Below are positions 1 to 60,219 of a DNA stretch of 60,219 nucleotides, piece by piece. The notes below the pieces were generated by a model that was not told where the DNA came from, did not search any database, and saw only the letters and a program-made list of their open reading frames with translations. Each line of letters begins with the position of its first letter. The first letter of the stretch is position 1. Where the stretch lies: positions 1-60,219 of the forward strand of contig JAFGCO010000009.1 of the NCBI GenBank assembly GCA_016932575.1, written 5' to 3'. The DNA comes from a bacterium (GTDB lineage Bacteria > Zhuqueibacterota > QNDG01 > JAFGCO01). Both the position numbers and the translations under genes were made by a program.

Positions 1-1239
1 ATCAATTTCAAGGAACCCGGCGAGAATCTGATAGCAAACGGTGATTTCACCGATGGCAAGCAGGACTGGACGTGGGAGCTTCAGGGATCGGGACAGGCGC
101 AATGGTCCGTGGACAACGGAGAGGCGCATATCGAAATCTCCAACGGCGGCGGCAATGACTATGATGTCCAGCTTCGTCAGAACTGCATTCCCCTGAATTT
201 GGGCAACTTTTATGTGTTCGAATTTGACGCCCGTGCGGACGCGACGCGTCTGATCGAGGCAAAGGTCGGGCAGGATAATTCCCCGTATATCAATTACAGC
301 AAAACCACCTATTCTCAGATCCGGCCCGTAAATTCTCATTTCTCATATGAATTCGAAATGGAAGACGCATCCGATTTCAATGCCCGTGTTGTGTTCAATA
401 TGGGGAATTCAGAAACGGATGTTTATCTTGATAACATTTCACTGAAACAAAAAGTGGCTCAATGGGCTTACAAGGATGCTGATAATACCATTCCCGGCAC
501 GATTCAATGCGAAGAATATGATTACGGCGGTGAAGGCATGGCTTATCATGACAATACCCCCCAGGAGGGCGACAGAAACTTCAGACCCGGGGAAAATGTG
601 GATGTGGAAATATGTGAAGACGAAGATGGCGGTTACAATATAGGCTGGACAGAAGACGGTGAATGGCTCGAATATACGGTCAGCGCCGAATCCGGCACTT
701 ATGATATTGAATGTCGGACCACCTCGGATTTTGAGGGAGGCAATTTGAAAGTTATTTTGGATGATCAAACACTGACATCATTCTTTATGCCGAATACGGG
801 AGGATGGAACAATTGGGAAACACTGGTCCATTCCGGAATCGTAATCTACGGCGGACAAAATCTGGTTTTGCGGTTGGAAATTATTGGTGGTTATTACAAT
901 TTAAACTGGATTAAATTTAACCGGACCGGCAGCGGCATCGAAGCCGAAAATTTCCAGCCCCATGATTATGCGCTGTATCAAAACAATCCCAATCCTTTCA
1001 ATCCTGAAACAGAAATCAGCTATGAGCTGGCCGAGTACAGTCAAGTGCGGATTCAGATATATAATGTGACGGGAAAACACGTAAAAACCCTGGTCGATCA
1101 AAAACAGAAGCCGGGCTTTCATCGTATTCAATGGGACGGCCGGGATAAAACCGGCTGCCGTGTGGAATCCGGAATTTATCTCATCCGAATGATCTCCGGA
1201 AAACACCGGTTCAACCGTAAAATTATGATGATCAAATAG
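1..1239 (+). CDS. C-terminal part of a secreted carbohydrate-binding protein (CBM4/9-like, CBM6-like, sorting domain); 5' end outside window
   Basis: The frame is open from base 1, so the gene starts upstream of the window; the GTG at 109 is internal. About 412 residues are visible. The first ~125 resemble a CBM4/9-type jelly roll (an N-terminal GDF segment and W-rich strands). Residues ~130-270 resemble CBM6/CBM35 (IQCEEYDYGG near the start, then GWTEDGEWLEYTV and a NLNWIKF ending). The last ~85 form the FlgD/T9SS-like sorting domain, with NNPNPFNPETEISYEL and a GIYLIRM strand, ending in a basic residue. Family knowledge says such tails direct export across the outer membrane. A catalytic domain may lie upstream, as CBM pairs usually accompany a glycoside hydrolase; that is inference. 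The next gene starts 48 bp downstream on the same strand, so the two may be co-transcribed. Confidence 0.85.
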   Translation: MNFKEPGENLIANGDFTDGKQDWTWELQGSGQAQWSVDNGEAHIEISNGGGNDYDVQLRQNCIPLNLGNFYVFEFDARADATRLIEAKVGQDNSPYINYSKTTYSQIRPVNSHFSYEFEMEDASDFNARVVFNMGNSETDVYLDNISLKQKVAQWAYKDADNTIPGTIQCEEYDYGGEGMAYHDNTPQEGDRNFRPGENVDVEICEDEDGGYNIGWTEDGEWLEYTVSAESGTYDIECRTTSDFEGGNLKVILDDQTLTSFFMPNTGGWNNWETLVHSGIVIYGGQNLVLRLEIIGGYYNLNWIKFNRTGSGIEAENFQPHDYALYQNNPNPFNPETEISYELAEYSQVRIQIYNVTGKHVKTLVDQKQKPGFHRIQWDGRDKTGCRVESGIYLIRMISGKHRFNRKIMMIK

Positions 1240-1287
1240 AGACAGAAATTGAATATAACCCGATATCGACTTTTAAGGGAGTCCGAT

Positions 1288-3540
1288 ATGCGAATCGCAA
1301 TGTTGTGTTTATGCGCCTGTTCAAACCTGCTATTCTCACAAATCATCGCGGATCATACCTGTACGGATATCACACAAATTCCGCAGTCGGCAATTGAAAG
1401 TGCCAAAGCCACACTGCATATCGCTTATGGCCATACCTCCCACGGCAGCCAGATCACGGACGGCATGCGGGGCTTGATTGAATTTGCCAATAACGGCGGC
1501 AGAAGACTTACTTTGCCGGACAATATTTTTGCCTTCAATAACGGCGGGCAAAACAGTGCCCTCGATCTGGAAGAAGGAGACGGTTATGGAGACGGATGGA
1601 TGGATCATGACTGCGGCTATTATCCCAACTGGGTACAGGAAACCCGTGAATATCTGGATGATGCATCCCATTCGGATGTGAATGTCATTATGTGGTCCTG
1701 GTGCGGCCAGGCTTCCGGCTACTCTGAAGAGCAGATGAACACCCGGTATCTTCAGCCCATGTCTGTGCTCGAACAGGAATATCCGGATGTGGCTTTTGTT
1801 TATATGACAGGCCATGCGGACGGCAGCGGCCTTTCCGGAACCCTGCATCAGCGCAATCAGCAAATCCGCAGCTATTGTGAACAGAACGGAAAAGTATTGT
1901 TCGACTTTTATGATATCGAATGTTATGATCCGGACGGTATTTATTATGGCGACCGGAATGTGGACGATGCCTGCAACTATGACGGGGGCAACTGGGCAAT
2001 CGGCTGGCAGAATTCGCATACGCAGGGAATCGACTGGTATTCATGCGGCGCCGCACACAGCCAGCCGCTCAACGCCAATCAAAAAGCCTATGCGGTCTGG
2101 TGGCTCTGGGCACGTCTGTCGGGCTGGAGCGGTCCTTCTCTGGACAGCACTGCTCCCACGGTTCCGGAAGGCTTAATCGCCAATTGTATGAGTGAAATCC
2201 GGATTGATTTGTCCTGGCAGGCGGCTTCGGATGCTGAGTCCGGAATCTCCGGTTACCGTATATACCGTCAGGGAAATGTTATAGCGGTGACATCGTTAAC
2301 AACCTATTCAGATACCACCTGTGTTCCCGGTCAATCCTTCACGTACCGGGTGAGTGCAGTCAATGGCGCCGGACTCGAATCGGATTTCAGCGATCCGGTT
2401 ACAGCAACGACACCATCTGACACAATGCCTCCATCAGTGCCTGCCGGACTGACCGCCATTCCCGTCTCCTCCGGTAACATTGATTTGTCATGGGAAGCTT
2501 CTGCCGACAATACCGGAGTAACGGGATACTGTGTGTATCGGGACGGTATCGAAATCATACAAACAACCCAGACTTTTTACTCGGATGCATCTCTGTTACC
2601 CGCGACAAGCTATTCATATCAGGTGGAAGCAGTCGACGCTGCCGGCAATCCATCCGGAATGTCGGCAGCTGTGAGCGCCACAACCCTCGATCCATCACAG
2701 GCGATAAATTCAATTCATCTGGAAACACAGGAAGAAGTCGATGACAGCTTTATTTTCTCAGATGATCCCGGAAGCAACTATGGCAATGAGGAATATGTCG
2801 GCCAAATTGATCGTTTTCTCATCAGATTTAATCTGCCCCCGGAAATCATGGGAAAACAGATTCTCAGCGCTAAAATCGGTTTTTATGTCTGGAACCAGCA
2901 AGATTATCGCGAAGGCGATGTGTTAAAAATATACTGTATCGAACGGTCCTGGAATGAAAACAGCGTCACCTGGACAAATGCCCGCGATACAGAGACATGG
3001 CAAACACCGGGCGGTGATTATGATTTTGATGACTGCATTACAGAAATTTCGCATCAACCCGGAGCGGACCACACATTTTATCCCGAGGTGGATATCACGG
3101 CTGTCGTCCAGAAATGGGCAGACGGATTACGTTCGAATCACGGTCTGCTGATCATCAATCCGGGACAGACACAGATCGGATTCAAGGCCTCCGAGTATAG
3201 CGAACATCAACGGCCGTATCTGAATATCAGTTATACGGACAAAACAGCGACACGGATTAAAGCGACAGATTATGCAGGGGATTTCAGACTTGATCAAAAT
3301 TACCCGAATCCGTTCAATCCGCAAACACATATCCGGTTTCAAATCCCGAAAGACACATCCGTAGAACTCGCGGTATTTGATATGCGGGGCAGAAAAGTAC
3401 AGACGCTGGTTTCGGGGAAAATGCCACAGGGTATGCATGACGTGTTATTTGAGGCCGGTCATCAGCCGAGCGGAATTTATATCATCGTTATGAAATCGGA
3501 ATCGTTTCTATTTGTTCGGAAGGTGACCTTTTTAAAATAA
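1288..3540 (+). CDS. Secreted multidomain protein: SGNH-like N-terminal domain, two FN3, DNRLRE/CBM96-type domain, sorting domain
   Basis: I chose the ATG at 1288 (750 residues) because AAGGGAG at 1275-1281 is well spaced and a signal peptide (MRIAMLCLCACSNLLFSQ) follows. A TTG at 1249 in the same frame has neither. Residues ~20-280 form a conserved-looking domain with HTSHGS near the start, WSWCGQ, a TGHAD block and a late AHSQPLN; the arrangement is reminiscent of SGNH-type esterases, but the usual GDS motif is absent, so activity is uncertain. Two fibronectin type III domains follow, then a DNRLRE/CBM96-like sandwich (FLIRFNLP, SWNENSVTWTNA), then the NYPNPFNPQTHIRFQIP sorting domain. Role: probably extracellular polysaccharide binding or de-esterification (inference). 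Confidence 0.85.
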   Translation: MRIAMLCLCACSNLLFSQIIADHTCTDITQIPQSAIESAKATLHIAYGHTSHGSQITDGMRGLIEFANNGGRRLTLPDNIFAFNNGGQNSALDLEEGDGYGDGWMDHDCGYYPNWVQETREYLDDASHSDVNVIMWSWCGQASGYSEEQMNTRYLQPMSVLEQEYPDVAFVYMTGHADGSGLSGTLHQRNQQIRSYCEQNGKVLFDFYDIECYDPDGIYYGDRNVDDACNYDGGNWAIGWQNSHTQGIDWYSCGAAHSQPLNANQKAYAVWWLWARLSGWSGPSLDSTAPTVPEGLIANCMSEIRIDLSWQAASDAESGISGYRIYRQGNVIAVTSLTTYSDTTCVPGQSFTYRVSAVNGAGLESDFSDPVTATTPSDTMPPSVPAGLTAIPVSSGNIDLSWEASADNTGVTGYCVYRDGIEIIQTTQTFYSDASLLPATSYSYQVEAVDAAGNPSGMSAAVSATTLDPSQAINSIHLETQEEVDDSFIFSDDPGSNYGNEEYVGQIDRFLIRFNLPPEIMGKQILSAKIGFYVWNQQDYREGDVLKIYCIERSWNENSVTWTNARDTETWQTPGGDYDFDDCITEISHQPGADHTFYPEVDITAVVQKWADGLRSNHGLLIINPGQTQIGFKASEYSEHQRPYLNISYTDKTATRIKATDYAGDFRLDQNYPNPFNPQTHIRFQIPKDTSVELAVFDMRGRKVQTLVSGKMPQGMHDVLFEAGHQPSGIYIIVMKSESFLFVRKVTFLK

Positions 3541-3633
3541 GGAGTAATTCAAATACCGATAAATGGCTAAAGCCTTAACTCCCTTTTCATTTCTAAGCTG
3601 TCATCTAATCGCTTCAATTCACTTTCTTTGACA

Positions 3634-3840
3634 GTTGGTTTTGTTTCTTGTTTCTTGATTCTTGTTTCTTGATTCTTGTTTCTTGATTCTTGTTTCTTTT
3701 TCTCTCCGTTTCTCCGTCTCTCCGATTCACCGTTTCAGCTTCTCAACCAGTGACTCTATGACTCAAGGACTCAATGACTCTTTTGATTCTTGATTCCTGA
3801 ATCTTGTTTCTTGTGACTCTACGACTCAAGGACTCTTTTA
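3634..3840. repeat. Composite low-complexity intergenic repeat (TTCTTG and GACTC modules)
   Basis: This T/C-rich stretch lies between two convergent genes. It is built from TTTCTTGATTCTTG units, a CTCTCCGTTTCTCCGTCTC segment, and two GACTC-rich blocks (3751-3784 and 3815-3838). The 28 bases at 3802-3829 recur at 4683-4710 with one difference. Nothing in it looks coding. It belongs to a dispersed family with further copies at 4440-4766 and 27483-27565. Confidence 0.75.
3651..3692. repeat. Tandem repeat, three perfect copies of a 14-mer
   Basis: TTTCTTGATTCTTG occurs three times head to tail at 3651-3664, 3665-3678 and 3679-3692, with partial copies on both sides. It forms the core of the composite intergenic repeat around it. 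Confidence 0.9.
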
Positions 3841-3853
3841 GCTCGGTCTTCCC

Positions 3854-4270
3854 CTACAATCCCTTTCCTGTGGCCGTCATCACCAGCTTGCCGTGCTTCA
3901 CACCTTTCACACTGATCAAATGGTCCGCAATATGCTGAATGTCACTTGCTTTTCCCCGGACTGCCAATACTTCCAGGCAGTTGTAATGATCCAGATGCAC
4001 ATGCATGGCGGACAGCACGGTTTCATGATGATCGTGCTGCTGAGAGGTTAGTTTTTCAGTCAGATCCCGCTGGTGATGATCAAATACAAGTGTAATGGTG
4101 CCGACCATTTCCTCATCGCCTTTATCCCAGGATTTTTGCACAAGCCGTTCCCTGACCAGATCCCGGACCGCCTCGGACCGGTTGGCATACCCATGCTCTG
4201 TAATGTATGCATCGAACCGCTGCAGCAGTTTGCTGTCCATCGAAATTCCAAAACGTGTGAGTGTACTCAT
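3854..4270 (-). CDS. nikR: Nickel-responsive transcriptional regulator NikR
   Basis: The protein has 138 residues, close to the usual family length. The N-terminal ribbon-helix-helix runs from [14 protein letters not shown] through the [13 protein letters not shown] helix (~residues 4-43). The C-terminal ACT-like metal domain keeps the nickel ligands: H79 in the QHDHH block, H90 and H92 in [10 protein letters not shown], and C98, equivalent to H76, H87, H89 and C95 of the E. coli protein. Family role: Ni(II)-dependent repression of nickel uptake genes by binding an inverted-repeat operator as a tetramer. No nickel transporter or nickel enzyme is adjacent, so its targets lie elsewhere or are unrecognised here. 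The gene is isolated between repeat-rich intergenic zones. Confidence 0.95.
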
Positions 4271-4439
4271 GGATAATCCCCAGAATATTAATTTCTCTTA
4301 CGAATAAATAAAATCTCGAAAAACTTAATATTTTATCCTTTGCTTTATCTGCATCACTCATTGAAATAAAACCGTAGAATCGCAAAAATCGCAATGAAAA
4401 ACAATAACATATTTTTATATTTTCAAATATGAATAACAA

Positions 4440-4766
4440 CTTTACGGTCTTTAATCCTCCTCCCTCTCCATTTATCCGTCTCCCCCAGGCTCCTTTTTCA
4501 GCCTCACGACCACTGACGCTAACAGCAGACGTCAAATCATTCAGCCAACTTAAATTATGTTTCAATATGGCATTATCATAACTATTTACATTGCAGGTTC
4601 AGATTCTTCGCTCCGCTCAGAATGACAACGAGCGGTTATTTGTATTCAACAATCTGATTTTTAATCTTTTTTCTTTATTCTCTCTTGTTTCTTGTGACTC
4701 TGCGACTCAACAACCCAAGGACTCAACATTCCCCCTATTTCCCTTATTTTTCTGTTTTCCTGCTGC
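4440..4766. repeat. Intergenic repeat zone with copies of the 3634-3840 modules
   Basis: Within the gene-free 4271-4766, bases ~4454-4518 look like a diverged copy of ~3705-3755 (CTCTCC, CCGTCTC, TTTCAGC, then an ACC..TGAC block). Bases 4683-4710 match 3802-3829 with one mismatch. A 13-mer CCCCCTATTTCCC at 4731-4743 recurs at 27483-27495. At ~4601-4625 there is an ATTCTTCGCTCCGCTCAGAAT block with short inverted ends. I see no convincing ORF here. The part next to nikR (4271-4439) is AT-rich and should hold its promoter. Confidence 0.65.
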
Positions 4767-6833
4767 TTACTCCACCACCTCCAGCGCTTCTCCGGCCGCC
4801 TTAAGAAGCGGTTTGGTTGAAACCGGTCCGCCCACAGCTGCCTGCATCCAGGCATCAGGAGTAATGGAACCCAGAGTGCACATACGTCCCATTTCCTTGC
4901 CCAGATTTTTACCCTTTAAATAATCTTCGATCTGATAGGCAATGATAAACCCCAGGGGATAATCCGGTAAATACAATCCTGCATCGATCATGTGAGAATA
5001 GACACCCAGGATGATTTCATCCTCCTGACCCATGACGGGAGCCATATATTCGTTCCACACCTCCCTGGAAATCTGAATGACCGCTTCCCTCAATTCTGCC
5101 GGCTTTGCCTTGGGATGTTCATACATCCAGTGCCAGACCCGCATATCCACGAGAGAGACCGATCCGATTTCAAAAGCGGACCAGAGCATATCCAGCACAC
5201 GGAGATGCTCATTCACGGGATTTTTCTTTGTGACACCCAAAACATCCAAATCCCGTCCCTGAAACACAAATGCAAATGCCTCGGTAAATGCGGTATTGGG
5301 CACACCTTCCAGTATAATCCAGTCAATTTTACTGATGGAAAATACCTGTTCCACATTATGACCCATCTCATGAAGCGCAATGTTATAGCCCTTGTAGGTC
5401 ATGGGTTTTCCCGGAGCAAAACGGGTGCGCAAATGAGCGTTATCCTCACGCATACGGGCACCCCACGCATGACCGGAGCCCCTGGCTGGATCCACAGTAA
5501 TCTTTCTGCCAAGATACGTCGCCATGGACCGGTCGAAGCCCAGCCTCAATAATATGTCCGGAATTCCGGCTTCAAATGTCTCAATGTTAGGATACTTTTG
5601 GCCGACGATTTTATCCAGTTTTGTTTCGGATATGGCACCTCGAGCCTTAAACCCATCATACCAGATATCGAATGGCTTCAACTGTCTTCCCAATCGATTT
5701 TCAATCAGTTTTGCGGTTCGCTTGACTTCATTAGATGTCAGGATATCAATAAATAGTGCTTCGACCTCGGATTCAGGAATCTCCCGGTCTCTCTGAAAAC
5801 GCCTGTCCATTTTCGTGGGCATGGTCGGATAAAAGGAATCCACACCTTTTTCTGCTTTGAAAATACGCAGCAATTGCTCATACCGTGTATCTGGTTCTCT
5901 TTCGGAAGAGACAGATTCTGTACTTTCAACATCCGGAATATCCTGAACGGATGCAGGAATCACGGAATTGTCCTTAAGATTCCAGTCCACTGCCGGATTA
6001 TTGATTACCATTTCAGGAATTTGCTGCTTGATAATACGATTCATAATCGTATAAATTATCTCCTGTTTTTTCAATCCATCCGGATTGGCATACTGCGCTT
6101 TCAATTCGTCGCGTAATCCCCAGTGACTGATCAGTTTCAGTCCCGGACGAAACGGGCGGTTTCCCCCCTCATCCAGTATATGATGCATAAAAATATTATA
6201 ATTGCTGATGTAGTCATCGGCCTTCACATACGCTTCATTTAATCGCTGGGAGGCATCGGCAGGAACCCGGACAGAAAATTCTTCAGTCAAACGCGCTTTC
6301 GCCCACTCTTTCCGGGACCATTTTGATCCCAGCTCCAGCCGTTTTTCAAGATCATACATAGGGAAATTTAATAACACAGTAAATGCGATCTTCGTTTTAA
6401 ACAGATCCTCATTCACATGGGCATATGGCGAATATTCGGCAAACAAATAATCCACCGGAAGCATAGGACCAATGTCAAGATGCATGGAACGCATAAAATA
6501 GCGTTCGATTCGATGCAGGTTGCCGTAAAGGCTCTCTAAATTATTATCGAATCTTTTTAAAGTCGCATCCAGCATCTCCGGATCGGCAATAAAGTTCTTT
6601 TCACAGAATCCGATAAAAGCCTCTGCATTGCCATCCCGTGATTTCCAGAATTGTGCGGTTTGCCGAACACCCTGTTCAATTCGCTGGTGGTTGGCTTCCC
6701 CATGAAGACTGATGAGTCTTTGTATTGCCTGATCAATGGTTCCCTGTTCAATAAACATCATTTGTCTGACCTCTGGCATTTGTACACACGCAAACAAAAA
6801 TAGAACGGGCAGAAGAATAAGTAAATATTTCAT
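4767..6833 (-). CDS. Lipoprotein with zinc-metallopeptidase (HEMGH) domain, function unknown
   Basis: The product has 688 residues. The N-terminus is a lipoprotein signal (LFLFAC lipobox, Cys16), so it is probably anchored in the periplasm or outer membrane. The first ~300 residues are helical and unrecognised; a Ser/Glu-rich linker lies at ~300-315. The zinc-binding HEMGH is at residues 488-492, followed about 20-25 residues later by E509 and E518 in EGVPNTAFTEAFAF, either of which could be the third ligand of a gluzincin. The layout (long helical N-half, late HExxH) resembles M3-like oligopeptidases. It could act on peptides or be a specialised envelope protease. It stands alone on the minus strand, divergent from the gene at 7166. 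Confidence 0.8.
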   Translation of the reverse strand: MKYLLILLPVLFLFACVQMPEVRQMMFIEQGTIDQAIQRLISLHGEANHQRIEQGVRQTAQFWKSRDGNAEAFIGFCEKNFIADPEMLDATLKRFDNNLESLYGNLHRIERYFMRSMHLDIGPMLPVDYLFAEYSPYAHVNEDLFKTKIAFTVLLNFPMYDLEKRLELGSKWSRKEWAKARLTEEFSVRVPADASQRLNEAYVKADDYISNYNIFMHHILDEGGNRPFRPGLKLISHWGLRDELKAQYANPDGLKKQEIIYTIMNRIIKQQIPEMVINNPAVDWNLKDNSVIPASVQDIPDVESTESVSSEREPDTRYEQLLRIFKAEKGVDSFYPTMPTKMDRRFQRDREIPESEVEALFIDILTSNEVKRTAKLIENRLGRQLKPFDIWYDGFKARGAISETKLDKIVGQKYPNIETFEAGIPDILLRLGFDRSMATYLGRKITVDPARGSGHAWGARMREDNAHLRTRFAPGKPMTYKGYNIALHEMGHNVEQVFSISKIDWIILEGVPNTAFTEAFAFVFQGRDLDVLGVTKKNPVNEHLRVLDMLWSAFEIGSVSLVDMRVWHWMYEHPKAKPAELREAVIQISREVWNEYMAPVMGQEDEIILGVYSHMIDAGLYLPDYPLGFIIAYQIEDYLKGKNLGKEMGRMCTLGSITPDAWMQAAVGGPVSTKPLLKAAGEALEVVE

Positions 6834-7165
6834 AACATCCTCCGATCACAAAATATTTCAACAGTATAAATAACATATTTGCATATTCAAAGTCAAGGAC
6901 AATCAACGCGTCTTAATGATTATTTTCTTCCATTTTTAACAACTTTCAGCCCCCATTTAACAAAATGGTCAAGTACTGATGAATAAGATATCCTAAAGGC
7001 AATAAATAAATAGGGAATATTGGATATCATCCGAAAAAATCATTGTTTTTTAAAATAAATAATATATTTTATTTGTTTTTTACTAATTTTTGTTGTAATA
7101 TGTTATAATAAACATTATATTTCAATTATTCCTGATAATAATAATATTAACATTCATTTTTATTT
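6834..7165. other. AT-rich divergent intergenic region
   Basis: This gene-free stretch separates the divergent genes at 6833 and 7166 and must carry both promoters. It is strongly AT-rich, especially 7040-7160. I see one short inverted repeat, GATATCC at 6987-6993 and GGATATC at 7022-7028, which could be chance. No RNA gene or ORF is evident. Confidence 0.5.
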
Positions 7166-8029
7166 ATGCAATACAGACAGATATGCAAATTTATTAATAT
7201 TGTCTTTATGAGTTTGATTTTTAATAGTCAGACATGCCGCTCTTCTTTTGATCATCTTTCTGCAGGATCCAGAAGTAATGCGATGGGGCTGACATTTTTT
7301 TCTGCCAGGAACAACCCTTTCGGTCATTTTTCCAATCCGGCCACTCTCGGGCAGCTGTCTTCCGCGGCCTTCGGAACCCATTACACGCGCCTGTTCGGAT
7401 TAAAGGATCTGTCGCAATCCACAGGCGCAACATGTCTGCCAATCCGTACCGGCGGCATGGGGCTGGGATTCCGGTCTTTCGGCAATGCATTGTACCAGGA
7501 AGCAATCTTCCATGGAGGCTGGGGCTTACCTGTCTATAAATCCTTATCTCTGGGTATTCTCTGCAACATCGGTCAGCTCCGCATCAGAAAATATGGTTCA
7601 AGCACGGTTTTCTGGATAAATACCGGACTCCTGTATTCCTTTTCAAAAAAAATTTTAATGGCGGCTTCAATCGCCAATCTGAACCAGGCTCGAATCGGAA
7701 AAATAAAAGATCCCCTGCCACAAACAACCTGTATAGGTATCGAGTGCCGGCCGAGAAGCGGAATCAAATGGGATCTTGAGTTATTCAAAGATGTCCGTTT
7801 TCCGCTGGAAATACGCAGTGGCCTTGAAGTGATCCCTTTCTCATTTCTGGCACTGCGATGCGGATTCACAGATCAGCCGCAGCGTATTACAACCGGCATT
7901 GGCATTCAAATCCGGAAATTAAGCGTGGATTATGCTGTTGTCTGTCATCCGGACTTGGGCCTCACTCATCATGCTTCAATAATTCTGATATTAAATCCGG
8001 AAACTCCGTCACCTTTGTGGGTTTTCTAG
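7166..8029 (+). CDS. PorV/PorQ-like (UPF0164-type) outer-membrane beta-barrel protein
   Basis: The protein has 287 residues with a hydrophobic N-terminal leader. After it comes GSRSNAMGLTFFSARNN with FSNPATLG, which matches the opening signature of PorV/PorQ/UPF0164 barrels (normally GARxxGMGxAF followed by a WNPAGLA-like block). The rest alternates short amphipathic strands. In Bacteroidota, PorV and PorQ belong to the type IX secretion apparatus; many relatives are simply outer-membrane proteins, so this is not proof of T9SS. It ends 3 bp before the HhH barrel gene, so the two are almost certainly one operon. The start is uncertain: ATG 7166 and ATG 7208 both lie in AT-rich DNA with no Shine-Dalgarno. 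Confidence 0.7.
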   Translation: MQYRQICKFINIVFMSLIFNSQTCRSSFDHLSAGSRSNAMGLTFFSARNNPFGHFSNPATLGQLSSAAFGTHYTRLFGLKDLSQSTGATCLPIRTGGMGLGFRSFGNALYQEAIFHGGWGLPVYKSLSLGILCNIGQLRIRKYGSSTVFWINTGLLYSFSKKILMAASIANLNQARIGKIKDPLPQTTCIGIECRPRSGIKWDLELFKDVRFPLEIRSGLEVIPFSFLALRCGFTDQPQRITTGIGIQIRKLSVDYAVVCHPDLGLTHHASIILILNPETPSPLWVF

Positions 8030-8032
8030 ACG

Positions 8033-10003
8033 ATGAAACAATCCTTCCGAATATTTTGCATCATTCTCATTATTAATATGCCTGTTGTCTCTCAAATCCC
8101 TCTGGAAGAGGCGCTCTTTGAAAATACGAAACAGGCAGATTCTGAAATCCTTGAATCAATCCAGAGGTTCGGGGATAGTCCCCCCAACATAAACACTGTC
8201 TCTTCAAAACAGCTGGCTGCCTTTCCATTACTGACCGATGCACAGATCCAAACCATTGTCCACAAGAAAGATCAAGAGCCATATCATACCTGGCAGGATT
8301 TTCAACAGCGGACAGATCTGGATAATGAAATGGTCCAATGGTTATCACAATATTTCACTATTGAATTTCAGAAAACCATGCCGCTGCCGGCATTTAGGTT
8401 TGAATGCCGGGAGCGAATCCAGAGTAAGTTCCCGAAATCCAAGGGATTTCATTCCGGTGATTATCCGGGAAATGCCTTGAAATATTACCAGCGAGCCCGG
8501 ATTGACATCGGAGATTACATTCAAGGCGGTGTGCTTTTCGAAAAGGATCCCGGAGAAAAACCCTGGAATGATCATCAGATTGGATACTTATCCTTACATA
8601 CGCCGGGAAAAAGTATAAAAGTAATCATTGGCAATTACAGGATTCAAACCGGTCGGGGACTGGTATTATGGGGGCCCTACGGCACTGGAAAAAGTGTTTC
8701 CCCGTCAGCAGCGCTTCCCCGGGGAGGTGAAACAATTCGCGGATATCTCTATTCAGATGAAAACCGTTTTTTTACGGGCGCTGCCGTTGAATTGAAACTC
8801 AGACAGTTGAGCGCCCTGGCCTTTTATTCAAATACCAGAAAAGACGCTTATCAGGACAGCCTGATCCGTAGTTTTCCAATCTCAGGATATCACCGTACGC
8901 ACACGGAGCGATTGAATCACAAAACCGCTCATGAAAAATGCATCGGCGGCCGGATTGCCTTTGAAACCCCAATGACTGCCCTCGGTTGCACAGGATGGTG
9001 CAGCCGTTATTCAGTACCTGTAGAGCAGCCGGATCCGGTCCGGCAGACATTCGGATTTTCTGGGCAAAACAATCAGGCAGCCGGATTTGACTGGAGTCTG
9101 AATTTTAAGGGTATCCAATTTCATGCAGAGCTCGCGCGTTCACAATCCGGCGGATATGCATTAATGGCACATCTTTTTTGGAAATTAAAGCCCGTCAGCT
9201 GGGTCATCCTCTATAGAAATTTCTCACCGAATTTTCAGAATCCCTACGCACAGGGATTCGGTTACGGCGACGCAGTTAATGAACGGGGTTTTTACATATC
9301 GGGACGGACTCAAGTTGCGCGCCGGATATATGTTGGTTTTTATATGGATATTTACAGAACGCCCTGGCGTACCTATTTGCTGTCCATGCCAGAAACTAAA
9401 TCAGACGTTTTAATCGAGGGGGAATACCGTTTTTCATCAACATGCCGCCTTTCTGCCCGTATACGGCGTTTCTCGGAAAATGAAACCGTTGAAGGTAAAA
9501 CAAATCTGGAACATATCACCGACACAATACAGAATCAGTATAAACAGCAAATCCGGCTGGATTTAATGGTCAAGCCGGAATCCGCATTCCAATGGCGATC
9601 GCGGCTTGAATTTGTCCGGATAAACCGCCCTGAAATAAACGGAGATATTTTCATTCCACGATTCAGAGAAAACGGATTTCTCTGTTTTCAGGATATTCAG
9701 TACCGCTTACAGAAAAAATGGAAGCTTTGTATTCGATGGACCTCCTTTGAGACCGATTCCTATTTGAGTCGTATTTATGTATACGAAAACGATCTGCCTG
9801 GCGTACTGAACAACCGGCCGTATTATAAAAAAGGAACACGATGGACCATTTTCACCCAATGGCATCTTTCAAGCTGGATATATTTGTCTTTGAAGCACGG
9901 ACTGACATATCAGGATGGTGAAATATCCTGGGGATCCGGATTGGATGAAATTCCCGGAGACGTGATTAAAGATTTTGGTATTCAAATCGATGCCTGTCTG
10001 TAA
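8033..10003 (+). CDS. Helix-hairpin-helix domain fused to a large outer-membrane barrel-like region
   Basis: The product has 656 residues. It begins with a signal peptide (residues ~1-21). A ComEA-like helix-hairpin-helix segment follows at ~50-110, with PPNINTVSSKQLAAFPLLT matching the NxNTAxxxxLxxLPGI pattern. From ~115 to the end there are many short aromatic-rich strands with charged turns, typical of an outer-membrane barrel. Proteins with this layout occur in Bacteroidota and relatives without an assigned function. In ComEA the HhH binds DNA; whether it does here is unknown. It follows the PorV-like gene by 3 bp. The barrel assignment rests on strand pattern and length. Confidence 0.7.
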   Translation: MKQSFRIFCIILIINMPVVSQIPLEEALFENTKQADSEILESIQRFGDSPPNINTVSSKQLAAFPLLTDAQIQTIVHKKDQEPYHTWQDFQQRTDLDNEMVQWLSQYFTIEFQKTMPLPAFRFECRERIQSKFPKSKGFHSGDYPGNALKYYQRARIDIGDYIQGGVLFEKDPGEKPWNDHQIGYLSLHTPGKSIKVIIGNYRIQTGRGLVLWGPYGTGKSVSPSAALPRGGETIRGYLYSDENRFFTGAAVELKLRQLSALAFYSNTRKDAYQDSLIRSFPISGYHRTHTERLNHKTAHEKCIGGRIAFETPMTALGCTGWCSRYSVPVEQPDPVRQTFGFSGQNNQAAGFDWSLNFKGIQFHAELARSQSGGYALMAHLFWKLKPVSWVILYRNFSPNFQNPYAQGFGYGDAVNERGFYISGRTQVARRIYVGFYMDIYRTPWRTYLLSMPETKSDVLIEGEYRFSSTCRLSARIRRFSENETVEGKTNLEHITDTIQNQYKQQIRLDLMVKPESAFQWRSRLEFVRINRPEINGDIFIPRFRENGFLCFQDIQYRLQKKWKLCIRWTSFETDSYLSRIYVYENDLPGVLNNRPYYKKGTRWTIFTQWHLSSWIYLSLKHGLTYQDGEISWGSGLDEIPGDVIKDFGIQIDACL

Positions 10004-10135
10004 CTCCATCCATTGGCAATTGCATAAGAATCTTCGAGGTTCCGGTTGCATAATTCTCCCCTGTCTCTTATATTAAATACATGGTATTGCAAGCAAAAAA
10101 AGCCAGGATAAATCAACTGACATACAGGAATATCA

Positions 10136-10756
10136 TTGACCGCTCTTAAAAAAGGATTATTGATCGCAATCGAAGGAATCGACGGTACAGGCAAAAGCAC
10201 CCAGTCGCTTCGGCTCAAAACATATTTTTCAAATCAGGGTATTGCATCACAATATCTCCGAGAACCAACAGGAGGGAAATATGGTCTCGAAATCCGGCGC
10301 CTCGCTCGGGAAGGCCGCCGTCAGGTCACACCGGAACAGGAACTGGAATTATTTATCAAAGACCGCATTGAGGATTGTGACAACAATATCCGACCGGCTT
10401 TGGAAAGAAAAAAACTGGTGCTGATTGACAGATACTATTTTTCAACAATTGCCTATCAGGGCGCACTTGGACTGGACATAGAGGAAATCAGGAAACGCAA
10501 CGAAGCCATCGCCCTGATTCCGGACCTTGTTTTAATCCTGGACATGCCTGTAGAAAAAGCCCTTCAGCGCATTATACATGAACGTGGTGACGTGCATGAT
10601 GATTTTGAAAGAGCGGATTTTTTAAAAAAAGTACAGGCCATTTTTCAATCCATGGATCGTCCTTATATTCATTATCTTTCTGCGGATCGTGATCCCGATG
10701 CTGTATTTGAAGAAATGCGGGATAAAATAGAAGCATTGATTAAAAACCATGTATAA
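10136..10756 (+). CDS. tmk: Thymidylate kinase (dTMP kinase)
   Basis: The protein has 206 residues, the normal length. It carries the P-loop GIDGTGKST (residues 14-22), the DRYYFSTIAYQG block that binds the nucleotide, a PDLVLILD strand and a LID region ERGDVHDDFE. It phosphorylates dTMP to dTDP with ATP in the cytoplasm. The start is a TTG at 10136, supported by AGGAA at 10126-10130 five bases upstream and by the lack of an in-frame ATG before the P-loop. The preceding barrel gene ends 133 bp upstream. Confidence 0.95.
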   Translation: MTALKKGLLIAIEGIDGTGKSTQSLRLKTYFSNQGIASQYLREPTGGKYGLEIRRLAREGRRQVTPEQELELFIKDRIEDCDNNIRPALERKKLVLIDRYYFSTIAYQGALGLDIEEIRKRNEAIALIPDLVLILDMPVEKALQRIIHERGDVHDDFERADFLKKVQAIFQSMDRPYIHYLSADRDPDAVFEEMRDKIEALIKNHV

Positions 10757-10890
10757 TCAGTGAAAGGAAATCATTTCCGATTCAATCCAAAACACACTTT
10801 TCCCGAGAGCTTCTCAAAATGTCAAGCAAATATAACGACATCGGGCTTGCAAAACATTTGGGAAGATAAAAGTATAAGGATAAATCATCC

Positions 10891-11784
10891 ATGAAATCAA
10901 TCCTTGCCGCGCTAAGTCAAAATAAAATTCTGGTTTCAGATGGTGCCTGGGGCACGTTTCTTCAAAAAATGGGTCTTCAATCCGGAGAATGCCCTGAAGC
11001 ATGGAATCTGTCTCATCCGGAGCAGGTGAAACAGATAGCACAGAATTACATTGAAGCCGGAGCGAATATTGTGCTCACCAACAGCTTCGGAGGCAGCCGG
11101 TTTAAACTGGAATCATTTGGTTTGGCCCATAAAGCTGAAGAAATCAACCGGGCAGCAGCCGGTCTCTCCAGACTGGCTGCCGGAGAAGATCACTTTGTAC
11201 TGGGATCAATGGGTCCCACCGGAAAGATATTGATCACTGGAGACATCACACGGGAAGCATGGATCGAGGCATTTGGTGAGCAGGCAAACGCATTAATCAG
11301 CGGCGGAGCAGATGGCTTATGCATTGAAACCATGTCCGCACTGGACGAAGCGATATGCGCTATTCAAGCCGCCAGGGCACAAACAGACTGTGAGATTGCC
11401 TGTACGTTCACTTTTGAAAAAACCCGGCAAAATGAATTCAGGACAATGATGGGTGTATCTCCCGCACAGATGGCTGAAGCCATACTCAAAGCCGGAGCAG
11501 ATATTATCGGTGCCAATTGCAGCAATGGCATGGAGCTCATGATTCCCATTGTAAAAGAACTTCGGCAGGTATCTTCAGTGGTACCGATTTTAATCCACGC
11601 CAATGCGGGTATGCCCGTGATTCAGAATGGTGAAACTATTTTTCCAGAAAAACCCGCTGAAACGGCTGAATGGATCGATCCGCTTATCAAGGCCGGCGCC
11701 AACATCATCGGCGGTTGCTGCGGCACAACACCGGAGCATATCAGAATGATTGCCGAAAAGGTTCAAAGACGGTATATTGACTGA
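10891..11784 (+). CDS. Stand-alone homocysteine S-methyltransferase domain protein
   Basis: The protein has 297 residues, covering only the Hcy-binding TIM barrel found at the N-terminus of MetH and in MmuM/BHMT. The opening SDGAWGTFLQKMG and the three zinc cysteines, C210 in GANC and C276-C277 in GGCCGTT, are intact. It would transfer a methyl group to homocysteine. With no cobalamin or folate domain attached, it needs either a separate corrinoid protein or a small donor such as S-methylmethionine; the sequence does not say which. It sits 134 bp after tmk, with no linked met genes. Confidence 0.85.
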   Translation: MKSILAALSQNKILVSDGAWGTFLQKMGLQSGECPEAWNLSHPEQVKQIAQNYIEAGANIVLTNSFGGSRFKLESFGLAHKAEEINRAAAGLSRLAAGEDHFVLGSMGPTGKILITGDITREAWIEAFGEQANALISGGADGLCIETMSALDEAICAIQAARAQTDCEIACTFTFEKTRQNEFRTMMGVSPAQMAEAILKAGADIIGANCSNGMELMIPIVKELRQVSSVVPILIHANAGMPVIQNGETIFPEKPAETAEWIDPLIKAGANIIGGCCGTTPEHIRMIAEKVQRRYID

Positions 11785-11825
11785 CAGAATCAGAATCCTC
11801 CAAAACTCTTATAGAGGTTTAATAT

Positions 11826-13328
11826 CTAAGATGTTATTTTATTACACAGTATCCAGTCGACATTCTTATTTATGGGAAATTTTTTAAATATCTGATATTT
11901 TATACCATGAATTTCAAAAGACCCCTTATTATCATCCGCCATCAATTCCTCAATAACCGACGTATCCTCAAGGAGATAATCCGGCGACACCTCTTTCCAT
12001 CTGTTTTTAATGGCATCATGTTTTGGGCTGTTAAACCGATATCCATGCTGCTTAATCAGTCCGGAAATGACTTCGTCTGTCAATCCGAAGCGATAATCAA
12101 AAATATGGCGATGGCTGTAATAGCCCAGGCACCCGATTCTTCGCGTTGCGATCACCGCGTCAGCGGGCGTATTCTCATTAATCCATTTAGAAGGACCAAC
12201 CAGCGGTTTACTGTGAAGAACATACCATGGATACTGTCGATAAGATGCGGGCCTTAATCGATATCCAAAATCAAAAATTCCGGAAAATATTAAAGAGAGC
12301 ACAATAGCTGAAAAAATGATTTTTCTATATTTTATATGTTTTAAATATCTTTCCTGAATAAAATATAATCCACTGATAAAGACAATGATCGCCGTTGGTA
12401 AATAGGATGCAAAATATCGGCCCATTCCTGTCCAATCCGGACGGGCATAAATCGCAAAGATGTAACCGCATAGTAAAATTGAGATAAAAAGAAGGCCCAA
12501 TGGACGTTTATGTAATGTAATACTGTAGGCACCAAAAGCAGTTATCATCAGTACAATATGATTTGCAAAGGGTTTTGAAATATTTGAATTACCGCTTTGT
12601 GAAAACGCAATGAAATTTTTAATGAAATCTGTCGGGGTTGTTGGCTTTGCTGAAAAGGTATTGGGCAGCAAATTATGAAAATAAAAATATCTCCAGGCTT
12701 CTAAGACGAGCAGAACCAGAATAAAGATGCATGCACTCTGAAACAGTTTTTTCTTGTCTGCAGATCTGCTGATTATCAATAAGACAGACCAAGTTGGATA
12801 GATAAGTACACACTCCGGACGGACAAGAAGACTCGAGATGATAAAAATTGAAGCATATAAATATTTTTGCCGAGATTGAAAATATATAGCCATCACAAAT
12901 AATAAGGACAACAGACTTGTTTCCATGCCGACATTCGAAAAAAAGACAAAATCAAACGAGACCGCAATACTGGTGATCATGAATAACCTGAAAATTGATG
13001 GTAGAGATGGAACTGTTTTTTTCAGCATAAAATAAGTCAGTATTATCGTAATGAAAATAAAAAGTAATGCCAATGCTTTCGATACAAAGGGGACGGGAAC
13101 CAAATATGAAAACGGCGCCATAAATAATAACCATCCCAGGTTCGTAAATCCTTCAATTTTCTCATTCAGGTTAAAAACCAAGCCCTCTCCGTTTATTAAA
13201 TGATTGACATAGTTAAATCCGATGTAAGCATCATCCATATAACTGTCAATGAGAAACAGAAAAACGGCAATCAACCAGACTGCAATAAATACTGGCCAGA
13301 TAATTTTTTCGATTCTTTCTTGTATCAT
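11826..13328 (-). CDS. Polytopic membrane glycosyltransferase, GT-C fold (AftB-like)
   Basis: The protein has 500 residues with about ten hydrophobic segments, then a soluble C-terminal part (~residues 370-500). The first periplasmic loop has MDDAYIGFNYVNHL followed by GEGLVFNLNEKIEGFTNLGW. This Asp-Asp, EGxTN pattern is typical of a GT-C family that includes mycobacterial AftB and many uncharacterised bacterial proteins using polyprenyl-phosphate sugars. It probably adds a sugar to a surface glycan or protein. Its ATG follows the stop of a 40-codon membrane ORF by 3 bp, so translation is probably coupled. No Shine-Dalgarno of its own is obvious. Confidence 0.75.
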   Translation of the reverse strand: MIQERIEKIIWPVFIAVWLIAVFLFLIDSYMDDAYIGFNYVNHLINGEGLVFNLNEKIEGFTNLGWLLFMAPFSYLVPVPFVSKALALLFIFITIILTYFMLKKTVPSLPSIFRLFMITSIAVSFDFVFFSNVGMETSLLSLLFVMAIYFQSRQKYLYASIFIISSLLVRPECVLIYPTWSVLLIISRSADKKKLFQSACIFILVLLVLEAWRYFYFHNLLPNTFSAKPTTPTDFIKNFIAFSQSGNSNISKPFANHIVLMITAFGAYSITLHKRPLGLLFISILLCGYIFAIYARPDWTGMGRYFASYLPTAIIVFISGLYFIQERYLKHIKYRKIIFSAIVLSLIFSGIFDFGYRLRPASYRQYPWYVLHSKPLVGPSKWINENTPADAVIATRRIGCLGYYSHRHIFDYRFGLTDEVISGLIKQHGYRFNSPKHDAIKNRWKEVSPDYLLEDTSVIEELMADDNKGSFEIHGIKYQIFKKFPINKNVDWILCNKITS

Positions 13329-13331
13329 AAA

Positions 13332-13454
13332 CTATCCGGATTTTAATATATATAACAGGATCACTTGAATAATATCAGCGCGGAAAAAATAAAGTGCCAA
13401 TAGAAAGGCAATTAAAAATATAGCAATTTTGGATAGATGAATTTTTAGTTTCAT
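13332..13454 (-). CDS. Micro-ORF, 40-residue membrane peptide upstream of the GT-C gene
   Basis: Reading the minus strand from ATG at 13454 gives 40 residues: MKLKIHLSKIAIFLIAFLLA, then LYFFRADIIQVILLYILKSG, then TAG at 13332-13334. An in-frame TGA lies two codons upstream, so the ATG is the natural start. The peptide is one long hydrophobic stretch with basic ends, as expected for a single-pass or hairpin membrane peptide. The next gene's ATG is 3 bp beyond the stop. Short membrane proteins often precede glycan genes, but I do not recognise a named family, and the ribosome site is weak. Confidence 0.5.
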   Translation of the reverse strand: MKLKIHLSKIAIFLIAFLLALYFFRADIIQVILLYILKSG

Positions 13455-13552
13455 ATATCACGCATGGCAAATAGTTATTGCGGGATAATAATAATCAAGC
13501 AATGTGAATATCCTGATTCATTCTTTAAGAATGTTGTCCTTTAATAAATAAC

Positions 13553-13595
13553 AGGCAGGGCCTGACCCGACATATGGATCAGTATCACCCTGCCT
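13553..13595 (-). terminator. Putative structured terminator after the lipoprotein gene
   Basis: AGGCAGGG (13553-13560) pairs with CCCTGCCT (13588-13595). An inner CTGA/TCAG pair shortens the 27-base loop. On the minus strand a U-rich tract (GTTATTTATT) follows. It lies 26 bp past the stop of the 13621-14073 gene. Confidence 0.45.
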
Positions 13596-13620
13596 CTATT
13601 TTCAGTTTTCAGTATTTGAA

Positions 13621-14073
13621 TTAAACATTTACCCTTGTAAGCTCCAGGGTTTCTCCTTCAAGGTACAGTATCAGTGTATTGCCGGTAAGTGTATAGTTGG
13701 CCAGCTCACCATCGATAAACAACTGATCCCCTGTTATCAAATAAGTTCCGGTCTCTGTTTCGGATGCGCCTAATGCTTCATATGTCATTTCATAGGTGCC
13801 GTCTGCATTGATGGTTAAAGTAATCGTGGCTTCAATCGGAAAACCATAGGGAGTCATAATATCCATGGAACCGACCCAGGTACCCACAAAATCGCCCGTC
13901 TGGCCCGAAGCGTCCGAATCCTGGGCTGATCCTTCCACAATACTGTTAACGCCATAACCATCCATTGCACCGCCTGTCACTCCCACCGGATTGTCACTCC
14001 CCCCCACACCGCACGACATCATAATGAGACCGAGGCATACAATCACAGAAAAAAATATCCGATATGATCTCAT
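13621..14073 (-). CDS. Small lipoprotein with lipocalin-like beta domain
   Basis: The protein has 150 residues. A lipoprotein signal ends in LIMMSC (lipobox Cys21). A Gly/Ser/Asp-rich linker of about 40 residues follows, then a compact beta domain (~62-150) with GTWVGSMDI, TLTINADGTYEMTYE, GTYLITGDQLFID and YTLTGNTLILY. This GxW...NxDGTY...GxY...G pattern is common in lipocalin-like domains of bacterial lipoproteins. Ligand and role are unknown. The gene starts 2 bp after the stop of the barrel gene at 14076, so the two form an operon and perhaps an outer-membrane pair. Confidence 0.75.
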   Translation of the reverse strand: MRSYRIFFSVIVCLGLIMMSCGVGGSDNPVGVTGGAMDGYGVNSIVEGSAQDSDASGQTGDFVGTWVGSMDIMTPYGFPIEATITLTINADGTYEMTYEALGASETETGTYLITGDQLFIDGELANYTLTGNTLILYLEGETLELTRVNV

Positions 14074-14075
14074 GA

Positions 14076-15221
14076 TTATTCTCCCTTACGGCCAAAATGA
14101 TAGGTTAATGAAATCCGGTTGGCCAGCGTATTTGTCTGACCGGAAATAACATTCGGACCATCAAAGAGGATACCTTCATTAAAAAGGGCATCGAGTTCCA
14201 GACCGCCCATAACAATCCCCAGACCGAAGGTAACACCAAAGGATGACCGGAAATCCGTATCTTCAGTATCATCGCCATATTCCGGATCAGTGGCTTCTTT
14301 ATAAGATTCGTAGACCTGCCGTGCACCCAGACGGGCAATGAACCAGGGCTTGATCTTCGATTCAACGCCAATATAAATACCGGGAAGCGTTGTTGTGGTT
14401 TCAGTGGTTTCATCTCCGTCTTCCACAGCGCTTTTATCCATATCCAGACCAAATGCTTCCAATGCCAGAACAAGCATATTGTTCTTGGTAGCCTGATAAT
14501 TGATGCCGGCTCCCAATCCAAGCTGCAGTCGGGTATAATCGATTTCAGAAGATCCTTGCTCCTGTTTGGCAAATCCATAATAAAAGGTTCCCAGCAACAC
14601 GACTTCCATCTCGGCTGTTTGCTGTGAAAAATAACGTCCGTTTAAACCCAATCCCAGTCCGCCCCATGTTTTATCAGAACTGCCCATTTCATAACTGGCT
14701 GAAGGAAACTCAATGGTCAATCCCAGATCGGCGTCATCTGTAGATGCGCCGGCGGTTAAGCCAAAATAACTGGCGGATTCTTTAACGTCGTTCGATCCCG
14801 TATCTTCTTCCTCCTTGTCCATGGCAATTGAAAATATTATGCCATAGTTAATCGAGCTTAATTGGCCCCCGTAAAAAACCGAAGCACACCGGTCCAGGCT
14901 CAAAGAGGGAGTGACTGAGCCGAGAATATCCTGCGGTAAATTCAAGGGCCGATTCAAATATGCACCGAAAACGCTGCTGGAGGAACTCGACATATGAAAC
15001 CCGATTGTGTAAAGGTCATCGTTGTTCTTCGCGCGCAATTCTGCCACTGCCTGATTTTTATACTGCATCAATGTACCCGGGAAATAGAAAATATTTGAAT
15101 TGTCCCGAATATAATATCCTATCCCTCCCATCGATCCCACCCGCGTCTCAGTGGCCAGAACCGGCATTGCCATCACCAGACAAAGGATAAACAAACATGT
15201 GGCTTTGAATGTTTTTTTCAT
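14076..15221 (-). CDS. Outer-membrane beta-barrel protein, unknown function
   Basis: The protein has 381 residues with a signal peptide (MKKTFKATCLFILCLVMAMP, cut near ALAT). The mature part opens with GSMGGIGYYIRDNSNIFYFP, similar to the starts of small barrels that carry a plug-like N-terminus, and continues with alternating strands. It ends in ISLTYHFGRKGE, so the aromatic C-terminal strand is followed by a short tail. There are acidic loops (EEEDTGSND, DGDETTETTT). No enzyme motif is visible. A lipoprotein gene follows 2 bp later. Confidence 0.75.
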   Translation of the reverse strand: MKKTFKATCLFILCLVMAMPVLATETRVGSMGGIGYYIRDNSNIFYFPGTLMQYKNQAVAELRAKNNDDLYTIGFHMSSSSSSVFGAYLNRPLNLPQDILGSVTPSLSLDRCASVFYGGQLSSINYGIIFSIAMDKEEEDTGSNDVKESASYFGLTAGASTDDADLGLTIEFPSASYEMGSSDKTWGGLGLGLNGRYFSQQTAEMEVVLLGTFYYGFAKQEQGSSEIDYTRLQLGLGAGINYQATKNNMLVLALEAFGLDMDKSAVEDGDETTETTTTLPGIYIGVESKIKPWFIARLGARQVYESYKEATDPEYGDDTEDTDFRSSFGVTFGLGIVMGGLELDALFNEGILFDGPNVISGQTNTLANRISLTYHFGRKGE

Positions 15222-15667
15222 AATTTTTCTCCCTGTTTTTTAATCAACGGATAATTGAAAAAAATGACTCGCATATGAATATATCGAATCATGTTTCTTT
15301 TCTGAATGCAACCCGCATCATACACATATAAATTGGCACTCTATATAATATCTATTCAATAATTCCAAAAAGAGAATGGAACAACATACGAGCAAAATCA
15401 CTTTCTCCGTTAATACATAATGAACTAATTTTAAAAAAAATACTTCGAAAATGCAAATAAAAAACGGACAGTGTCAAATTGATGATCTTTGTCCTCCCCT
15501 TCCTGACGAAAATAACATCATCTCACATCCACACGGCCTCGCCTTCAATAAAACTGTACATGCTTAAACTTGAATAAAGATCTTATTATCCTATTATTTC
15601 ATTCATTTTGCGTCATCCACCTTACAGTCCGCATCCTTTCAGTGTATTATACCGTCATCCAGTCAAT
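15222..15667. other. Intergenic region, promoter of the 13621-15221 operon, otherwise empty
   Basis: This stretch lies between two minus-strand units. It is AT-rich near 15240-15460, where the promoter of the barrel/lipoprotein operon should be, and more mixed at 15480-15660. I see no ORF, RNA gene, strong hairpin or member of the intergenic repeat family in it. Confidence 0.5.
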
Positions 15668-16831
15668 CTAAAATCCACTGATCAGCCCCAGCACAAATCG
15701 GTTTTTATCAAATTTCAGGTCGCGGGTGTATTCAAGAGTGAAGCGTAGATTCCTTGCCATTAGATAGGTGGTACTTAATGTCATGGTCTCATAATTCAAT
15801 GACGCCAGATCAGAATCGACAGAATTATACAGCATGGTAATATAATACCGGGATTTGTCCAGCTCGGGAGAATAGATCATTTCGAAAATTTTCCCTGTGG
15901 TCTTCATTGTACGGCCATGATCAAAGTAGGCGTCACTGTCCTCTCTTTCCAAATACTGAGCTGTAATATCAACCGGACCGATAGATATACTTAAATCCGG
16001 TCCCCAGTATAAAATATCATTATCCAGACCGGAAGTATCCGTTTCTGTACCCGAATAAACATACCCCCCCAGACTGAACAATCCGAATAACTCCTGATTG
16101 ATCCGGAATCCAAGATTCTTGCCGGTATCCTGATCGAATATCTGATCGCTGCCCGCTTCGACCTTGCCGTTTCCGTTGACAATCTGTCCGACCAGCTCTG
16201 TGCCGGTCTGATCGATTCCGTACACAAGCATAACACCCCTGTCATAGGTAAGATTGGTCTTCGATGCGCCTGGCGTCTTTTTGTAAATCACATAATCTTC
16301 AAATGTCAAACGCAGCTCACGTTTCATCAAAGGATCAGATGTTTGAAACTGGCCAATCATAATATCAAGGTTGGATCCGAAAATATTATCAAAATGAATA
16401 TAGGCATCTTCGATGCCGGCCACTTCACCCCGCTCAGACATAAAAAAATAAAAATAATATCCGATATTTTTATAAAGTGTTCCGCCCGAAAGCAGTTTCA
16501 ATCCCCATGGCGACTGCAGATCGGTTTTCACATCACTGTCCTGCTCATAAAGCCCGTAGGCTTCGAACCGTACAGCAACAGGAAAATCGCGGTTCAGCCA
16601 GAGAAGATCATCTCCGGCTGATATGTAATCGCGTTCTTTCTCCTCTTCTTTCAGGATCATGCCTGCTCCGGCAAAATCCTCCCCGTATTCTTTTAGCCTC
16701 GGGAATGGAGAATGACATGTTGAACAGGATATTTTATACCGGCGGGCAAATGCCGGAATAGCACAAAGATGCGCGGCTATACCAAAAATAATATAAATTC
16801 CAATGAAAAACATCCATTTATTTTTCGTCAT
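15668..16831 (-). CDS. Porin-like outer-membrane protein with N-terminal c-type heme site
   Basis: The protein has 387 residues. After a signal peptide (~1-28) comes a single heme motif, CSTCH at residues 36-40, within AFARRYKISCSTCH, then SPFPRLKEYGEDFAGAGM. The remaining ~330 residues alternate beta strands and end in FVLGLISGF, a barrel-like aromatic end. This monoheme-plus-barrel layout occurs in Ignavibacteria, KSB1 and related bacteria. It could place a heme at the periplasmic mouth of a porin and pass electrons. The pentaheme cytochrome gene ends 23 bp upstream, so both are probably one transcript. The substrate or acceptor cannot be read from sequence. Confidence 0.8.
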   Translation of the reverse strand: MTKNKWMFFIGIYIIFGIAAHLCAIPAFARRYKISCSTCHSPFPRLKEYGEDFAGAGMILKEEEKERDYISAGDDLLWLNRDFPVAVRFEAYGLYEQDSDVKTDLQSPWGLKLLSGGTLYKNIGYYFYFFMSERGEVAGIEDAYIHFDNIFGSNLDIMIGQFQTSDPLMKRELRLTFEDYVIYKKTPGASKTNLTYDRGVMLVYGIDQTGTELVGQIVNGNGKVEAGSDQIFDQDTGKNLGFRINQELFGLFSLGGYVYSGTETDTSGLDNDILYWGPDLSISIGPVDITAQYLEREDSDAYFDHGRTMKTTGKIFEMIYSPELDKSRYYITMLYNSVDSDLASLNYETMTLSTTYLMARNLRFTLEYTRDLKFDKNRFVLGLISGF

Positions 16832-16854
16832 TTCTCATCCTCCTTAATAAATGC

Positions 16855-18204
16855 TTAATCGATGACCTCAATCCATGTTTCGGCTTTGTTGACGAAAACA
16901 ATTTCGCTTTCGTCTTCTGGAACGTTTAGAAAATCTGCAACAGACTTAACCAGTCTTCTGTAATTGAGCTGTGCATGAAAAGTAACTTTACCCAAGGGAA
17001 TATCATCGGGCATCGTCCAGGTATAGGTTTCAATTTTGGTTTCACGGGGTCCAATGCGGTAATCCACGCCCAGCGATTCGGTATTCCACTGCTGAATGGT
17101 CATCCGGCCTTCAGGATCAAAATAGGGCATGCGAAATATACGATCTCCGACAGCGATACCATCCCGCTGCACGCCGGCAAAATTGTCAATACCTTTGGGG
17201 ATGCCCATATCCTGATATGCCAACGCATCAGCAGCTATGGTGTATTCTTCCCCTTCAAATCCTTTCGGATCGACTTGGAGGTGATATGAATTTCCTTCGG
17301 CGTCTGTGGCAGTAACATGCAGCCACAGCATACGGTCTTCCACGCTTCCTGTGGGAATTTTATGACCGGCCTTGGCATTAAACAATTGAACTGTAACGGT
17401 AACTGGTTCATCATAAAAAACTTCACGTGCTTGAGGATGCATACGCACTTCTATGGCACCACCCACTTTTCCCGGATCATGTGCGCCATGAAACAGATGC
17501 TGGGCAACCATATCTTCTTTAGCCATCTTGGCACTGCGCCCCCAGGCTTTTGGCATATGGCATCTAAAACAGGGAACATCTTCTTTGCTGTAGGGCCCTT
17601 CCTTCCATTCCATTTGTGTGGATTTTACCCATACGCCGTAAGGATTTTGTTCATTATGGCAATTTGCACAGAATTCGGTTTTTGTAAAAAGGTCCAGTTT
17701 TCTCGTATCATGATGGGGTGACTCCAGACCCGGTTTTGCGCCGTATTTGGTGCGTCCCGGCTCGGTGATATAGCTGAAATTATTCGGGATGTCTCCAATA
17801 TAGCCGGTGATTGTATGACATAAATCGCAGCTGACACCCTCGTTGGCCCGCGAACCTTCCTCCGGTCTCGGCGGTGTCACATCACCGGCCAGATATGCAA
17901 GTGGAGCATGACAGCCATTGCAGCCGTCTACAACCGGCTTTAAATCCGGACGTTTTTCTGCATGTGCTACGGCCAGATCGAAATATTCAATTTCATCCCA
18001 GTGATGGGTATATGATTTCGACATCATGGACTGATCCCATTGAAAATAGATATCCGTATGGCATGACTGACAAGCTTCAGGCTTTTCATAATCGTTATAT
18101 TTCCGAGTGCCCAAAAGCCCCTTTCCGGCAGCTGACTCTTGTGCCATTGTAAAAAAGTCAAATATTAGAAAGCCGAAAAAAAATGAAAAGATCTTTCTTG
18201 TCAT
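16855..18204 (-). CDS. Secreted pentaheme cytochrome c (c554-like) with C-terminal beta-sandwich
   Basis: The protein has 449 residues and an N-terminal signal. Five CxxCH sites lie at residues 45-49, 95-99, 126-130, 179-183 and 212-216, spaced as in the cytochrome c554 family, with extra His residues (THHWD, PHHDT, HLFHGAH) available as distal ligands. Residues ~240-449 form an Ig-like or beta-sandwich domain (HKIPTGSVEDRMLWLHV, AQLNYRRL). Similar proteins pair a multiheme domain with this sandwich in deep-sea and sediment bacteria. The monoheme porin gene follows 23 bp later. Periplasmic or surface electron transfer is likely; a specific reductase role (nitrogen or sulfur compounds) is not supported. 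Confidence 0.85.
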   Translation of the reverse strand: MTRKIFSFFFGFLIFDFFTMAQESAAGKGLLGTRKYNDYEKPEACQSCHTDIYFQWDQSMMSKSYTHHWDEIEYFDLAVAHAEKRPDLKPVVDGCNGCHAPLAYLAGDVTPPRPEEGSRANEGVSCDLCHTITGYIGDIPNNFSYITEPGRTKYGAKPGLESPHHDTRKLDLFTKTEFCANCHNEQNPYGVWVKSTQMEWKEGPYSKEDVPCFRCHMPKAWGRSAKMAKEDMVAQHLFHGAHDPGKVGGAIEVRMHPQAREVFYDEPVTVTVQLFNAKAGHKIPTGSVEDRMLWLHVTATDAEGNSYHLQVDPKGFEGEEYTIAADALAYQDMGIPKGIDNFAGVQRDGIAVGDRIFRMPYFDPEGRMTIQQWNTESLGVDYRIGPRETKIETYTWTMPDDIPLGKVTFHAQLNYRRLVKSVADFLNVPEDESEIVFVNKAETWIEVID

Positions 18205-18434
18205 GGCTGTTCTCCCTAAATGGCGGGCAGAGATAAATTTGAATATTCTTTTAAGTCCGAATTATTGTTAAATAGAATCAAAGGTTGCCGTTAATAAACT
18301 GATATTTTTGGGTATAACACTCTATTATGCATATCATTAATCCACTTTACAAAATATAAAATTTAAAATCAAGCAATTCCTGTCAATACTGAAATTAATT
18401 TTTAATAAAATACAAGATAAAAGGTTTTTTTTTA

Positions 18435-18464
18435 TTGAACAATTTATTATATTTGACGTATTAT
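18435..18464 (+). promoter_or_regulatory. Possible sigma-70-type promoter for lepB
   Basis: TTGAAC (18435-18440) and TATTAT (18459-18464) are 18 bp apart, 38 bp before the chosen lepB start. The region is AT-rich, so chance matches are easy. Confidence 0.3.
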
Positions 18465-18501
18465 ATACACAAGGTCATTGTTCAATAAACGGGATAACCA
18501 T

Positions 18502-19485
18502 ATGAATAACAAAAATGATCAGAATCCAAAGAAAACTCACCCCCCGAATAACTCGCAAAATAAATTCATTGAATACACAAAATTGATCGTCAGCACCCTG
18601 ATTGCCGTATTTTTAATTCGTACATTCTTCATCTCTACCTACCAAATTCCCACGGGATCGATGGAAGACACATTGTTAACCGGTGACCACATAATAGCCA
18701 ATAAATTTGTATTTTCTGTTCGCACCCCAGACTGGATTGGCATTCCATATACACGCATCGGCTTTCATATGCCCTTTATCCAGCTGCCGGCCTTTCGAAA
18801 ACCTAAAAAAGGGGATATCGTCATTTTTAAATATCCCGAAGATACCTGGTACAGTTATGTCAAACGTTGTGTAGCCGTGAGCGGCGATACAATTTTAATC
18901 CGGGATAAAAAATTATATATTAATGGGATTTATTATCCCAACGCGCCGGATGGCAAATTCATTGATTACCGAACATATCCGATAAATGCCTCTCAGGCGG
19001 GTATTTTCCCTCCCGGAGCCGGCAATAAAGACAATTATGGTCCGGTACGTGTGCCGGCTGTTGGTGATACATTTCAATTCTCAAATTCCAACAGAAAATT
19101 ATGGTATGAACGGTTTGTTATTATGGCCTATGCAGGCAATCAAATTGAATTGCAGCAATACAACAAAACAGAAAAATTCAATCCGACAACCGATTCTCAA
19201 GAAAAACGAAAATGGTTTGGATATACGCAGCGGTATGACATTCATCGTTTTTTTGTCAATGGAACACCTTTGGATAAATATATCCATCAAATAAAATATC
19301 CGCATTATTTTATGATGGGAGACAATCGGGACAACAGTCTGGACAGCCGGTATTGGGGCTTTGTTCCCTACTGTCTGATTCTGGGAGAACCGATTATCAT
19401 TTACTGGTCCTGGAATAAACTTCTGCCTTGGGATAAATTTTATAAAAAGATCAGATGGGATCGTTTCCTACAGCTCATACATTAA
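18502..19485 (+). CDS. lepB: Signal peptidase I
   Basis: With the ATG at 18502 the protein has 327 residues; an in-frame TTG at 18478 adds eight but has no better ribosome site. A membrane anchor spans ~28-45. The catalytic Ser53 is in PTGSMEDTL and the general-base Lys121 in YVKRCVAVSGD. The GDNRDNSLDSRYWGFVP signature is near the C-terminus. It removes signal peptides at the outer face of the inner membrane. An insertion of about 100 residues between the Lys block and GDNR is longer than in short Gram-positive enzymes and similar to other Bacteroidota-type LepB proteins. The small barrel gene follows 24 bp later. Confidence 0.95.
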   Translation: MNNKNDQNPKKTHPPNNSQNKFIEYTKLIVSTLIAVFLIRTFFISTYQIPTGSMEDTLLTGDHIIANKFVFSVRTPDWIGIPYTRIGFHMPFIQLPAFRKPKKGDIVIFKYPEDTWYSYVKRCVAVSGDTILIRDKKLYINGIYYPNAPDGKFIDYRTYPINASQAGIFPPGAGNKDNYGPVRVPAVGDTFQFSNSNRKLWYERFVIMAYAGNQIELQQYNKTEKFNPTTDSQEKRKWFGYTQRYDIHRFFVNGTPLDKYIHQIKYPHYFMMGDNRDNSLDSRYWGFVPYCLILGEPIIIYWSWNKLLPWDKFYKKIRWDRFLQLIH

Positions 19486-19509
19486 TTTAACAGATATAGA
19501 GTCAACTCA

Positions 19510-20124
19510 ATGAAAAAATCAATGATCTTTCTGCTAACTTTCGCCTGCCTCTTTACCGGATTGAGTCATGCAAAAACACCAAATTTTTATGTAACCCTGG
19601 GCATTGGTAAACCAATGGCACCTGAAACAATGAAAATCCGATATCTTTCAGGAGCGCATGTGGGCATGATGGCGGGATTTCCAGTCACGACAAAAATAGA
19701 ACTCGTCACGGATTTATCCTTTCAGATGGCGATCTTCGACACCCGCGGATTTCGGGGGACACTCCAGGGAGAGGAAAAAGAAGATTATGTCATCTCCGGT
19801 AACAATGCCTCATTTTTCACAACCATGCTGAAAGTCAAAACCATGCTGTCGGAAGATAACAAATCAAGACATCGAGCATACCTGTTCGCAGGTCCCGGGC
19901 TCTTTTTGTCGAAAACAGGATCAATACAATGGATATATCAAGACGAGGATGATCAAATCCCTGAAAAAACAAAAACCGGTCCCGGAGCCACATTGGGTCT
20001 CGGATTTGAGCTGAGTATGGAATCTACCGTATTTGTCATAGAGCTGGGTGCATTAATGGGATTTACGGAAAATAAAACCACGGTTATTCTCCCCCTTCGG
20101 GTAGGGCTGGCACTGAAACCCTGA
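19510..20124 (+). CDS. Small outer-membrane beta-barrel protein
   Basis: The protein has 204 residues with a signal peptide cut after SHA (~residue 21). About eight amphipathic strands follow, e.g. FYVTLGIGKP, LYLSGAHVGMMAGF-like segments, AYLFAGPGLFLS, GATLGLGFEL and LPLRVGLALKP. This fits a porin-family or OmpX/OmpW-sized barrel. The role is unknown. It lies 24 bp after lepB and may share its transcript. Confidence 0.65.
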   Translation: MKKSMIFLLTFACLFTGLSHAKTPNFYVTLGIGKPMAPETMKIRYLSGAHVGMMAGFPVTTKIELVTDLSFQMAIFDTRGFRGTLQGEEKEDYVISGNNASFFTTMLKVKTMLSEDNKSRHRAYLFAGPGLFLSKTGSIQWIYQDEDDQIPEKTKTGPGATLGLGFELSMESTVFVIELGALMGFTENKTTVILPLRVGLALKP

Positions 20125-20131
20125 TCTCTTA

Positions 20132-20145
20132 TCAAAGCGCTTTCA
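20132..20145. promoter_or_regulatory. LacI-family operator-like palindrome upstream of the CBM/GH16 genes
   Basis: TCAAAGCGCTTTCA is one base short of a perfect 14-bp palindrome around AAAGCGCTTT, with the central CG typical of LacI-family sites. It lies 163 bp upstream of the secreted CBM protein. No LacI-type regulator gene is in the window. Confidence 0.45.
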
Positions 20146-20308
20146 GTCACAGAGTCGTATATTTTACAAGCATAAATATCGCATGCATTTACCGATTTTA
20201 GATTCGCATTCCTGACTGCCTGTAAATAAAACTTATAAAGAATTGAACCTTATGGGTATTGCCATCGTTTAAATCATTGAAATAAAAATATCCAAGGAGG
20301 ATCTTATT

Positions 20309-21274
20309 ATGAAACAGATCAATTTGATTCTTCGTGTTATGATACTTCCGATTATGCTGTTTTCTCAAATTCTGATTAATGACTTTGACGGTGCCGTAAC
20401 CGAGGAGACCATCAACTGGAAATCTGTTGAACGTTCACCCAGCACACTGGAAATCCGGGATGATTCCACAGATGCCCATGAAGGTGCAGGAGCGCTTTAT
20501 GCCACTGCATCTATCGGAGGATTGAATGAATGGGGCAGCTTCGCTCAACTGGGATATAATGTATCATCGAACGGCACACCCATGGACTGGAGCGACAGCG
20601 ACACATTGTCATTATGGATTAAAGTCTATTTTATGCCCAATTTCCCTGAAAATTTTGTATTCCGTGTTCATCTGTCCGATCGGCCCAGTCCGGATGTCCC
20701 CAAGGAAGAATATATTTTCGAGCATGCCGAAATCGTGGACAACGAACAGGAATGGGTGAAATTAAACATTCCGCTCATCGAGCGTGAAACTGACGGCGGC
20801 ACTTTGCCTAACGATGAAGGTTTTGTCCTGTTTCCCAAAAATTGGGGAGGCGGGACCTACAACAACGAAGGATTGGACCTGGATAAACTGGTAGGATACA
20901 ACTTCTCTTTGGTTACCACTTCGCATGAAGCAGATGAAATCGAAGTGGCTTTTGATTATTTTACCAGAAATGGGTGCTGCGCTTCCATAGTCTCAGATAC
21001 AGACAACGATATGAATTTCTCATTGTCCGCCAATCATCCGAATCCATTCAATCCCAGCACCGAGATTCAATATCAGATTCCGAGACCGTCCCATGTACAG
21101 CTTAACGTTTTCAATCTGTTGGGACAGAAAGTGCGTACCCTGGTGAATACAGTGCAGCCGGCGGGCATCTACCACGTCTCATTTGTGGCGAATAATTTAC
21201 CTGCGGGTATCTATTTTTTCCGAATCGAAACCGACGATTTTATTGAAACCCGAAAAATGACATTGGTGCCGTAA
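20309..21274 (+). CDS. Secreted carbohydrate-binding-like protein with sorting domain
   Basis: The protein has 321 residues. AAGGAGG at 20294-20300 precedes the ATG by eight bases, one of the strongest ribosome sites here. A signal peptide ends near FSQ (residue ~20). Residues ~22-225 form a beta-sandwich (INDFDGAV, DSDTLSLWIKVYF, VAFDYFTRNG) of the galactose-binding/CBM11-like type. The last ~80 residues are the HPNPFNPSTEIQYQIP sorting domain ending in RKMTLVP. It sits 70 bp before the GH16 gene and behind a LacI-type operator-like site. A glucan-binding partner of the GH16 enzyme is the likely role (inference). Confidence 0.8.
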   Translation: MKQINLILRVMILPIMLFSQILINDFDGAVTEETINWKSVERSPSTLEIRDDSTDAHEGAGALYATASIGGLNEWGSFAQLGYNVSSNGTPMDWSDSDTLSLWIKVYFMPNFPENFVFRVHLSDRPSPDVPKEEYIFEHAEIVDNEQEWVKLNIPLIERETDGGTLPNDEGFVLFPKNWGGGTYNNEGLDLDKLVGYNFSLVTTSHEADEIEVAFDYFTRNGCCASIVSDTDNDMNFSLSANHPNPFNPSTEIQYQIPRPSHVQLNVFNLLGQKVRTLVNTVQPAGIYHVSFVANNLPAGIYFFRIETDDFIETRKMTLVP

Positions 21275-21344
21275 TGGCTGAATCATATTCTTCATTTATA
21301 ATTCAAAAGAATAATCTTTCGGATTACTATTGAGGAGGTCATCT

Positions 21345-22190
21345 GTGCAGAAAGTTATTTTGGGGGGATTTATTTGGATTCTGATACTGTCCTTCTGTAA
21401 ATCAGGCAATTCATCCACGGATCCTGACCATCCGAATATCCCCGTCCCCCCGGGATTTCAGCTCGTCTGGCATGATGAATTCGATCTGTCTGTCATCAAC
21501 CAGGAAAAATGGAATTATGATATTAACGCATGGGGAGGTGGTAACAATGAGTTGCAGTATTACACCGATCGCTTTGCCAATGCATTCATTGACAAGGGAT
21601 TCCTGGTGATCCGTGCAAAAAAAGAACATTATACCGGACCCGAGGGAACCCGTGAATATACCTCCGCGCGGCTGCATACAAAAAACAAGGGTGACTGGAC
21701 ATACGGACGGTTCGAAATTCGTGCCAGGCTGCCTTTCGGGCAGGGAATCTGGCCTGCTGTTTGGCTCATGCCGACAGATAATAAGTACGGCGGATGGGCA
21801 GCCAGCGGTGAAATCGATATAATGGAACTGCTGGGACAGGAACCCGGCAAAGTATACGGGACCTTACACTATGGAGGTGAATATCCCCAAAACGTGCACA
21901 CCGGAGACGATTTTTTTCTGCCGCAGGGATCCTTTTATGAAAACTTTCATGTATTTTCGCTTGAATGGGATACAACGGCCATTTCCTGGTTTGTCGATGA
22001 CAGCCTCTATCAAACCCAGAGCCAGTGGTATTCGGAAAATGGAGAGTATCCCGCACCTTTTGATCAGCAGTTTCATCTCATTATCAATGTGGCTGTGGGA
22101 GGCAATTGGCCGGGTAATCCGGATGAGACCACTCCTTTTCCGCAGGATATGGTTGTGGATTATGTAAGGATCTTTCAAAAGAAGGATTAA
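21345..22190 (+). CDS. Glycoside hydrolase family 16 endo-beta-glucanase (laminarinase-like)
   Basis: The start is GTG 21345, because GAGGAGGT at 21332-21339 is an excellent Shine-Dalgarno and overlaps the alternative TTG at 21330. The 281-residue product begins with a hydrophobic leader ending in ILSFC, possibly a relaxed lipobox (Phe before Cys is unusual). The GH16 fold follows: LVWHDEFD, GNNELQYYT, YGRFEIRARLP, WPAVWLMP, and the catalytic GEIDIMELLG with nucleophile E156 and acid/base E161. The EIDIME form without insertion is that of beta-1,3- and beta-1,3-1,4-glucanases. Unlike its neighbour it has no sorting domain, so it is probably membrane-tethered or periplasmic. Confidence 0.93.
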   Translation: MQKVILGGFIWILILSFCKSGNSSTDPDHPNIPVPPGFQLVWHDEFDLSVINQEKWNYDINAWGGGNNELQYYTDRFANAFIDKGFLVIRAKKEHYTGPEGTREYTSARLHTKNKGDWTYGRFEIRARLPFGQGIWPAVWLMPTDNKYGGWAASGEIDIMELLGQEPGKVYGTLHYGGEYPQNVHTGDDFFLPQGSFYENFHVFSLEWDTTAISWFVDDSLYQTQSQWYSENGEYPAPFDQQFHLIINVAVGGNWPGNPDETTPFPQDMVVDYVRIFQKKD

Positions 22191-22333
22191 CCGGTCATCA
22201 GATTAGGGTTCGGAAAAAGATTTAAAAAAATACCCGGTTCTTTCATTAATCATAACGTATAAAAGACCTCTTTTCCGGGGATTTTCGCAGGATTTATGAT
22301 CCGCATATCAGTGATTTTAGCATTGTAAACTGA

Positions 22334-22347
22334 TGAAAGCGCTTGTA
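22334..22347. promoter_or_regulatory. Second LacI-type operator-like sequence, downstream of GH16
   Basis: TGAAAGCGCTTGTA shares the AAAGCGCTT core with 20132-20145 but is less symmetric. It lies between the 3' ends of the GH16 gene and the NtrC-type regulator, where a promoter operator would be unusual. Confidence 0.3.
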
Positions 22348-22424
22348 TTGCGTTATTCTAATTATCAGGTATTCATTTCAAATAAAACAGTTTTTTAAAA
22401 ATGTTATCTACTTTATTATATCAC

Positions 22425-23807
22425 TTATGCTGACAATGATTCATCGGCATCATGACGTATTTTTAACTGATTGATTTTTTTGTGCAGATAGGTTCTCGGA
22501 ATCCGTAATAACCGGGCTGTTTTAGTCACATTCCACCCTGCAGTGACCAGCTGATTATAAATATATTGCCGTTCAAAAGCTCTTTTTGCCGCTTTTAAAG
22601 ATAAATCCATTTCGATATGACTCGTTTTATGAATATGGTCATTCATAATCATTTCAATATCTTTGGGGCGAATTTCAGATGAGTCTAATAGCACGACCAT
22701 TTTTTCTACCACATTTTTCAGTTCTCGTACATTACCAGGCCAAGAATATAAAAGCAATTTTTCCATGGCCCTGGGTTGTACTTTCCTAATACGAATCCCA
22801 TATTCGTGACTGAACACCTCAATAAAGTACTCGATTAAGAGAGGAATATCCTCCTTGCGTTCGCGTAAGGAAGGCATCTTGATATTCAGAACATTCAACC
22901 GGAAATACAGATCTTCTCTGAAATTTCCTTTATGCATCTCTTCAGTCAGATTTTTATTGGTTGCGGCGATTACCCGCACATCTACCGTGATGGATTCATT
23001 TCCGCCTACCATTTCGACCACGCCTTCCTCCAGTGTCCGCAACACTTTCGCCTGCATCATCAGACTCATATCCCCGATTTCATCTAAAAAAATGGTGCCA
23101 TTATCAGCCAGCTGAAATCTTCCCGGTTTATCTGCAATGGCCCCTGTAAAACTTCCCTTTTTATGACCGAATAATTCACTCTCGATTAAATTTTCAGGAA
23201 TCGCGGCGCAATTTACGGCCATAAACGGTCCGAAAGCGCAATCGCTTTGATGATGAATAGCCCGCGCCGCCAGTTCCTTGCCTGTTCCGTTTTCTCCTTC
23301 AATAAAAACCTTGCTGTTGGTTCGAGCCGCCTTCTCAATAAATTGATGTACCCTTTTTAGCGCCTCACTTTTGCCCACCATACGATACTGCTCCACGACA
23401 CTCTGTAATAAATTGGCTTTTTCCTTTTCCAGGCGGCCCTTATCCAGAGCATTCCGGATAGTCACCAGAACACGATTTGAATCCAGTGGTTTTTCCAAAA
23501 AATCGAAAGCCCCGTGTTTTGTCGCTTCCACAGCAGCATGAATGTCGCCCTGACCGGAAATAATTACAGCAAGGGGAGGAAATTCCAGGGCTTGTATTTG
23601 TTTTAATATTTCCAGTCCACTGATATCCGGTAATTTCAAATCCAGCAGAACGAGATCGTGGTGATTTTGTTTGATACGATCGATTGCATTTTTGCCGTTA
23701 TAAACAATTTCAGTATGATAACCATCATAAACCAATGCATTTTCAAGAATTTCACACAGGCTGCGATCGTCGTCACAGATAAGTATTAAAGGTTTTTTCG
23801 CAACCAT
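22425..23807 (-). CDS. NtrC-family sigma-54-dependent response regulator
   Basis: I prefer the ATG at 23807 (460 residues) because GAGGAAGG immediately precedes it; the longer frame from 23822 has no ribosome site. Domains: receiver (~5-120) with the phosphoacceptor Asp56 in LVLLDLKLPD and Lys106 in EKPLD; AAA+ (~143-380) with Walker A GENGTGKE at 171-178, the sigma-54 contact loop GSFTGA (usual GAFTGA, a tolerated variant) and Walker B TIFLDEIGDM; and a Fis-type helix-turn-helix near the C-terminus (VTKTARLLRIPRTYLHKKI). When phosphorylated it should activate sigma-54 promoters. No histidine kinase gene is adjacent, so its partner is elsewhere. Confidence 0.93.
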   Translation of the reverse strand: MVAKKPLILICDDDRSLCEILENALVYDGYHTEIVYNGKNAIDRIKQNHHDLVLLDLKLPDISGLEILKQIQALEFPPLAVIISGQGDIHAAVEATKHGAFDFLEKPLDSNRVLVTIRNALDKGRLEKEKANLLQSVVEQYRMVGKSEALKRVHQFIEKAARTNSKVFIEGENGTGKELAARAIHHQSDCAFGPFMAVNCAAIPENLIESELFGHKKGSFTGAIADKPGRFQLADNGTIFLDEIGDMSLMMQAKVLRTLEEGVVEMVGGNESITVDVRVIAATNKNLTEEMHKGNFREDLYFRLNVLNIKMPSLRERKEDIPLLIEYFIEVFSHEYGIRIRKVQPRAMEKLLLYSWPGNVRELKNVVEKMVVLLDSSEIRPKDIEMIMNDHIHKTSHIEMDLSLKAAKRAFERQYIYNQLVTAGWNVTKTARLLRIPRTYLHKKINQLKIRHDADESLSA

Positions 23808-23953
23808 AACCTTCCTCATCATTCAATAAAATGTAACAAAAAGCGCTCTTAATTATTGCAGTCAATACGCTGAGAATGCGGCTCCTCTTTTCACAGAAAG
23901 AAAGATGAGTCTTTTCCGGAAAAGTGAATTTAATCTCTGATACAAATGTTATT

Positions 23954-24910
23954 TTATTCGGAATTGCTCAATTTGTATTTAATTCCGGCTGCCAAAAACG
24001 GAATCATTATTTCATGATGGCCAACGAATGTATACCCTCGTCCCTGATCCTGAGTGGGCCGCTCGACAACATTCATTTGTGGACGGTAATGACGAATCAT
24101 ATCAAAATTGGCTGTCACAAAATTATTCACAGATCCATAAATATTACGTGCGACTGTCAGAGCTTTTAAAAAGATCTCCGGTAAAATAACTGCCGATCCG
24201 AAAAGAAGCACAACCCCGCCATCTCTGATTTTAGAAACGAGATGGCAAAAAATATAAAAATCTCGCAAGCTGAATTGACCGATCAGTGCTCCATCAGCTG
24301 AGGGATGCTGATGCACTATATCTGTTCCCAGCGCCACATGAAGCGTGACCGGAATATCCATTTGGTAAGCCTGACCCAGCAGACTGTATTCGGCATAGGT
24401 CGGATTATCCAGCACAATCCGCTGTCCCAGCGTTTCCCCAAATCCCAATGTTTCCTTCCCCTTCTGTTTCAGAGTATCATTTAACAACTCTCCGGTTTCG
24501 CTTGCCATGCCAAACTCACCCGTTTTCAACATTTCAGCCACATCCTCTGAAGTCTTACCATAATAAGCCAGTTCCATATCATGAATCGCTCCCGCACCAT
24601 TCATAGCGATTCCCTGAATCACGCCCATACGCATTAAATCAATCAGCACTGGGCTTAATCCAGTTTTAATCACATGCGCACCCATCATGACGAGTATTGG
24701 TTTTTCTTTCATCTTTGCCTGCTTGATATCATCCACCAGTGCATGCAGATCAGACGCCTTTAAAACACGCGGAAGGCTCTCCCAAACTCCCTGAAAACTT
24801 CCATCCAAAAGATTGGGTCTGGCAAATAACGATGGATCGATTAGACTGGAACGGGAAGCAATGGAAACTGTTCGGACTTTTTTGATATCAATTCGTTTAT
24901 ATTTTGACAT
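23954..24910 (-). CDS. Conserved protein of deoxyhypusine-synthase-like type, function unknown
   Basis: The protein has 318 residues and no signal peptide, so it is cytosolic. The block PILVMMGAHVIKTGLSPV, then LIDLMRMGVIQGIAMNGAGA and IHD, has the pattern of the deoxyhypusine synthase Rossmann core (a G-A pair, then a D-L...G helix, then NGA...HD). Later come VALGTDIVHQHP and LLFGSAVILPEIFLKAL. I do not find the canonical active-site lysine context of true deoxyhypusine synthase with confidence, and bacteria usually lack eIF5A, so the substrate is probably different (for instance another NAD-dependent reaction). It is flanked by unrelated genes. The assignment rests on motif pattern only. 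Confidence 0.6.
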   Translation of the reverse strand: MSKYKRIDIKKVRTVSIASRSSLIDPSLFARPNLLDGSFQGVWESLPRVLKASDLHALVDDIKQAKMKEKPILVMMGAHVIKTGLSPVLIDLMRMGVIQGIAMNGAGAIHDMELAYYGKTSEDVAEMLKTGEFGMASETGELLNDTLKQKGKETLGFGETLGQRIVLDNPTYAEYSLLGQAYQMDIPVTLHVALGTDIVHQHPSADGALIGQFSLRDFYIFCHLVSKIRDGGVVLLFGSAVILPEIFLKALTVARNIYGSVNNFVTANFDMIRHYRPQMNVVERPTQDQGRGYTFVGHHEIMIPFLAAGIKYKLSNSE

Positions 24911-25146
24911 GACAAAACTCGCAAATAAAAAAATGAATAAATAGAATAATATTTTATATTAATATAATACGAATAAAGACAGCATTACAAGTCATTTAAG
25001 GGAAGAGATAAAAAATTATTCATTGTTATATTTCCAGGTACTGATGAAATAAATACCAGAATTTCAAAATGCCCTTATCATTATCCGTAAGTACCACTAT
25101 CGTACTATATTGAATGAGCACCTATTGACAGATAACTCCGTTACTT

Positions 25147-26145
25147 TCACCCTTTTAATGTATTTTTATACTTTTTCAGCTTGACATCTACCGTGCCAAT
25201 AAAGACTTCACTCTTCATCATGACCGGAATTTTATGTTCATCATCAGTCATCCAGATTGTTAAACGTCCTTTTTGATTAAAAAGCCCTTCACCCCTTAGA
25301 ACAGGTTCAACCACCAGACAGTGAAATTTTCCTGCCGGCACTTTCACTGTCTCTTTACGATGCACCAAAACACGCAGCGGATATACCTTTTTATCCGAAA
25401 TGTTTTCGATATCAAAGTGCCTTCCGATTTGTAAAGGCAGCGTACGCACATAATAAAAACTGCTTAAAATATCCTGTACATAAGGGGGAATAAGTACAGT
25501 GTCATTTTTCACAAAAGCCATATTCTTGAAATGATCAAATATCGTGTACCGGTCTCTTCTAAAATGTCCCTCACGCAGATGTTTCTCAAATTTCCAGGGA
25601 AAGACGCCCTCGAGGTCCACAATCGTTTCCACTTTATCTCTCACTTTATAAAACACATCAATCACACTGCTAGAATTTGCAGTCGTTTTGATATGATAAC
25701 AGAGGCGGTTTTCATACCAGACGGTATCACTGACGCTCATTGTGGCAATACCTGCTTTAAATAATTTCCATCCAATTTCAAATTCAAGATATTCACCTAC
25801 ACCAAAGGCCTCATTTTGAATGATTCGAAATTTCATTATGGACTTTGAATTTCTGTCAATGCCAAGTGTATCGGAAAAGCCATCATCAGTCCTATGAACA
25901 GGGGATTCTAAGGAATCCACTGAAATGATTGCATTCAAAGAATCTTCATTCGCTGACATGGAATGCTCTTTTTGACTTTCCGGGGTGTTGATAAAATTTA
26001 CTTCCCGGCTGCCGGACAATAATGAATCCGGTAAAATGGGATAAACCGGGACTGGATCAATATTTTTAATTTGACTGAAACCATAAGTTAAAAACAGCAT
26101 CAATCCGATCACATGTAATCCCTGAATCTTTGTTAAAATTCGCAC
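25147..26145 (-). CDS. DUF3108-type exported protein
   Basis: The protein has 332 residues with a signal peptide ending near GFSQ. Residues ~25-100 are low-complexity and Ser/Asp-rich, probably a flexible linker. From ~108 the DUF3108 pattern appears: FGVGEYLEFEIGWKLFKAG, IATMSV, YHIKTTANSSSVIDVFYKV, FPWKFEKHLREGHFRRDRYT, then VKVPAGKFHCLVVEP and IWMTDDEHKIPVMMKSEV. DUF3108 proteins are periplasmic, of unknown function, and common in FCB bacteria and Proteobacteria. The gene stands 94 bp downstream of the phosphatase gene and may be the last gene of that unit. Confidence 0.85.
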   Translation of the reverse strand: MRILTKIQGLHVIGLMLFLTYGFSQIKNIDPVPVYPILPDSLLSGSREVNFINTPESQKEHSMSANEDSLNAIISVDSLESPVHRTDDGFSDTLGIDRNSKSIMKFRIIQNEAFGVGEYLEFEIGWKLFKAGIATMSVSDTVWYENRLCYHIKTTANSSSVIDVFYKVRDKVETIVDLEGVFPWKFEKHLREGHFRRDRYTIFDHFKNMAFVKNDTVLIPPYVQDILSSFYYVRTLPLQIGRHFDIENISDKKVYPLRVLVHRKETVKVPAGKFHCLVVEPVLRGEGLFNQKGRLTIWMTDDEHKIPVMMKSEVFIGTVDVKLKKYKNTLKG

Positions 26146-26239
26146 AAGGCTCCTTTCTGATATTAATCTGTATCATCTATTGATAGGTGTTACTGCAATC
26201 CCTAAATGCATAAGGGTACCCATATACTCATAAACTTAT

Positions 26240-26737
26240 CTACTCTCCTGCTGCTTTTTTACTTCTGCACCATTTCAGCAGATCCGGCAATATCCGTTGA
26301 ACTTCAGATTCAATCAACTGAAAGCAAAGGTTAAACATTTCCTGATTGCCCCCGATTGGATCATCAACCTCTTCATCAATCCCATCCTGCCCGAAAGATT
26401 TTAATAGAAATATCTTTTTTTGTCCTTGAGGAAACCATTCCTCAATTTCCCGGAGATGCACCCGCTCCATCACCAGAATCAAATCTGCCTCATTGACCAG
26501 TTCATAAGAAAGAAACCGTGCCAAGTGCCCTGACAAATCAACACCGGCATGCATAGAAGCCTCCTGGGCCATAATCGCAGCGGGATTTCCATTCATTGCC
26601 ATTAAACCAGCTGACTGAACCCGAATATTTTTCATTTCTTTTTCAAGCAGTATTTTCTTTAAAATACCCTCAGCCATAGGGCTGCGGCAAAGGTTTCCCG
26701 TGCATACAAAAAGCACATTACACGTTTTCTGATGCAA
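26240..26737 (-). CDS. Low-molecular-weight protein-tyrosine phosphatase
   Basis: The active-site loop CTGNLCRS (C12, R18) near the N-terminus and the DDP block further on, with the general-acid Asp, identify the family. It could dephosphorylate tyrosine kinases of capsule/exopolysaccharide export or act as an arginine phosphatase; the sequence does not decide. The start is chosen at TTG 26737, preceded by CGGAGAT with five bases of spacing, giving 165 residues (the usual size). A longer frame from 26785 adds 16 residues inside tsaC with no family similarity. It overlaps the end of tsaC by 20 bp, so translation is coupled. Confidence 0.88.
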   Translation of the reverse strand: MHQKTCNVLFVCTGNLCRSPMAEGILKKILLEKEMKNIRVQSAGLMAMNGNPAAIMAQEASMHAGVDLSGHLARFLSYELVNEADLILVMERVHLREIEEWFPQGQKKIFLLKSFGQDGIDEEVDDPIGGNQEMFNLCFQLIESEVQRILPDLLKWCRSKKAAGE

Positions 26738-27359
26738 TGATATCTCCGATGAATTGTCTGATAGCAGAAGTTTTAATCGAACCATTCCTTATTAATTGCG
26801 CTGGTTTGAAGCGCACATCAATGATTGTAGACGGCTCATTCTGGTTCCTCTTTCCCCCATCCAAAATTGCATCCAACTGATCTTTGAAATATGCCTGGAC
26901 CATTTCAGCCGAACGGGCAGGTGGCTGATTTGAAGGATTGGCACTGGTCGAAATAAGGGGGGCATTTAATTCTGTGAGAAGCTGCTGACAGATTGGATCC
27001 GAAGACACCCTGATTCCAATACTTCCATCCCCTCCGATCAGCCCATCCGGTAATCCGCTTCTTGCCCGAAAAACAAGAGTCAGGGGACCGGGCCAGAAGT
27101 TATCCATAAGTGAAAACACATATTCATGTATATTCTCTGCGACCAATAACAAGAATGAAGAGTGAGGAATTAAAATCAACATGGGTTTATCGGTATTGCG
27201 TCTTTTAATATTCTGGATCCGGGAGACGACACGAGCATCAGTGGCGATACCCCCCAAACCATAAACAGTTTCGGTCGGATACCCGATCACACCACCGTGT
27301 TTCAGGATGCTTAACGCCTTTTCAATTTCGTATGATTTGAGAGTCAGCAGTCCGGACAT
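26718..27359 (-). CDS. tsaC: Threonylcarbamoyl-AMP synthase (TsaC/Sua5/YrdC)
   Basis: The protein has 213 residues, matching the TsaC domain without the Sua5 extension. Key blocks are GGVIGYPTETVYGLG, KRRNTDKPM, FWPGPLTLVF, GSIGIRVSSDP and the STSANPSNQPP loop. It makes L-threonylcarbamoyl-AMP from threonine, bicarbonate and ATP, the first step of the t6A37 modification in ANN-decoding tRNAs. It is the first gene of a minus-strand pair with the phosphatase, which overlaps its 3' end; this pairing also occurs in other bacteria. Confidence 0.95.
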   Translation of the reverse strand: MSGLLTLKSYEIEKALSILKHGGVIGYPTETVYGLGGIATDARVVSRIQNIKRRNTDKPMLILIPHSSFLLLVAENIHEYVFSLMDNFWPGPLTLVFRARSGLPDGLIGGDGSIGIRVSSDPICQQLLTELNAPLISTSANPSNQPPARSAEMVQAYFKDQLDAILDGGKRNQNEPSTIIDVRFKPAQLIRNGSIKTSAIRQFIGDIIASENV

Positions 27360-27482
27360 ATCATCTCAGTATGTATACTTATGATCATTCTTTTATGAAA
27401 GCCCCTTCTTAATCGGACCATCTCAATTTGTATTACAAAAGAAAAACAACTGGGGATTCTTTGGTATCTTTGTTCACGTATA

Positions 27483-27565
27483 CCCCCTATTTCCCCATTT
27501 CTTCTTGCTTCTTGATTTTTATTTCTTGTTACTTGTTACTTGCCTCTTGTTCCTTGTCTCTCATT
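27483..27565. repeat. Third locus of the low-complexity intergenic repeat family
   Basis: Within the gene-free 27360-27712, these bases open with the same CCCCCTATTTCCC 13-mer as 4731-4743, followed by CTTCTTGCTTCTTG and a run of TTTCTTGTTACTTG-type units resembling 3651-3692. The rest of the gap is AT-rich and should contain the divergent promoters of tsaC and the DUF2085 operon. No ORF or RNA gene is seen. Confidence 0.6.
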
Positions 27566-27712
27566 TCCTGAACATAAGACTTCCTAATTTAGTTGCTTCA
27601 ATTCATAATGTCAACGGTTTCATGGAATAATATGATGTATATTTTAAAAAGAAAGCATCGATCGATATAAAAAATGGTTGACATTTATTACAATTTCGTT
27701 AAATTTATACCA

Positions 27713-28192
27713 ATGTATTTATCCAAAAAAACAATATATATGATGATCCTCATCACGGCTGTTTTATGGTGTGGAGCATTTACATTTCAGCCATTTTTTA
27801 CAACGCTGGGGAAACCCGGCAGGCAGATCGGCGGACTGATTTATCTGTGGTTTTCACCACTTTGTCATCAGGATCCAGAACGATCGATTCTGCTTTTCGG
27901 ATACCCGATGGCAGTCTGCAGCCGATGTGCAGGGATTTATTACGGTACCTTATTGGGTATACTTCTTTATCCCTGGCTTCACAGACAATATGAACACCTG
28001 CAAACTTCTGTTCGCTGGCTGTGCATTTCGGCAGTACCTATGCTCATTGATGTCGGATTGGCGCATACAGGTATTCTCTCGACAGGCACAACAATTCGCG
28101 CCTTCACGGGAATTATTCCCGGATGCATTTCTTCTTGTTATATTGTACCGGGGATACTTGATTGGCTTTCCCGTAAACCTATAAACCAATAA
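27713..28192 (+). CDS. DUF2085 membrane protein
   Basis: The protein has 159 residues from ATG 27713; an in-frame ATG at 27674 would add 13 residues, and neither has a clear ribosome site. It has four hydrophobic segments. The family signature is present: PLCHQDPERS (C51, H52), then CSRCAGIYYG (C69, C72), a His/Cys set that could bind metal or heme. DUF2085 has no established function. It heads a tight run with a second membrane protein (7 bp gap), a lipoprotein and a TonB receptor, which suggests a part in uptake or handling of a metal-type substrate (inference). Confidence 0.85.
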   Translation: MYLSKKTIYMMILITAVLWCGAFTFQPFFTTLGKPGRQIGGLIYLWFSPLCHQDPERSILLFGYPMAVCSRCAGIYYGTLLGILLYPWLHRQYEHLQTSVRWLCISAVPMLIDVGLAHTGILSTGTTIRAFTGIIPGCISSCYIVPGILDWLSRKPINQ

Positions 28193-28199
28193 ATAAAGA

Positions 28200-28736
28200 A
28201 TGCATATGGAACAAATGCCGAGCAAACTGACCCCCGCCCTGATTGGTGGTGCAATCATGGGATTTCTCTCTTCTATGCCAATCATAGCTGCAGGCAACTG
28301 CCTCTGCTGTATTTGGATTATTCTGGGCGGACTTTTGGCTGGACATTTTTATTCAAAAACATTGCCGCCGGGCATTGAATTTAAATCCGGTGACGGTGCC
28401 GTGATTGGTTTGCTGGCCGGAATGTATGGAGCATTATTCAAGACTTTTCTGATTTACTTGTTACAAAATCTTGGTCTGCAGGATGCCAATCCTCTGCATG
28501 AATTCATGGAAGTTTTTAAGGAATTTATGGAAACCGCTCCGAATATTCCTGCAGAAACAGAAGAAATGCTGTATAACTGGGAAACCGGCAGTGAACTGAA
28601 TGTGACAATTGCATTGATATTTTTAATTCGTGATATATTTATCGGCGTTCTTTTCGGAATGATCGGGGGGCTATTTTCAACTAAATTTTTTAAAAACACA
28701 AAACCACCCCATAAAAATCAGACAATGATACTGTAA
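28200..28736 (+). CDS. Integral membrane protein, unknown
   Basis: The protein has 178 residues with about four membrane segments: LIGGAIMGFLSSMPIIA, GNCLCCIWIILGGLLAGHF, AVIGLLAGMYGALFKTFLIY and DIFIGVLFGMIGGLFS. An acidic soluble stretch (~100-135) lies between the third and fourth. The CLCC pair in the second segment is notable beside the Cys-rich DUF2085 neighbour. I do not recognise a functional family. Its stop overlaps the next start by one base (TAATG), so it is coupled to the lipoprotein gene. Confidence 0.75.
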   Translation: MHMEQMPSKLTPALIGGAIMGFLSSMPIIAAGNCLCCIWIILGGLLAGHFYSKTLPPGIEFKSGDGAVIGLLAGMYGALFKTFLIYLLQNLGLQDANPLHEFMEVFKEFMETAPNIPAETEEMLYNWETGSELNVTIALIFLIRDIFIGVLFGMIGGLFSTKFFKNTKPPHKNQTMIL

Positions 28737-29296
28737 TGAAAAGGCAACTTACTACTTTATCAACAATGAATATCAACGATAAACGAAGTATCATCCTGAT
28801 AATCGCAGGCTTGCTGATATTGGCATGCTATGGCGGACATGGACTCAGTCCCACCGGTCAGAACGCAACCGATTCATCTGGAATTTCCGGGACAGTTAAA
28901 TTTATCGGCAATTGGCCGGATTCCACCTTTCAGGTCATTGTGGTTGCGTCGAAGAGTTATCCCCGGAATATCACCGATAAAGACTCCTTGTACGATTTTA
29001 TTTCCAACGAACTCATTCTCGAAAATATTATTCTGAGCGATACCATACCCATGAACGTCGATCAATATAATTATACATTAAATTTGAAACCCGGTGTGTA
29101 TGAATGGATTCTAATCGCCTGGTTTCCTGATATCCCCGAATATTTTAAAGGAGCCAAGGAACTTGGAGCCTATTATTCGAATTCAGATTCTATTCCGGAA
29201 TCCGTTTATGTGCCTCCAGGAGAATTTGTAGAAAATATTGATATTATCGCAGATTTTAAAAATATTCACCGTGAGCTTCCATTCTTTAAAAAATGA
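28736..29296 (+). CDS. Lipoprotein of the TonB-receptor operon
   Basis: The protein has 186 residues. A signal with lipobox LILAC places the lipid-bearing Cys near residue 31; an internal Met11 would give a more normal signal length. The mature part is a beta-rich domain (GISGTVKFIGNWPDS, FQVIVVASKSYP, YNYTLNLKPGVYEWILIAWF, SVYVPPGEFVENIDI) like the carboxypeptidase-regulatory or transthyretin-like folds. It overlaps the TonB receptor start by four bases (ATGA). A surface or periplasmic partner of the receptor is likely, though the ligand is unknown. Confidence 0.75.
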   Translation: MKRQLTTLSTMNINDKRSIILIIAGLLILACYGGHGLSPTGQNATDSSGISGTVKFIGNWPDSTFQVIVVASKSYPRNITDKDSLYDFISNELILENIILSDTIPMNVDQYNYTLNLKPGVYEWILIAWFPDIPEYFKGAKELGAYYSNSDSIPESVYVPPGEFVENIDIIADFKNIHRELPFFKK

Positions 29297-31566
29297 AAAC
29301 CTTAACGAGAACATATCAGATTGTCTGTCTATTTGCAGGAATCTTCCTTTTTAAATCGACACTTTTTGCTCAAACCAAAGGCGCGATTGAAGGATGGATA
29401 ATAGAGGAGAATACAGGCAATCCGCTCTACGGCGCCAATATCATGGCAAAAGGTACATTACTCGGCAACTCTTCGGATACCGGGGGTTATTTTAATATTC
29501 AAAACCTCCCGACTGGTCCGCATCTCCTTCAAATCACCATGATTGGATATGAAAAACAATCCGTTCCAGTATCGATTCGTCCTGATGCCACTGCACAGGT
29601 AACCGTACATCTGGCGCCAACTGTTCTCAAGCAACCCACACTCGTGGTGACGGCTACAAAACGTAAACAGCACATCGAAGACGCGCCCACCACTGTAGAT
29701 GTAATACAGTCCGAATATATTTTAAAACGTAATCCCGCAACTCTGGACGAAGTACTGGTAAACACACCGGGTTTGGGCATCATAGAAGGTCAAATCGAAT
29801 TACGAGGTTCCACAGGATTCAACTATGCAGCCGGCAGTCGTGTTCTGTTGATGATAGACGGTCACCCTATGATCAACGGAGACACGGGCGGTATTAACTG
29901 GGATGCCATTCCGGTTGAAGAGGTGGATCATGTGGAAATTGTGAAAGGTGCCGGCTCAGCACTTTATGGCGGAAACGCAATGTCGGGCATGGTTAATATC
30001 ATTACGAGAACTCCCAGGATTACACCCCAGTTACGATACAGGCTGCATTGGGGATTTTACGACGAGCCGGCCTATGGCAATTGGCTATGGACCGATCGTT
30101 TCCTCACCCGCCAAATATCCGAGAATAATATTGACTTGCAACATGCTCTTACCTATGAAGGAGTGGATGTCTCATACAGTCAGCAAATCAGGGATGTCGG
30201 AATCCTTGCCACGTTGGGCAGAAAAACCTCGAGAGGCTATCATGAAAATGGCGATTATACGCTCTGGAATGCATTTTTAAAAACAGTCATTCATTTCACA
30301 CCTCAAAAAAAATGGATACTTATGGGCAATCTGGCCTTTAACGATCATGGAGAATTCATTCAATGGGAAAGCCAGTCCGCGCCCATGACTGTGCCTGACA
30401 GTGAGTACGGCAACCGTATCGATTACAGAAAAGGTGGTTTAATGAGTACATTCAAGCATGCGATCAATCACCGATTCGCTTATACGGTCAAATCAAATTG
30501 GTACCGGACTGACTGGAAAAATAATTTCCCAGGCATGCCTGATTATGCAGTGACTGATAAAATCGGATCTGAGATTCAAGTGGATCTTCTGAAGGGTAAT
30601 CATGGCTTTACGCTGGGTACTGAAGGGATTTACACCATAACTGATGCCCGCATCTTCGGTCAGGAATCCAGCTGGGATGCTGCGATTTATGCGGAAGACC
30701 AGATTAAGTTCTCACCCTTGTGGACCTTAACAGCAGGCGCCAGGCTGGATGTTCATCGCATCCCGGATGTTTCGTTTGACTGGCAGATCAGCCCAAGAGC
30801 CGGTTTGGTTTTTCGGCCTCAATCCGGCACATCGGTTCGCATGTCCATGGGTCGCGGTTTTAGGGCCCCCTCTCTTGCAGAGGTTTTTTCAGAGGTCTAT
30901 GTTTCAGGTATGCGTGTGGTACCCAATCTTGAACTTAAAAAAGCCGAGAAAGCCATCAGTGCTGAAATCGGCATCAACCAAATGTTTCAAACGACCAGTC
31001 ATGAGCAGTTGTATGGATTGCAGCCGAAGTTTATCGTGGATGTGGCCTTGTTTGCCAACTGGTATGACAACATGATCGATGTGGGTAAAAACTCAAATTT
31101 GCATGCCTATCAGTTTATGGATATGGGTCGTGCAGAGATTTACGGGCTTGAATCGAAAATAAAAGCTTCCTTGTGGGACGGTTTATTTATTATAAATAGC
31201 GGCTGGACGTGGCTGGATCATCGCGACCTGGATGGATGGGGTCTGCTGGATAAAGATAAATTGAATCCTGGAGAACCGTTACCCTACCGATCGAACCATC
31301 GGGTGACCGCCGGAGGAGAAATTGTATTAAACCGGCTTTCTTTCGGTCTGGATTATCGATATGCATCTGTGCATAAAAAAGTCATCATATTTCCGAATGA
31401 TCAACGGGTTCCCATGCATGTAGTGGATGCACGAATACAATACAATTTTGGAAAATTGAACTTGAGTATTGATTGCAAAAATTTACGCAACTATCATTAT
31501 ACATTAAGGCAGCGTTTACTGGAACCCATTCGGCACTATGTCATCACTTTGCGAGGAAATATTTGA
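29293..31566 (+). CDS. TonB-dependent outer-membrane receptor
   Basis: The protein has 757 residues. After the signal peptide (ends near LFAQ) comes a carboxypeptidase-regulatory-like domain (~28-110: GAIEGWIIEENTGNPLYGAN). Then a TonB-box-like TLVVTATKRKQ and the plug (~125-225: DEVLVNTPGLGI, IELRGSTGFNYAAGSRVLLM, VEEVDHVEIVKGAGSALYGG) lead into the 22-strand barrel, with the MGRGFRAPSLAEVFSE signature and an aromatic-rich end. It resembles vitamin B12/heme/metal-chelate receptors rather than SusC-type glycan importers, as it has no SusD partner. Substrate unknown. argH begins 3 bp after its stop. Confidence 0.93.
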   Translation: MKTLTRTYQIVCLFAGIFLFKSTLFAQTKGAIEGWIIEENTGNPLYGANIMAKGTLLGNSSDTGGYFNIQNLPTGPHLLQITMIGYEKQSVPVSIRPDATAQVTVHLAPTVLKQPTLVVTATKRKQHIEDAPTTVDVIQSEYILKRNPATLDEVLVNTPGLGIIEGQIELRGSTGFNYAAGSRVLLMIDGHPMINGDTGGINWDAIPVEEVDHVEIVKGAGSALYGGNAMSGMVNIITRTPRITPQLRYRLHWGFYDEPAYGNWLWTDRFLTRQISENNIDLQHALTYEGVDVSYSQQIRDVGILATLGRKTSRGYHENGDYTLWNAFLKTVIHFTPQKKWILMGNLAFNDHGEFIQWESQSAPMTVPDSEYGNRIDYRKGGLMSTFKHAINHRFAYTVKSNWYRTDWKNNFPGMPDYAVTDKIGSEIQVDLLKGNHGFTLGTEGIYTITDARIFGQESSWDAAIYAEDQIKFSPLWTLTAGARLDVHRIPDVSFDWQISPRAGLVFRPQSGTSVRMSMGRGFRAPSLAEVFSEVYVSGMRVVPNLELKKAEKAISAEIGINQMFQTTSHEQLYGLQPKFIVDVALFANWYDNMIDVGKNSNLHAYQFMDMGRAEIYGLESKIKASLWDGLFIINSGWTWLDHRDLDGWGLLDKDKLNPGEPLPYRSNHRVTAGGEIVLNRLSFGLDYRYASVHKKVIIFPNDQRVPMHVVDARIQYNFGKLNLSIDCKNLRNYHYTLRQRLLEPIRHYVITLRGNI

Positions 31567-31568
31567 TC

Positions 31569-32747
31569 ATGAAACTATGGCAGAAAAATTCAAAACTCGA
31601 TCCCCGCATAGAAGCCTATACAGTGGGTGACGATCCGATACTCGATCTGAATCTGGTGAAATATGATTGCCTGGCTTCTATTGCACATACGCGGATGCTC
31701 GGAAAAATTGGCGTTCTCGAAAAAGAAGAAGTCGAAAAGCTTGAAAAAGAACTCAACCATATCATTGAATTAAATCAAAAAAACAAATTCCATATAACCC
31801 TGGAGCAGGAAGACTGCCACACAGCCATTGAAAATCATTTAACAGAAAAACTGGGGGAACTGGGGGAAAAAATCCATACGGCCCGATCCCGAAATGATCA
31901 GGTGCTGGCTGCTTTGCGTTTATATTATAAATCCGAGCTGGATAAAATAGAAAAGATGATTCATGATTTTTTACAGTCATTGCAAAATCTGATGAAACAC
32001 AGCGGTTCGGTTCAGTTCCCCGGATATACACATACACGTAAAGCCATGGTTTCTTCTGTATCCCTCTGGGCAGCCGGATATGCAGAATCCATGGCAGACA
32101 ACCTGTCACTGCTGGATTTTACGCGCGAGCTGATCGATCAGTCACCGCTGGGGACCGGGGCCGGTTATGGTGTGCCTTTAAATGTGGACCGTGAATTCAC
32201 AGCCGAACAGGCCGGATTTTCACGGGTACAGCAGCATCCGACCTATGTCCAGCTCAGCCGTGGTAAACTGGAATCGACACTCCTGCACGCAATGACCCAG
32301 ATCATGGTGGATCTGAATCGTCTGGCTTCGGATCTGATCCTTTTTTCAGAATCCGTCCTTGGATATTTCCGACTGCCTCCGGCACTATGCACAGGCAGCT
32401 CAATCATGCCCCACAAGAAGAATCCTGATGTCCTGGAACTGGTCCGGGCCCATTACCACCGCGTCCTGGCAGGCGAAATTCAATTAAAAACCCAGATCGG
32501 CAATCTGATCAGCGGATACCACCGTGACATGCAGATCACAAAAAAACCGGTGATGGAATCACTGGATATTACAGAAAAAAGCATCACGATTATAACTTTG
32601 GTGATCGACAATCTGAAAGTAGATCCGGAAAAATGCAAAGCCGGTCTGACTCCTGAAATATATGCCACAGAAAAAGTCTATGCGCTGGTTAAAGAGGGCG
32701 TGCCGTTCCGGGAAGCATATCGCCGTATTGCCAGGGAGTTTGAATAG
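31569..32747 (+). CDS. argH: Argininosuccinate lyase
   Basis: From ATG 31569 the protein has 392 residues, starting MKLWQKNSKLDPRIEAYTVG, the standard N-terminus of the FCB-type enzyme; the open frame upstream lies inside the TonB gene and is not used. GAGGAAA, nine to ten bases upstream, can serve as ribosome site. Blocks for substrate binding and catalysis are present: HTARSRNDQV, GYTHTRKA (in place of the usual HLQxAQP), and the signature GSSIMPHKKNPD. It splits argininosuccinate into arginine and fumarate. No other arg gene is nearby. At 392 residues it is shorter than the ~460 of E. coli. Confidence 0.92.
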   Translation: MKLWQKNSKLDPRIEAYTVGDDPILDLNLVKYDCLASIAHTRMLGKIGVLEKEEVEKLEKELNHIIELNQKNKFHITLEQEDCHTAIENHLTEKLGELGEKIHTARSRNDQVLAALRLYYKSELDKIEKMIHDFLQSLQNLMKHSGSVQFPGYTHTRKAMVSSVSLWAAGYAESMADNLSLLDFTRELIDQSPLGTGAGYGVPLNVDREFTAEQAGFSRVQQHPTYVQLSRGKLESTLLHAMTQIMVDLNRLASDLILFSESVLGYFRLPPALCTGSSIMPHKKNPDVLELVRAHYHRVLAGEIQLKTQIGNLISGYHRDMQITKKPVMESLDITEKSITIITLVIDNLKVDPEKCKAGLTPEIYATEKVYALVKEGVPFREAYRRIAREFE

Positions 32748-33203
32748 ATGCATATTATCCTTGTCAGACACGGAAAAGCCGAAAGCGGCATTTCAAATCC
32801 TGAAAGGCCCCTGACTCCCGATGGAAAAAATTGCATTGAATCGCTGGGACAGCGCTTGGCTGATATATCCGGACGGATTGATCAGATTTGGCACAGCGGG
32901 ATATTACGCGCCTGTCAAACAGCCGAAATCTTAGAAAAATATATATCGCCTTTAAACGGTCTCGTTAAAATTAAAAATTTATCACCTCATGGTAATCCAG
33001 AAATCATGCAAAAAACTTTAAATGATGAGCGGCGAAATCTCATACTGGTCAGTCATCTGCCATTTCTGGATTATCTTGGAAATCTGATGCTCACCGGCAA
33101 TATGGAAGCAGAAATCATTCATTTTTCTGCAGGCAGCGCGGCCAAATTTATCAAGACGAAAAATAACTGGGGCCAGGCATGGATGATCGATGCAAATGAT
33201 TGA
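32748..33203 (+). CDS. SixA-like histidine phosphatase
   Basis: The protein has 151 residues. The RHG motif (R7, H8 in ILVRHGKAE), the HSGILRACQTAE block and the second catalytic His in LVSHLPFLD mark a short branch-2 histidine phosphatase of SixA type, which removes phosphate from phosphohistidine proteins. The ATG follows directly after the argH stop with no spacer, so the two are translated from one transcript. Its target is unknown; no phosphorelay protein is adjacent. Confidence 0.85.
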   Translation: MHIILVRHGKAESGISNPERPLTPDGKNCIESLGQRLADISGRIDQIWHSGILRACQTAEILEKYISPLNGLVKIKNLSPHGNPEIMQKTLNDERRNLILVSHLPFLDYLGNLMLTGNMEAEIIHFSAGSAAKFIKTKNNWGQAWMIDAND

Positions 33204-33300
33204 CATGGACACGAATAATGATTCAGTAGACAGTAAGAATTCATCAAACATACAATCCTTTTTTTATTCCTGAAAAACTCGATCGGAGAGGAGGAAAGCC

Positions 33301-33663
33301 GTGAATGAGAAGTTAACGGATTTTCAGCAGCTGAATGTCTGGCAAAAGGCCCATCAACTTGTTCTGGAAATTTTTGATCTCACAAAAAAGTTTTCAAGAG
33401 ATGAAAAAGCCGAACTCGCTTCCTGTATGCGTAAAGAGGCGATAACTGTACCCGTGAAAATCGGTGAAGGATTTATGCGCCGCAGTCCCAGGGATAAAGC
33501 GGTGTCGTATATGGAGAGCCAGTCTGCGATCGAGGCATTGAAATATTATTTGATTCTCGCAAGAGATCTGGAATTCATAAAAGAAAACAGTGAGTTATTA
33601 AGCGCTGTGGATGAAGTCGGCCGGATGCTGACGGGTCTGGTAAGATCAACAAAAATAAAATGA
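33301..33663 (+). CDS. Four-helix-bundle protein of the S23/IVP family
   Basis: The protein has 120 residues. The start is GTG 33301, preceded by the strong GGAGAGGAGGAAA. The sequence shows the family pattern: FQQLNVWQKAHQLVLEIFDL, then SCMRKEAITVPVKIGEGFMR and YLILARDLEFI. The fold is that of proteins encoded by 23S rRNA intervening sequences and of the Avd accessory protein of diversity-generating retroelements. Here there is no rRNA, reverse transcriptase or variable repeat nearby, so it is one of the common solitary members of unknown function. It sits 97 bp after the sixA-like gene. Confidence 0.85.
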   Translation: MNEKLTDFQQLNVWQKAHQLVLEIFDLTKKFSRDEKAELASCMRKEAITVPVKIGEGFMRRSPRDKAVSYMESQSAIEALKYYLILARDLEFIKENSELLSAVDEVGRMLTGLVRSTKIK

Positions 33664-33739
33664 AGAGAATTATTTGCTTTATTGATCATTCTTTTTTATA
33701 TTTACAGCTCATGATTTTAAATTAAGGTAAACACTTTTA

Positions 33740-34303
33740 ATGCTGGCAGACATTAAAGCAATATATCGCAATGATCCGGCAGCCAGGGGACTGGAGGCGC
33801 TATTATACCCGGGTCTTCATGTTATTTTAATGCATCGATACGTCTGTCACCCTTTATATCAGATAAAATTGCGATTTCCGGCACGTCTGATTTCGCAAAT
33901 CATGCGGTTTTTTACCGGTATTGAAATTCATCCGGGTGCTAAAATAGGCAAAGGACTTTTTATCGACCATGGCATGGGGATTGTCATCGGCGAAACCGCT
34001 CAAGTAGGCAATAATTGTATTCTGTTTCACAACGTCACACTCGGGGGCACAGGAAAGCATACCGGCAAACGTCACCCCACCCTTGGTAATGACGTAATTG
34101 TCGGAACAGCCGCCACATTGCTGGGCCCGATTCAGGTCGGGAATCAAGTAAAAATCGGCGCGGAGACTTTTGTTATGATGCACGATATTCCGGACAACTG
34201 CACAGTTGTAGGCGCTCCGGGCCGCATTGTCAAATATCAGGGGAAAAAAGTCAACCGAAAACTCACTCCATCAAAACATCATATTTCTTGGGATAAAACA
34301 TGA
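33740..34303 (+). CDS. cysE: Serine O-acetyltransferase
   Basis: The protein has 187 residues, the short EpsC/CysE form. The N-terminal helical part (MLADIKAIYRNDPAARG, LYPGLHVILMHR) precedes a left-handed beta-helix of hexapeptide repeats: GIEIHPGAKIGKGLFIDHGM, GIVIGETAQVG, TLGGTGKHTGKRHPTLGNDV, and a closing GAPGRIV. The DHGMG histidine is the catalytic base. It acetylates L-serine with acetyl-CoA in cysteine synthesis. Its stop lies just before the next gene, and no cysK is in the window. Confidence 0.93.
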   Translation: MLADIKAIYRNDPAARGLEALLYPGLHVILMHRYVCHPLYQIKLRFPARLISQIMRFFTGIEIHPGAKIGKGLFIDHGMGIVIGETAQVGNNCILFHNVTLGGTGKHTGKRHPTLGNDVIVGTAATLLGPIQVGNQVKIGAETFVMMHDIPDNCTVVGAPGRIVKYQGKKVNRKLTPSKHHISWDKT

Positions 34304-34332
34304 AAAACACAAAATCAGCAGGAGAAAAACGT

Positions 34333-35325
34333 ATGAACGAATTCAGTTCGAGCAGCAACTTTGCTCGCAGATGGGTATCGTATCGGTCTGAATTAAAAGT
34401 GCTGGACTGCACCATTCGGGACGGCGGACTAATGAACAACCATCGATTTGAAGATAAAATTGTCAAATCAGTCTACAATGCCTGCGTTGAAGCCGGACTT
34501 GATTATATGGAACTGGGCTACAAAGGTTCCAAAAAAGTATTTGTGCCGACGGATTACGGCCCCTGGAAATATTGCAGTGAAGACGACTTGCGCCGTATTG
34601 TCGGAGATAATAAGACAAATTTAAAACTTTCTGCCATGGCGGATACAGGCCGAACCGATCGTGCAGATATATTACCCAAAAAACAGAGCGTTCTGGATAT
34701 GATCCGTACCGCATGTTATATTCATCAGATTCCGGCAGCTCTGGATATCATCAAGGATGCCCACGATAAAGGCTATGAAACCACACTGAATCTCATGGCT
34801 GTATCGGCAGTCCAGGAAAGCGAAATTGACGGTGCGCTTGAAATGCTCGCAAATTCTGAGGTTGATGTATTCTATCTGGTAGACAGTTTCGGCGCGCTTT
34901 ATAGTGAGCAGGTTCATTATTTGTTGCGTAAATATATACAATATGCCGAACCGGCAGGAAAACAGGTGGGGATGCACGCCCATAATAATCAGCAATTGGC
35001 TTATGCCAACACCATTGAAGCGGTCATTACAGGCGCCAACATGCTGGACGGCAGTATTGCTGGACTGGGCCGGGGTGCAGGCAACTGTCCCACAGAGTTA
35101 TTGCTGGGATTTCTCCACAATCCCAAATATAAATTACGTCCGATTTTGCAGTGTATTCAGGATCATATTCAGCCCATGCAAAAGGATTTACTCTGGGGAT
35201 ATGACATTCCCTACATGATCACCGGGATGTTGAATCAGCACCCGCGATCCGCCATGAAATTCAATTCCGGTGAGGATGCATATAATATCGTTCAATTTTT
35301 CGATCAGATCGAAGAGGAAGAATAA
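34333..35325 (+). CDS. DRE-TIM/HMGL-like aldolase family protein
   Basis: The start ATG 34333 is favoured by AGGAG at 34320-34324; an ATG at 34300 overlapping cysE lacks a site. The product has 330 residues. LDCTIRDGG (~25-33) corresponds to the metal-binding LRDGxQ motif of HMGL-like TIM barrels, with Ile in place of Leu and Gly in place of Gln. YLVDSFGALY and the GMHAHNNQQLAYANT block (two metal-binding His) follow, then GLGRGAGNCPTELLLG. These features match 4-hydroxy-2-oxovalerate aldolase-like proteins whose substrate is often unknown. The tight link with cysE suggests, weakly, a role near serine or pyruvate metabolism. Confidence 0.8.
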   Translation: MNEFSSSSNFARRWVSYRSELKVLDCTIRDGGLMNNHRFEDKIVKSVYNACVEAGLDYMELGYKGSKKVFVPTDYGPWKYCSEDDLRRIVGDNKTNLKLSAMADTGRTDRADILPKKQSVLDMIRTACYIHQIPAALDIIKDAHDKGYETTLNLMAVSAVQESEIDGALEMLANSEVDVFYLVDSFGALYSEQVHYLLRKYIQYAEPAGKQVGMHAHNNQQLAYANTIEAVITGANMLDGSIAGLGRGAGNCPTELLLGFLHNPKYKLRPILQCIQDHIQPMQKDLLWGYDIPYMITGMLNQHPRSAMKFNSGEDAYNIVQFFDQIEEEE

Positions 35326-35395
35326 CCTTCGACGTTTAAATAAATCCTGATTCGAATCACCCGCTGCACCGGCAGAGAGTTCGGCGGATCATATC

Positions 35396-35429
35396 AAATG
35401 CGTCAGATCATTACATGACGCATTTTTTT
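35396..35429 (+). terminator. Rho-independent terminator after the aldolase gene
   Basis: AAATGCGTCA (35396-35405) pairs perfectly with TGACGCATTT (35416-35425) around a 10-base loop, followed by a T-run to 35429. It ends the cysE-aldolase unit, 70 bp past the stop and 44 bp before the next gene. Confidence 0.85.
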
Positions 35430-35472
35430 ATAAAACAGATGATTTTCAACCCAAAAACTTGTATATTCCTTC

Positions 35473-36165
35473 ATGCGATTCAGCTCCTTGCACACATGGA
35501 TCCGGATAACATTTCTGGTCATTCTGTCAGCCGCGCCAATCACGCAGGCCAGGCAGGTCCGCATTGATTTTGATACCCTGTATGTGGAATCTCAAACACT
35601 GATGGGCAGCCTGCATATACATAACTTATTGGACAAGCAAAGCATAAAAGCGCTCAGAAAAGGCATGACAGCAATCATCGAGTACCGCGCCCAGATCTGG
35701 CACGAAAAAAACCGCTGGGTGAAATCAATGATTCACGAGCGCTATCGGCGGTTAAAAATTAATTACAATCACTGGGAACGAAAATATCAGGTTTTCTTTC
35801 AAGACGGTCAGTCCCGTTTGTATGAAGAACAGGAGCTCATCGATTATTGCCAGCAGCTAAGCGCTTTTAAAATAATCGATATCCACTCTCTGACAGAAGG
35901 ATACCGGTACCGGGTTGTGGCCCAGGTTTTGTTCAGACCCATGTCTATGGAAAATATACAGGAATTAAAACAGTGGCTTTCAGGAGAAGCTGATGAATTT
36001 GATCCGGGTGATATAAAGATCAGTAAATCTCCATGGAAAAAGGCCGGCGACTGGATCCTGAATGTTTTCGTGAATCTCACCGGCTTTGGAGATCAGGTGA
36101 TAACAGGGAAAAGTCCGCTTTTTTACCTGACAAACGGCCAACTATTGCTCGAAGAAAAATTGTAG
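35473..36165 (+). CDS. DUF4390-type exported protein
   Basis: The protein has 230 residues with a signal peptide cut after TQA (~residue 26). The mature part matches the DUF4390 style: LYVESQTLMGSLHIHNLLDK, IEYRAQIWHEKNRWV, YRRLKINYNHWERKYQVFF, YRYRVVAQVLFRPMSMENI, with a final WLSGEADEF...SPW block. In Proteobacteria such genes sit in front of NtrY-type kinases; here none follows, and a phosphatase gene comes next after 152 bp. The function is not known; the location is periplasmic. Confidence 0.75.
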   Translation: MRFSSLHTWIRITFLVILSAAPITQARQVRIDFDTLYVESQTLMGSLHIHNLLDKQSIKALRKGMTAIIEYRAQIWHEKNRWVKSMIHERYRRLKINYNHWERKYQVFFQDGQSRLYEEQELIDYCQQLSAFKIIDIHSLTEGYRYRVVAQVLFRPMSMENIQELKQWLSGEADEFDPGDIKISKSPWKKAGDWILNVFVNLTGFGDQVITGKSPLFYLTNGQLLLEEKL

Positions 36166-36317
36166 AGCGGTGTGTCATAATGGTCTAAAAATATCCGTGC
36201 CAACTTGGCGTAAAGACCTGTTGCCTGAATCACAACCCGGTGCTTATAATCACTCAACATGATAAAAACAGCCGTCTTCCTTGATAAATTTAAGAGACAG
36301 GATGCTTTATTATAAAC

Positions 36318-37256
36318 ATGAAAGCGATTGCAATGAATCCGCGCATTGCCGTCATAGACATCGGCACCAATTCCACACTGATGCTGATTGCTGAAATCAC
36401 AGCTCACGGATGCATAAAAGAAATCGCTCAATATGCAGAAACCACACGCCTGGGCCGGAAAATTCATCAGACAAAACGCATTGGCAAACAGGGCCTGAGC
36501 AACACACTGATAACTTTAAGGCGCTACCAGACTTTAATGAACAGGATGCATGTTGAAAAAACCGTAGTCGTGGGAACCCAGGTTTTTCGTCTGGCAAAAA
36601 ATCGTGAAAAAATATTAAGGATTATCCAGAATGAAACAGGCTTGCCCGTTCAAATACTCACAGAAAATCAGGAAGCCGAATACAGCTTTATTGGCGCTGT
36701 TTCCGGTAAAAAATTATCCGGAACGCTTGTGATCGATTCCGGCGGCGGAAGCACGGAAATCATTGCCGGAAAAAATAAAACCATTGCCGAAACGATCAGT
36801 CTCCCGGTCGGAGCCGTTGTCATGAACGATCAGTTTTTAAAAACAGATCCTCCGGATAAAAAAGAATGTGACATGATAAAGGAATATGTGGACAGTCAAA
36901 TCCCTTTAAAATGGAAAAATGCTCTGCAACAAACACCTCGGCTGATATATGTGGGAGGTACGGCCACAACTCTGGCAGCACTTCATCTTCAACAAAAAAT
37001 ATACGATCCATTTCGCGTGGACGGACTCAATCTCACTTCAACAGACATTCATCACTTACTCGATCGACTGTGCAATTGCCCGCTTCATACCCGACGGCAA
37101 CTGCTCTCGATTGATCCCAAACGCGCAGATATTATCATCGCCGGCACTCTGATTTTACAGACAATACTGGACCTGTCATCTAAAAAACGATTAATGATCA
37201 GAGACCGGGGCATGCGGCATGGCATTGCCCTGAAAACGGTTCAATCACAATTCTGA
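36318..37256 (+). CDS. Ppx/GppA-family phosphatase (exopolyphosphatase/pppGpp phosphatase)
   Basis: The protein has 312 residues, the short two-lobed ASKHA form without the C-terminal HD domain. Motifs: VIDIGTNSTLMLIAE (phosphate 1), GTQVFRLAKN, the catalytic E in LTENQEAEYSFIGA, LVIDSGGGSTEII (phosphate 2) and YVGGTATTLAAL (adenosine-site type). It hydrolyses polyphosphate ends or pppGpp; the sequence alone cannot separate these. An in-frame ATG at 36333 is an alternative start. Upstream 36166-36317 holds only a short AT-rich gap. Confidence 0.9.
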   Translation: MKAIAMNPRIAVIDIGTNSTLMLIAEITAHGCIKEIAQYAETTRLGRKIHQTKRIGKQGLSNTLITLRRYQTLMNRMHVEKTVVVGTQVFRLAKNREKILRIIQNETGLPVQILTENQEAEYSFIGAVSGKKLSGTLVIDSGGGSTEIIAGKNKTIAETISLPVGAVVMNDQFLKTDPPDKKECDMIKEYVDSQIPLKWKNALQQTPRLIYVGGTATTLAALHLQQKIYDPFRVDGLNLTSTDIHHLLDRLCNCPLHTRRQLLSIDPKRADIIIAGTLILQTILDLSSKKRLMIRDRGMRHGIALKTVQSQF

Positions 37257-37291
37257 ACGATACTGCGTAAAAACAAAAGTGATCTTAATAT

Positions 37292-37392
37292 AGAAGGCAA
37301 CCTTTTAAGATAAATATTTTGCTTTCCATGATCAGTCATGATGAATAGATAATCTTTATAAAAAACAATACCACTAAAAAAGGTTGCCTTCT
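37292..37392. repeat. 101-bp element with perfect 15-bp inverted ends
   Basis: AGAAGGCAACCTTTT (37292-37306) is the exact reverse complement of AAAAGGTTGCCTTCT (37378-37392). A small CATGA/TCATG hairpin (37327-37331, 37336-37340) sits in the AT-rich middle. No coding frame spans it and I see no target-site duplication. It could be a MITE-like element or a structured RNA. It lies in the gene-free 37257-37676, whose remainder (37420-37676) is AT-rich leader DNA for the next gene. Confidence 0.65.
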
Positions 37393-37419
37393 GTAACGGC
37401 TGCCAGCCAGCTGGCTTAC
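37393..37419 (+). other. Hairpin abutting the inverted-repeat element
   Basis: Directly after the right arm, GTAA (37393-37396) pairs with TTAC (37416-37419), and GCCAG (37402-37406) with CTGGC (37411-37415), closing a CCAG loop and leaving a five-base CGGCT bulge. The inner part includes the 12-bp palindrome AGCCAGCTGGCT (37405-37416). The bulged stem recalls REP-type hairpins. Confidence 0.5.
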
Positions 37420-37676
37420 GATTACGACATCAATATCTTTTCATTCAAATTTGCTAAGGTTCAGTTAGTTATTTATATTCTCTCTAAATTTTATTGACAT
37501 TTTTAATTGTCATTATATCGGTCTCCAGGATGAAAACTGACAAACGCGAACCCTCTTCCTGCATATTAATCCTTGATTCTATTCAATAAAATCAATATTT
37601 TATTTGAACGGATTGTGACAATGAATCGTACAATTTATAGTTGGATTATTAAGATTAACAAGACGGGGATTAATTC

Positions 37677-39530
37677 ATGAAGATTACAAAACTGCATGTG
37701 ATACTTTTTTTGATTATAAGCATCGCCCCCATGATGACAAACGCACAAAAATTGTCAACCCGCCCGGCCAAACCTTGCCTGAACAAGCCAGTCACCTTCG
37801 AATTCACACCCAGCCCTGTATCATCCGGCCTTCAATCCTTGAATCTCATTCTGCGTACCCAGCTCATGGCGCATCCCGATACACTTGCCATGAATCATTC
37901 TGAACGCTTATGGACAGTGACAACAATTCTTAAAGACACATCAATATCCATCCTGCTGTTTCATCTTCAGGGACTGGATATCCAGGGCCGCCTTTATAGC
38001 ATGAAAGACCGGAACGAGCCGTTTGTGACTTTACTTTACAATATCAACGGTGCCCCTGTCCGGGATGCCTATATGTCAAAGGCGCTGTACTTAAGCGGCT
38101 ATGGAAATATCAGGAACGCCGATTTGACAAAAGCGATTGAGTCGATTGAACATGAATTAAATCAATATCCGGACAACTTTCCGGCCAGGCTTTTAAAATA
38201 CACGCTGATGATGCAGGAGCAGGGTCTTACGAATGAAGTTGTATTTTTTATTCGGGAAGACATTCAAAAAACACTCAGCAGGGAAAAAGATTCTGAGGAA
38301 GCACTGCATTTTGCATTGCAGGGCTACCAGATGATCGATGATGATCAGGCGATCCGGACAATTCAGGAAAAACTGATTCGAAAGAATCCGGGGGGCAGGC
38401 AGGCTGCTGCAAAAGAATTCAATGAAATTATGAGCCTTGACAATGCAAAAGAGCAGGCTTTGAAACTGGAAAAATTCATACAAAAGTATTCGGACAGCCG
38501 GTTAAATGAGATCGCACTGTCACAGCTTGCATCCACTGTCATTGAACTGGATGATTCAACAGCCATGATTGATGCCGGAGATCGTTTGACAGAGCAGGCA
38601 AAAACAATGTCAGGTGCCAGCGGACTATCCGCTTTGGCCGGTGTACTGGCTGAAAAAAAATGGAAGCTGGAGAGCGCACAGCGATATATCCGTCGGGCAA
38701 TGGAAATCATCAATCAGGTGAATCCGGATAATCCCCCGCCGGAAATATCCGAAGAAGAATGGCACGAACGAATTCAATACACAAAAGCCCGGTATCAGGA
38801 TATTACAGGATGGATTTTATTTCAGAAAAATGAATTCAAACAGGCATTGAGTGTACTGGAAGAAGCCTCCCGGGGATCCATGGAACCTGGGATATTGTTT
38901 CATCTGGCTGAAACATTAAACGCCATGGGAGAACAGGAACAGGCCCTATCCACCTATGCGCAAGCAGCTGCCTATGGCGGAGGTATAGCCGAAATGGCCA
39001 TGCAGAAATTAAATAAACTCTGGCAAACCACCGGGCGTGATTCCACCCAACTGGAGGTATATTTAAACAGTCGCGAAGATCAAGTCGAAAATGAATATAT
39101 CCAGAAAATACTGCGCAGACGGCAGATTAAAAAAGCACCTGATTTCACATTAAAGAGACTCAGCGGCGGCAGTGTAAAACTCTCTGATTCAAGAGGTCAA
39201 AAAGTATTACTCTGCTTCTGGGCGACATGGAGCGATGCTTCTGCACAGATGATGGAAGCAATACTGGAGATAGCCTCCGAGCGGGAAGATCTGGCCATAA
39301 TGGCTGTGGCTGTGGACCGGGATGCCTCGGATATTTCCCGTTTTGTGAGAGACAATCGCATTCCTTTTCAGGTGCTGCTCACAAACCGGCAGACTGAAAT
39401 GGAATATCAATTAAAAGGCGTGCCTGTTTTATATGTCATCGATCCTGACGGACGCATTCATTTTCAGCATAAGGGATTTCGGCCGGATCTGATCGAGGTC
39501 CTGAATATTGAACTGGACAACCTGCAATGA
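37677..39530 (+). CDS. Exported TPR-like protein with a cysteine-less TlpA/thioredoxin-like C-terminal domain
   Basis: The protein has 617 residues with a signal peptide ending at TNAQ. Residues ~25-120 are a beta-rich domain; ~130-480 are helical with TPR-like pairs (ALYLSGYGNIRNADLTKAIE, GWILFQKNEFKQALSVLEEA, MGEQEQALSTYAQAAAYGG). Residues ~485-617 are an AhpC/TlpA-type thioredoxin fold: KAPDFTLKRLSGGSVKLSD, LLCFWATW, then KGVPVLYVIDPDGRI. Where TlpA has W-C-x-x-C, this protein has W518-S-D-A-S522, so both redox cysteines are serine and disulfide chemistry is impossible. It begins a four-gene run ending with an Omp85 barrel. A scaffold or chaperone role in the periplasm is plausible (inference). 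Confidence 0.85.
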   Translation: MKITKLHVILFLIISIAPMMTNAQKLSTRPAKPCLNKPVTFEFTPSPVSSGLQSLNLILRTQLMAHPDTLAMNHSERLWTVTTILKDTSISILLFHLQGLDIQGRLYSMKDRNEPFVTLLYNINGAPVRDAYMSKALYLSGYGNIRNADLTKAIESIEHELNQYPDNFPARLLKYTLMMQEQGLTNEVVFFIREDIQKTLSREKDSEEALHFALQGYQMIDDDQAIRTIQEKLIRKNPGGRQAAAKEFNEIMSLDNAKEQALKLEKFIQKYSDSRLNEIALSQLASTVIELDDSTAMIDAGDRLTEQAKTMSGASGLSALAGVLAEKKWKLESAQRYIRRAMEIINQVNPDNPPPEISEEEWHERIQYTKARYQDITGWILFQKNEFKQALSVLEEASRGSMEPGILFHLAETLNAMGEQEQALSTYAQAAAYGGGIAEMAMQKLNKLWQTTGRDSTQLEVYLNSREDQVENEYIQKILRRRQIKKAPDFTLKRLSGGSVKLSDSRGQKVLLCFWATWSDASAQMMEAILEIASEREDLAIMAVAVDRDASDISRFVRDNRIPFQVLLTNRQTEMEYQLKGVPVLYVIDPDGRIHFQHKGFRPDLIEVLNIELDNLQ

Positions 39531-39543
39531 TCCGGGAATTTTC

Positions 39544-40374
39544 ATGCGACTTGTATACACATCAGATCTGCACGGTCATACCGAACGATACCATCAACTA
39601 CGGCATATCGTTTATCAGGCTCATCCCGATGTGATCATACTCGGAGGCGATTTACTGCCGCATCACAGAGATATAAAATCAAGCGTGCAGTCTCAAATTC
39701 AGTTCATCCGCCATGATTTTTATCATTTTCTTTCCGATTTACCCGCGAATATCCCCGTCGGAATCATTCTTGGAAATGATGATTGGGCCGCTGCACTATT
39801 AACCCTGCGTACTTTGGCAAAAAGATACTTTTTGTATTTAATCCATGACAAACCTTTGACTGTCAATGGCGTTGAAATTCTGGGTTATCCCTATGTCCCC
39901 CCCACCCCTTTTCTGGCCAAAGATTTTGAAAAACTCGATAAAAAAAACGATCCGCTTCCCGAGCATCCAGAAACATCCTATATCACACGCCGGAACACAG
40001 TTCAATCCATTGCCACCTCCAGTCTGTTTCGGCAGCGAAGCTCCATCGAAGAAGATTTATCTGGATATAATGCACATAAACAGACGATATTTGTATCTCA
40101 CGCACCCCCCGTCAGAACCTGTCTGGATCGTCTGCATGACGGAAGAGCAGTGGGCAGTCACTCAGTTAAAAACTGGATCCAGAGACAGCAGCCGCTGCTT
40201 TCTCTGCATGGGCATATCCACGAATCTCCACGGGTATCCGGACAGTTCATGGACAGAATTGGCAGTACAATCAGCATAAATCCCGGTCAGGTTGAAAATC
40301 AACTGAGTGCGGTTGTCATCCATATCAACACAATTATTCAGGCTGAACATACAGTATATGGATCAATGTCCTGA
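39544..40374 (+). CDS. Calcineurin-like metallophosphoesterase
   Basis: From ATG 39544 the protein has 276 residues; a longer frame from 39508 lies in the end of the previous gene. All metal-site motifs are visible: SDLHGH (D-x-H), ILGGDLLPH (GD), ILGNDD (GND), VSHAPP and LHGHIHE (GHxH). There is no signal peptide, so it is probably cytosolic, which is odd between three exported proteins. The substrate (cyclic nucleotide, UDP-sugar lipid or other phosphoester) cannot be inferred. It starts 13 bp after the TPR/TlpA-like gene and ends 13 bp before the VCBS protein. Confidence 0.85.
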   Translation: MRLVYTSDLHGHTERYHQLRHIVYQAHPDVIILGGDLLPHHRDIKSSVQSQIQFIRHDFYHFLSDLPANIPVGIILGNDDWAAALLTLRTLAKRYFLYLIHDKPLTVNGVEILGYPYVPPTPFLAKDFEKLDKKNDPLPEHPETSYITRRNTVQSIATSSLFRQRSSIEEDLSGYNAHKQTIFVSHAPPVRTCLDRLHDGRAVGSHSVKNWIQRQQPLLSLHGHIHESPRVSGQFMDRIGSTISINPGQVENQLSAVVIHINTIIQAEHTVYGSMS

Positions 40375-40387
40375 CAAGAGGCAGACA

Positions 40388-41851
40388 ATGAATATCAAAC
40401 TTACCTTTTTTTTCTGTTTCATTCTCCAGACAGTCCTGAGTTTTGCCGGGGACAGAAAAGAGATAAAAATCCCTCTGTTTGGTGTTCAAGAGGTATTTCC
40501 TGTCGATCTGGATCATGACAACGATCTCGACTTCATTGTTCTGCATCGGGATACTGAGGATCTGCAATATTCGTCCATGCGGTTTATTTCTATTTTTTTT
40601 CAGAACAGGGGAATTTATCAATCGACCGCGGATATAAGATATCGGGTCGGGGACCGGGATATTTTAGTCGATTGGGGGGATATGGATGGAGATGGCCTGA
40701 TGGAATTTTATATCATTCGTCCCGATGGCATTGTAAGCTGGTCACCGCAAAGGCCGGACTCCTTAATCCCTGTCCTGTTATCGCCTTCCATATTTTCAGG
40801 GGCCGACGCTGACAGGCTGGTGCACTGGCCGTTTCTCTGGGATATTGATGCAGATTCAACCTCCGAGATTATTCTCAATCAGAAACAGGGACTCCATGTC
40901 TATGCAAAAGACAGTTTAAATCATTATCGATTATCCGCAATATTACAAGTAAATTTCGAACATCGGCTCATAAGAGAAGAATCGTTAATTCTTCAGACCT
41001 GTCTGCCGCAAATGCTGTTAAAAGAGATGAATCATGACAATCGGCCGGATATTGTGTTCTTTTCGGATGACCGGCTCGCAGTATTCTATACCCAGACACG
41101 TCCCGGAATGATCTATACACAGCCGATTCTGCCCGATTATATCTTCCGGTTTTCCATGAAAGATTCGCATTTATCTATGCTGGAGGCACTGGCCCCGGCC
41201 GATATGTCGATTGAATTGGATGATTTAAACAGGGATGGTTGCAGCGATATCGTCTTTTCCAGAGCATCGAAAGCAGGTTTTACCAAAACGCTCAGCCAGG
41301 TTCAGCTTTATTACTGTACAGAGGGAAAGTTTCAGCCCCTGCCGGATCATGTTTTAATGGCCGAAAATTTTTATGGCGATCATGTAATCGCCGATTTCAA
41401 CAGCGATGGCCGAAAAGACATTGCCCTGCTTCAATTTCCCATCGGATTAGTGGGAGCAGCAAAATTCTTAATAACACGGCGAATCAAATATGGATTCGAT
41501 ATCTATCTCCAAAAACCGGATGGACACTTCAAGGATGAGCCTGATCACCGGATTCGTTTTTCCCGGCATTCGAATATCAGTCATGTTTTAAGACCCGAAT
41601 ATTCTGAATTCACCGACTGGGACGGAAATGGCCGGCTGGATCTGCTTGTGAATGTGGATCATCAGCAGATCATTGGCTTTATTCAAAAAAATACAGGTGG
41701 ATTTTCGAAACACCCCGATGTTAAAATTAAAATTCCTGTATCACCCCAACACTGGACCGGCGATTTAAATAATGATCGTCAGGCGGATATTGTACTTTGG
41801 TATGAAGATCCGGGTGAAATTCGGTGCCTGATGAGCAGGGCAGATCCATGA
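40388..41851 (+). CDS. Exported FG-GAP/VCBS repeat protein
   Basis: The ATG at 40388 (487 residues) starts right before the signal peptide (MNIKLTFFFCFILQTVLSFA). Eight calcium-binding-type repeats are visible: DLDHDNDLDFIVL, DMDGDGLMEFYII, DIDADSTSEIILN, EMNHDNRPDIVFF, DLNRDGCSDIVFS, DFNSDGRKDIALL, DWDGNGRLDLLVN and DLNNDRQADIVLW. Such repeats build a seven- or eight-blade integrin-like propeller. Because the protein has no sorting domain, it probably stays in the periplasm or under the outer membrane. Its stop overlaps the Omp85 start (ATGA), so the two are translationally coupled and may form a complex (inference). Confidence 0.88.
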   Translation: MNIKLTFFFCFILQTVLSFAGDRKEIKIPLFGVQEVFPVDLDHDNDLDFIVLHRDTEDLQYSSMRFISIFFQNRGIYQSTADIRYRVGDRDILVDWGDMDGDGLMEFYIIRPDGIVSWSPQRPDSLIPVLLSPSIFSGADADRLVHWPFLWDIDADSTSEIILNQKQGLHVYAKDSLNHYRLSAILQVNFEHRLIREESLILQTCLPQMLLKEMNHDNRPDIVFFSDDRLAVFYTQTRPGMIYTQPILPDYIFRFSMKDSHLSMLEALAPADMSIELDDLNRDGCSDIVFSRASKAGFTKTLSQVQLYYCTEGKFQPLPDHVLMAENFYGDHVIADFNSDGRKDIALLQFPIGLVGAAKFLITRRIKYGFDIYLQKPDGHFKDEPDHRIRFSRHSNISHVLRPEYSEFTDWDGNGRLDLLVNVDHQQIIGFIQKNTGGFSKHPDVKIKIPVSPQHWTGDLNNDRQADIVLWYEDPGEIRCLMSRADP

Positions 41852-43074
41852 AACAAACCTGGATATGTATCATTCTCCTTCCTTGCATGCTTGCCGCCAA
41901 AACGCCGATTCTGCAAAAAATTGCACTGTTTGGTAACAGAACAACCAAATCACATGTTATTCTAAGAGAATTAAGTATGCAGGCGGGTGATCCGGTTACT
42001 GATTCTCTTCTGATCAGCGATCGGGCATGGCTGATCCGGTCTGATTTTTTGGATAAAATTGATTTTCAATTGAAGCCTGGTTATCAAAATAATGAATGCC
42101 ATTTATTAATCGTCGTTCAGGAAAAAAGATGCTGGTCATTTTCTCCCTCATTTCATACGGATGATTTGTTCGGGATGTATGGAGGCGGCACATTTAAGCT
42201 TCGCAATCTATGGGGACGCCGTCATAAAATCAGTCTTAAAATTGAAACCGGCGGAAAAAAACGAATCCGGTTAATGTGGGAGAATCCATGGCTTGCCGGT
42301 TCCTGGCGGCTCTTCTCGAGCATGAGTCTCTATGCGAAAGAGATATCCTATCCTTATCCCGATTATCCTTTGGAATTTCTTGATAAAACATGGGGAGTCG
42401 AATTAAAACTGGGAAAACAAATCGCAAGGCACATCCGATATGGTTTGCATGTATCATGGGAAAATATTCAAACAGATTTGCCGGCTGTCAACCTTTCGGG
42501 GCGAAATTCAGATGAACCTGTATTGACCGGACTTTTTTGCAATGTGGACACAAGAGACTGGCCCGACTATCCCCGTCATGGATATTTTCTTTATGCAGGT
42601 GCCGATTATACGAATATATCAAATCATCAGTATGCGCATGCCATTTTAAATCTGAGGAATTATTTTCCGATAAAACGAAATGATATTCTGGCTGTTCAAT
42701 GGCTTATTCAGGGATTTCAGGGCGACATCCCCATTTATAAACGTCTTCATCTCGGAGGCGGAGATACTGTACGCGGCATTCCTACAGGTTTGCTGGCCGG
42801 TGACCGGTTTGTTATGGCCAACGTGGAATATCGGTTCCCCATCATGTATGAGCGTAATTTTAAAGAAAATGTAAATCTGGGCTATGGCGGCGTCCTCTTT
42901 TTTGATCTTGGTTCCGCCTGGTTTTCAAGAGAACCATGGACACTGGACGACTGCCGAAGCGCTTTGGGAATCGGTATTCACGGCATCTGGGATCATTATG
43001 TGGTACGCGGCGAATACGGAACACATGGCAAAGGATGGGGATTTATCAATATCGGTACCAGTGTGCATTTTTAA
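41848..43074 (+). CDS. Omp85-superfamily outer-membrane protein with one POTRA domain
   Basis: The protein has 408 residues; a signal peptide ends near MLAAK. Residues ~25-97 form a single POTRA (ILQKIALFGNRTTKSHVILR, RSDFLDKIDFQLKP, LLIVVQEK). The rest is a 16-strand Omp85 barrel with the loop-6 motif GGGDTVRGIPTGLLAGDRF and a final aromatic strand GFINIGTSVHF. BamA has five POTRAs, TamA three and FhaC two, so this is a minimal form and not the general BamA. Family members insert or secrete proteins or lipids across the outer membrane. It ends the four-gene operon, 12 bp from the convergent purC. Confidence 0.9.
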   Translation: MKQTWICIILLPCMLAAKTPILQKIALFGNRTTKSHVILRELSMQAGDPVTDSLLISDRAWLIRSDFLDKIDFQLKPGYQNNECHLLIVVQEKRCWSFSPSFHTDDLFGMYGGGTFKLRNLWGRRHKISLKIETGGKKRIRLMWENPWLAGSWRLFSSMSLYAKEISYPYPDYPLEFLDKTWGVELKLGKQIARHIRYGLHVSWENIQTDLPAVNLSGRNSDEPVLTGLFCNVDTRDWPDYPRHGYFLYAGADYTNISNHQYAHAILNLRNYFPIKRNDILAVQWLIQGFQGDIPIYKRLHLGGGDTVRGIPTGLLAGDRFVMANVEYRFPIMYERNFKENVNLGYGGVLFFDLGSAWFSREPWTLDDCRSALGIGIHGIWDHYVVRGEYGTHGKGWGFINIGTSVHF

Positions 43075-43086
43075 AGGGATTGTGTT

Positions 43087-43884
43087 TTACGCCAGGTTTT
43101 TAAATTCTCCTGTAATCCTGGCAATCTGCGCAAATTTGTTCATCACCGAATCCAGAGTTTCTCCCTGGCGGTACGTGTCTTTATCCAGTCTTGCAGAGGG
43201 ATCCAGTTCGCTGAGCACATTTGCCTGCTTGAGATTTGGATTTTCTTTGGCATATGGCCACAACCGAAATGATCCTCCTGTAATTTCATCAATTACCGTG
43301 GCCTTGCCTTCGATCAGGCCATACTCCAATTTAAAATCTACGAGTTGAATATTAAAATGCGCGAATGCTGCTTCTAAAATATCAAATGTCTGCATATTGA
43401 TGTTCTTCATCTCGGCATATACTTCGCCCCCCTGCTTGGCCCGGATGATATAATCCACATAAGATTGATCCAGCATGGGATCATGAAGCGGATCATCCTT
43501 GTAATGATATTGGGTAATCAGGGGATCATATCGTTTGCCTTCTTCTTCACCTCCCCATTTGAGTATCGATCCTGCTGCAACACGTCTCGTCACCACTTCC
43601 AGATTAATCTTGAAATCCAGTTTTTTGACCAAAGAGACCTTTTCCTGAGAGCTTTCAATATAATGCGTGCGTACACCCTTTCGGTTCAAATATTCGAAGA
43701 TATCCTTGTTGGTCTGCCAGTCGACCAGAGCTTTTCCTTCAATAATATCGTGTTTGGCACCGTCTCCGGCCGTGATATCATCTTTGAAAACCATGAACAC
43801 GGTTTTTGGATCATCAGGATTTTCATAAATCACTTTGGTTTTTCCCTCGGCAATTTTCTTCAGTCGGGACAAATCCTTTGACAT
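43087..43884 (-). CDS. purC: Phosphoribosylaminoimidazole-succinocarboxamide synthase
   Basis: The protein has 265 residues. Family blocks are clear: KIAEGKTKVIYE, FKDDITAGDGAKHDII, the VTRRVAAGSILKW core, LVDFKLEYG and the ATVIDEITGGSFRLWP signature (DEitpDsxRxW, with GG in place of the usual PD). It joins aspartate to CAIR in purine synthesis. AGGAGAAGCC precedes the ATG. No other pur gene is near. It converges on the Omp85 gene with a 12-bp gap. Confidence 0.95.
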   Translation of the reverse strand: MSKDLSRLKKIAEGKTKVIYENPDDPKTVFMVFKDDITAGDGAKHDIIEGKALVDWQTNKDIFEYLNRKGVRTHYIESSQEKVSLVKKLDFKINLEVVTRRVAAGSILKWGGEEEGKRYDPLITQYHYKDDPLHDPMLDQSYVDYIIRAKQGGEVYAEMKNINMQTFDILEAAFAHFNIQLVDFKLEYGLIEGKATVIDEITGGSFRLWPYAKENPNLKQANVLSELDPSARLDKDTYRQGETLDSVMNKFAQIARITGEFKNLA

Positions 43885-43985
43885 TGGCTTCTCCTGTCCG
43901 GTTTTGTTTACATAATCTGAAGTTATTTTTAAATGAAAGAATTATTTCATCCTGCACGGAGATTCCGGACCGACCGGATGATAAA

Positions 43986-44708
43986 TTAAAACCGAATAAT
44001 TAATGAAGTCATAAAGGTTGTGTCTGTTTTCCTGACTTCATTTGATGGCGGTTTGTTCTGATAGTTCACCTGATAACTGATTCCGACAGCCAGGCGATTA
44101 TTGATTGACACATTCAGCGCTGTTTCTGTATGTAAAAAATATTTTCTGTGATTCTCTAAATTGACCAAACAGTTGCCGCTGCCTTCAAAAGTTACATTTT
44201 CACGCATCTTCCATTGATAACTTAGCTCCGATTTGGCAGTGCTGTACCGATCTCTGGTAACATCACCCACTGAATATTTATCAAAATAGTATAATGATGA
44301 AATGAGACCCTTAAGCTGATGGTAATCACTCTGAATAATGTCATATCCCACACCCGGTCCCAGAGATGCCCGATAGGTATATCCGGAATATTTATCGCGG
44401 GCATAAGAGCTTTCAAGAAATCCGAACAGACCCGCTGTAATAATCTTTTCGAAACGGGCATTGATATGGAGTCTGTTTGCTTTTTCTATCCGGCTATCTT
44501 TGGTAATCAGATAATTTCCTTTTATCTGGCACCGAATTGTTCTGATCCCACCCTCAGTACTGACATTGCTTGAAAATGTCTGGATTCCGGTATTTCCTGA
44601 AGTCGCCACATAAGAGAGCCCGACATCACCTTTCCATTCAGCCTCTTCAGTATGACCGTTTAAAAAAACACAAAACATGAATAAGACAAACATTTGGATC
44701 GTTTTCAT
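43986..44708 (-). CDS. DUF481-family outer-membrane beta-barrel protein
   Basis: The protein has 240 residues; a signal peptide ends near NGHTEE. The start of the mature part, WKGDVGLSYVATSGNTGIQT, is the DUF481 hallmark (WxGxxxLGxxxTxGNT). It continues with alternating strands (GFLESSYARDKYSGYTYRAS, LGPGVGYDII) and ends in TTFMTSLIIRF, a barrel-type C-terminal Phe. These proteins (YdiY-like) are outer-membrane barrels without a known cargo. It stands alone, 101 bp upstream of purC in the direction of transcription. Confidence 0.88.
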   Translation of the reverse strand: MKTIQMFVLFMFCVFLNGHTEEAEWKGDVGLSYVATSGNTGIQTFSSNVSTEGGIRTIRCQIKGNYLITKDSRIEKANRLHINARFEKIITAGLFGFLESSYARDKYSGYTYRASLGPGVGYDIIQSDYHQLKGLISSLYYFDKYSVGDVTRDRYSTAKSELSYQWKMRENVTFEGSGNCLVNLENHRKYFLHTETALNVSINNRLAVGISYQVNYQNKPPSNEVRKTDTTFMTSLIIRF

Positions 44709-44863
44709 AAATTTTTCCCCTTAATATTTTAAAAATACCGACTGAAAGTTAGAATATAATTCAATCAAGATCAAGGCTTATTTACTCATCTGGAACCCTG
44801 TATTGACATTATCCAAGCATTTTATTATTTTTTGATGCTATATGAAATATCAGGGGAAAAATA

Positions 44864-45844
44864 ATGACAAATAAAAAAATTCTGAACTGGGGCCTGATCG
44901 GATGCGGAGATATTTCCAGGCGCCGTGTGGCTCCCGCCCTTTGCGATCTGAATACATGCCGGCTTGTTGCAGTCAGCCGCGCCGACTCCAGTCAGCTGGA
45001 TAATTTTGCCCTTGAATTCGGTGCTGAAAAAATGTATACCCAATGGACCGGGCTGGTCGCAGATCCGGAAATCGAAGCCGTTTACATCGCCACACCCGTC
45101 CATCTGCATGCAGTAATGGCTGTCGAAGCCGCCCGGGCCGGAAAGCATGTTATTTGCGAAAAACCCATGGCCATGACCGATACCGAATGTCAGGATATGA
45201 TCAATGCCTGTCAACAAAATCATGTCAGGCTCGGTATCGCTTATTACCGCCATCATTATCCTGTCATTCAAAGAATAAAAAAGATCATTGAAGAAAGCAG
45301 GATCGGGGATGTCAAGCTGGTTCAGATGAATGCATTTTCCTCCTTTAACCGGAAACCCGGCGAGCCCCGCTGCTGGTTGCTTGAAAAAGATAAATCCGGC
45401 GGCGGTCCTATGATGGATTTCGGATGCCATCGTATTGAAGTCATGCTGAATATTTTCGGAAAAATTGAAACTGTTTACGCGAATACAAGTAATCTGAGGT
45501 ACAAACGCAATGTCGAAGATACGGCCATTGCTTACTTTGGCTTTCCCTGTGGTGCCCGGGGATCACTCACTGTAACACATACGGTTTTCGAAAGCCAGGA
45601 TACACTGGATATCTTCGGCACACAGGGTTCAGTTCATGTGCCTGTCTTAAATCAGGGAACACTGGTTCTGACGACAGAAACCGGAAAAACGGTGGAAAAA
45701 TGGCCGCCTCATGACAATCTGCACCTGCCGCTGATTGATGATTTTACACAATCAGTTCTGTATAACCGTTTGCCGGCAGTGACAGGAGAAACCGGGTTGG
45801 CAGTGAATCAGATTTTAACAAAAATCTATGCAAATTCCTTTTGA
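44864..45844 (+). CDS. Gfo/Idh/MocA-family NAD(P)-dependent oxidoreductase
   Basis: The protein has 326 residues. The Rossmann part opens with NWGLIGCGDISRRRVAPAL. AVYIATPVHLHAVMAVEAAR and the catalytic EKPMAMT (Lys in EKP) follow, and the C-terminal domain has GGGPMMDFGCHRIEVMLNIF with the His that assists catalysis. Substrates in this family are sugars, inositol or sugar acids. The upstream AGGGG supports the start. No neighbour identifies the substrate; a role in sugar catabolism fits the glycoside hydrolases elsewhere in the window but is only inference. Confidence 0.9.
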   Translation: MTNKKILNWGLIGCGDISRRRVAPALCDLNTCRLVAVSRADSSQLDNFALEFGAEKMYTQWTGLVADPEIEAVYIATPVHLHAVMAVEAARAGKHVICEKPMAMTDTECQDMINACQQNHVRLGIAYYRHHYPVIQRIKKIIEESRIGDVKLVQMNAFSSFNRKPGEPRCWLLEKDKSGGGPMMDFGCHRIEVMLNIFGKIETVYANTSNLRYKRNVEDTAIAYFGFPCGARGSLTVTHTVFESQDTLDIFGTQGSVHVPVLNQGTLVLTTETGKTVEKWPPHDNLHLPLIDDFTQSVLYNRLPAVTGETGLAVNQILTKIYANSF

Positions 45845-45990
45845 ATCTTTCTGTAAAATGATTATCTTTCTCTGAACCAAATAAAGAAGATTTAAATTAA
45901 AGCCCATGATGAATCACTCCGGATTCGATTCTCAAATGGCCGCAGACTATTTTCCAGTATTGCATAGGATTGTTTTCAGAAAATCATCCA

Positions 45991-47319
45991 ATGGCAATCC
46001 CCAAAAAAATTTTTGTGCTGGACACCAATGTCATCCTTCATGACAGTTCATGCATCTATCAGTTTCATGAACATCATGTGGTGGTCCCCATTGCTGTCAT
46101 CGAAGAGCTGGATCAGTTTAAAAAGGGGCACCGCATGCTGAATTTTCATGCACGTGAATTTGTTCGCACCCTCGATTCTCTCACAGGAAATCATCTTTTT
46201 GACGGCGGTGTTAAAATCAGTCCGCATCACGGCCGGCTCAGTATCAAACTGGAAATGGATTTTCATCCGGATTTGGCAAAAAATTATACTCCGGCCAAAC
46301 CGGATCATCATATTCTGAATACTGCTTATCAGCTCTCGCTTGAAAATCCGCAAAAAAATGTCATTTTAGTCACCAAAGACATGAACCTCCGAATGAAAGC
46401 CAAGGCCGTCGGACTCATGGCCCAGGATTACACGACCGATCATGTTCCGGATGTCAGTGAGCTGTATAAGGGAAGCCGAATCATCGAAAATATAGAGAAT
46501 GAGACGATTTCCCGTCTGTATGAATCGCCATATGAAATTTCTCCGCAATCAATTAAAATGAATCCGGATCCGAAACCCAATGAATATTTCATTATACGCA
46601 ATCAGAAAAAATCGGCTCTGGCACGCTATAATCCATTTTCGATGCAAATATCCCATGTTGATAAATTAAATGCCTACGGAATTAAACCGAAAAATGCAGA
46701 ACAGACATTTTCATTGGATGCGCTTCTCAATCCGGAAATTCGTCTGGTTTCTCTGTCTGGAAAAGCAGGCACCGGAAAAACGTTGCTGGCGCTGGCTGCT
46801 GCACTGGAATGCATGAAACAATACCGGCAGATCTATATGGCACGACCGGTCGTACCACTCAGCAATAAGGACATCGGATACCTGCCAGGTGACATTGAAT
46901 CCAAACTGGATCCTTATATGCAGCCTCTGTATGACAATCTGGCGGTCATACAAAGCCAATTCACGGAAACCAGCCCCAAGCATAAAAAAATCAATGAATT
47001 GCTGGATACCAAAAAACTGGTTATCGCACCCCTTTCCTACATAAGGGGAAGAAGTCTTGTAAAAATCTTTTTTATCGTGGATGAGGCCCAAAATCTGACG
47101 CCGCATGAAGTAAAAACAATTATTACACGTGCAGGAGAAGAAACAAAAATCGTATTTACCGGAGATCTATTTCAGATTGACCATCCCTACCTGAACAATT
47201 ATTCCAATGGCCTCAGTTATTTGATTGATAAAATGCAGGGCCAGAAGCTCTACGCCCATATCAATCTGGAAAAAGGAGAACGTTCCGAGCTGGCCGAAAT
47301 GGCAAGTAATTTATTATAA
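45991..47319 (+). CDS. PIN-PhoH fusion ATPase/RNase
   Basis: With ATG 45991 the protein has 442 residues; a TTG at 45970 adds seven residues without a proper ribosome site. The N-terminal PIN domain (~6-145) starts KIFVLDTNVILHDSS with the first metal Asp at 11, then EELDQFK and NVILVTKDMNLRMKAKA. The C-terminal PhoH ATPase domain (~235-442) has Walker A SGKAGTGKT near 256-264 and Walker B FFIVDEAQNL near 360-369, with ARPVVPL and FTGDLFQID. PIN-PhoH proteins unwind and cut RNA and often function in stress response or ribosome-linked RNA decay. The gene is solitary. Confidence 0.93.
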   Translation: MAIPKKIFVLDTNVILHDSSCIYQFHEHHVVVPIAVIEELDQFKKGHRMLNFHAREFVRTLDSLTGNHLFDGGVKISPHHGRLSIKLEMDFHPDLAKNYTPAKPDHHILNTAYQLSLENPQKNVILVTKDMNLRMKAKAVGLMAQDYTTDHVPDVSELYKGSRIIENIENETISRLYESPYEISPQSIKMNPDPKPNEYFIIRNQKKSALARYNPFSMQISHVDKLNAYGIKPKNAEQTFSLDALLNPEIRLVSLSGKAGTGKTLLALAAALECMKQYRQIYMARPVVPLSNKDIGYLPGDIESKLDPYMQPLYDNLAVIQSQFTETSPKHKKINELLDTKKLVIAPLSYIRGRSLVKIFFIVDEAQNLTPHEVKTIITRAGEETKIVFTGDLFQIDHPYLNNYSNGLSYLIDKMQGQKLYAHINLEKGERSELAEMASNLL

Positions 47320-47419
47320 ATTCTCTGTCTGAAATATCAATGAATACCTAATATAAAAATTTTTATATTCTGCTTTGGTCTAATTTTTTTGGGGATAAAC
47401 ATAAACATGCAAAATTGCC

Positions 47420-48523
47420 ATGAAACGACGTGAGTTTATAAAAAGCAGCGCTGCCCTCGGCACCCTGCCTCTTACCGGTTTAAAATCCGGCTCTTCGGTT
47501 TTTTTAAAGTCTCCAAAATCACCATTTTCCCGCTACTGCGGATTTAATCTGCTGGCCAAATTCAGCGGGCGCGAACCGAGGCGTAAATTCAACGAAGAAG
47601 ATTTTGAGATCATGGCCGAGTGGGGTTTTGACTTTGCACGAATTCCCATGTCCTACTGGAACTGGACATCTCCGGATGACTGGTATACAATCGACGAAAC
47701 AGTTTTTCAGGATATTGACGAGGTAATCGAGCTGGGCAGAAAGTACAGTATCCATATTAACCTGAACATGCATCGTGTTCCCGGTTACTGTATCAATGGA
47801 CGCGATCAGGAACCCATGGATCTTTTTAATGACACTGCAGAAAATATGCAGAAAGCGTTGGATGCGGTGAATTTTCACTGGAAATACTTAGCCATGCGAT
47901 ACAGGGACATTCCCAACAGGCATCTGAGTTTTGATCTGATCAATGAGCCTCCGCATATGACAACCGAAGCACGCTATGTTGAGGTGGTAAAAACGCTCGT
48001 TGCCGGAATCCGGAAGGAGGATCCGGACCGCATAATCGTGGCCGATGGTAAAGATGTGGGCAGGACGCCTGTCTTTGGCATTGCGGATCTGGGACTGGTG
48101 CAAAGCACCCGGGGATATGATCCCATGAGTGTCAGTCACTATACAGCAGGCTGGGTGCCTCGAGAAGAATTTGAAACATTCGACAAACCCACCTGGCCAC
48201 TCAAAGGAGATGATGGCAAAGCATGGGACAAATCCGCACTTAAAAAGAAACTTATTGATCCCTGGAAGCCACTGATGGATCAGGGCGTTCCTGTGCATGT
48301 AGGAGAATGGGGCTGTTATAACAGGACACCGCATGATGTGGCCTTGAGATGGATGCGCGATATGTTGTCTCTTTGGAAAGACGCAGGCTGGGGATATGCC
48401 TTGTGGAACTTAAAGGGATCATTCGGTGTGCTCAACAGTGAACGAGCCGATGTTGTCTATGAAAACTACAAAGGCCATAAACTGGACCGGAAAATGCTGG
48501 AACTTTTGAAAGCCTTTTCATGA
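47420..48523 (+). CDS. Tat-exported glycoside hydrolase family 5 enzyme
   Basis: The protein has 367 residues. The N-terminus MKRREFIKSSAALGTLPLTG carries a twin-arginine signal. The GH5 barrel then shows GFDFARIPMSYWNW, INLNMHRVPGY, the acid/base E176 in FDLINEPPH, SVSHYTAGWV, and the nucleophile E296 in HVGEWGCYN, with W384-type aromatic ALWNLKG after it. It should cleave beta-linked glucan or mannan. There is no sorting domain or CBM, so it probably acts in the periplasm after folding in the cytoplasm. It is not linked to the GH16 gene but may act on the products of that enzyme. Confidence 0.9.
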   Translation: MKRREFIKSSAALGTLPLTGLKSGSSVFLKSPKSPFSRYCGFNLLAKFSGREPRRKFNEEDFEIMAEWGFDFARIPMSYWNWTSPDDWYTIDETVFQDIDEVIELGRKYSIHINLNMHRVPGYCINGRDQEPMDLFNDTAENMQKALDAVNFHWKYLAMRYRDIPNRHLSFDLINEPPHMTTEARYVEVVKTLVAGIRKEDPDRIIVADGKDVGRTPVFGIADLGLVQSTRGYDPMSVSHYTAGWVPREEFETFDKPTWPLKGDDGKAWDKSALKKKLIDPWKPLMDQGVPVHVGEWGCYNRTPHDVALRWMRDMLSLWKDAGWGYALWNLKGSFGVLNSERADVVYENYKGHKLDRKMLELLKAFS

Positions 48524-48525
48524 AC

Positions 48526-49035
48526 TCAAGATTGAGTATCTTTCTTTTTTGCATTAATCTGTTTTTTCAACAATGCCCTGATTTTTGTATCCAGTCTTTT
48601 ATTACCAATGCACAGAATTAATTCCGCTGTGCATTCATCCATATAGTATTCTGACGGGGAAGCGTAATTTAAATAACATACCAGAGATTCGTCAATACTT
48701 TCATTTTCATGAGTCTTATTCAGGATGGTCGTCTGCTGATTGGTGTTTACTTCATCCTTGGCCTGAATTACCTGAATCACTTCATCAAAAATATCATGGA
48801 TTTTTTTACAGTTTCTGCCCCACAAATGACAATAAACCATGCCTTCGTTCACCACATTATACGCATAACTGTAGATAGCATCATCCTCCAATTCAGGTGT
48901 ATCGACTGCCAGAAACAGACCGAAATATCGTGAATATGCATAGGTCAGATTGAAAGGCAGATTATCGTCATATTGATAATAAATCATTTTTCGCGTGGAT
49001 GGATTAAATCCGATTTTTTTAAATCTCTTTGCCAT
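48526..49035 (-). CDS. Uncharacterised small cytosolic protein
   Basis: The protein has 169 residues from ATG 49035 (a TTG at 49050 is also possible). It has no signal or membrane segment. The N-half has LPFNLTYAYSRYFGLFLAVD and YCHLWGRNCKKIHDIFDEVI, a pattern I associate with small domains of unknown function whose members carry a W-G-x-x-C-x-x-x-H segment. The C-terminus is highly basic (LLKKQINAKKKD). The function is unknown. It is convergent with the GH5 gene, with a 2-bp gap. Confidence 0.6.
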   Translation of the reverse strand: MAKRFKKIGFNPSTRKMIYYQYDDNLPFNLTYAYSRYFGLFLAVDTPELEDDAIYSYAYNVVNEGMVYCHLWGRNCKKIHDIFDEVIQVIQAKDEVNTNQQTTILNKTHENESIDESLVCYLNYASPSEYYMDECTAELILCIGNKRLDTKIRALLKKQINAKKKDTQS

Positions 49036-49115
49036 GACAGGAGGATCCAATAAATTTATTACAATTTGGCAGCTCTCATACCCAATTCTGTTACAATACA
49101 GTACTGTCGGGCAAT

Positions 49116-49883
49116 TTATCGCTTCTGCAAAATATACAAGAGATTAGTATGCCTGGCACTCAGCAGGCAAAAAGAAAACAGATGGACGACATATTTAAGA
49201 AAATGAATGAACAGCCTGACAACAAATCCTTTGCCGGGTCTTATATGTCCGTCCCCATATTCTGCTAAAATGTCGACATTGTTTCTGCGGCAAAATTCCC
49301 GCATGCCTTTTCGGGAAACAACAGGATCATAATGAACAGGATAGGGCGCATAGCCTGCCTTGCCGGCGTTTTGTCTTCCTAAAAGAAAACGATAATATAG
49401 TATATGCAACCAATGGGGTGTTATGCGAGTAAGAAACCCTTGTACTGAATTCGGATCCGGTATACGGATAATAATAATACCCGCTGGTTTAATCCAATAA
49501 ACAAAATTGTTTAACACCTGTTCCGCACCTTTAATATGTTCAAGCACAAACGAGCTGTATATCACATCATACTGATGATTTTTAAGTACCACGTATCTTA
49601 AATCACCTTCAACAGCTTTGTCCAGATCATTGATGATATTTTTTCTCATTTCCAGGGCCACTTTATCTGTGTCAACACCTGTTAATACATATTCAACACC
49701 ATCCAGATTTAAGCTCCAGCTTTTTCCGCAACCCGCTTCCAGAATCTGCAACACGTCTCCACCCACCGACTTTACTTTGATGTAATTTCCCATGATTTCA
49801 GATTCATGATCCCAGCTTTTCGTCAGTTCCAGTTGTTCGAGTTTCGGCATATACTCATTCCCAGATTCAATATTCACTAACAT
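49116..49883 (-). CDS. SAM-dependent methyltransferase (class I)
   Basis: The protein has 255 residues. Motif I ILEAGCGKSWS, the acidic end of the second strand LTGVDTDKVAL, and YDVIYSSFVLEHIKGAEQVL mark a Methyltransf_11-type enzyme. IKPAGIIIIRIPDPNSVQGF follows. The C-terminal ~90 residues are hydrophobic with basic residues (RLFIHFLKYVVHLFSFCLL), suggesting membrane association. Such enzymes commonly act on lipids, quinones or surface sugars. An alternative start at ATG 49850 (MPKLEQLELT) has no clearer site. No biosynthetic neighbours help. Confidence 0.85.
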   Translation of the reverse strand: MLVNIESGNEYMPKLEQLELTKSWDHESEIMGNYIKVKSVGGDVLQILEAGCGKSWSLNLDGVEYVLTGVDTDKVALEMRKNIINDLDKAVEGDLRYVVLKNHQYDVIYSSFVLEHIKGAEQVLNNFVYWIKPAGIIIIRIPDPNSVQGFLTRITPHWLHILYYRFLLGRQNAGKAGYAPYPVHYDPVVSRKGMREFCRRNNVDILAEYGDGHIRPGKGFVVRLFIHFLKYVVHLFSFCLLSARHTNLLYILQKR

Positions 49884-50135
49884 GACTCATCGCATGAGTA
49901 ACCACGCATCAGCCAAACATGGAAATGGAACCCACAAAATGACAAGCAATCAATAACATGCACCTTGAATCCATACCCGGCCATTATTCACGCATTGTTT
50001 CAAGTATTATTTTTTAATATATTAAATTTTGCTTTAAATCGCATTATTTTTTTTAATGATAATCATCACGGATAATTGCTAAATAATAAATCATCCATTA
50101 CTTAATTTGATTGCATCCCCGAACCATTATATGAA

Positions 50136-51776
50136 TTACTTTAAAAGCAACATCTTCTTTACGACTGTAGATCCATGGGTTTTTAACTGGTAATAATAAT
50201 TCCCTGAAGGCAAATTTTTGCCATCAAATGTAAATTGATACCTGCCCGGCAAGTGCACTCCTCTCGACAAATTCTGTATCTGTCTTCCTCGGTTATCGTA
50301 CACATTTAAAGAGATCACTGATTTTTCATTTATAATCAACTGTATTGTCGTTTCAGGATTAAACGGATTGGGAAAATTGGGGTATAAGCGATAATTTTTA
50401 TGTGAATAATCGGAGTATAAAATATTTTCTATATTTGTATCGGGAGAATTGATTAAGACAGGAAAGAAAACAGTATCCAAATTGTTGCTCCAATCTCTGG
50501 CGTAAAACCGATCGGCCATCTCGGCGACAGATGCGAGCCAGACATTATAACGCACACGGGAATCCGGAGGGAAACCCCAGTCTTCGATATACACCCAATT
50601 GCCGGGTTCTTCGTTGGCATTATTATCTGGAAAATTCAGCCCGTAACCGGGATCAACAGACTGGACATAAGCCCGATCCGGATTCATGCGAACCCAGAAT
50701 TCACATGTATGATAAAAACCGTCCCAGGCCTGATGAATATGGGGTTTTGTTACAGCGGACTGCACATGATCAAAACGAGAAAATACAAGCATGATTTTCA
50801 GGTTCGGTATGTGAGTCGCAATGCTGGGATAGTTATAAACCGTGATCCGGTACGGCCAGAAAGCATCTGTCTCGGACGGAGTCGCCAGATAATCCGGCCA
50901 ATTTTCCAATGTTAATGCACCATTATTGAATAAAGCGTGGGTGATGTTTCTCGAATAGTATCGCTTATTATAGACATTGGGTATCTTGTCATGCGAAAGG
51001 ATATGCTGAGGAATATCCCCCTTCGTTGCAAAAAAAGGTCTTCCATAGGTTTCACCCTGAGCTTGATACCACCCCACTGTGGAATAATCAACAATGACCG
51101 AGTCTGGCAGATAAGTTTCTTCATTGAAAAACGGATTGCTGACTCTATTTTGTTCCGCTGAAGATCCAGAAAAATATCCCAGCTCCAACGGATACATCTC
51201 ATCCCGGGTGGGATTTTCCCTTCCGACGAGATACTTCACTGACCTGAGTTCATCGCCAAAATAGGCAAGCACATTCGTAGCGACAACACCGGAATGAGAA
51301 GAGGCGAACAAGCCAATATTTTCTGTTAAAACAGGGACAGTGGACAGTTCTGTGATATAGTCACCATTCGTATCCGGTATCAAACCTGAAGCGAACCGAA
51401 TGACATCTTTCAGTGCAGATAAAGATACGGGACCTCCATAATCATATTCACCCTCACTTTGAATGCCGGTGGCAGCATCCATACGACCCGGCCAGAGATA
51501 GGATATTGTCAGGGCCCCAATCTGCTTCGTGTCATTGACACGATGAAACTCGACAAAATTGACAAACCAGGTCGACACTTCCACAACAACAGGAGCGCCT
51601 TCCGGATAACGGGGGTATAGGGGACATTCAATCTGAACTGCAATTTTTCCGATTCCTGCGGAGGGTATATTCGTATAAATGGGATCTGAATAACATTTCT
51701 TTGTGAACATTGAAGTCCCAATCAATAATTGGGAGATAAAGGCAACCGCAACGATTGAAAATATTTTTCGAATCAC
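50136..51776 (-). CDS. Secreted alpha/beta-hydrolase-like protein with sorting domain
   Basis: The protein has 546 residues. After the signal peptide comes a large domain (~30-455). GLFASSHSGVVATNVLAYFG looks like a nucleophile elbow (S-x-S-x-G), LKIMLVFSRFDHVQSAVT would supply a late Asp/His pair, and ITVYNYPSIATHIPN lies between. Together these suggest an alpha/beta-hydrolase fold. The last ~85 residues are the sorting domain, with LYPNFPNPFNPETTIQLII and a basic C-terminus. The substrate is unknown; extracellular ester or peptide cleavage is possible. 49884-50135 downstream is AT-rich and empty. Confidence 0.7.
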   Translation of the reverse strand: MIRKIFSIVAVAFISQLLIGTSMFTKKCYSDPIYTNIPSAGIGKIAVQIECPLYPRYPEGAPVVVEVSTWFVNFVEFHRVNDTKQIGALTISYLWPGRMDAATGIQSEGEYDYGGPVSLSALKDVIRFASGLIPDTNGDYITELSTVPVLTENIGLFASSHSGVVATNVLAYFGDELRSVKYLVGRENPTRDEMYPLELGYFSGSSAEQNRVSNPFFNEETYLPDSVIVDYSTVGWYQAQGETYGRPFFATKGDIPQHILSHDKIPNVYNKRYYSRNITHALFNNGALTLENWPDYLATPSETDAFWPYRITVYNYPSIATHIPNLKIMLVFSRFDHVQSAVTKPHIHQAWDGFYHTCEFWVRMNPDRAYVQSVDPGYGLNFPDNNANEEPGNWVYIEDWGFPPDSRVRYNVWLASVAEMADRFYARDWSNNLDTVFFPVLINSPDTNIENILYSDYSHKNYRLYPNFPNPFNPETTIQLIINEKSVISLNVYDNRGRQIQNLSRGVHLPGRYQFTFDGKNLPSGNYYYQLKTHGSTVVKKMLLLK

Positions 51777-51882
51777 GATTAAACTCCTTGTTTTTTTTAA
51801 GTGACAAATGCCTCATCCGAAAGCATTAAAATACGGCTAAAAAGTCCGAACGAACAGGTGATCAAACCACTGCGGGACGAAA

Positions 51883-52122
51883 TCAATCATCCCAAAAAAC
51901 TTCATATTCATAATCTGAGGGGATAATGTCCGTAACAAACTGATCATCAATATAACATCGACTTTCTGGAATAATACATGAACAGGAGTACATTTTTACT
52001 GTCGAATCTGAAAACACCAATTCGAATATGACATTTTCAGCATTTGCATGGCCCTTATTATACAGGCATACAGATAAATCGACAAGGAGTATCAGAATAT
52101 AAATATCAGTCTGTACTGTCAA
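51883..52122 (-). pseudogene. Short CARDB-like ORF, possible gene remnant
   Basis: A 79-residue frame begins at a TTG inside the last codons of the S41-like gene. Its sequence LVDLSVCLYNKGHANAENVI followed by FELVFSD is the pattern of a CARDB-type beta-sandwich strand pair, a domain normally found inside larger exported proteins. It has no signal peptide or ribosome site, and in its frame a TGA lies just before the TTG. It is therefore probably a leftover of a longer protein, though a real small gene cannot be excluded. Confidence 0.35.
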
Positions 52123-53830
52123 TCAAACCCAGTGCTGTTTCCAGAAAAATATCTTTTCCATCCAGAAAATCCTGATAGGTTTCTTTCACAGGATAATCCG
52201 GAATGATCGGTTTTGTTTTATCCATTCCTGTCACAGCTGCAGCAAAGGTGCTGCGTCCGAAATTCAGCAGTATATCTGTATTACCCAGGCGAATTTCTGT
52301 GTTTTTTCCCGCATTGCATTTGTATGTAGCGCCGCTTTCAGTCCCTATAAATTTTCCGATTTGATGATATTTTAATAACGAACAAAAATGTCCGTTCGTT
52401 GAAAAGCATCGGCCATCAATGATTGTGTATAAATGACCTGTAAAATAATTTTCAGGTAACGGCAGAGGCTTTGCCAGTTCTGAATATTTCCCATAGGGTT
52501 CTGCAAAATAGGGCTCAGGATTTTTTTGAAGGTATGAAAATAAGGGGGCGGCACAAAATGGATCGCCGCCGTCATTTCCTCTAAGATCAAGTATTAAATT
52601 GTACAATCCTTTATTCTTAATAACAGCAAAACAGCTGTCGATAAAACCCGTAAAATAGGCAACTCTGTCATAATAGATAAAAGTTGGAATATGAATAACA
52701 GCCGTTTTTCCACCGATTATTTTCATCTGAAGCGAAGGATGTTTGAAGTGACTGAATACGACGGATCTGACAGTCGAAATTGAGGCAGGACGAAATTCTT
52801 TAATCTCGATTATTTTATTCCCGGGTTGAGTAAATTCTATTTGATATTTTTCTTTAAAACCAAATCTTCTGGCATATATGAGCGGAAATCTCCTTTCTAT
52901 CTGAGAGCGAATAAAATGGTTATTCATTGCATCAGCAGAATAGTTGGCCTGCATTTCCTGAATGATGTCTGCGATAGAAACACCATTAATTTTTTGTATA
53001 ATACTGCCTTTTTTGATACCCAAAGTATCTTCATAACATCCAGACACAACAACGTCATCTTCAATAAGGCGGATTTTTAAAGGAAAAAGTTTATTTTTAC
53101 CATAATTCCAAAATCCATCCGGCATCCAGACTGCCGTATGCCCGCAGCCTATTTTTGCCGTTATCGGCGTCAGAATTTTATAGAATTCATTGGGTAACAT
53201 GGGGTCGGTAAGACGCATATACTGAGAATCGAAAAGCATATCAAATTCTTTCTTGCCCGTATATTCATACAAACAACAATGCTGTTCTTCTAGGGTATTT
53301 CTGAATTGAATGAAATCATCTTTCAATTCTTTAACTGAAAACACCACGTCTTTTCCAATCATACCCAGGGCGTATCTGTCAAAATCAAACTCATCCGTTT
53401 GATTGTTCTCCGGATCTAAAAAACGGTTGCCATAGGGCATGTTGTTTTTATTCGGACGTTTCTCCCAGATTTCATCCCCGTTTGATTTTAAAATGAGATA
53501 TTTAAACTCATGGATAACCCCTGAATCGGTATCAACAGCAAAATTCTGCTCGTATATATTGTCTTTGTTGATATCTTCCAGATAATAATCATTTCCTGTC
53601 CAGCCGTTAAAGCTTCCTCTGATAATAACAGTATCATTTTCCAATGGCGAAAATAATCCGCATGCAATTGTTTTCCGCATATCTATTTTAAAACAGATTG
53701 TATTCTGTGCCTTGCATTCAATATTTTTTAATGCGATAAGACAAAATAATAAAAAGCATAACTTTCTTGTATAAATTCCATTACTGGCAGTTATGAATCT
53801 CATTCTGTCTTTGACATAGGTCATAATCAA
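52106..53830 (-). CDS. Exported S41-type (tail-specific protease-like) peptidase
   Basis: The protein has 574 residues; the signal peptide is preceded by ~20 charged residues, so an internal Met (53803) may be the true start. Residues ~45-150 look like a starch-binding or CBM48-type sandwich (IIRGSFNGWTGNDYYLEDI). A PDZ-like part holds KKGSIIQKINGVSIADII (~275-300). The S41 core follows with LYNLILDLRGNDGGDPF and DGRCFSTNGHF, whose Ser is the likely nucleophile. The usual K of the Ser-Lys dyad (about four residues later) is not evident; a His is nearby, so it may belong to the Ser-His tricorn-like branch. A periplasmic or surface peptidase is likely. Confidence 0.75.
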   Translation of the reverse strand: MIMTYVKDRMRFITASNGIYTRKLCFLLFCLIALKNIECKAQNTICFKIDMRKTIACGLFSPLENDTVIIRGSFNGWTGNDYYLEDINKDNIYEQNFAVDTDSGVIHEFKYLILKSNGDEIWEKRPNKNNMPYGNRFLDPENNQTDEFDFDRYALGMIGKDVVFSVKELKDDFIQFRNTLEEQHCCLYEYTGKKEFDMLFDSQYMRLTDPMLPNEFYKILTPITAKIGCGHTAVWMPDGFWNYGKNKLFPLKIRLIEDDVVVSGCYEDTLGIKKGSIIQKINGVSIADIIQEMQANYSADAMNNHFIRSQIERRFPLIYARRFGFKEKYQIEFTQPGNKIIEIKEFRPASISTVRSVVFSHFKHPSLQMKIIGGKTAVIHIPTFIYYDRVAYFTGFIDSCFAVIKNKGLYNLILDLRGNDGGDPFCAAPLFSYLQKNPEPYFAEPYGKYSELAKPLPLPENYFTGHLYTIIDGRCFSTNGHFCSLLKYHQIGKFIGTESGATYKCNAGKNTEIRLGNTDILLNFGRSTFAAAVTGMDKTKPIIPDYPVKETYQDFLDGKDIFLETALGLIDSTD

Positions 53831-53943
53831 ATACCATATATTATGATATTATTATCATCAATTGTCTGAATCATTACCGATATTTTAGCTGCATAACAAC
53901 ATTGATTAAAAGACATTAAACGGCGATACCCCGGAATCGCATC

Positions 53944-54348
53944 TCAGGATTGATCTGAAATATCGACAAATGTATGCCCGTATTCTGTTAAACATGAAAC
54001 CGCACTATCCAAATCTGTTGCATGAATGAGAATATAATCCGTATCATAGGTGGATACGACATAAAGACTGATTTTGTTTTTTGCCAGCGGTGCTGCAATA
54101 CTTTCCAGGACACCGATCGTATGAAGATCGAAACTCCCTTCAACTTTCATGCACTTCCAGTTTTCGCTTTTTCTGCACTTTCCAGGAATATGATTCTCAT
54201 CACATACGATCTTAAGCTCTTTTGATGTTTTTGTGATCGAAAAAAAAGAAGACAGGTCACTGCAATCAAAAATTTTGCTGTCAGGCGGCAATGAACAAAT
54301 GATATACATCTGAGGCAAAACAGACAGTCGTAATCGGGGATGATCCAT
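53944..54348 (-). CDS. ACT-domain (CASTOR/POLLUX-type) protein
   Basis: The protein has 134 residues, matching the short tandem-ACT family. LSVLPQMYIICSLPPDSKI, the SSFFSITKTSKELKIVCDE block, WKCMKVEGSFDLHTIGVLES and ISLYVVSTYDTDYILIHATD are typical. Family members bind amino acids and act as small regulators, but few have a known target. CGGAGA precedes the ATG. It lies between the S41-like gene (113 bp) and the DJ-1-type gene (94 bp), all on the minus strand. Confidence 0.85.
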   Translation of the reverse strand: MDHPRLRLSVLPQMYIICSLPPDSKIFDCSDLSSFFSITKTSKELKIVCDENHIPGKCRKSENWKCMKVEGSFDLHTIGVLESIAAPLAKNKISLYVVSTYDTDYILIHATDLDSAVSCLTEYGHTFVDISDQS

Positions 54349-54442
54349 TATATTTCTCCGGTCCTGGACAAAAAATCTTCCGATATATCCTTACCTGATA
54401 GCAGGGACATATGCCTCAGGAAAGAACCGGCATGTTGATTTA

Positions 54443-55045
54443 TCATGGTTTTCGATTCTTTGATTCGAATCCCATCATCTCTTGAATTTTTTCCACATTC
54501 TCCTTTGTTGTCAGTATTTCTAAAAGTGTAAAGGCGACTTCTATAGCTGTGGCCGGAGAGGTAGAAGTGATGATGTTTCTGTCTTTTACAACAGGTTTGT
54601 CTTTAATATTCGCGCCCATTTCTGCCAGTTGTTTTCTTCGTTTGCCTTCCAGGAGATGATAGGTGGTCGCCGGCCTGTCTTTAAGTATTCCGCTTTTTCC
54701 CAATAAAAGAGCACCCACACAAATGGAGGCAATCATTTTTTTCTTTTTATTAAAGTCACGGATGACATTGAGAAATTCTTCTGAGAAGCCATCTTCATAA
54801 AATCCTGCCTTTTCAAATCCCCCGGGGATTGCCAGTGCATCAAAATCATCAAGATTGACATCTGTTATCTGCGCATCCGGTATGGCCTGAAAACCAAATG
54901 TGCAATTTAATATCCTATGGGCTCCGGCCGTAACAATTTCAACGGGTTCATTCCCAAACACATTTGCCCACCCCAGGATATCAATAAATGCCGCTGCTTC
55001 CAGAACCTCAAAGCCATTTGACAATAAAATCAATATTTTTTTCAT
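54443..55045 (-). CDS. DJ-1/PfpI-superfamily protein
   Basis: The protein has 200 residues. ILILLSNGFEVLEAAAFIDI supplies the conserved Glu, LDDFDALAIPGGFEKAGFY the oxyanion loop, and MIASICVGALLLGKSG the nucleophile elbow with the reactive Cys. Later comes TSTSPATAIEVAFTLLE. The family includes deglycases, chaperones, proteases and cysteine hydratases; the sequence does not separate them, though THJ-type DJ-1 proteins with a 'SPATA' motif are often annotated as 4-methyl-5-thiazole monophosphate biosynthesis-like. No partner gene is near. Confidence 0.85.
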   Translation of the reverse strand: MKKILILLSNGFEVLEAAAFIDILGWANVFGNEPVEIVTAGAHRILNCTFGFQAIPDAQITDVNLDDFDALAIPGGFEKAGFYEDGFSEEFLNVIRDFNKKKKMIASICVGALLLGKSGILKDRPATTYHLLEGKRRKQLAEMGANIKDKPVVKDRNIITSTSPATAIEVAFTLLEILTTKENVEKIQEMMGFESKNRKP

Positions 55046-55253
55046 TTGATTACCGCATCTCGGTTGGTGTACTGGAATTAATAAAATCGGTATTTTTTTT
55101 AATATAAGTCATTTTCATTCTTTGTTCAACACAATTCATTTTTTTAAACCGGGTATTGTGATTTTGCACCGGGATAATCTCAATCTTTTCTTTTACAGAT
55201 TCCATCGCCCCTCATTGACGAGGATTCTGAGCCTACGCATTATTTAAATAATA

Positions 55254-55283
55254 AAAAATCCCGCTAAAAAAAGCGGGATTTTT
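55254..55283 (-). terminator. Rho-independent terminator after the GEVED repeat gene
   Basis: AAAAATCCCGCT (55254-55265) pairs perfectly with AGCGGGATTTTT (55272-55283) around a six-base loop, and on the minus strand a T-rich tract follows. It lies 22 bp beyond the stop of the gene at 55305 and works in both directions in principle. Confidence 0.85.
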
Positions 55284-55304
55284 AAACTTATATCATAATC
55301 GTCG

Positions 55305-57539
55305 TTATTTCATCATGATGATCTTTCTCGTCATACGGAACGATCCCGCATGGATACGGACAATATAAACTCCCGAACCGACCGGAATATTGTGATTGTC
55401 CAGTCCGTTCCAGTGAACAGTATAAATGCCTGCCGGTTCAACTTTATTTACAAGTGTCCGAAGAATCTGTCCGTTCGCATTCAGTATGACAAGACGGGTA
55501 TGGGACTGTTTGCAAAGCGCGTAGGAAATACGCGTTTCATTGTTGAACGGATTCGGACAGTTCTGATTCAATGCATATTCTTCCGGAATGATCTGAGAAT
55601 GATCCGTGTTCAAGTCAGACTTGGAAGCAGCTATCGTTATTTTGTAATCCTCGACTTCACCGGGCAGGCTTGTCCCGTAACTTTCTACTACCGGAGGCGG
55701 GCTCATGTATGCAAACACATATCTGAACCGGGCATACGTATCCCCCGGTACCGCATCTACAGGCACATCAATTGTGTAATCAGTTGTTTCCCAGGTTCTA
55801 CTATCACCGGTAATGATATTTTCCCCGGCATCCTCCCAGTCGCCGTCCCGATTAAAATCGATCCAGGCATAAAGGTAACCCGGCCCGCTTGTATGAACAG
55901 TGATGATTGTTTCCTCTCCCGGATTCAAATAGGAGAATGTAACGCCTTCTTCATCATTAACAGAATCGTTTGTATCGTCTCCATCCGCATTCACACCCGG
56001 TATTCCGTCGGGTTCCGAGTCAACCTCGATACCCAGTACTACTACCTTATTCACCGGATGACGCGCCGCATCATCTCCCGTTGTATGGTAGCTGTCCGGT
56101 GCATCTCCATAATCATAGAAATCTTCCAGGATATAAAACATAAAATCTTCCACTTCACCAAATCCGCCCAGACCGCCCGGCGTAAAGGGTGCAGGATCCG
56201 TGCAGTAACGGAAACGGACATAAGTTTTTCCGGGAACAGCGGTTTCAGGCGTGACAATGTCAAAGAGTCTGGTTTCTTCATAAGGTAAGGCTGTATTATC
56301 AAATTGTATAAAATATTCTCCGCTGTCATGAAAATCGCCGTCGCAGTTAAAATCGATCCAGCCGTGCAGATAGGCTGCCCCTTCCATATAGGCCTGAATG
56401 GTTGTTGTTTCTCCCGGTGAAAAAACGGTGTAGAAAAGGACGCCATTTTCTTCACGGTATCCACCATCCCTACCAGCATAAAGGTCCGGTTGTCCGTCAG
56501 GTTCCACACTTGGTTCCTCACTGTTCGCAAGATATGTGGATTCGTCAACCGGATGCCGTGCTCCGTTATGTGTGAGAAGGGTTTCATAATGATAGTCGGC
56601 ATCATCCGGAGCGTCTCCAAAATCAAACATTTCACCGATGTATATTTTATAATCTTCCACTTCACCCGGTAAACTGGCGCCGTAACTGTTTACAACAACT
56701 GGAGGTGTAAACTCATCTGCGTATCTGAGTATATACCTGAACCGGGCATAGGTATAGCCCAACACAGCATCTGCAGGTACAACAATAGTATAATCCGTGG
56801 TTTCCTCTGATTTTGGATCGGCTGAAATGATATTTTCTCCGGGGTCATCCCAATCTCCATCATAATTAAAATCGATCCAGCCGTACAGAAAACCTGACAT
56901 GCGTGTCCTGATCGTGATAGTTGTTGTCTCTCCCGGAATCATTTCTGTGAATTCCACGCCATCATCGTCATCACCGTCGGTATCCGTATCGTCTCCATCG
57001 GCATCCGGACCCGGCTGACCAGCCGGATCGGTATCACAGGTTTCACCCAGCTTGACCAGGGAATTGATGGGATGACGTGCGGCAGCTCCACCCGTTGTAT
57101 TGTAGGTGTCCGGCGCGTCCCCGTAATCATAATAATAGGGGAGTATTTCCATCATATAATCTTCCACTTCACCAAAATTCCCCAGTCCGCCCGGCGTAAA
57201 GGGCACGGGATCTGAGCTGTACCGAAAACGAAAATAAGTCAATCCCGGTTCAGCGGTTCCAGGCGTGGCGATGTCGAACAATCGCCTGGACAATTCAGGC
57301 AGAATCGTATTGTCAAATTGCAGAAAATATTCACCTGTATCCAGAAAATCGCCGTCCCTGTTAAAATCGGCCCAGCCATGCAGATAACCGGCTCCTTTCA
57401 TCCAGACATCAATGGTGGTGGTTTCTCCGGGGGCAAAATAACTCTGGAAGAGTATGCCGTCTTCATCATCAAACCCGTCATTATCATCCCCATGAGCATA
57501 CAAACCGGGCTGACCATCCGGTTCCCCATCCGGTGTGTC
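55305..57539 (-). CDS. Giant GEVED repeat protein, C-terminal part (downstream of frameshift)
   Basis: About 745 residues in this frame continue the protein begun at 60219. They hold the rest of GEVED repeat 5, repeats 6, 7 and 8, and a C-terminal sorting domain (QNCPNPFNNETRISYALCK, ending GVYIVRIHAGS and RKIIMMK). Each repeat opens with DYGDAPD or DFGDAPD, has a WIDFNxDGDW-type strand and closes with GEVEDY/F. The frame stays open upstream to about 57540, with no start codon of its own that makes biological sense (the first Met, at 57503, is inside a repeat). Residues DTPDGEPDGQPG at 57540-57505 resume exactly the repeat pattern that the other frame leaves. Surface adhesin or matrix role is probable (inference). 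Confidence 0.85.
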   Translation of the reverse strand, partial: DTPDGEPDGQPGLYAHGDDNDGFDDEDGILFQSYFAPGETTTIDVWMKGAGYLHGWADFNRDGDFLDTGEYFLQFDNTILPELSRRLFDIATPGTAEPGLTYFRFRYSSDPVPFTPGGLGNFGEVEDYMMEILPYYYDYGDAPDTYNTTGGAAARHPINSLVKLGETCDTDPAGQPGPDADGDDTDTDGDDDDGVEFTEMIPGETTTITIRTRMSGFLYGWIDFNYDGDWDDPGENIISADPKSEETTDYTIVVPADAVLGYTYARFRYILRYADEFTPPVVVNSYGASLPGEVEDYKIYIGEMFDFGDAPDDADYHYETLLTHNGARHPVDESTYLANSEEPSVEPDGQPDLYAGRDGGYREENGVLFYTVFSPGETTTIQAYMEGAAYLHGWIDFNCDGDFHDSGEYFIQFDNTALPYEETRLFDIVTPETAVPGKTYVRFRYCTDPAPFTPGGLGGFGEVEDFMFYILEDFYDYGDAPDSYHTTGDDAARHPVNKVVVLGIEVDSEPDGIPGVNADGDDTNDSVNDEEGVTFSYLNPGEETIITVHTSGPGYLYAWIDFNRDGDWEDAGENIITGDSRTWETTDYTIDVPVDAVPGDTYARFRYVFAYMSPPPVVESYGTSLPGEVEDYKITIAASKSDLNTDHSQIIPEEYALNQNCPNPFNNETRISYALCKQSHTRLVILNANGQILRTLVNKVEPAGIYTVHWNGLDNHNIPVGSGVYIVRIHAGSFRMTRKIIMMK

Positions 57540-60219
57540 GTACCATGCGAGGAACCGACTGTTCCGAGGCCAATGGATATGCTTATTGGATGTCTGGCGC
57601 CATTGCTTGCCAGAAGGGTTTCATAATGAAGCGTGTCATTTTCCGGCGCATCTCCGTAATCGTAGATGTATCGGCTCGTCAAATAAAACCGCATGTCTTC
57701 CACTTCACCGCTATAGACTTCTCCGTCAAAGGAGGGGATGGTATCTTCAGAAAAACGGAACCGTCCATACGTGGGGCCTTCTGTCGCGTCATCCGGTATA
57801 TAAATTGCCAGTTCATTGGCGTCCATGTTAATCTGAGTATCACAAATTTCTTCTGTTTCATCTTCCCAGTCACCGTCCCCGTTATAATCGATCCAGGCTT
57901 TCAGAAAACCGGTTGTGGAGGCGGTGATATTGAAAAGGGTCGTATCGCCTATAATCATGGCCCCAAGCTGTTCCACACCGTCATCGTCATCTCCCAGAGC
58001 AAGAGAGTCCGGTTTGCCGTCATTCTCGCCGCTCACACCCAGTCCCAGATAGACATCCGGGTCAATAATATGTCTGGCGCCGTTGTTCTGATGAAATGTC
58101 GGAAAAGGCTCGTCAGGTGCATCGCCGTAGTCAAGCAGCATTTGACCAATGTGAATTCTGTAATCTTCCACCTCTCCTGGTAAAGATTCGCCAAAAGTGT
58201 CCATGTCCGGCGAGTTTAACTGTGACTCGTATCTTCTCTTGTACCGGAACCGGGCATATGTATAGCCGACGGATGCATTTATAGGCACATTTATTGAATA
58301 ATCCGTGGTTTCATCTGATTTCGGATCACCGCGTATTATATACTCTGCAGGATCATCCCAATCCCCGTCATGGTTATAGTCGATCCATGCATGAAGAAAA
58401 CCGAACCCTCTGGTTGTTACTGTAATGATCGTCGCATTTCCAGGTATCAGGTCGGTAAATACCACACCATCTTCGTCATCGCCATACATGTCTGTGTCGT
58501 CTCCATCGGCTTTATCTCCCGGCTGATCGGCAGAATCGGGATCACAATAGGTACCCAGCCTGACGGTGGGAGACACGGGATGACAGGCTGCTTCAAAGCC
58601 TGATGTGTTATAACGCTCCGGCGCATCTCCGTAATCGTTTTTGACCGGGAGAATCTCTATCTGATAATCTTCAACTTCGCCAAATCCGCCTCTGCCGTCC
58701 GAACTGAAAGGCCCGGGATCAGTACAGTAGCGGAAACGGGCATAGGTCGTACCCGGAACAGCCGTTTCAGGGGTCACCCAGGACAAATGATGAAGGGATG
58801 CTGAAGACGGACTCGTGTTGTCATATTCAACACAATATTCATCAATATCTGTGAAGTCGCCGTCACAATTGAAATCGACCCACCCATGGAGATAACCCTC
58901 TCCGGTCAACCACGCATCTATTAATGTCACTTCTCCAGGTGCCGAATGATTTGCAATAATAACACCGTTCTCATCGTTGTCACCATCAGTATTATCACCC
59001 AGAGCATCCGTGCTCTGTTTGCCCTCTAATTCCATATCCGGTGGTCCGTCGGTAGACTTGCCAATAAATAAAGACGCATCAACCGGATGCCGGGCGCCGT
59101 TATGTGAGAAGAGCGTATGATAATGAAATGTGTCATCATCGGGCGCATCGCCGTAATCAAATAATCTTCTTGAATGAATAAAGACCCGCATGTCTTCCAC
59201 TTCACCGCCGTTTACTTCTCCATCAGACGAAGGGATGATCTCATCTGAGTAGCGGAAGCGGGCATAGGTGTTTCCCTCGACTGCGTCGTCCGGCACGGGC
59301 ACCTCAAGCTCGTTGGCTCCCCCACCAATTTGTTCGTCCAAAACTTCCTCTCCTTCATCCTCCCAGTCGCCGTCCCGGTTGAAATCGATCCAGGCTTTCA
59401 GGTACCCTCCAGCAGAGGCTGTTATAATAACACGGGCTGTATCATTGGGTACCAGCTCATCCAGCCATTCCACACCGTCTTCATCATTCTGTCCATTATT
59501 ATCGTCCCCGGTCGCTGTGGAATCGGGCTGACCGTCTGCTTCCCTGTCCACTCCCTGACCCAGAAAAAGTGCCGCATTGTAGGTATGCCGGGCTCCGTTC
59601 TGCTGGAGGGTGGTCGGATACGGCGCTGGCGCATCCCCGAAATCAAGACACCGGGATACGTTGACCACATGGTTTTTGGTCTTTGTGTCCTGCCCGTACT
59701 GGTTGGCAACCACAAGAGTGGCGCTGTATGAACCCGCACCGGAATAGGTCACTGTATGCGGACCCTTCGTCTGGGCACCGGATGGATTCCCTCCCGGAAA
59801 ACTCCAGCTCCAGGTGCCGGCATCGGCTGATTGATCCGTGTAGGTCACCGTGAGAGGACTGCAGCCGCTGGAAGGGCTGAACGAAAAATTGGCACTCGGG
59901 GAACAGTCATTGACAGTGATGTAACCGGTCTTGTATTTTTTATCCGAGCTGTTGTTGCCCTCGACTTCAAGACTCACATCAAACGAGCCGATGTTCGAAT
60001 AAGTCACCTGATGCGGTCCCTGGGTACTCGCGCTGGATGGATTGCCTCCGGGAAAGTTCCAGGACCAGGATGTGGCATTTTTGGACTGATCTGTAAATAT
60101 CACCACCATGCCGGAGCATCCGGATGTCTGATCCGTCGTAAAATCAGCAATGGGGTCTTGTGAAAATACCGGCAGTGAAAAAAATAAAGTCAGAAAACAA
60201 ATCATGCAAATAATGAATG
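57540..60219 (-). CDS. Giant PKD/GEVED repeat protein, N-terminal part; frameshifted, 5' end probably outside window
   Basis: This frame encodes two PKD domains (~17-97, ~98-183, each with TSWSWNFPGGNPS-like segments) and GEVED repeats 1 to 4 plus half of 5. The first visible Met is at 60205, but its leader MICFLTLFFSLPVFSQ has no basic n-region and the frame is open to the window edge (FIIC upstream), so the true start probably lies outside. After HGT near 57542 the frame runs into out-of-pattern residues and stops at 57398; the other frame resumes the repeat. One missing G (or C on the plus strand) near 57540 explains this. With the repair the protein is about 1,630 residues. Domain periods are ~470-535 bp. 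Confidence 0.85.

What the first reader, a model, noticed from the sequence alone, without database searches (positions are those of the whole stretch)
37677..43074. Four-gene operon ending in a single-POTRA Omp85 coupled to a VCBS propeller protein
Gaps are 13 bp, 13 bp and a 4-bp ATGA overlap. Three exported proteins (TPR plus cysteine-less thioredoxin-like, eight-repeat VCBS, minimal Omp85) enclose a cytosolic metallophosphoesterase. The Omp85 is too short to be BamA or TamA. Together they could form an uncharacterised outer-membrane assembly or export machine with a periplasmic propeller adaptor.
Basis: partly seen in the sequence, partly recalled or inferred. Interest (0 to 1): 0.6.

Follow-up and report, generated by a model that had tools for sequence, protein, structure and literature searches.

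The report
Propeller gene paired with small Omp85
In one order of the little-known bacterial phylum KSB1, a gene for a calcium-type beta-propeller protein almost always sits directly in front of a gene for a stripped-down outer-membrane assembly barrel; this suggests that the two proteins work together, but how is untested.

Summary
The four genes, gaps (13, 13, -4 bp ATGA) and domains are confirmed. AlphaFold gives the last protein (D) one POTRA and a 16-strand Omp85 barrel with an RG-type lid loop; it is BamA-like, not BamA, TamA or TpsB. But the four genes are not one unit. TPR/dead-thioredoxin (A) and phosphoesterase (B) form a second module that moves independently; B's ortholog is in 7 of 12. 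The common array is DUF4390-Ppx-A-B-C-D-E-RsmE, where E is a second single-POTRA Omp85 missing from this genome, and a MITE-like repeat lies between Ppx and A, so the 'four-gene operon' is partly a local product. C homologs occur in 14 of 70 other genomes of the phylum without D beside them; D was found only in this order. Best reading: D is an accessory BamA-like insertase/translocase and C its exported propeller partner, by analogy with BamA-BamB. Contact is unproven; C as D's cargo, or mere co-transcription, remain serious rivals. New variant of a known kind; moderate interest.

The parts
35473..36165 (+). DUF4390 protein (PF14334), 230 aa; left end of the conserved array in relatives
   Evidence: Pfam E 2.1e-9; upstream in the array in G001, G002, G007, G008, G009 and, with Ppx-A-B, on a separate contig in G006
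36318..37256 (+). Ppx/GppA phosphatase, 312 aa; usual upstream neighbour of A in relatives
   Evidence: Pfam E 2.4e-54; directly before A in G001, G003, G006, G007, G008
37289..37395 (.). MITE-like element: 18-nt inverted repeats, 71-nt spacer, in the 420-bp gap between Ppx and A
   Evidence: related copies at G000:C18:10210-10320 and, shorter, G000:C29:38820-38855
37677..39530 (+). Gene A: exported TPR protein with a C-terminal TlpA/ResA-like thioredoxin domain lacking the catalytic CxxC (WSDAS)
   Evidence: in 11 of 12 genomes of the order
39544..40374 (+). Gene B: metallophosphoesterase, predicted cytosolic
   Evidence: ortholog beside A in all 7 genomes that have it
40388..41851 (+). Gene C: exported FG-GAP/VCBS beta-propeller, eight DxDxDG-like motifs
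   Evidence: single copy in 12 of 12 genomes of the order
41848..43074 (+). Gene D: single-POTRA, 16-strand BamA-like Omp85 (POTRA residues 21-93, barrel 96-406, VRGI motif in the lid loop after strand 11)
   Evidence: own clade in the tree

Best explanation
C and D are a functional pair. D is an accessory BamA-like Omp85 in the outer membrane. With its single membrane-proximal POTRA and its lidded 16-strand barrel, it most likely folds, inserts or exports a subset of envelope proteins, alongside the genome's normal BamA and TamA. C is exported and folds as a calcium-type propeller that most likely docks near D's periplasmic mouth as a substrate or scaffold adaptor, as the unrelated propeller BamB does for BamA. 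A (periplasmic TPR plus redox-dead thioredoxin) and B (cytosolic phosphoesterase) are a linked but separable second module. Shown: gene order, domains, fold class, conservation. Inferred: joint action, C's location, D's activity. Not shown: any contact or any substrate.
For: C and D are neighbours in 11 of 12 genomes spanning six families, at 31-45% identity for D, and stay together when A-B leaves (G006) or is lost (G002). None of the window genes outside DUF4390-D that were used as probes (CysE, aldolase-like, SAICAR synthetase, DUF481, oxidoreductase, PhoH, 47420-48523) was found in the relatives' 6-19 kb loci around the pair, so the adjacency is above local background. D models as a complete Omp85: Z 23.3 to B. 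thetaiotaomicron BamA (rmsd 3.9, 354 aligned), 22.8 to F. nucleatum BamA, 21.9 to P. aeruginosa TamA. All D sequences keep the RG of the lid motif. C models as a propeller; integrin, lectins and BamB tie at Z about 14. Precedent: the same genome has a PD40 propeller fused to an Omp85 barrel, and WD40-Omp85 is a described subfamily likened to a BamA-BamB fusion (PMC4104836). The spirochaete BAM is BamA, propeller BamB and TPR BamD only (PMC13382580).
Against: C is found in 14 of 70 non-order genomes without D beside it, and its most distinctive stretch (around GxxxxxxFLLTRR) is largely shared with those, so C's ancestral job did not need D next door. In G007 C and D lie on different contigs. 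C-D distance correlation (Mantel r 0.91, 12 taxa) is not clearly above matched controls: 0.79 against D-RsmE 0.84 on the same nine taxa. BamB binds POTRA3 (PMC13382580), which D lacks. C has no lipobox by eye. No complex model could be run.
Confidence: 0.4

Rival explanations
1. C is D's cargo. D is a dedicated translocator, as in two-partner secretion or PlpD, and C is a surface or secreted propeller carried through it.
For: Cargo gene directly before translocator gene is a usual two-partner arrangement (general knowledge). C is exported, with integrin- and lectin-like folds typical of surface proteins. The genome also has patatin-Omp85 proteins, the PlpD type, and in one relative a patatin-Omp85 follows C (G034, L147).
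Against: C homologs without D beside them must be exported by another route. D lacks the two POTRAs of TpsB, and ShlB/FhaC Pfam matches in D homologs are weak, only one reaching the cutoff. Pfam shows no TPS domain in C.
Confidence: 0.22
2. Only co-transcription: C, D, E, A and B are separate envelope genes kept in one array without direct contact.
For: The array also holds Ppx, DUF4390, RsmE and glmM-like genes with no evident link to Omp85. A-B and C-D-E separate in G006, and C from D-E in G007. The C-D rate correlation is close to that of controls.
Against: C-D outlasts the other links (11 of 12), whereas B, E, A and the flanking genes are lost or moved in several genomes.
Confidence: 0.3
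3. A-B-C-D is one BAM-like machine with TPR (A, like BamD), propeller (C, like BamB) and barrel (D, like BamA).
For: The parts list resembles the minimal spirochaete BAM: BamA, BamB, BamD (PMC13382580). A is in 11 of 12 genomes.
Against: A lies with B, Ppx and DUF4390 apart from C-D-E in G006, and is absent from G002, which keeps C-D. A does not match BamD models in Pfam or NCBIfam.
Confidence: 0.08

Closest known systems
BamA-like Omp85 subfamily (Heinz and Lithgow 2014, PMC4104836)
   Same: 1-3 POTRAs plus Omp85 barrel, divergent from BamA, present in addition to BamA
   Different: Propeller gene as a fixed neighbour and a clade found only in one KSB1 order; no such pairing found in the papers searched
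BamA-BamB of the BAM complex
   Same: POTRA-Omp85 barrel with an exported propeller; the fold of C ties with BamB at Z about 14
   Different: One POTRA, without the POTRA3 that BamB binds; C is FG-GAP, not PQQ-type, and has no lipobox by eye
WD40-Omp85 fusions
   Same: Propeller coupled to an Omp85 barrel; a PD40-propeller protein with an Omp85 barrel lies in the same genome
   Different: Here in trans, with a different propeller family, and with a POTRA
E, the phylum-wide single-POTRA Omp85 near RsmE
   Same: Single POTRA, similar size, near D in 9 relatives, 24-27% identical to it
   Different: D is a separate clade on a long branch (100/99) and was found only in this order

Membership tests
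Omp85 superfamily | Omp85 16-strand barrel | tested here: met
   PF01103 56.6 bits against cutoff 24; 16 strands in the model; Z 23.3 to BamA
BamA-like subfamily | 1-3 POTRAs before the barrel | tested here: met
   One POTRA in the model, residues 21-93
BamA-like subfamily | Present in addition to a BamA in the same genome | tested here: met
   784-aa BamA with four or more POTRA matches on C18
BamA-like subfamily | Falls in the published BamA-like sequence cluster | not tested
   The published clusters (PMC4104836 tables) were not available as sequences
BamA | Curated full-length score (TIGR03303) and multiple POTRAs | tested here: not met
   105.9 bits against cutoff 297.15; one POTRA
TamA | Three POTRAs | tested here: not met
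   One POTRA; the genome's TamA candidate lies beside a TamB-like gene on C18
TpsB (FhaC type) | Two POTRAs and TpsB-type barrel | tested here: not met
   One POTRA; no ShlB match for D itself at E<=1
BamB | Outer-membrane lipoprotein that binds BamA POTRA3 | not testable with these tools
   No complex prediction; C has no lipobox by eye; the fold match is generic
FG-GAP/VCBS propeller | FG-GAP_3 repeats with DxDxDG motifs | tested here: met
   PF13517 81.4 bits against 26.9; eight motifs (one read by eye)

The most novel reading that the evidence does not exclude
A clade-specific outer-membrane assembly or export machine in which a calcium-type FG-GAP propeller docks on the sole POTRA of a minimal Omp85, a propeller-POTRA coupling evolved independently of BamA-BamB.
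Probability: 0.2. Interest if true: 0.65.

Novelty: new variant of a known kind. Interest (0 to 1): 0.38.

Why it matters
The recent Bacteroidota BAM structure showed that accessory parts of the barrel-assembly machinery can differ greatly between phyla (PMC12611786, abstract). KSB1-type bacteria are known here only from metagenome assemblies. A conserved trans pair of propeller and single-POTRA Omp85 gives a small, specific target to test whether propeller docking on Omp85 evolved more than once, and what the many 'BamA-like' paralogs do.

Tried and rejected
D as ortholog of the NtrYX-linked single-POTRA Omp85 of other KSB1-phylum families (which also neighbours DUF4390): rejected by the tree, where those form another clade. 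The 464-478 aa lipoprotein before that Omp85 as a second propeller: no convincing Pfam match and no profile match to C. C-D co-evolution as proof: not clearly above controls. A C patch specific to the order as a D-binding site: only ten scattered positions. Rfam: nothing in the window. No promoter- or terminator-like site stood out at the ends of the array. The alignment of seven D sequences was too diverse for the collection scan; four sequences worked and found D in five order-mates plus two weak partial hits. Literature: no paper with Omp85 together with VCBS or FG-GAP in the library. The BamD search gave many TPR proteins, so the genome's BamD was not settled.

Full report
Observation. Pfam gives A a C-terminal AhpC-TSA/redoxin domain with weak TPRs, B a metallophosphoesterase, C FG-GAP_3 repeats, and D Omp85 with a POTRA match just under the cutoff. 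In A the redox motif is S-D-A-S instead of CxxC. All relatives aligned also lack CxxC, so this is a conserved redox-dead domain; one other Cys remains, so 'cysteine-less' is not exact. A, C and D begin with signal-peptide-like stretches by eye; no signal predictor was run.

Structure. AF2 on a seven-row alignment gives D pLDDT 80.9 and pTM 0.74: strand 21-28, helices 35-39 and 52-64, strands 68-77 and 83-92 (one POTRA), then 16 barrel strands between 96 and 406, with the VRGI motif in the long loop after strand 11. Closest solved folds are BamA (9hiv Z 23.3, 9ccg Z 22.8) and TamA (8us2 Z 21.9). C gave a lower-confidence propeller (pLDDT 71.9, pTM 0.69), like integrin alpha heads, fungal lectins and BamB at Z about 14, which is generic propeller likeness. 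The blade number (7 or 8) is not settled; there are eight DxDxDG-like motifs.

Organism and genome. An order-mate record is named candidate division KSB1. The window's genome has ten Omp85 matches. They include a 784-aa BamA beside a TamB-like 1353-aa protein and lipid A genes, a 596-aa TamA candidate after a 1321-aa TamB-like protein, two patatin-Omp85 proteins, and two long proteins with a PD40 propeller, one with a clear Omp85 barrel. D is an extra.

Conservation. All 12 held genomes of the order have one C and a D. In G001 D is cut by a contig end and in G011 it is frameshifted. C and D are adjacent in 11 of 12; G007 has them on two contigs. The common array is DUF4390 - Ppx - A - (B) - C - D - E - RsmE, where E is a second single-POTRA Omp85. 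E is missing from the window's genome and from its place in G008. In G006 the array is split into DUF4390-Ppx-A-B and C-D-E; in G007 into A-B-C and D-E; G002 lacks A and B. B's ortholog occurs in seven genomes, always beside A; the more distant phosphoesterases of G004, G005 and G009 lie elsewhere. In the window a MITE-like element (37289-37395) sits in the 420-bp gap between Ppx and A.

Outside the order. E-type Omp85 followed by RsmE, often after a barrel-only Omp85, is widespread in the phylum. D forms its own clade, beside E and its kin, with 100/99 support. No D was recognised outside the order among the 59 genomes searched or in the genome-contig scan, which relied on two short patterns. 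C homologs occur in 14 of 70 other genomes of the phylum, near BshA, secreted proteins with sorting tails, or ABC genes, and not next to D where the flanks could be read. One, in G034, is followed by a patatin-Omp85.

Co-evolution. C-D tree distances correlate at r 0.91 over 12 genomes. On the nine genomes shared with E, C-D is 0.78, C-E 0.52 and D-E 0.76. On the nine shared with RsmE, C-D is 0.79, C-RsmE 0.71 and D-RsmE 0.84. This is at most weak support beyond shared descent.

Mechanism. The likeliest account is an accessory BamA-like insertase or translocase with a propeller partner. C as cargo, and mere co-transcription, remain live. The spirochaete BAM of BamA, BamB and BamD (PMC13382580) and the WD40-Omp85 class (PMC4104836) are analogies, not proof; BamB's POTRA3 site has no counterpart in D.

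Verdict. A real, conserved pair, unreported as far as the searched papers show, built from known families: new variant of a known kind, interest 0.38.

Noticed in passing
window 37289-37395: MITE-like element with 18-nt inverted repeats; related copies on C18 (10210-10320) and, shorter, C29 (38820-38855) of the same genome.
   Followed up: partly
window 37677-39530 and relatives: A TlpA/ResA-like thioredoxin domain whose two catalytic Cys are replaced, mostly by Ser, in all ten sequences aligned: a conserved redox-dead domain on a TPR protein.
   Followed up: partly
L117 7045-12488, L119, L120, L121, L123, L132, L136: Another conserved array in other KSB1-phylum families: lipoprotein of unknown family - single-POTRA Omp85 - DUF4390 - NtrY-like kinase - NtrX-like regulator.
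   Followed up: partly
L021, L025, L026, L030, L032, L033, L035, L036, L038: Phylum-wide pair of a barrel-only Omp85 (DUF5686-like) and a single-POTRA Omp85 directly before RsmE.
   Followed up: partly
L141 5472-8666 and L145 5815-9123 (window's genome): Two long proteins with a peptidase-MA-like domain and a PD40 propeller; the first has a clear C-terminal Omp85 barrel.
   Followed up: no
L147 9808-13947 (G034): A C homolog followed by a patatin-Omp85 gene in a genome outside the order.
   Followed up: no
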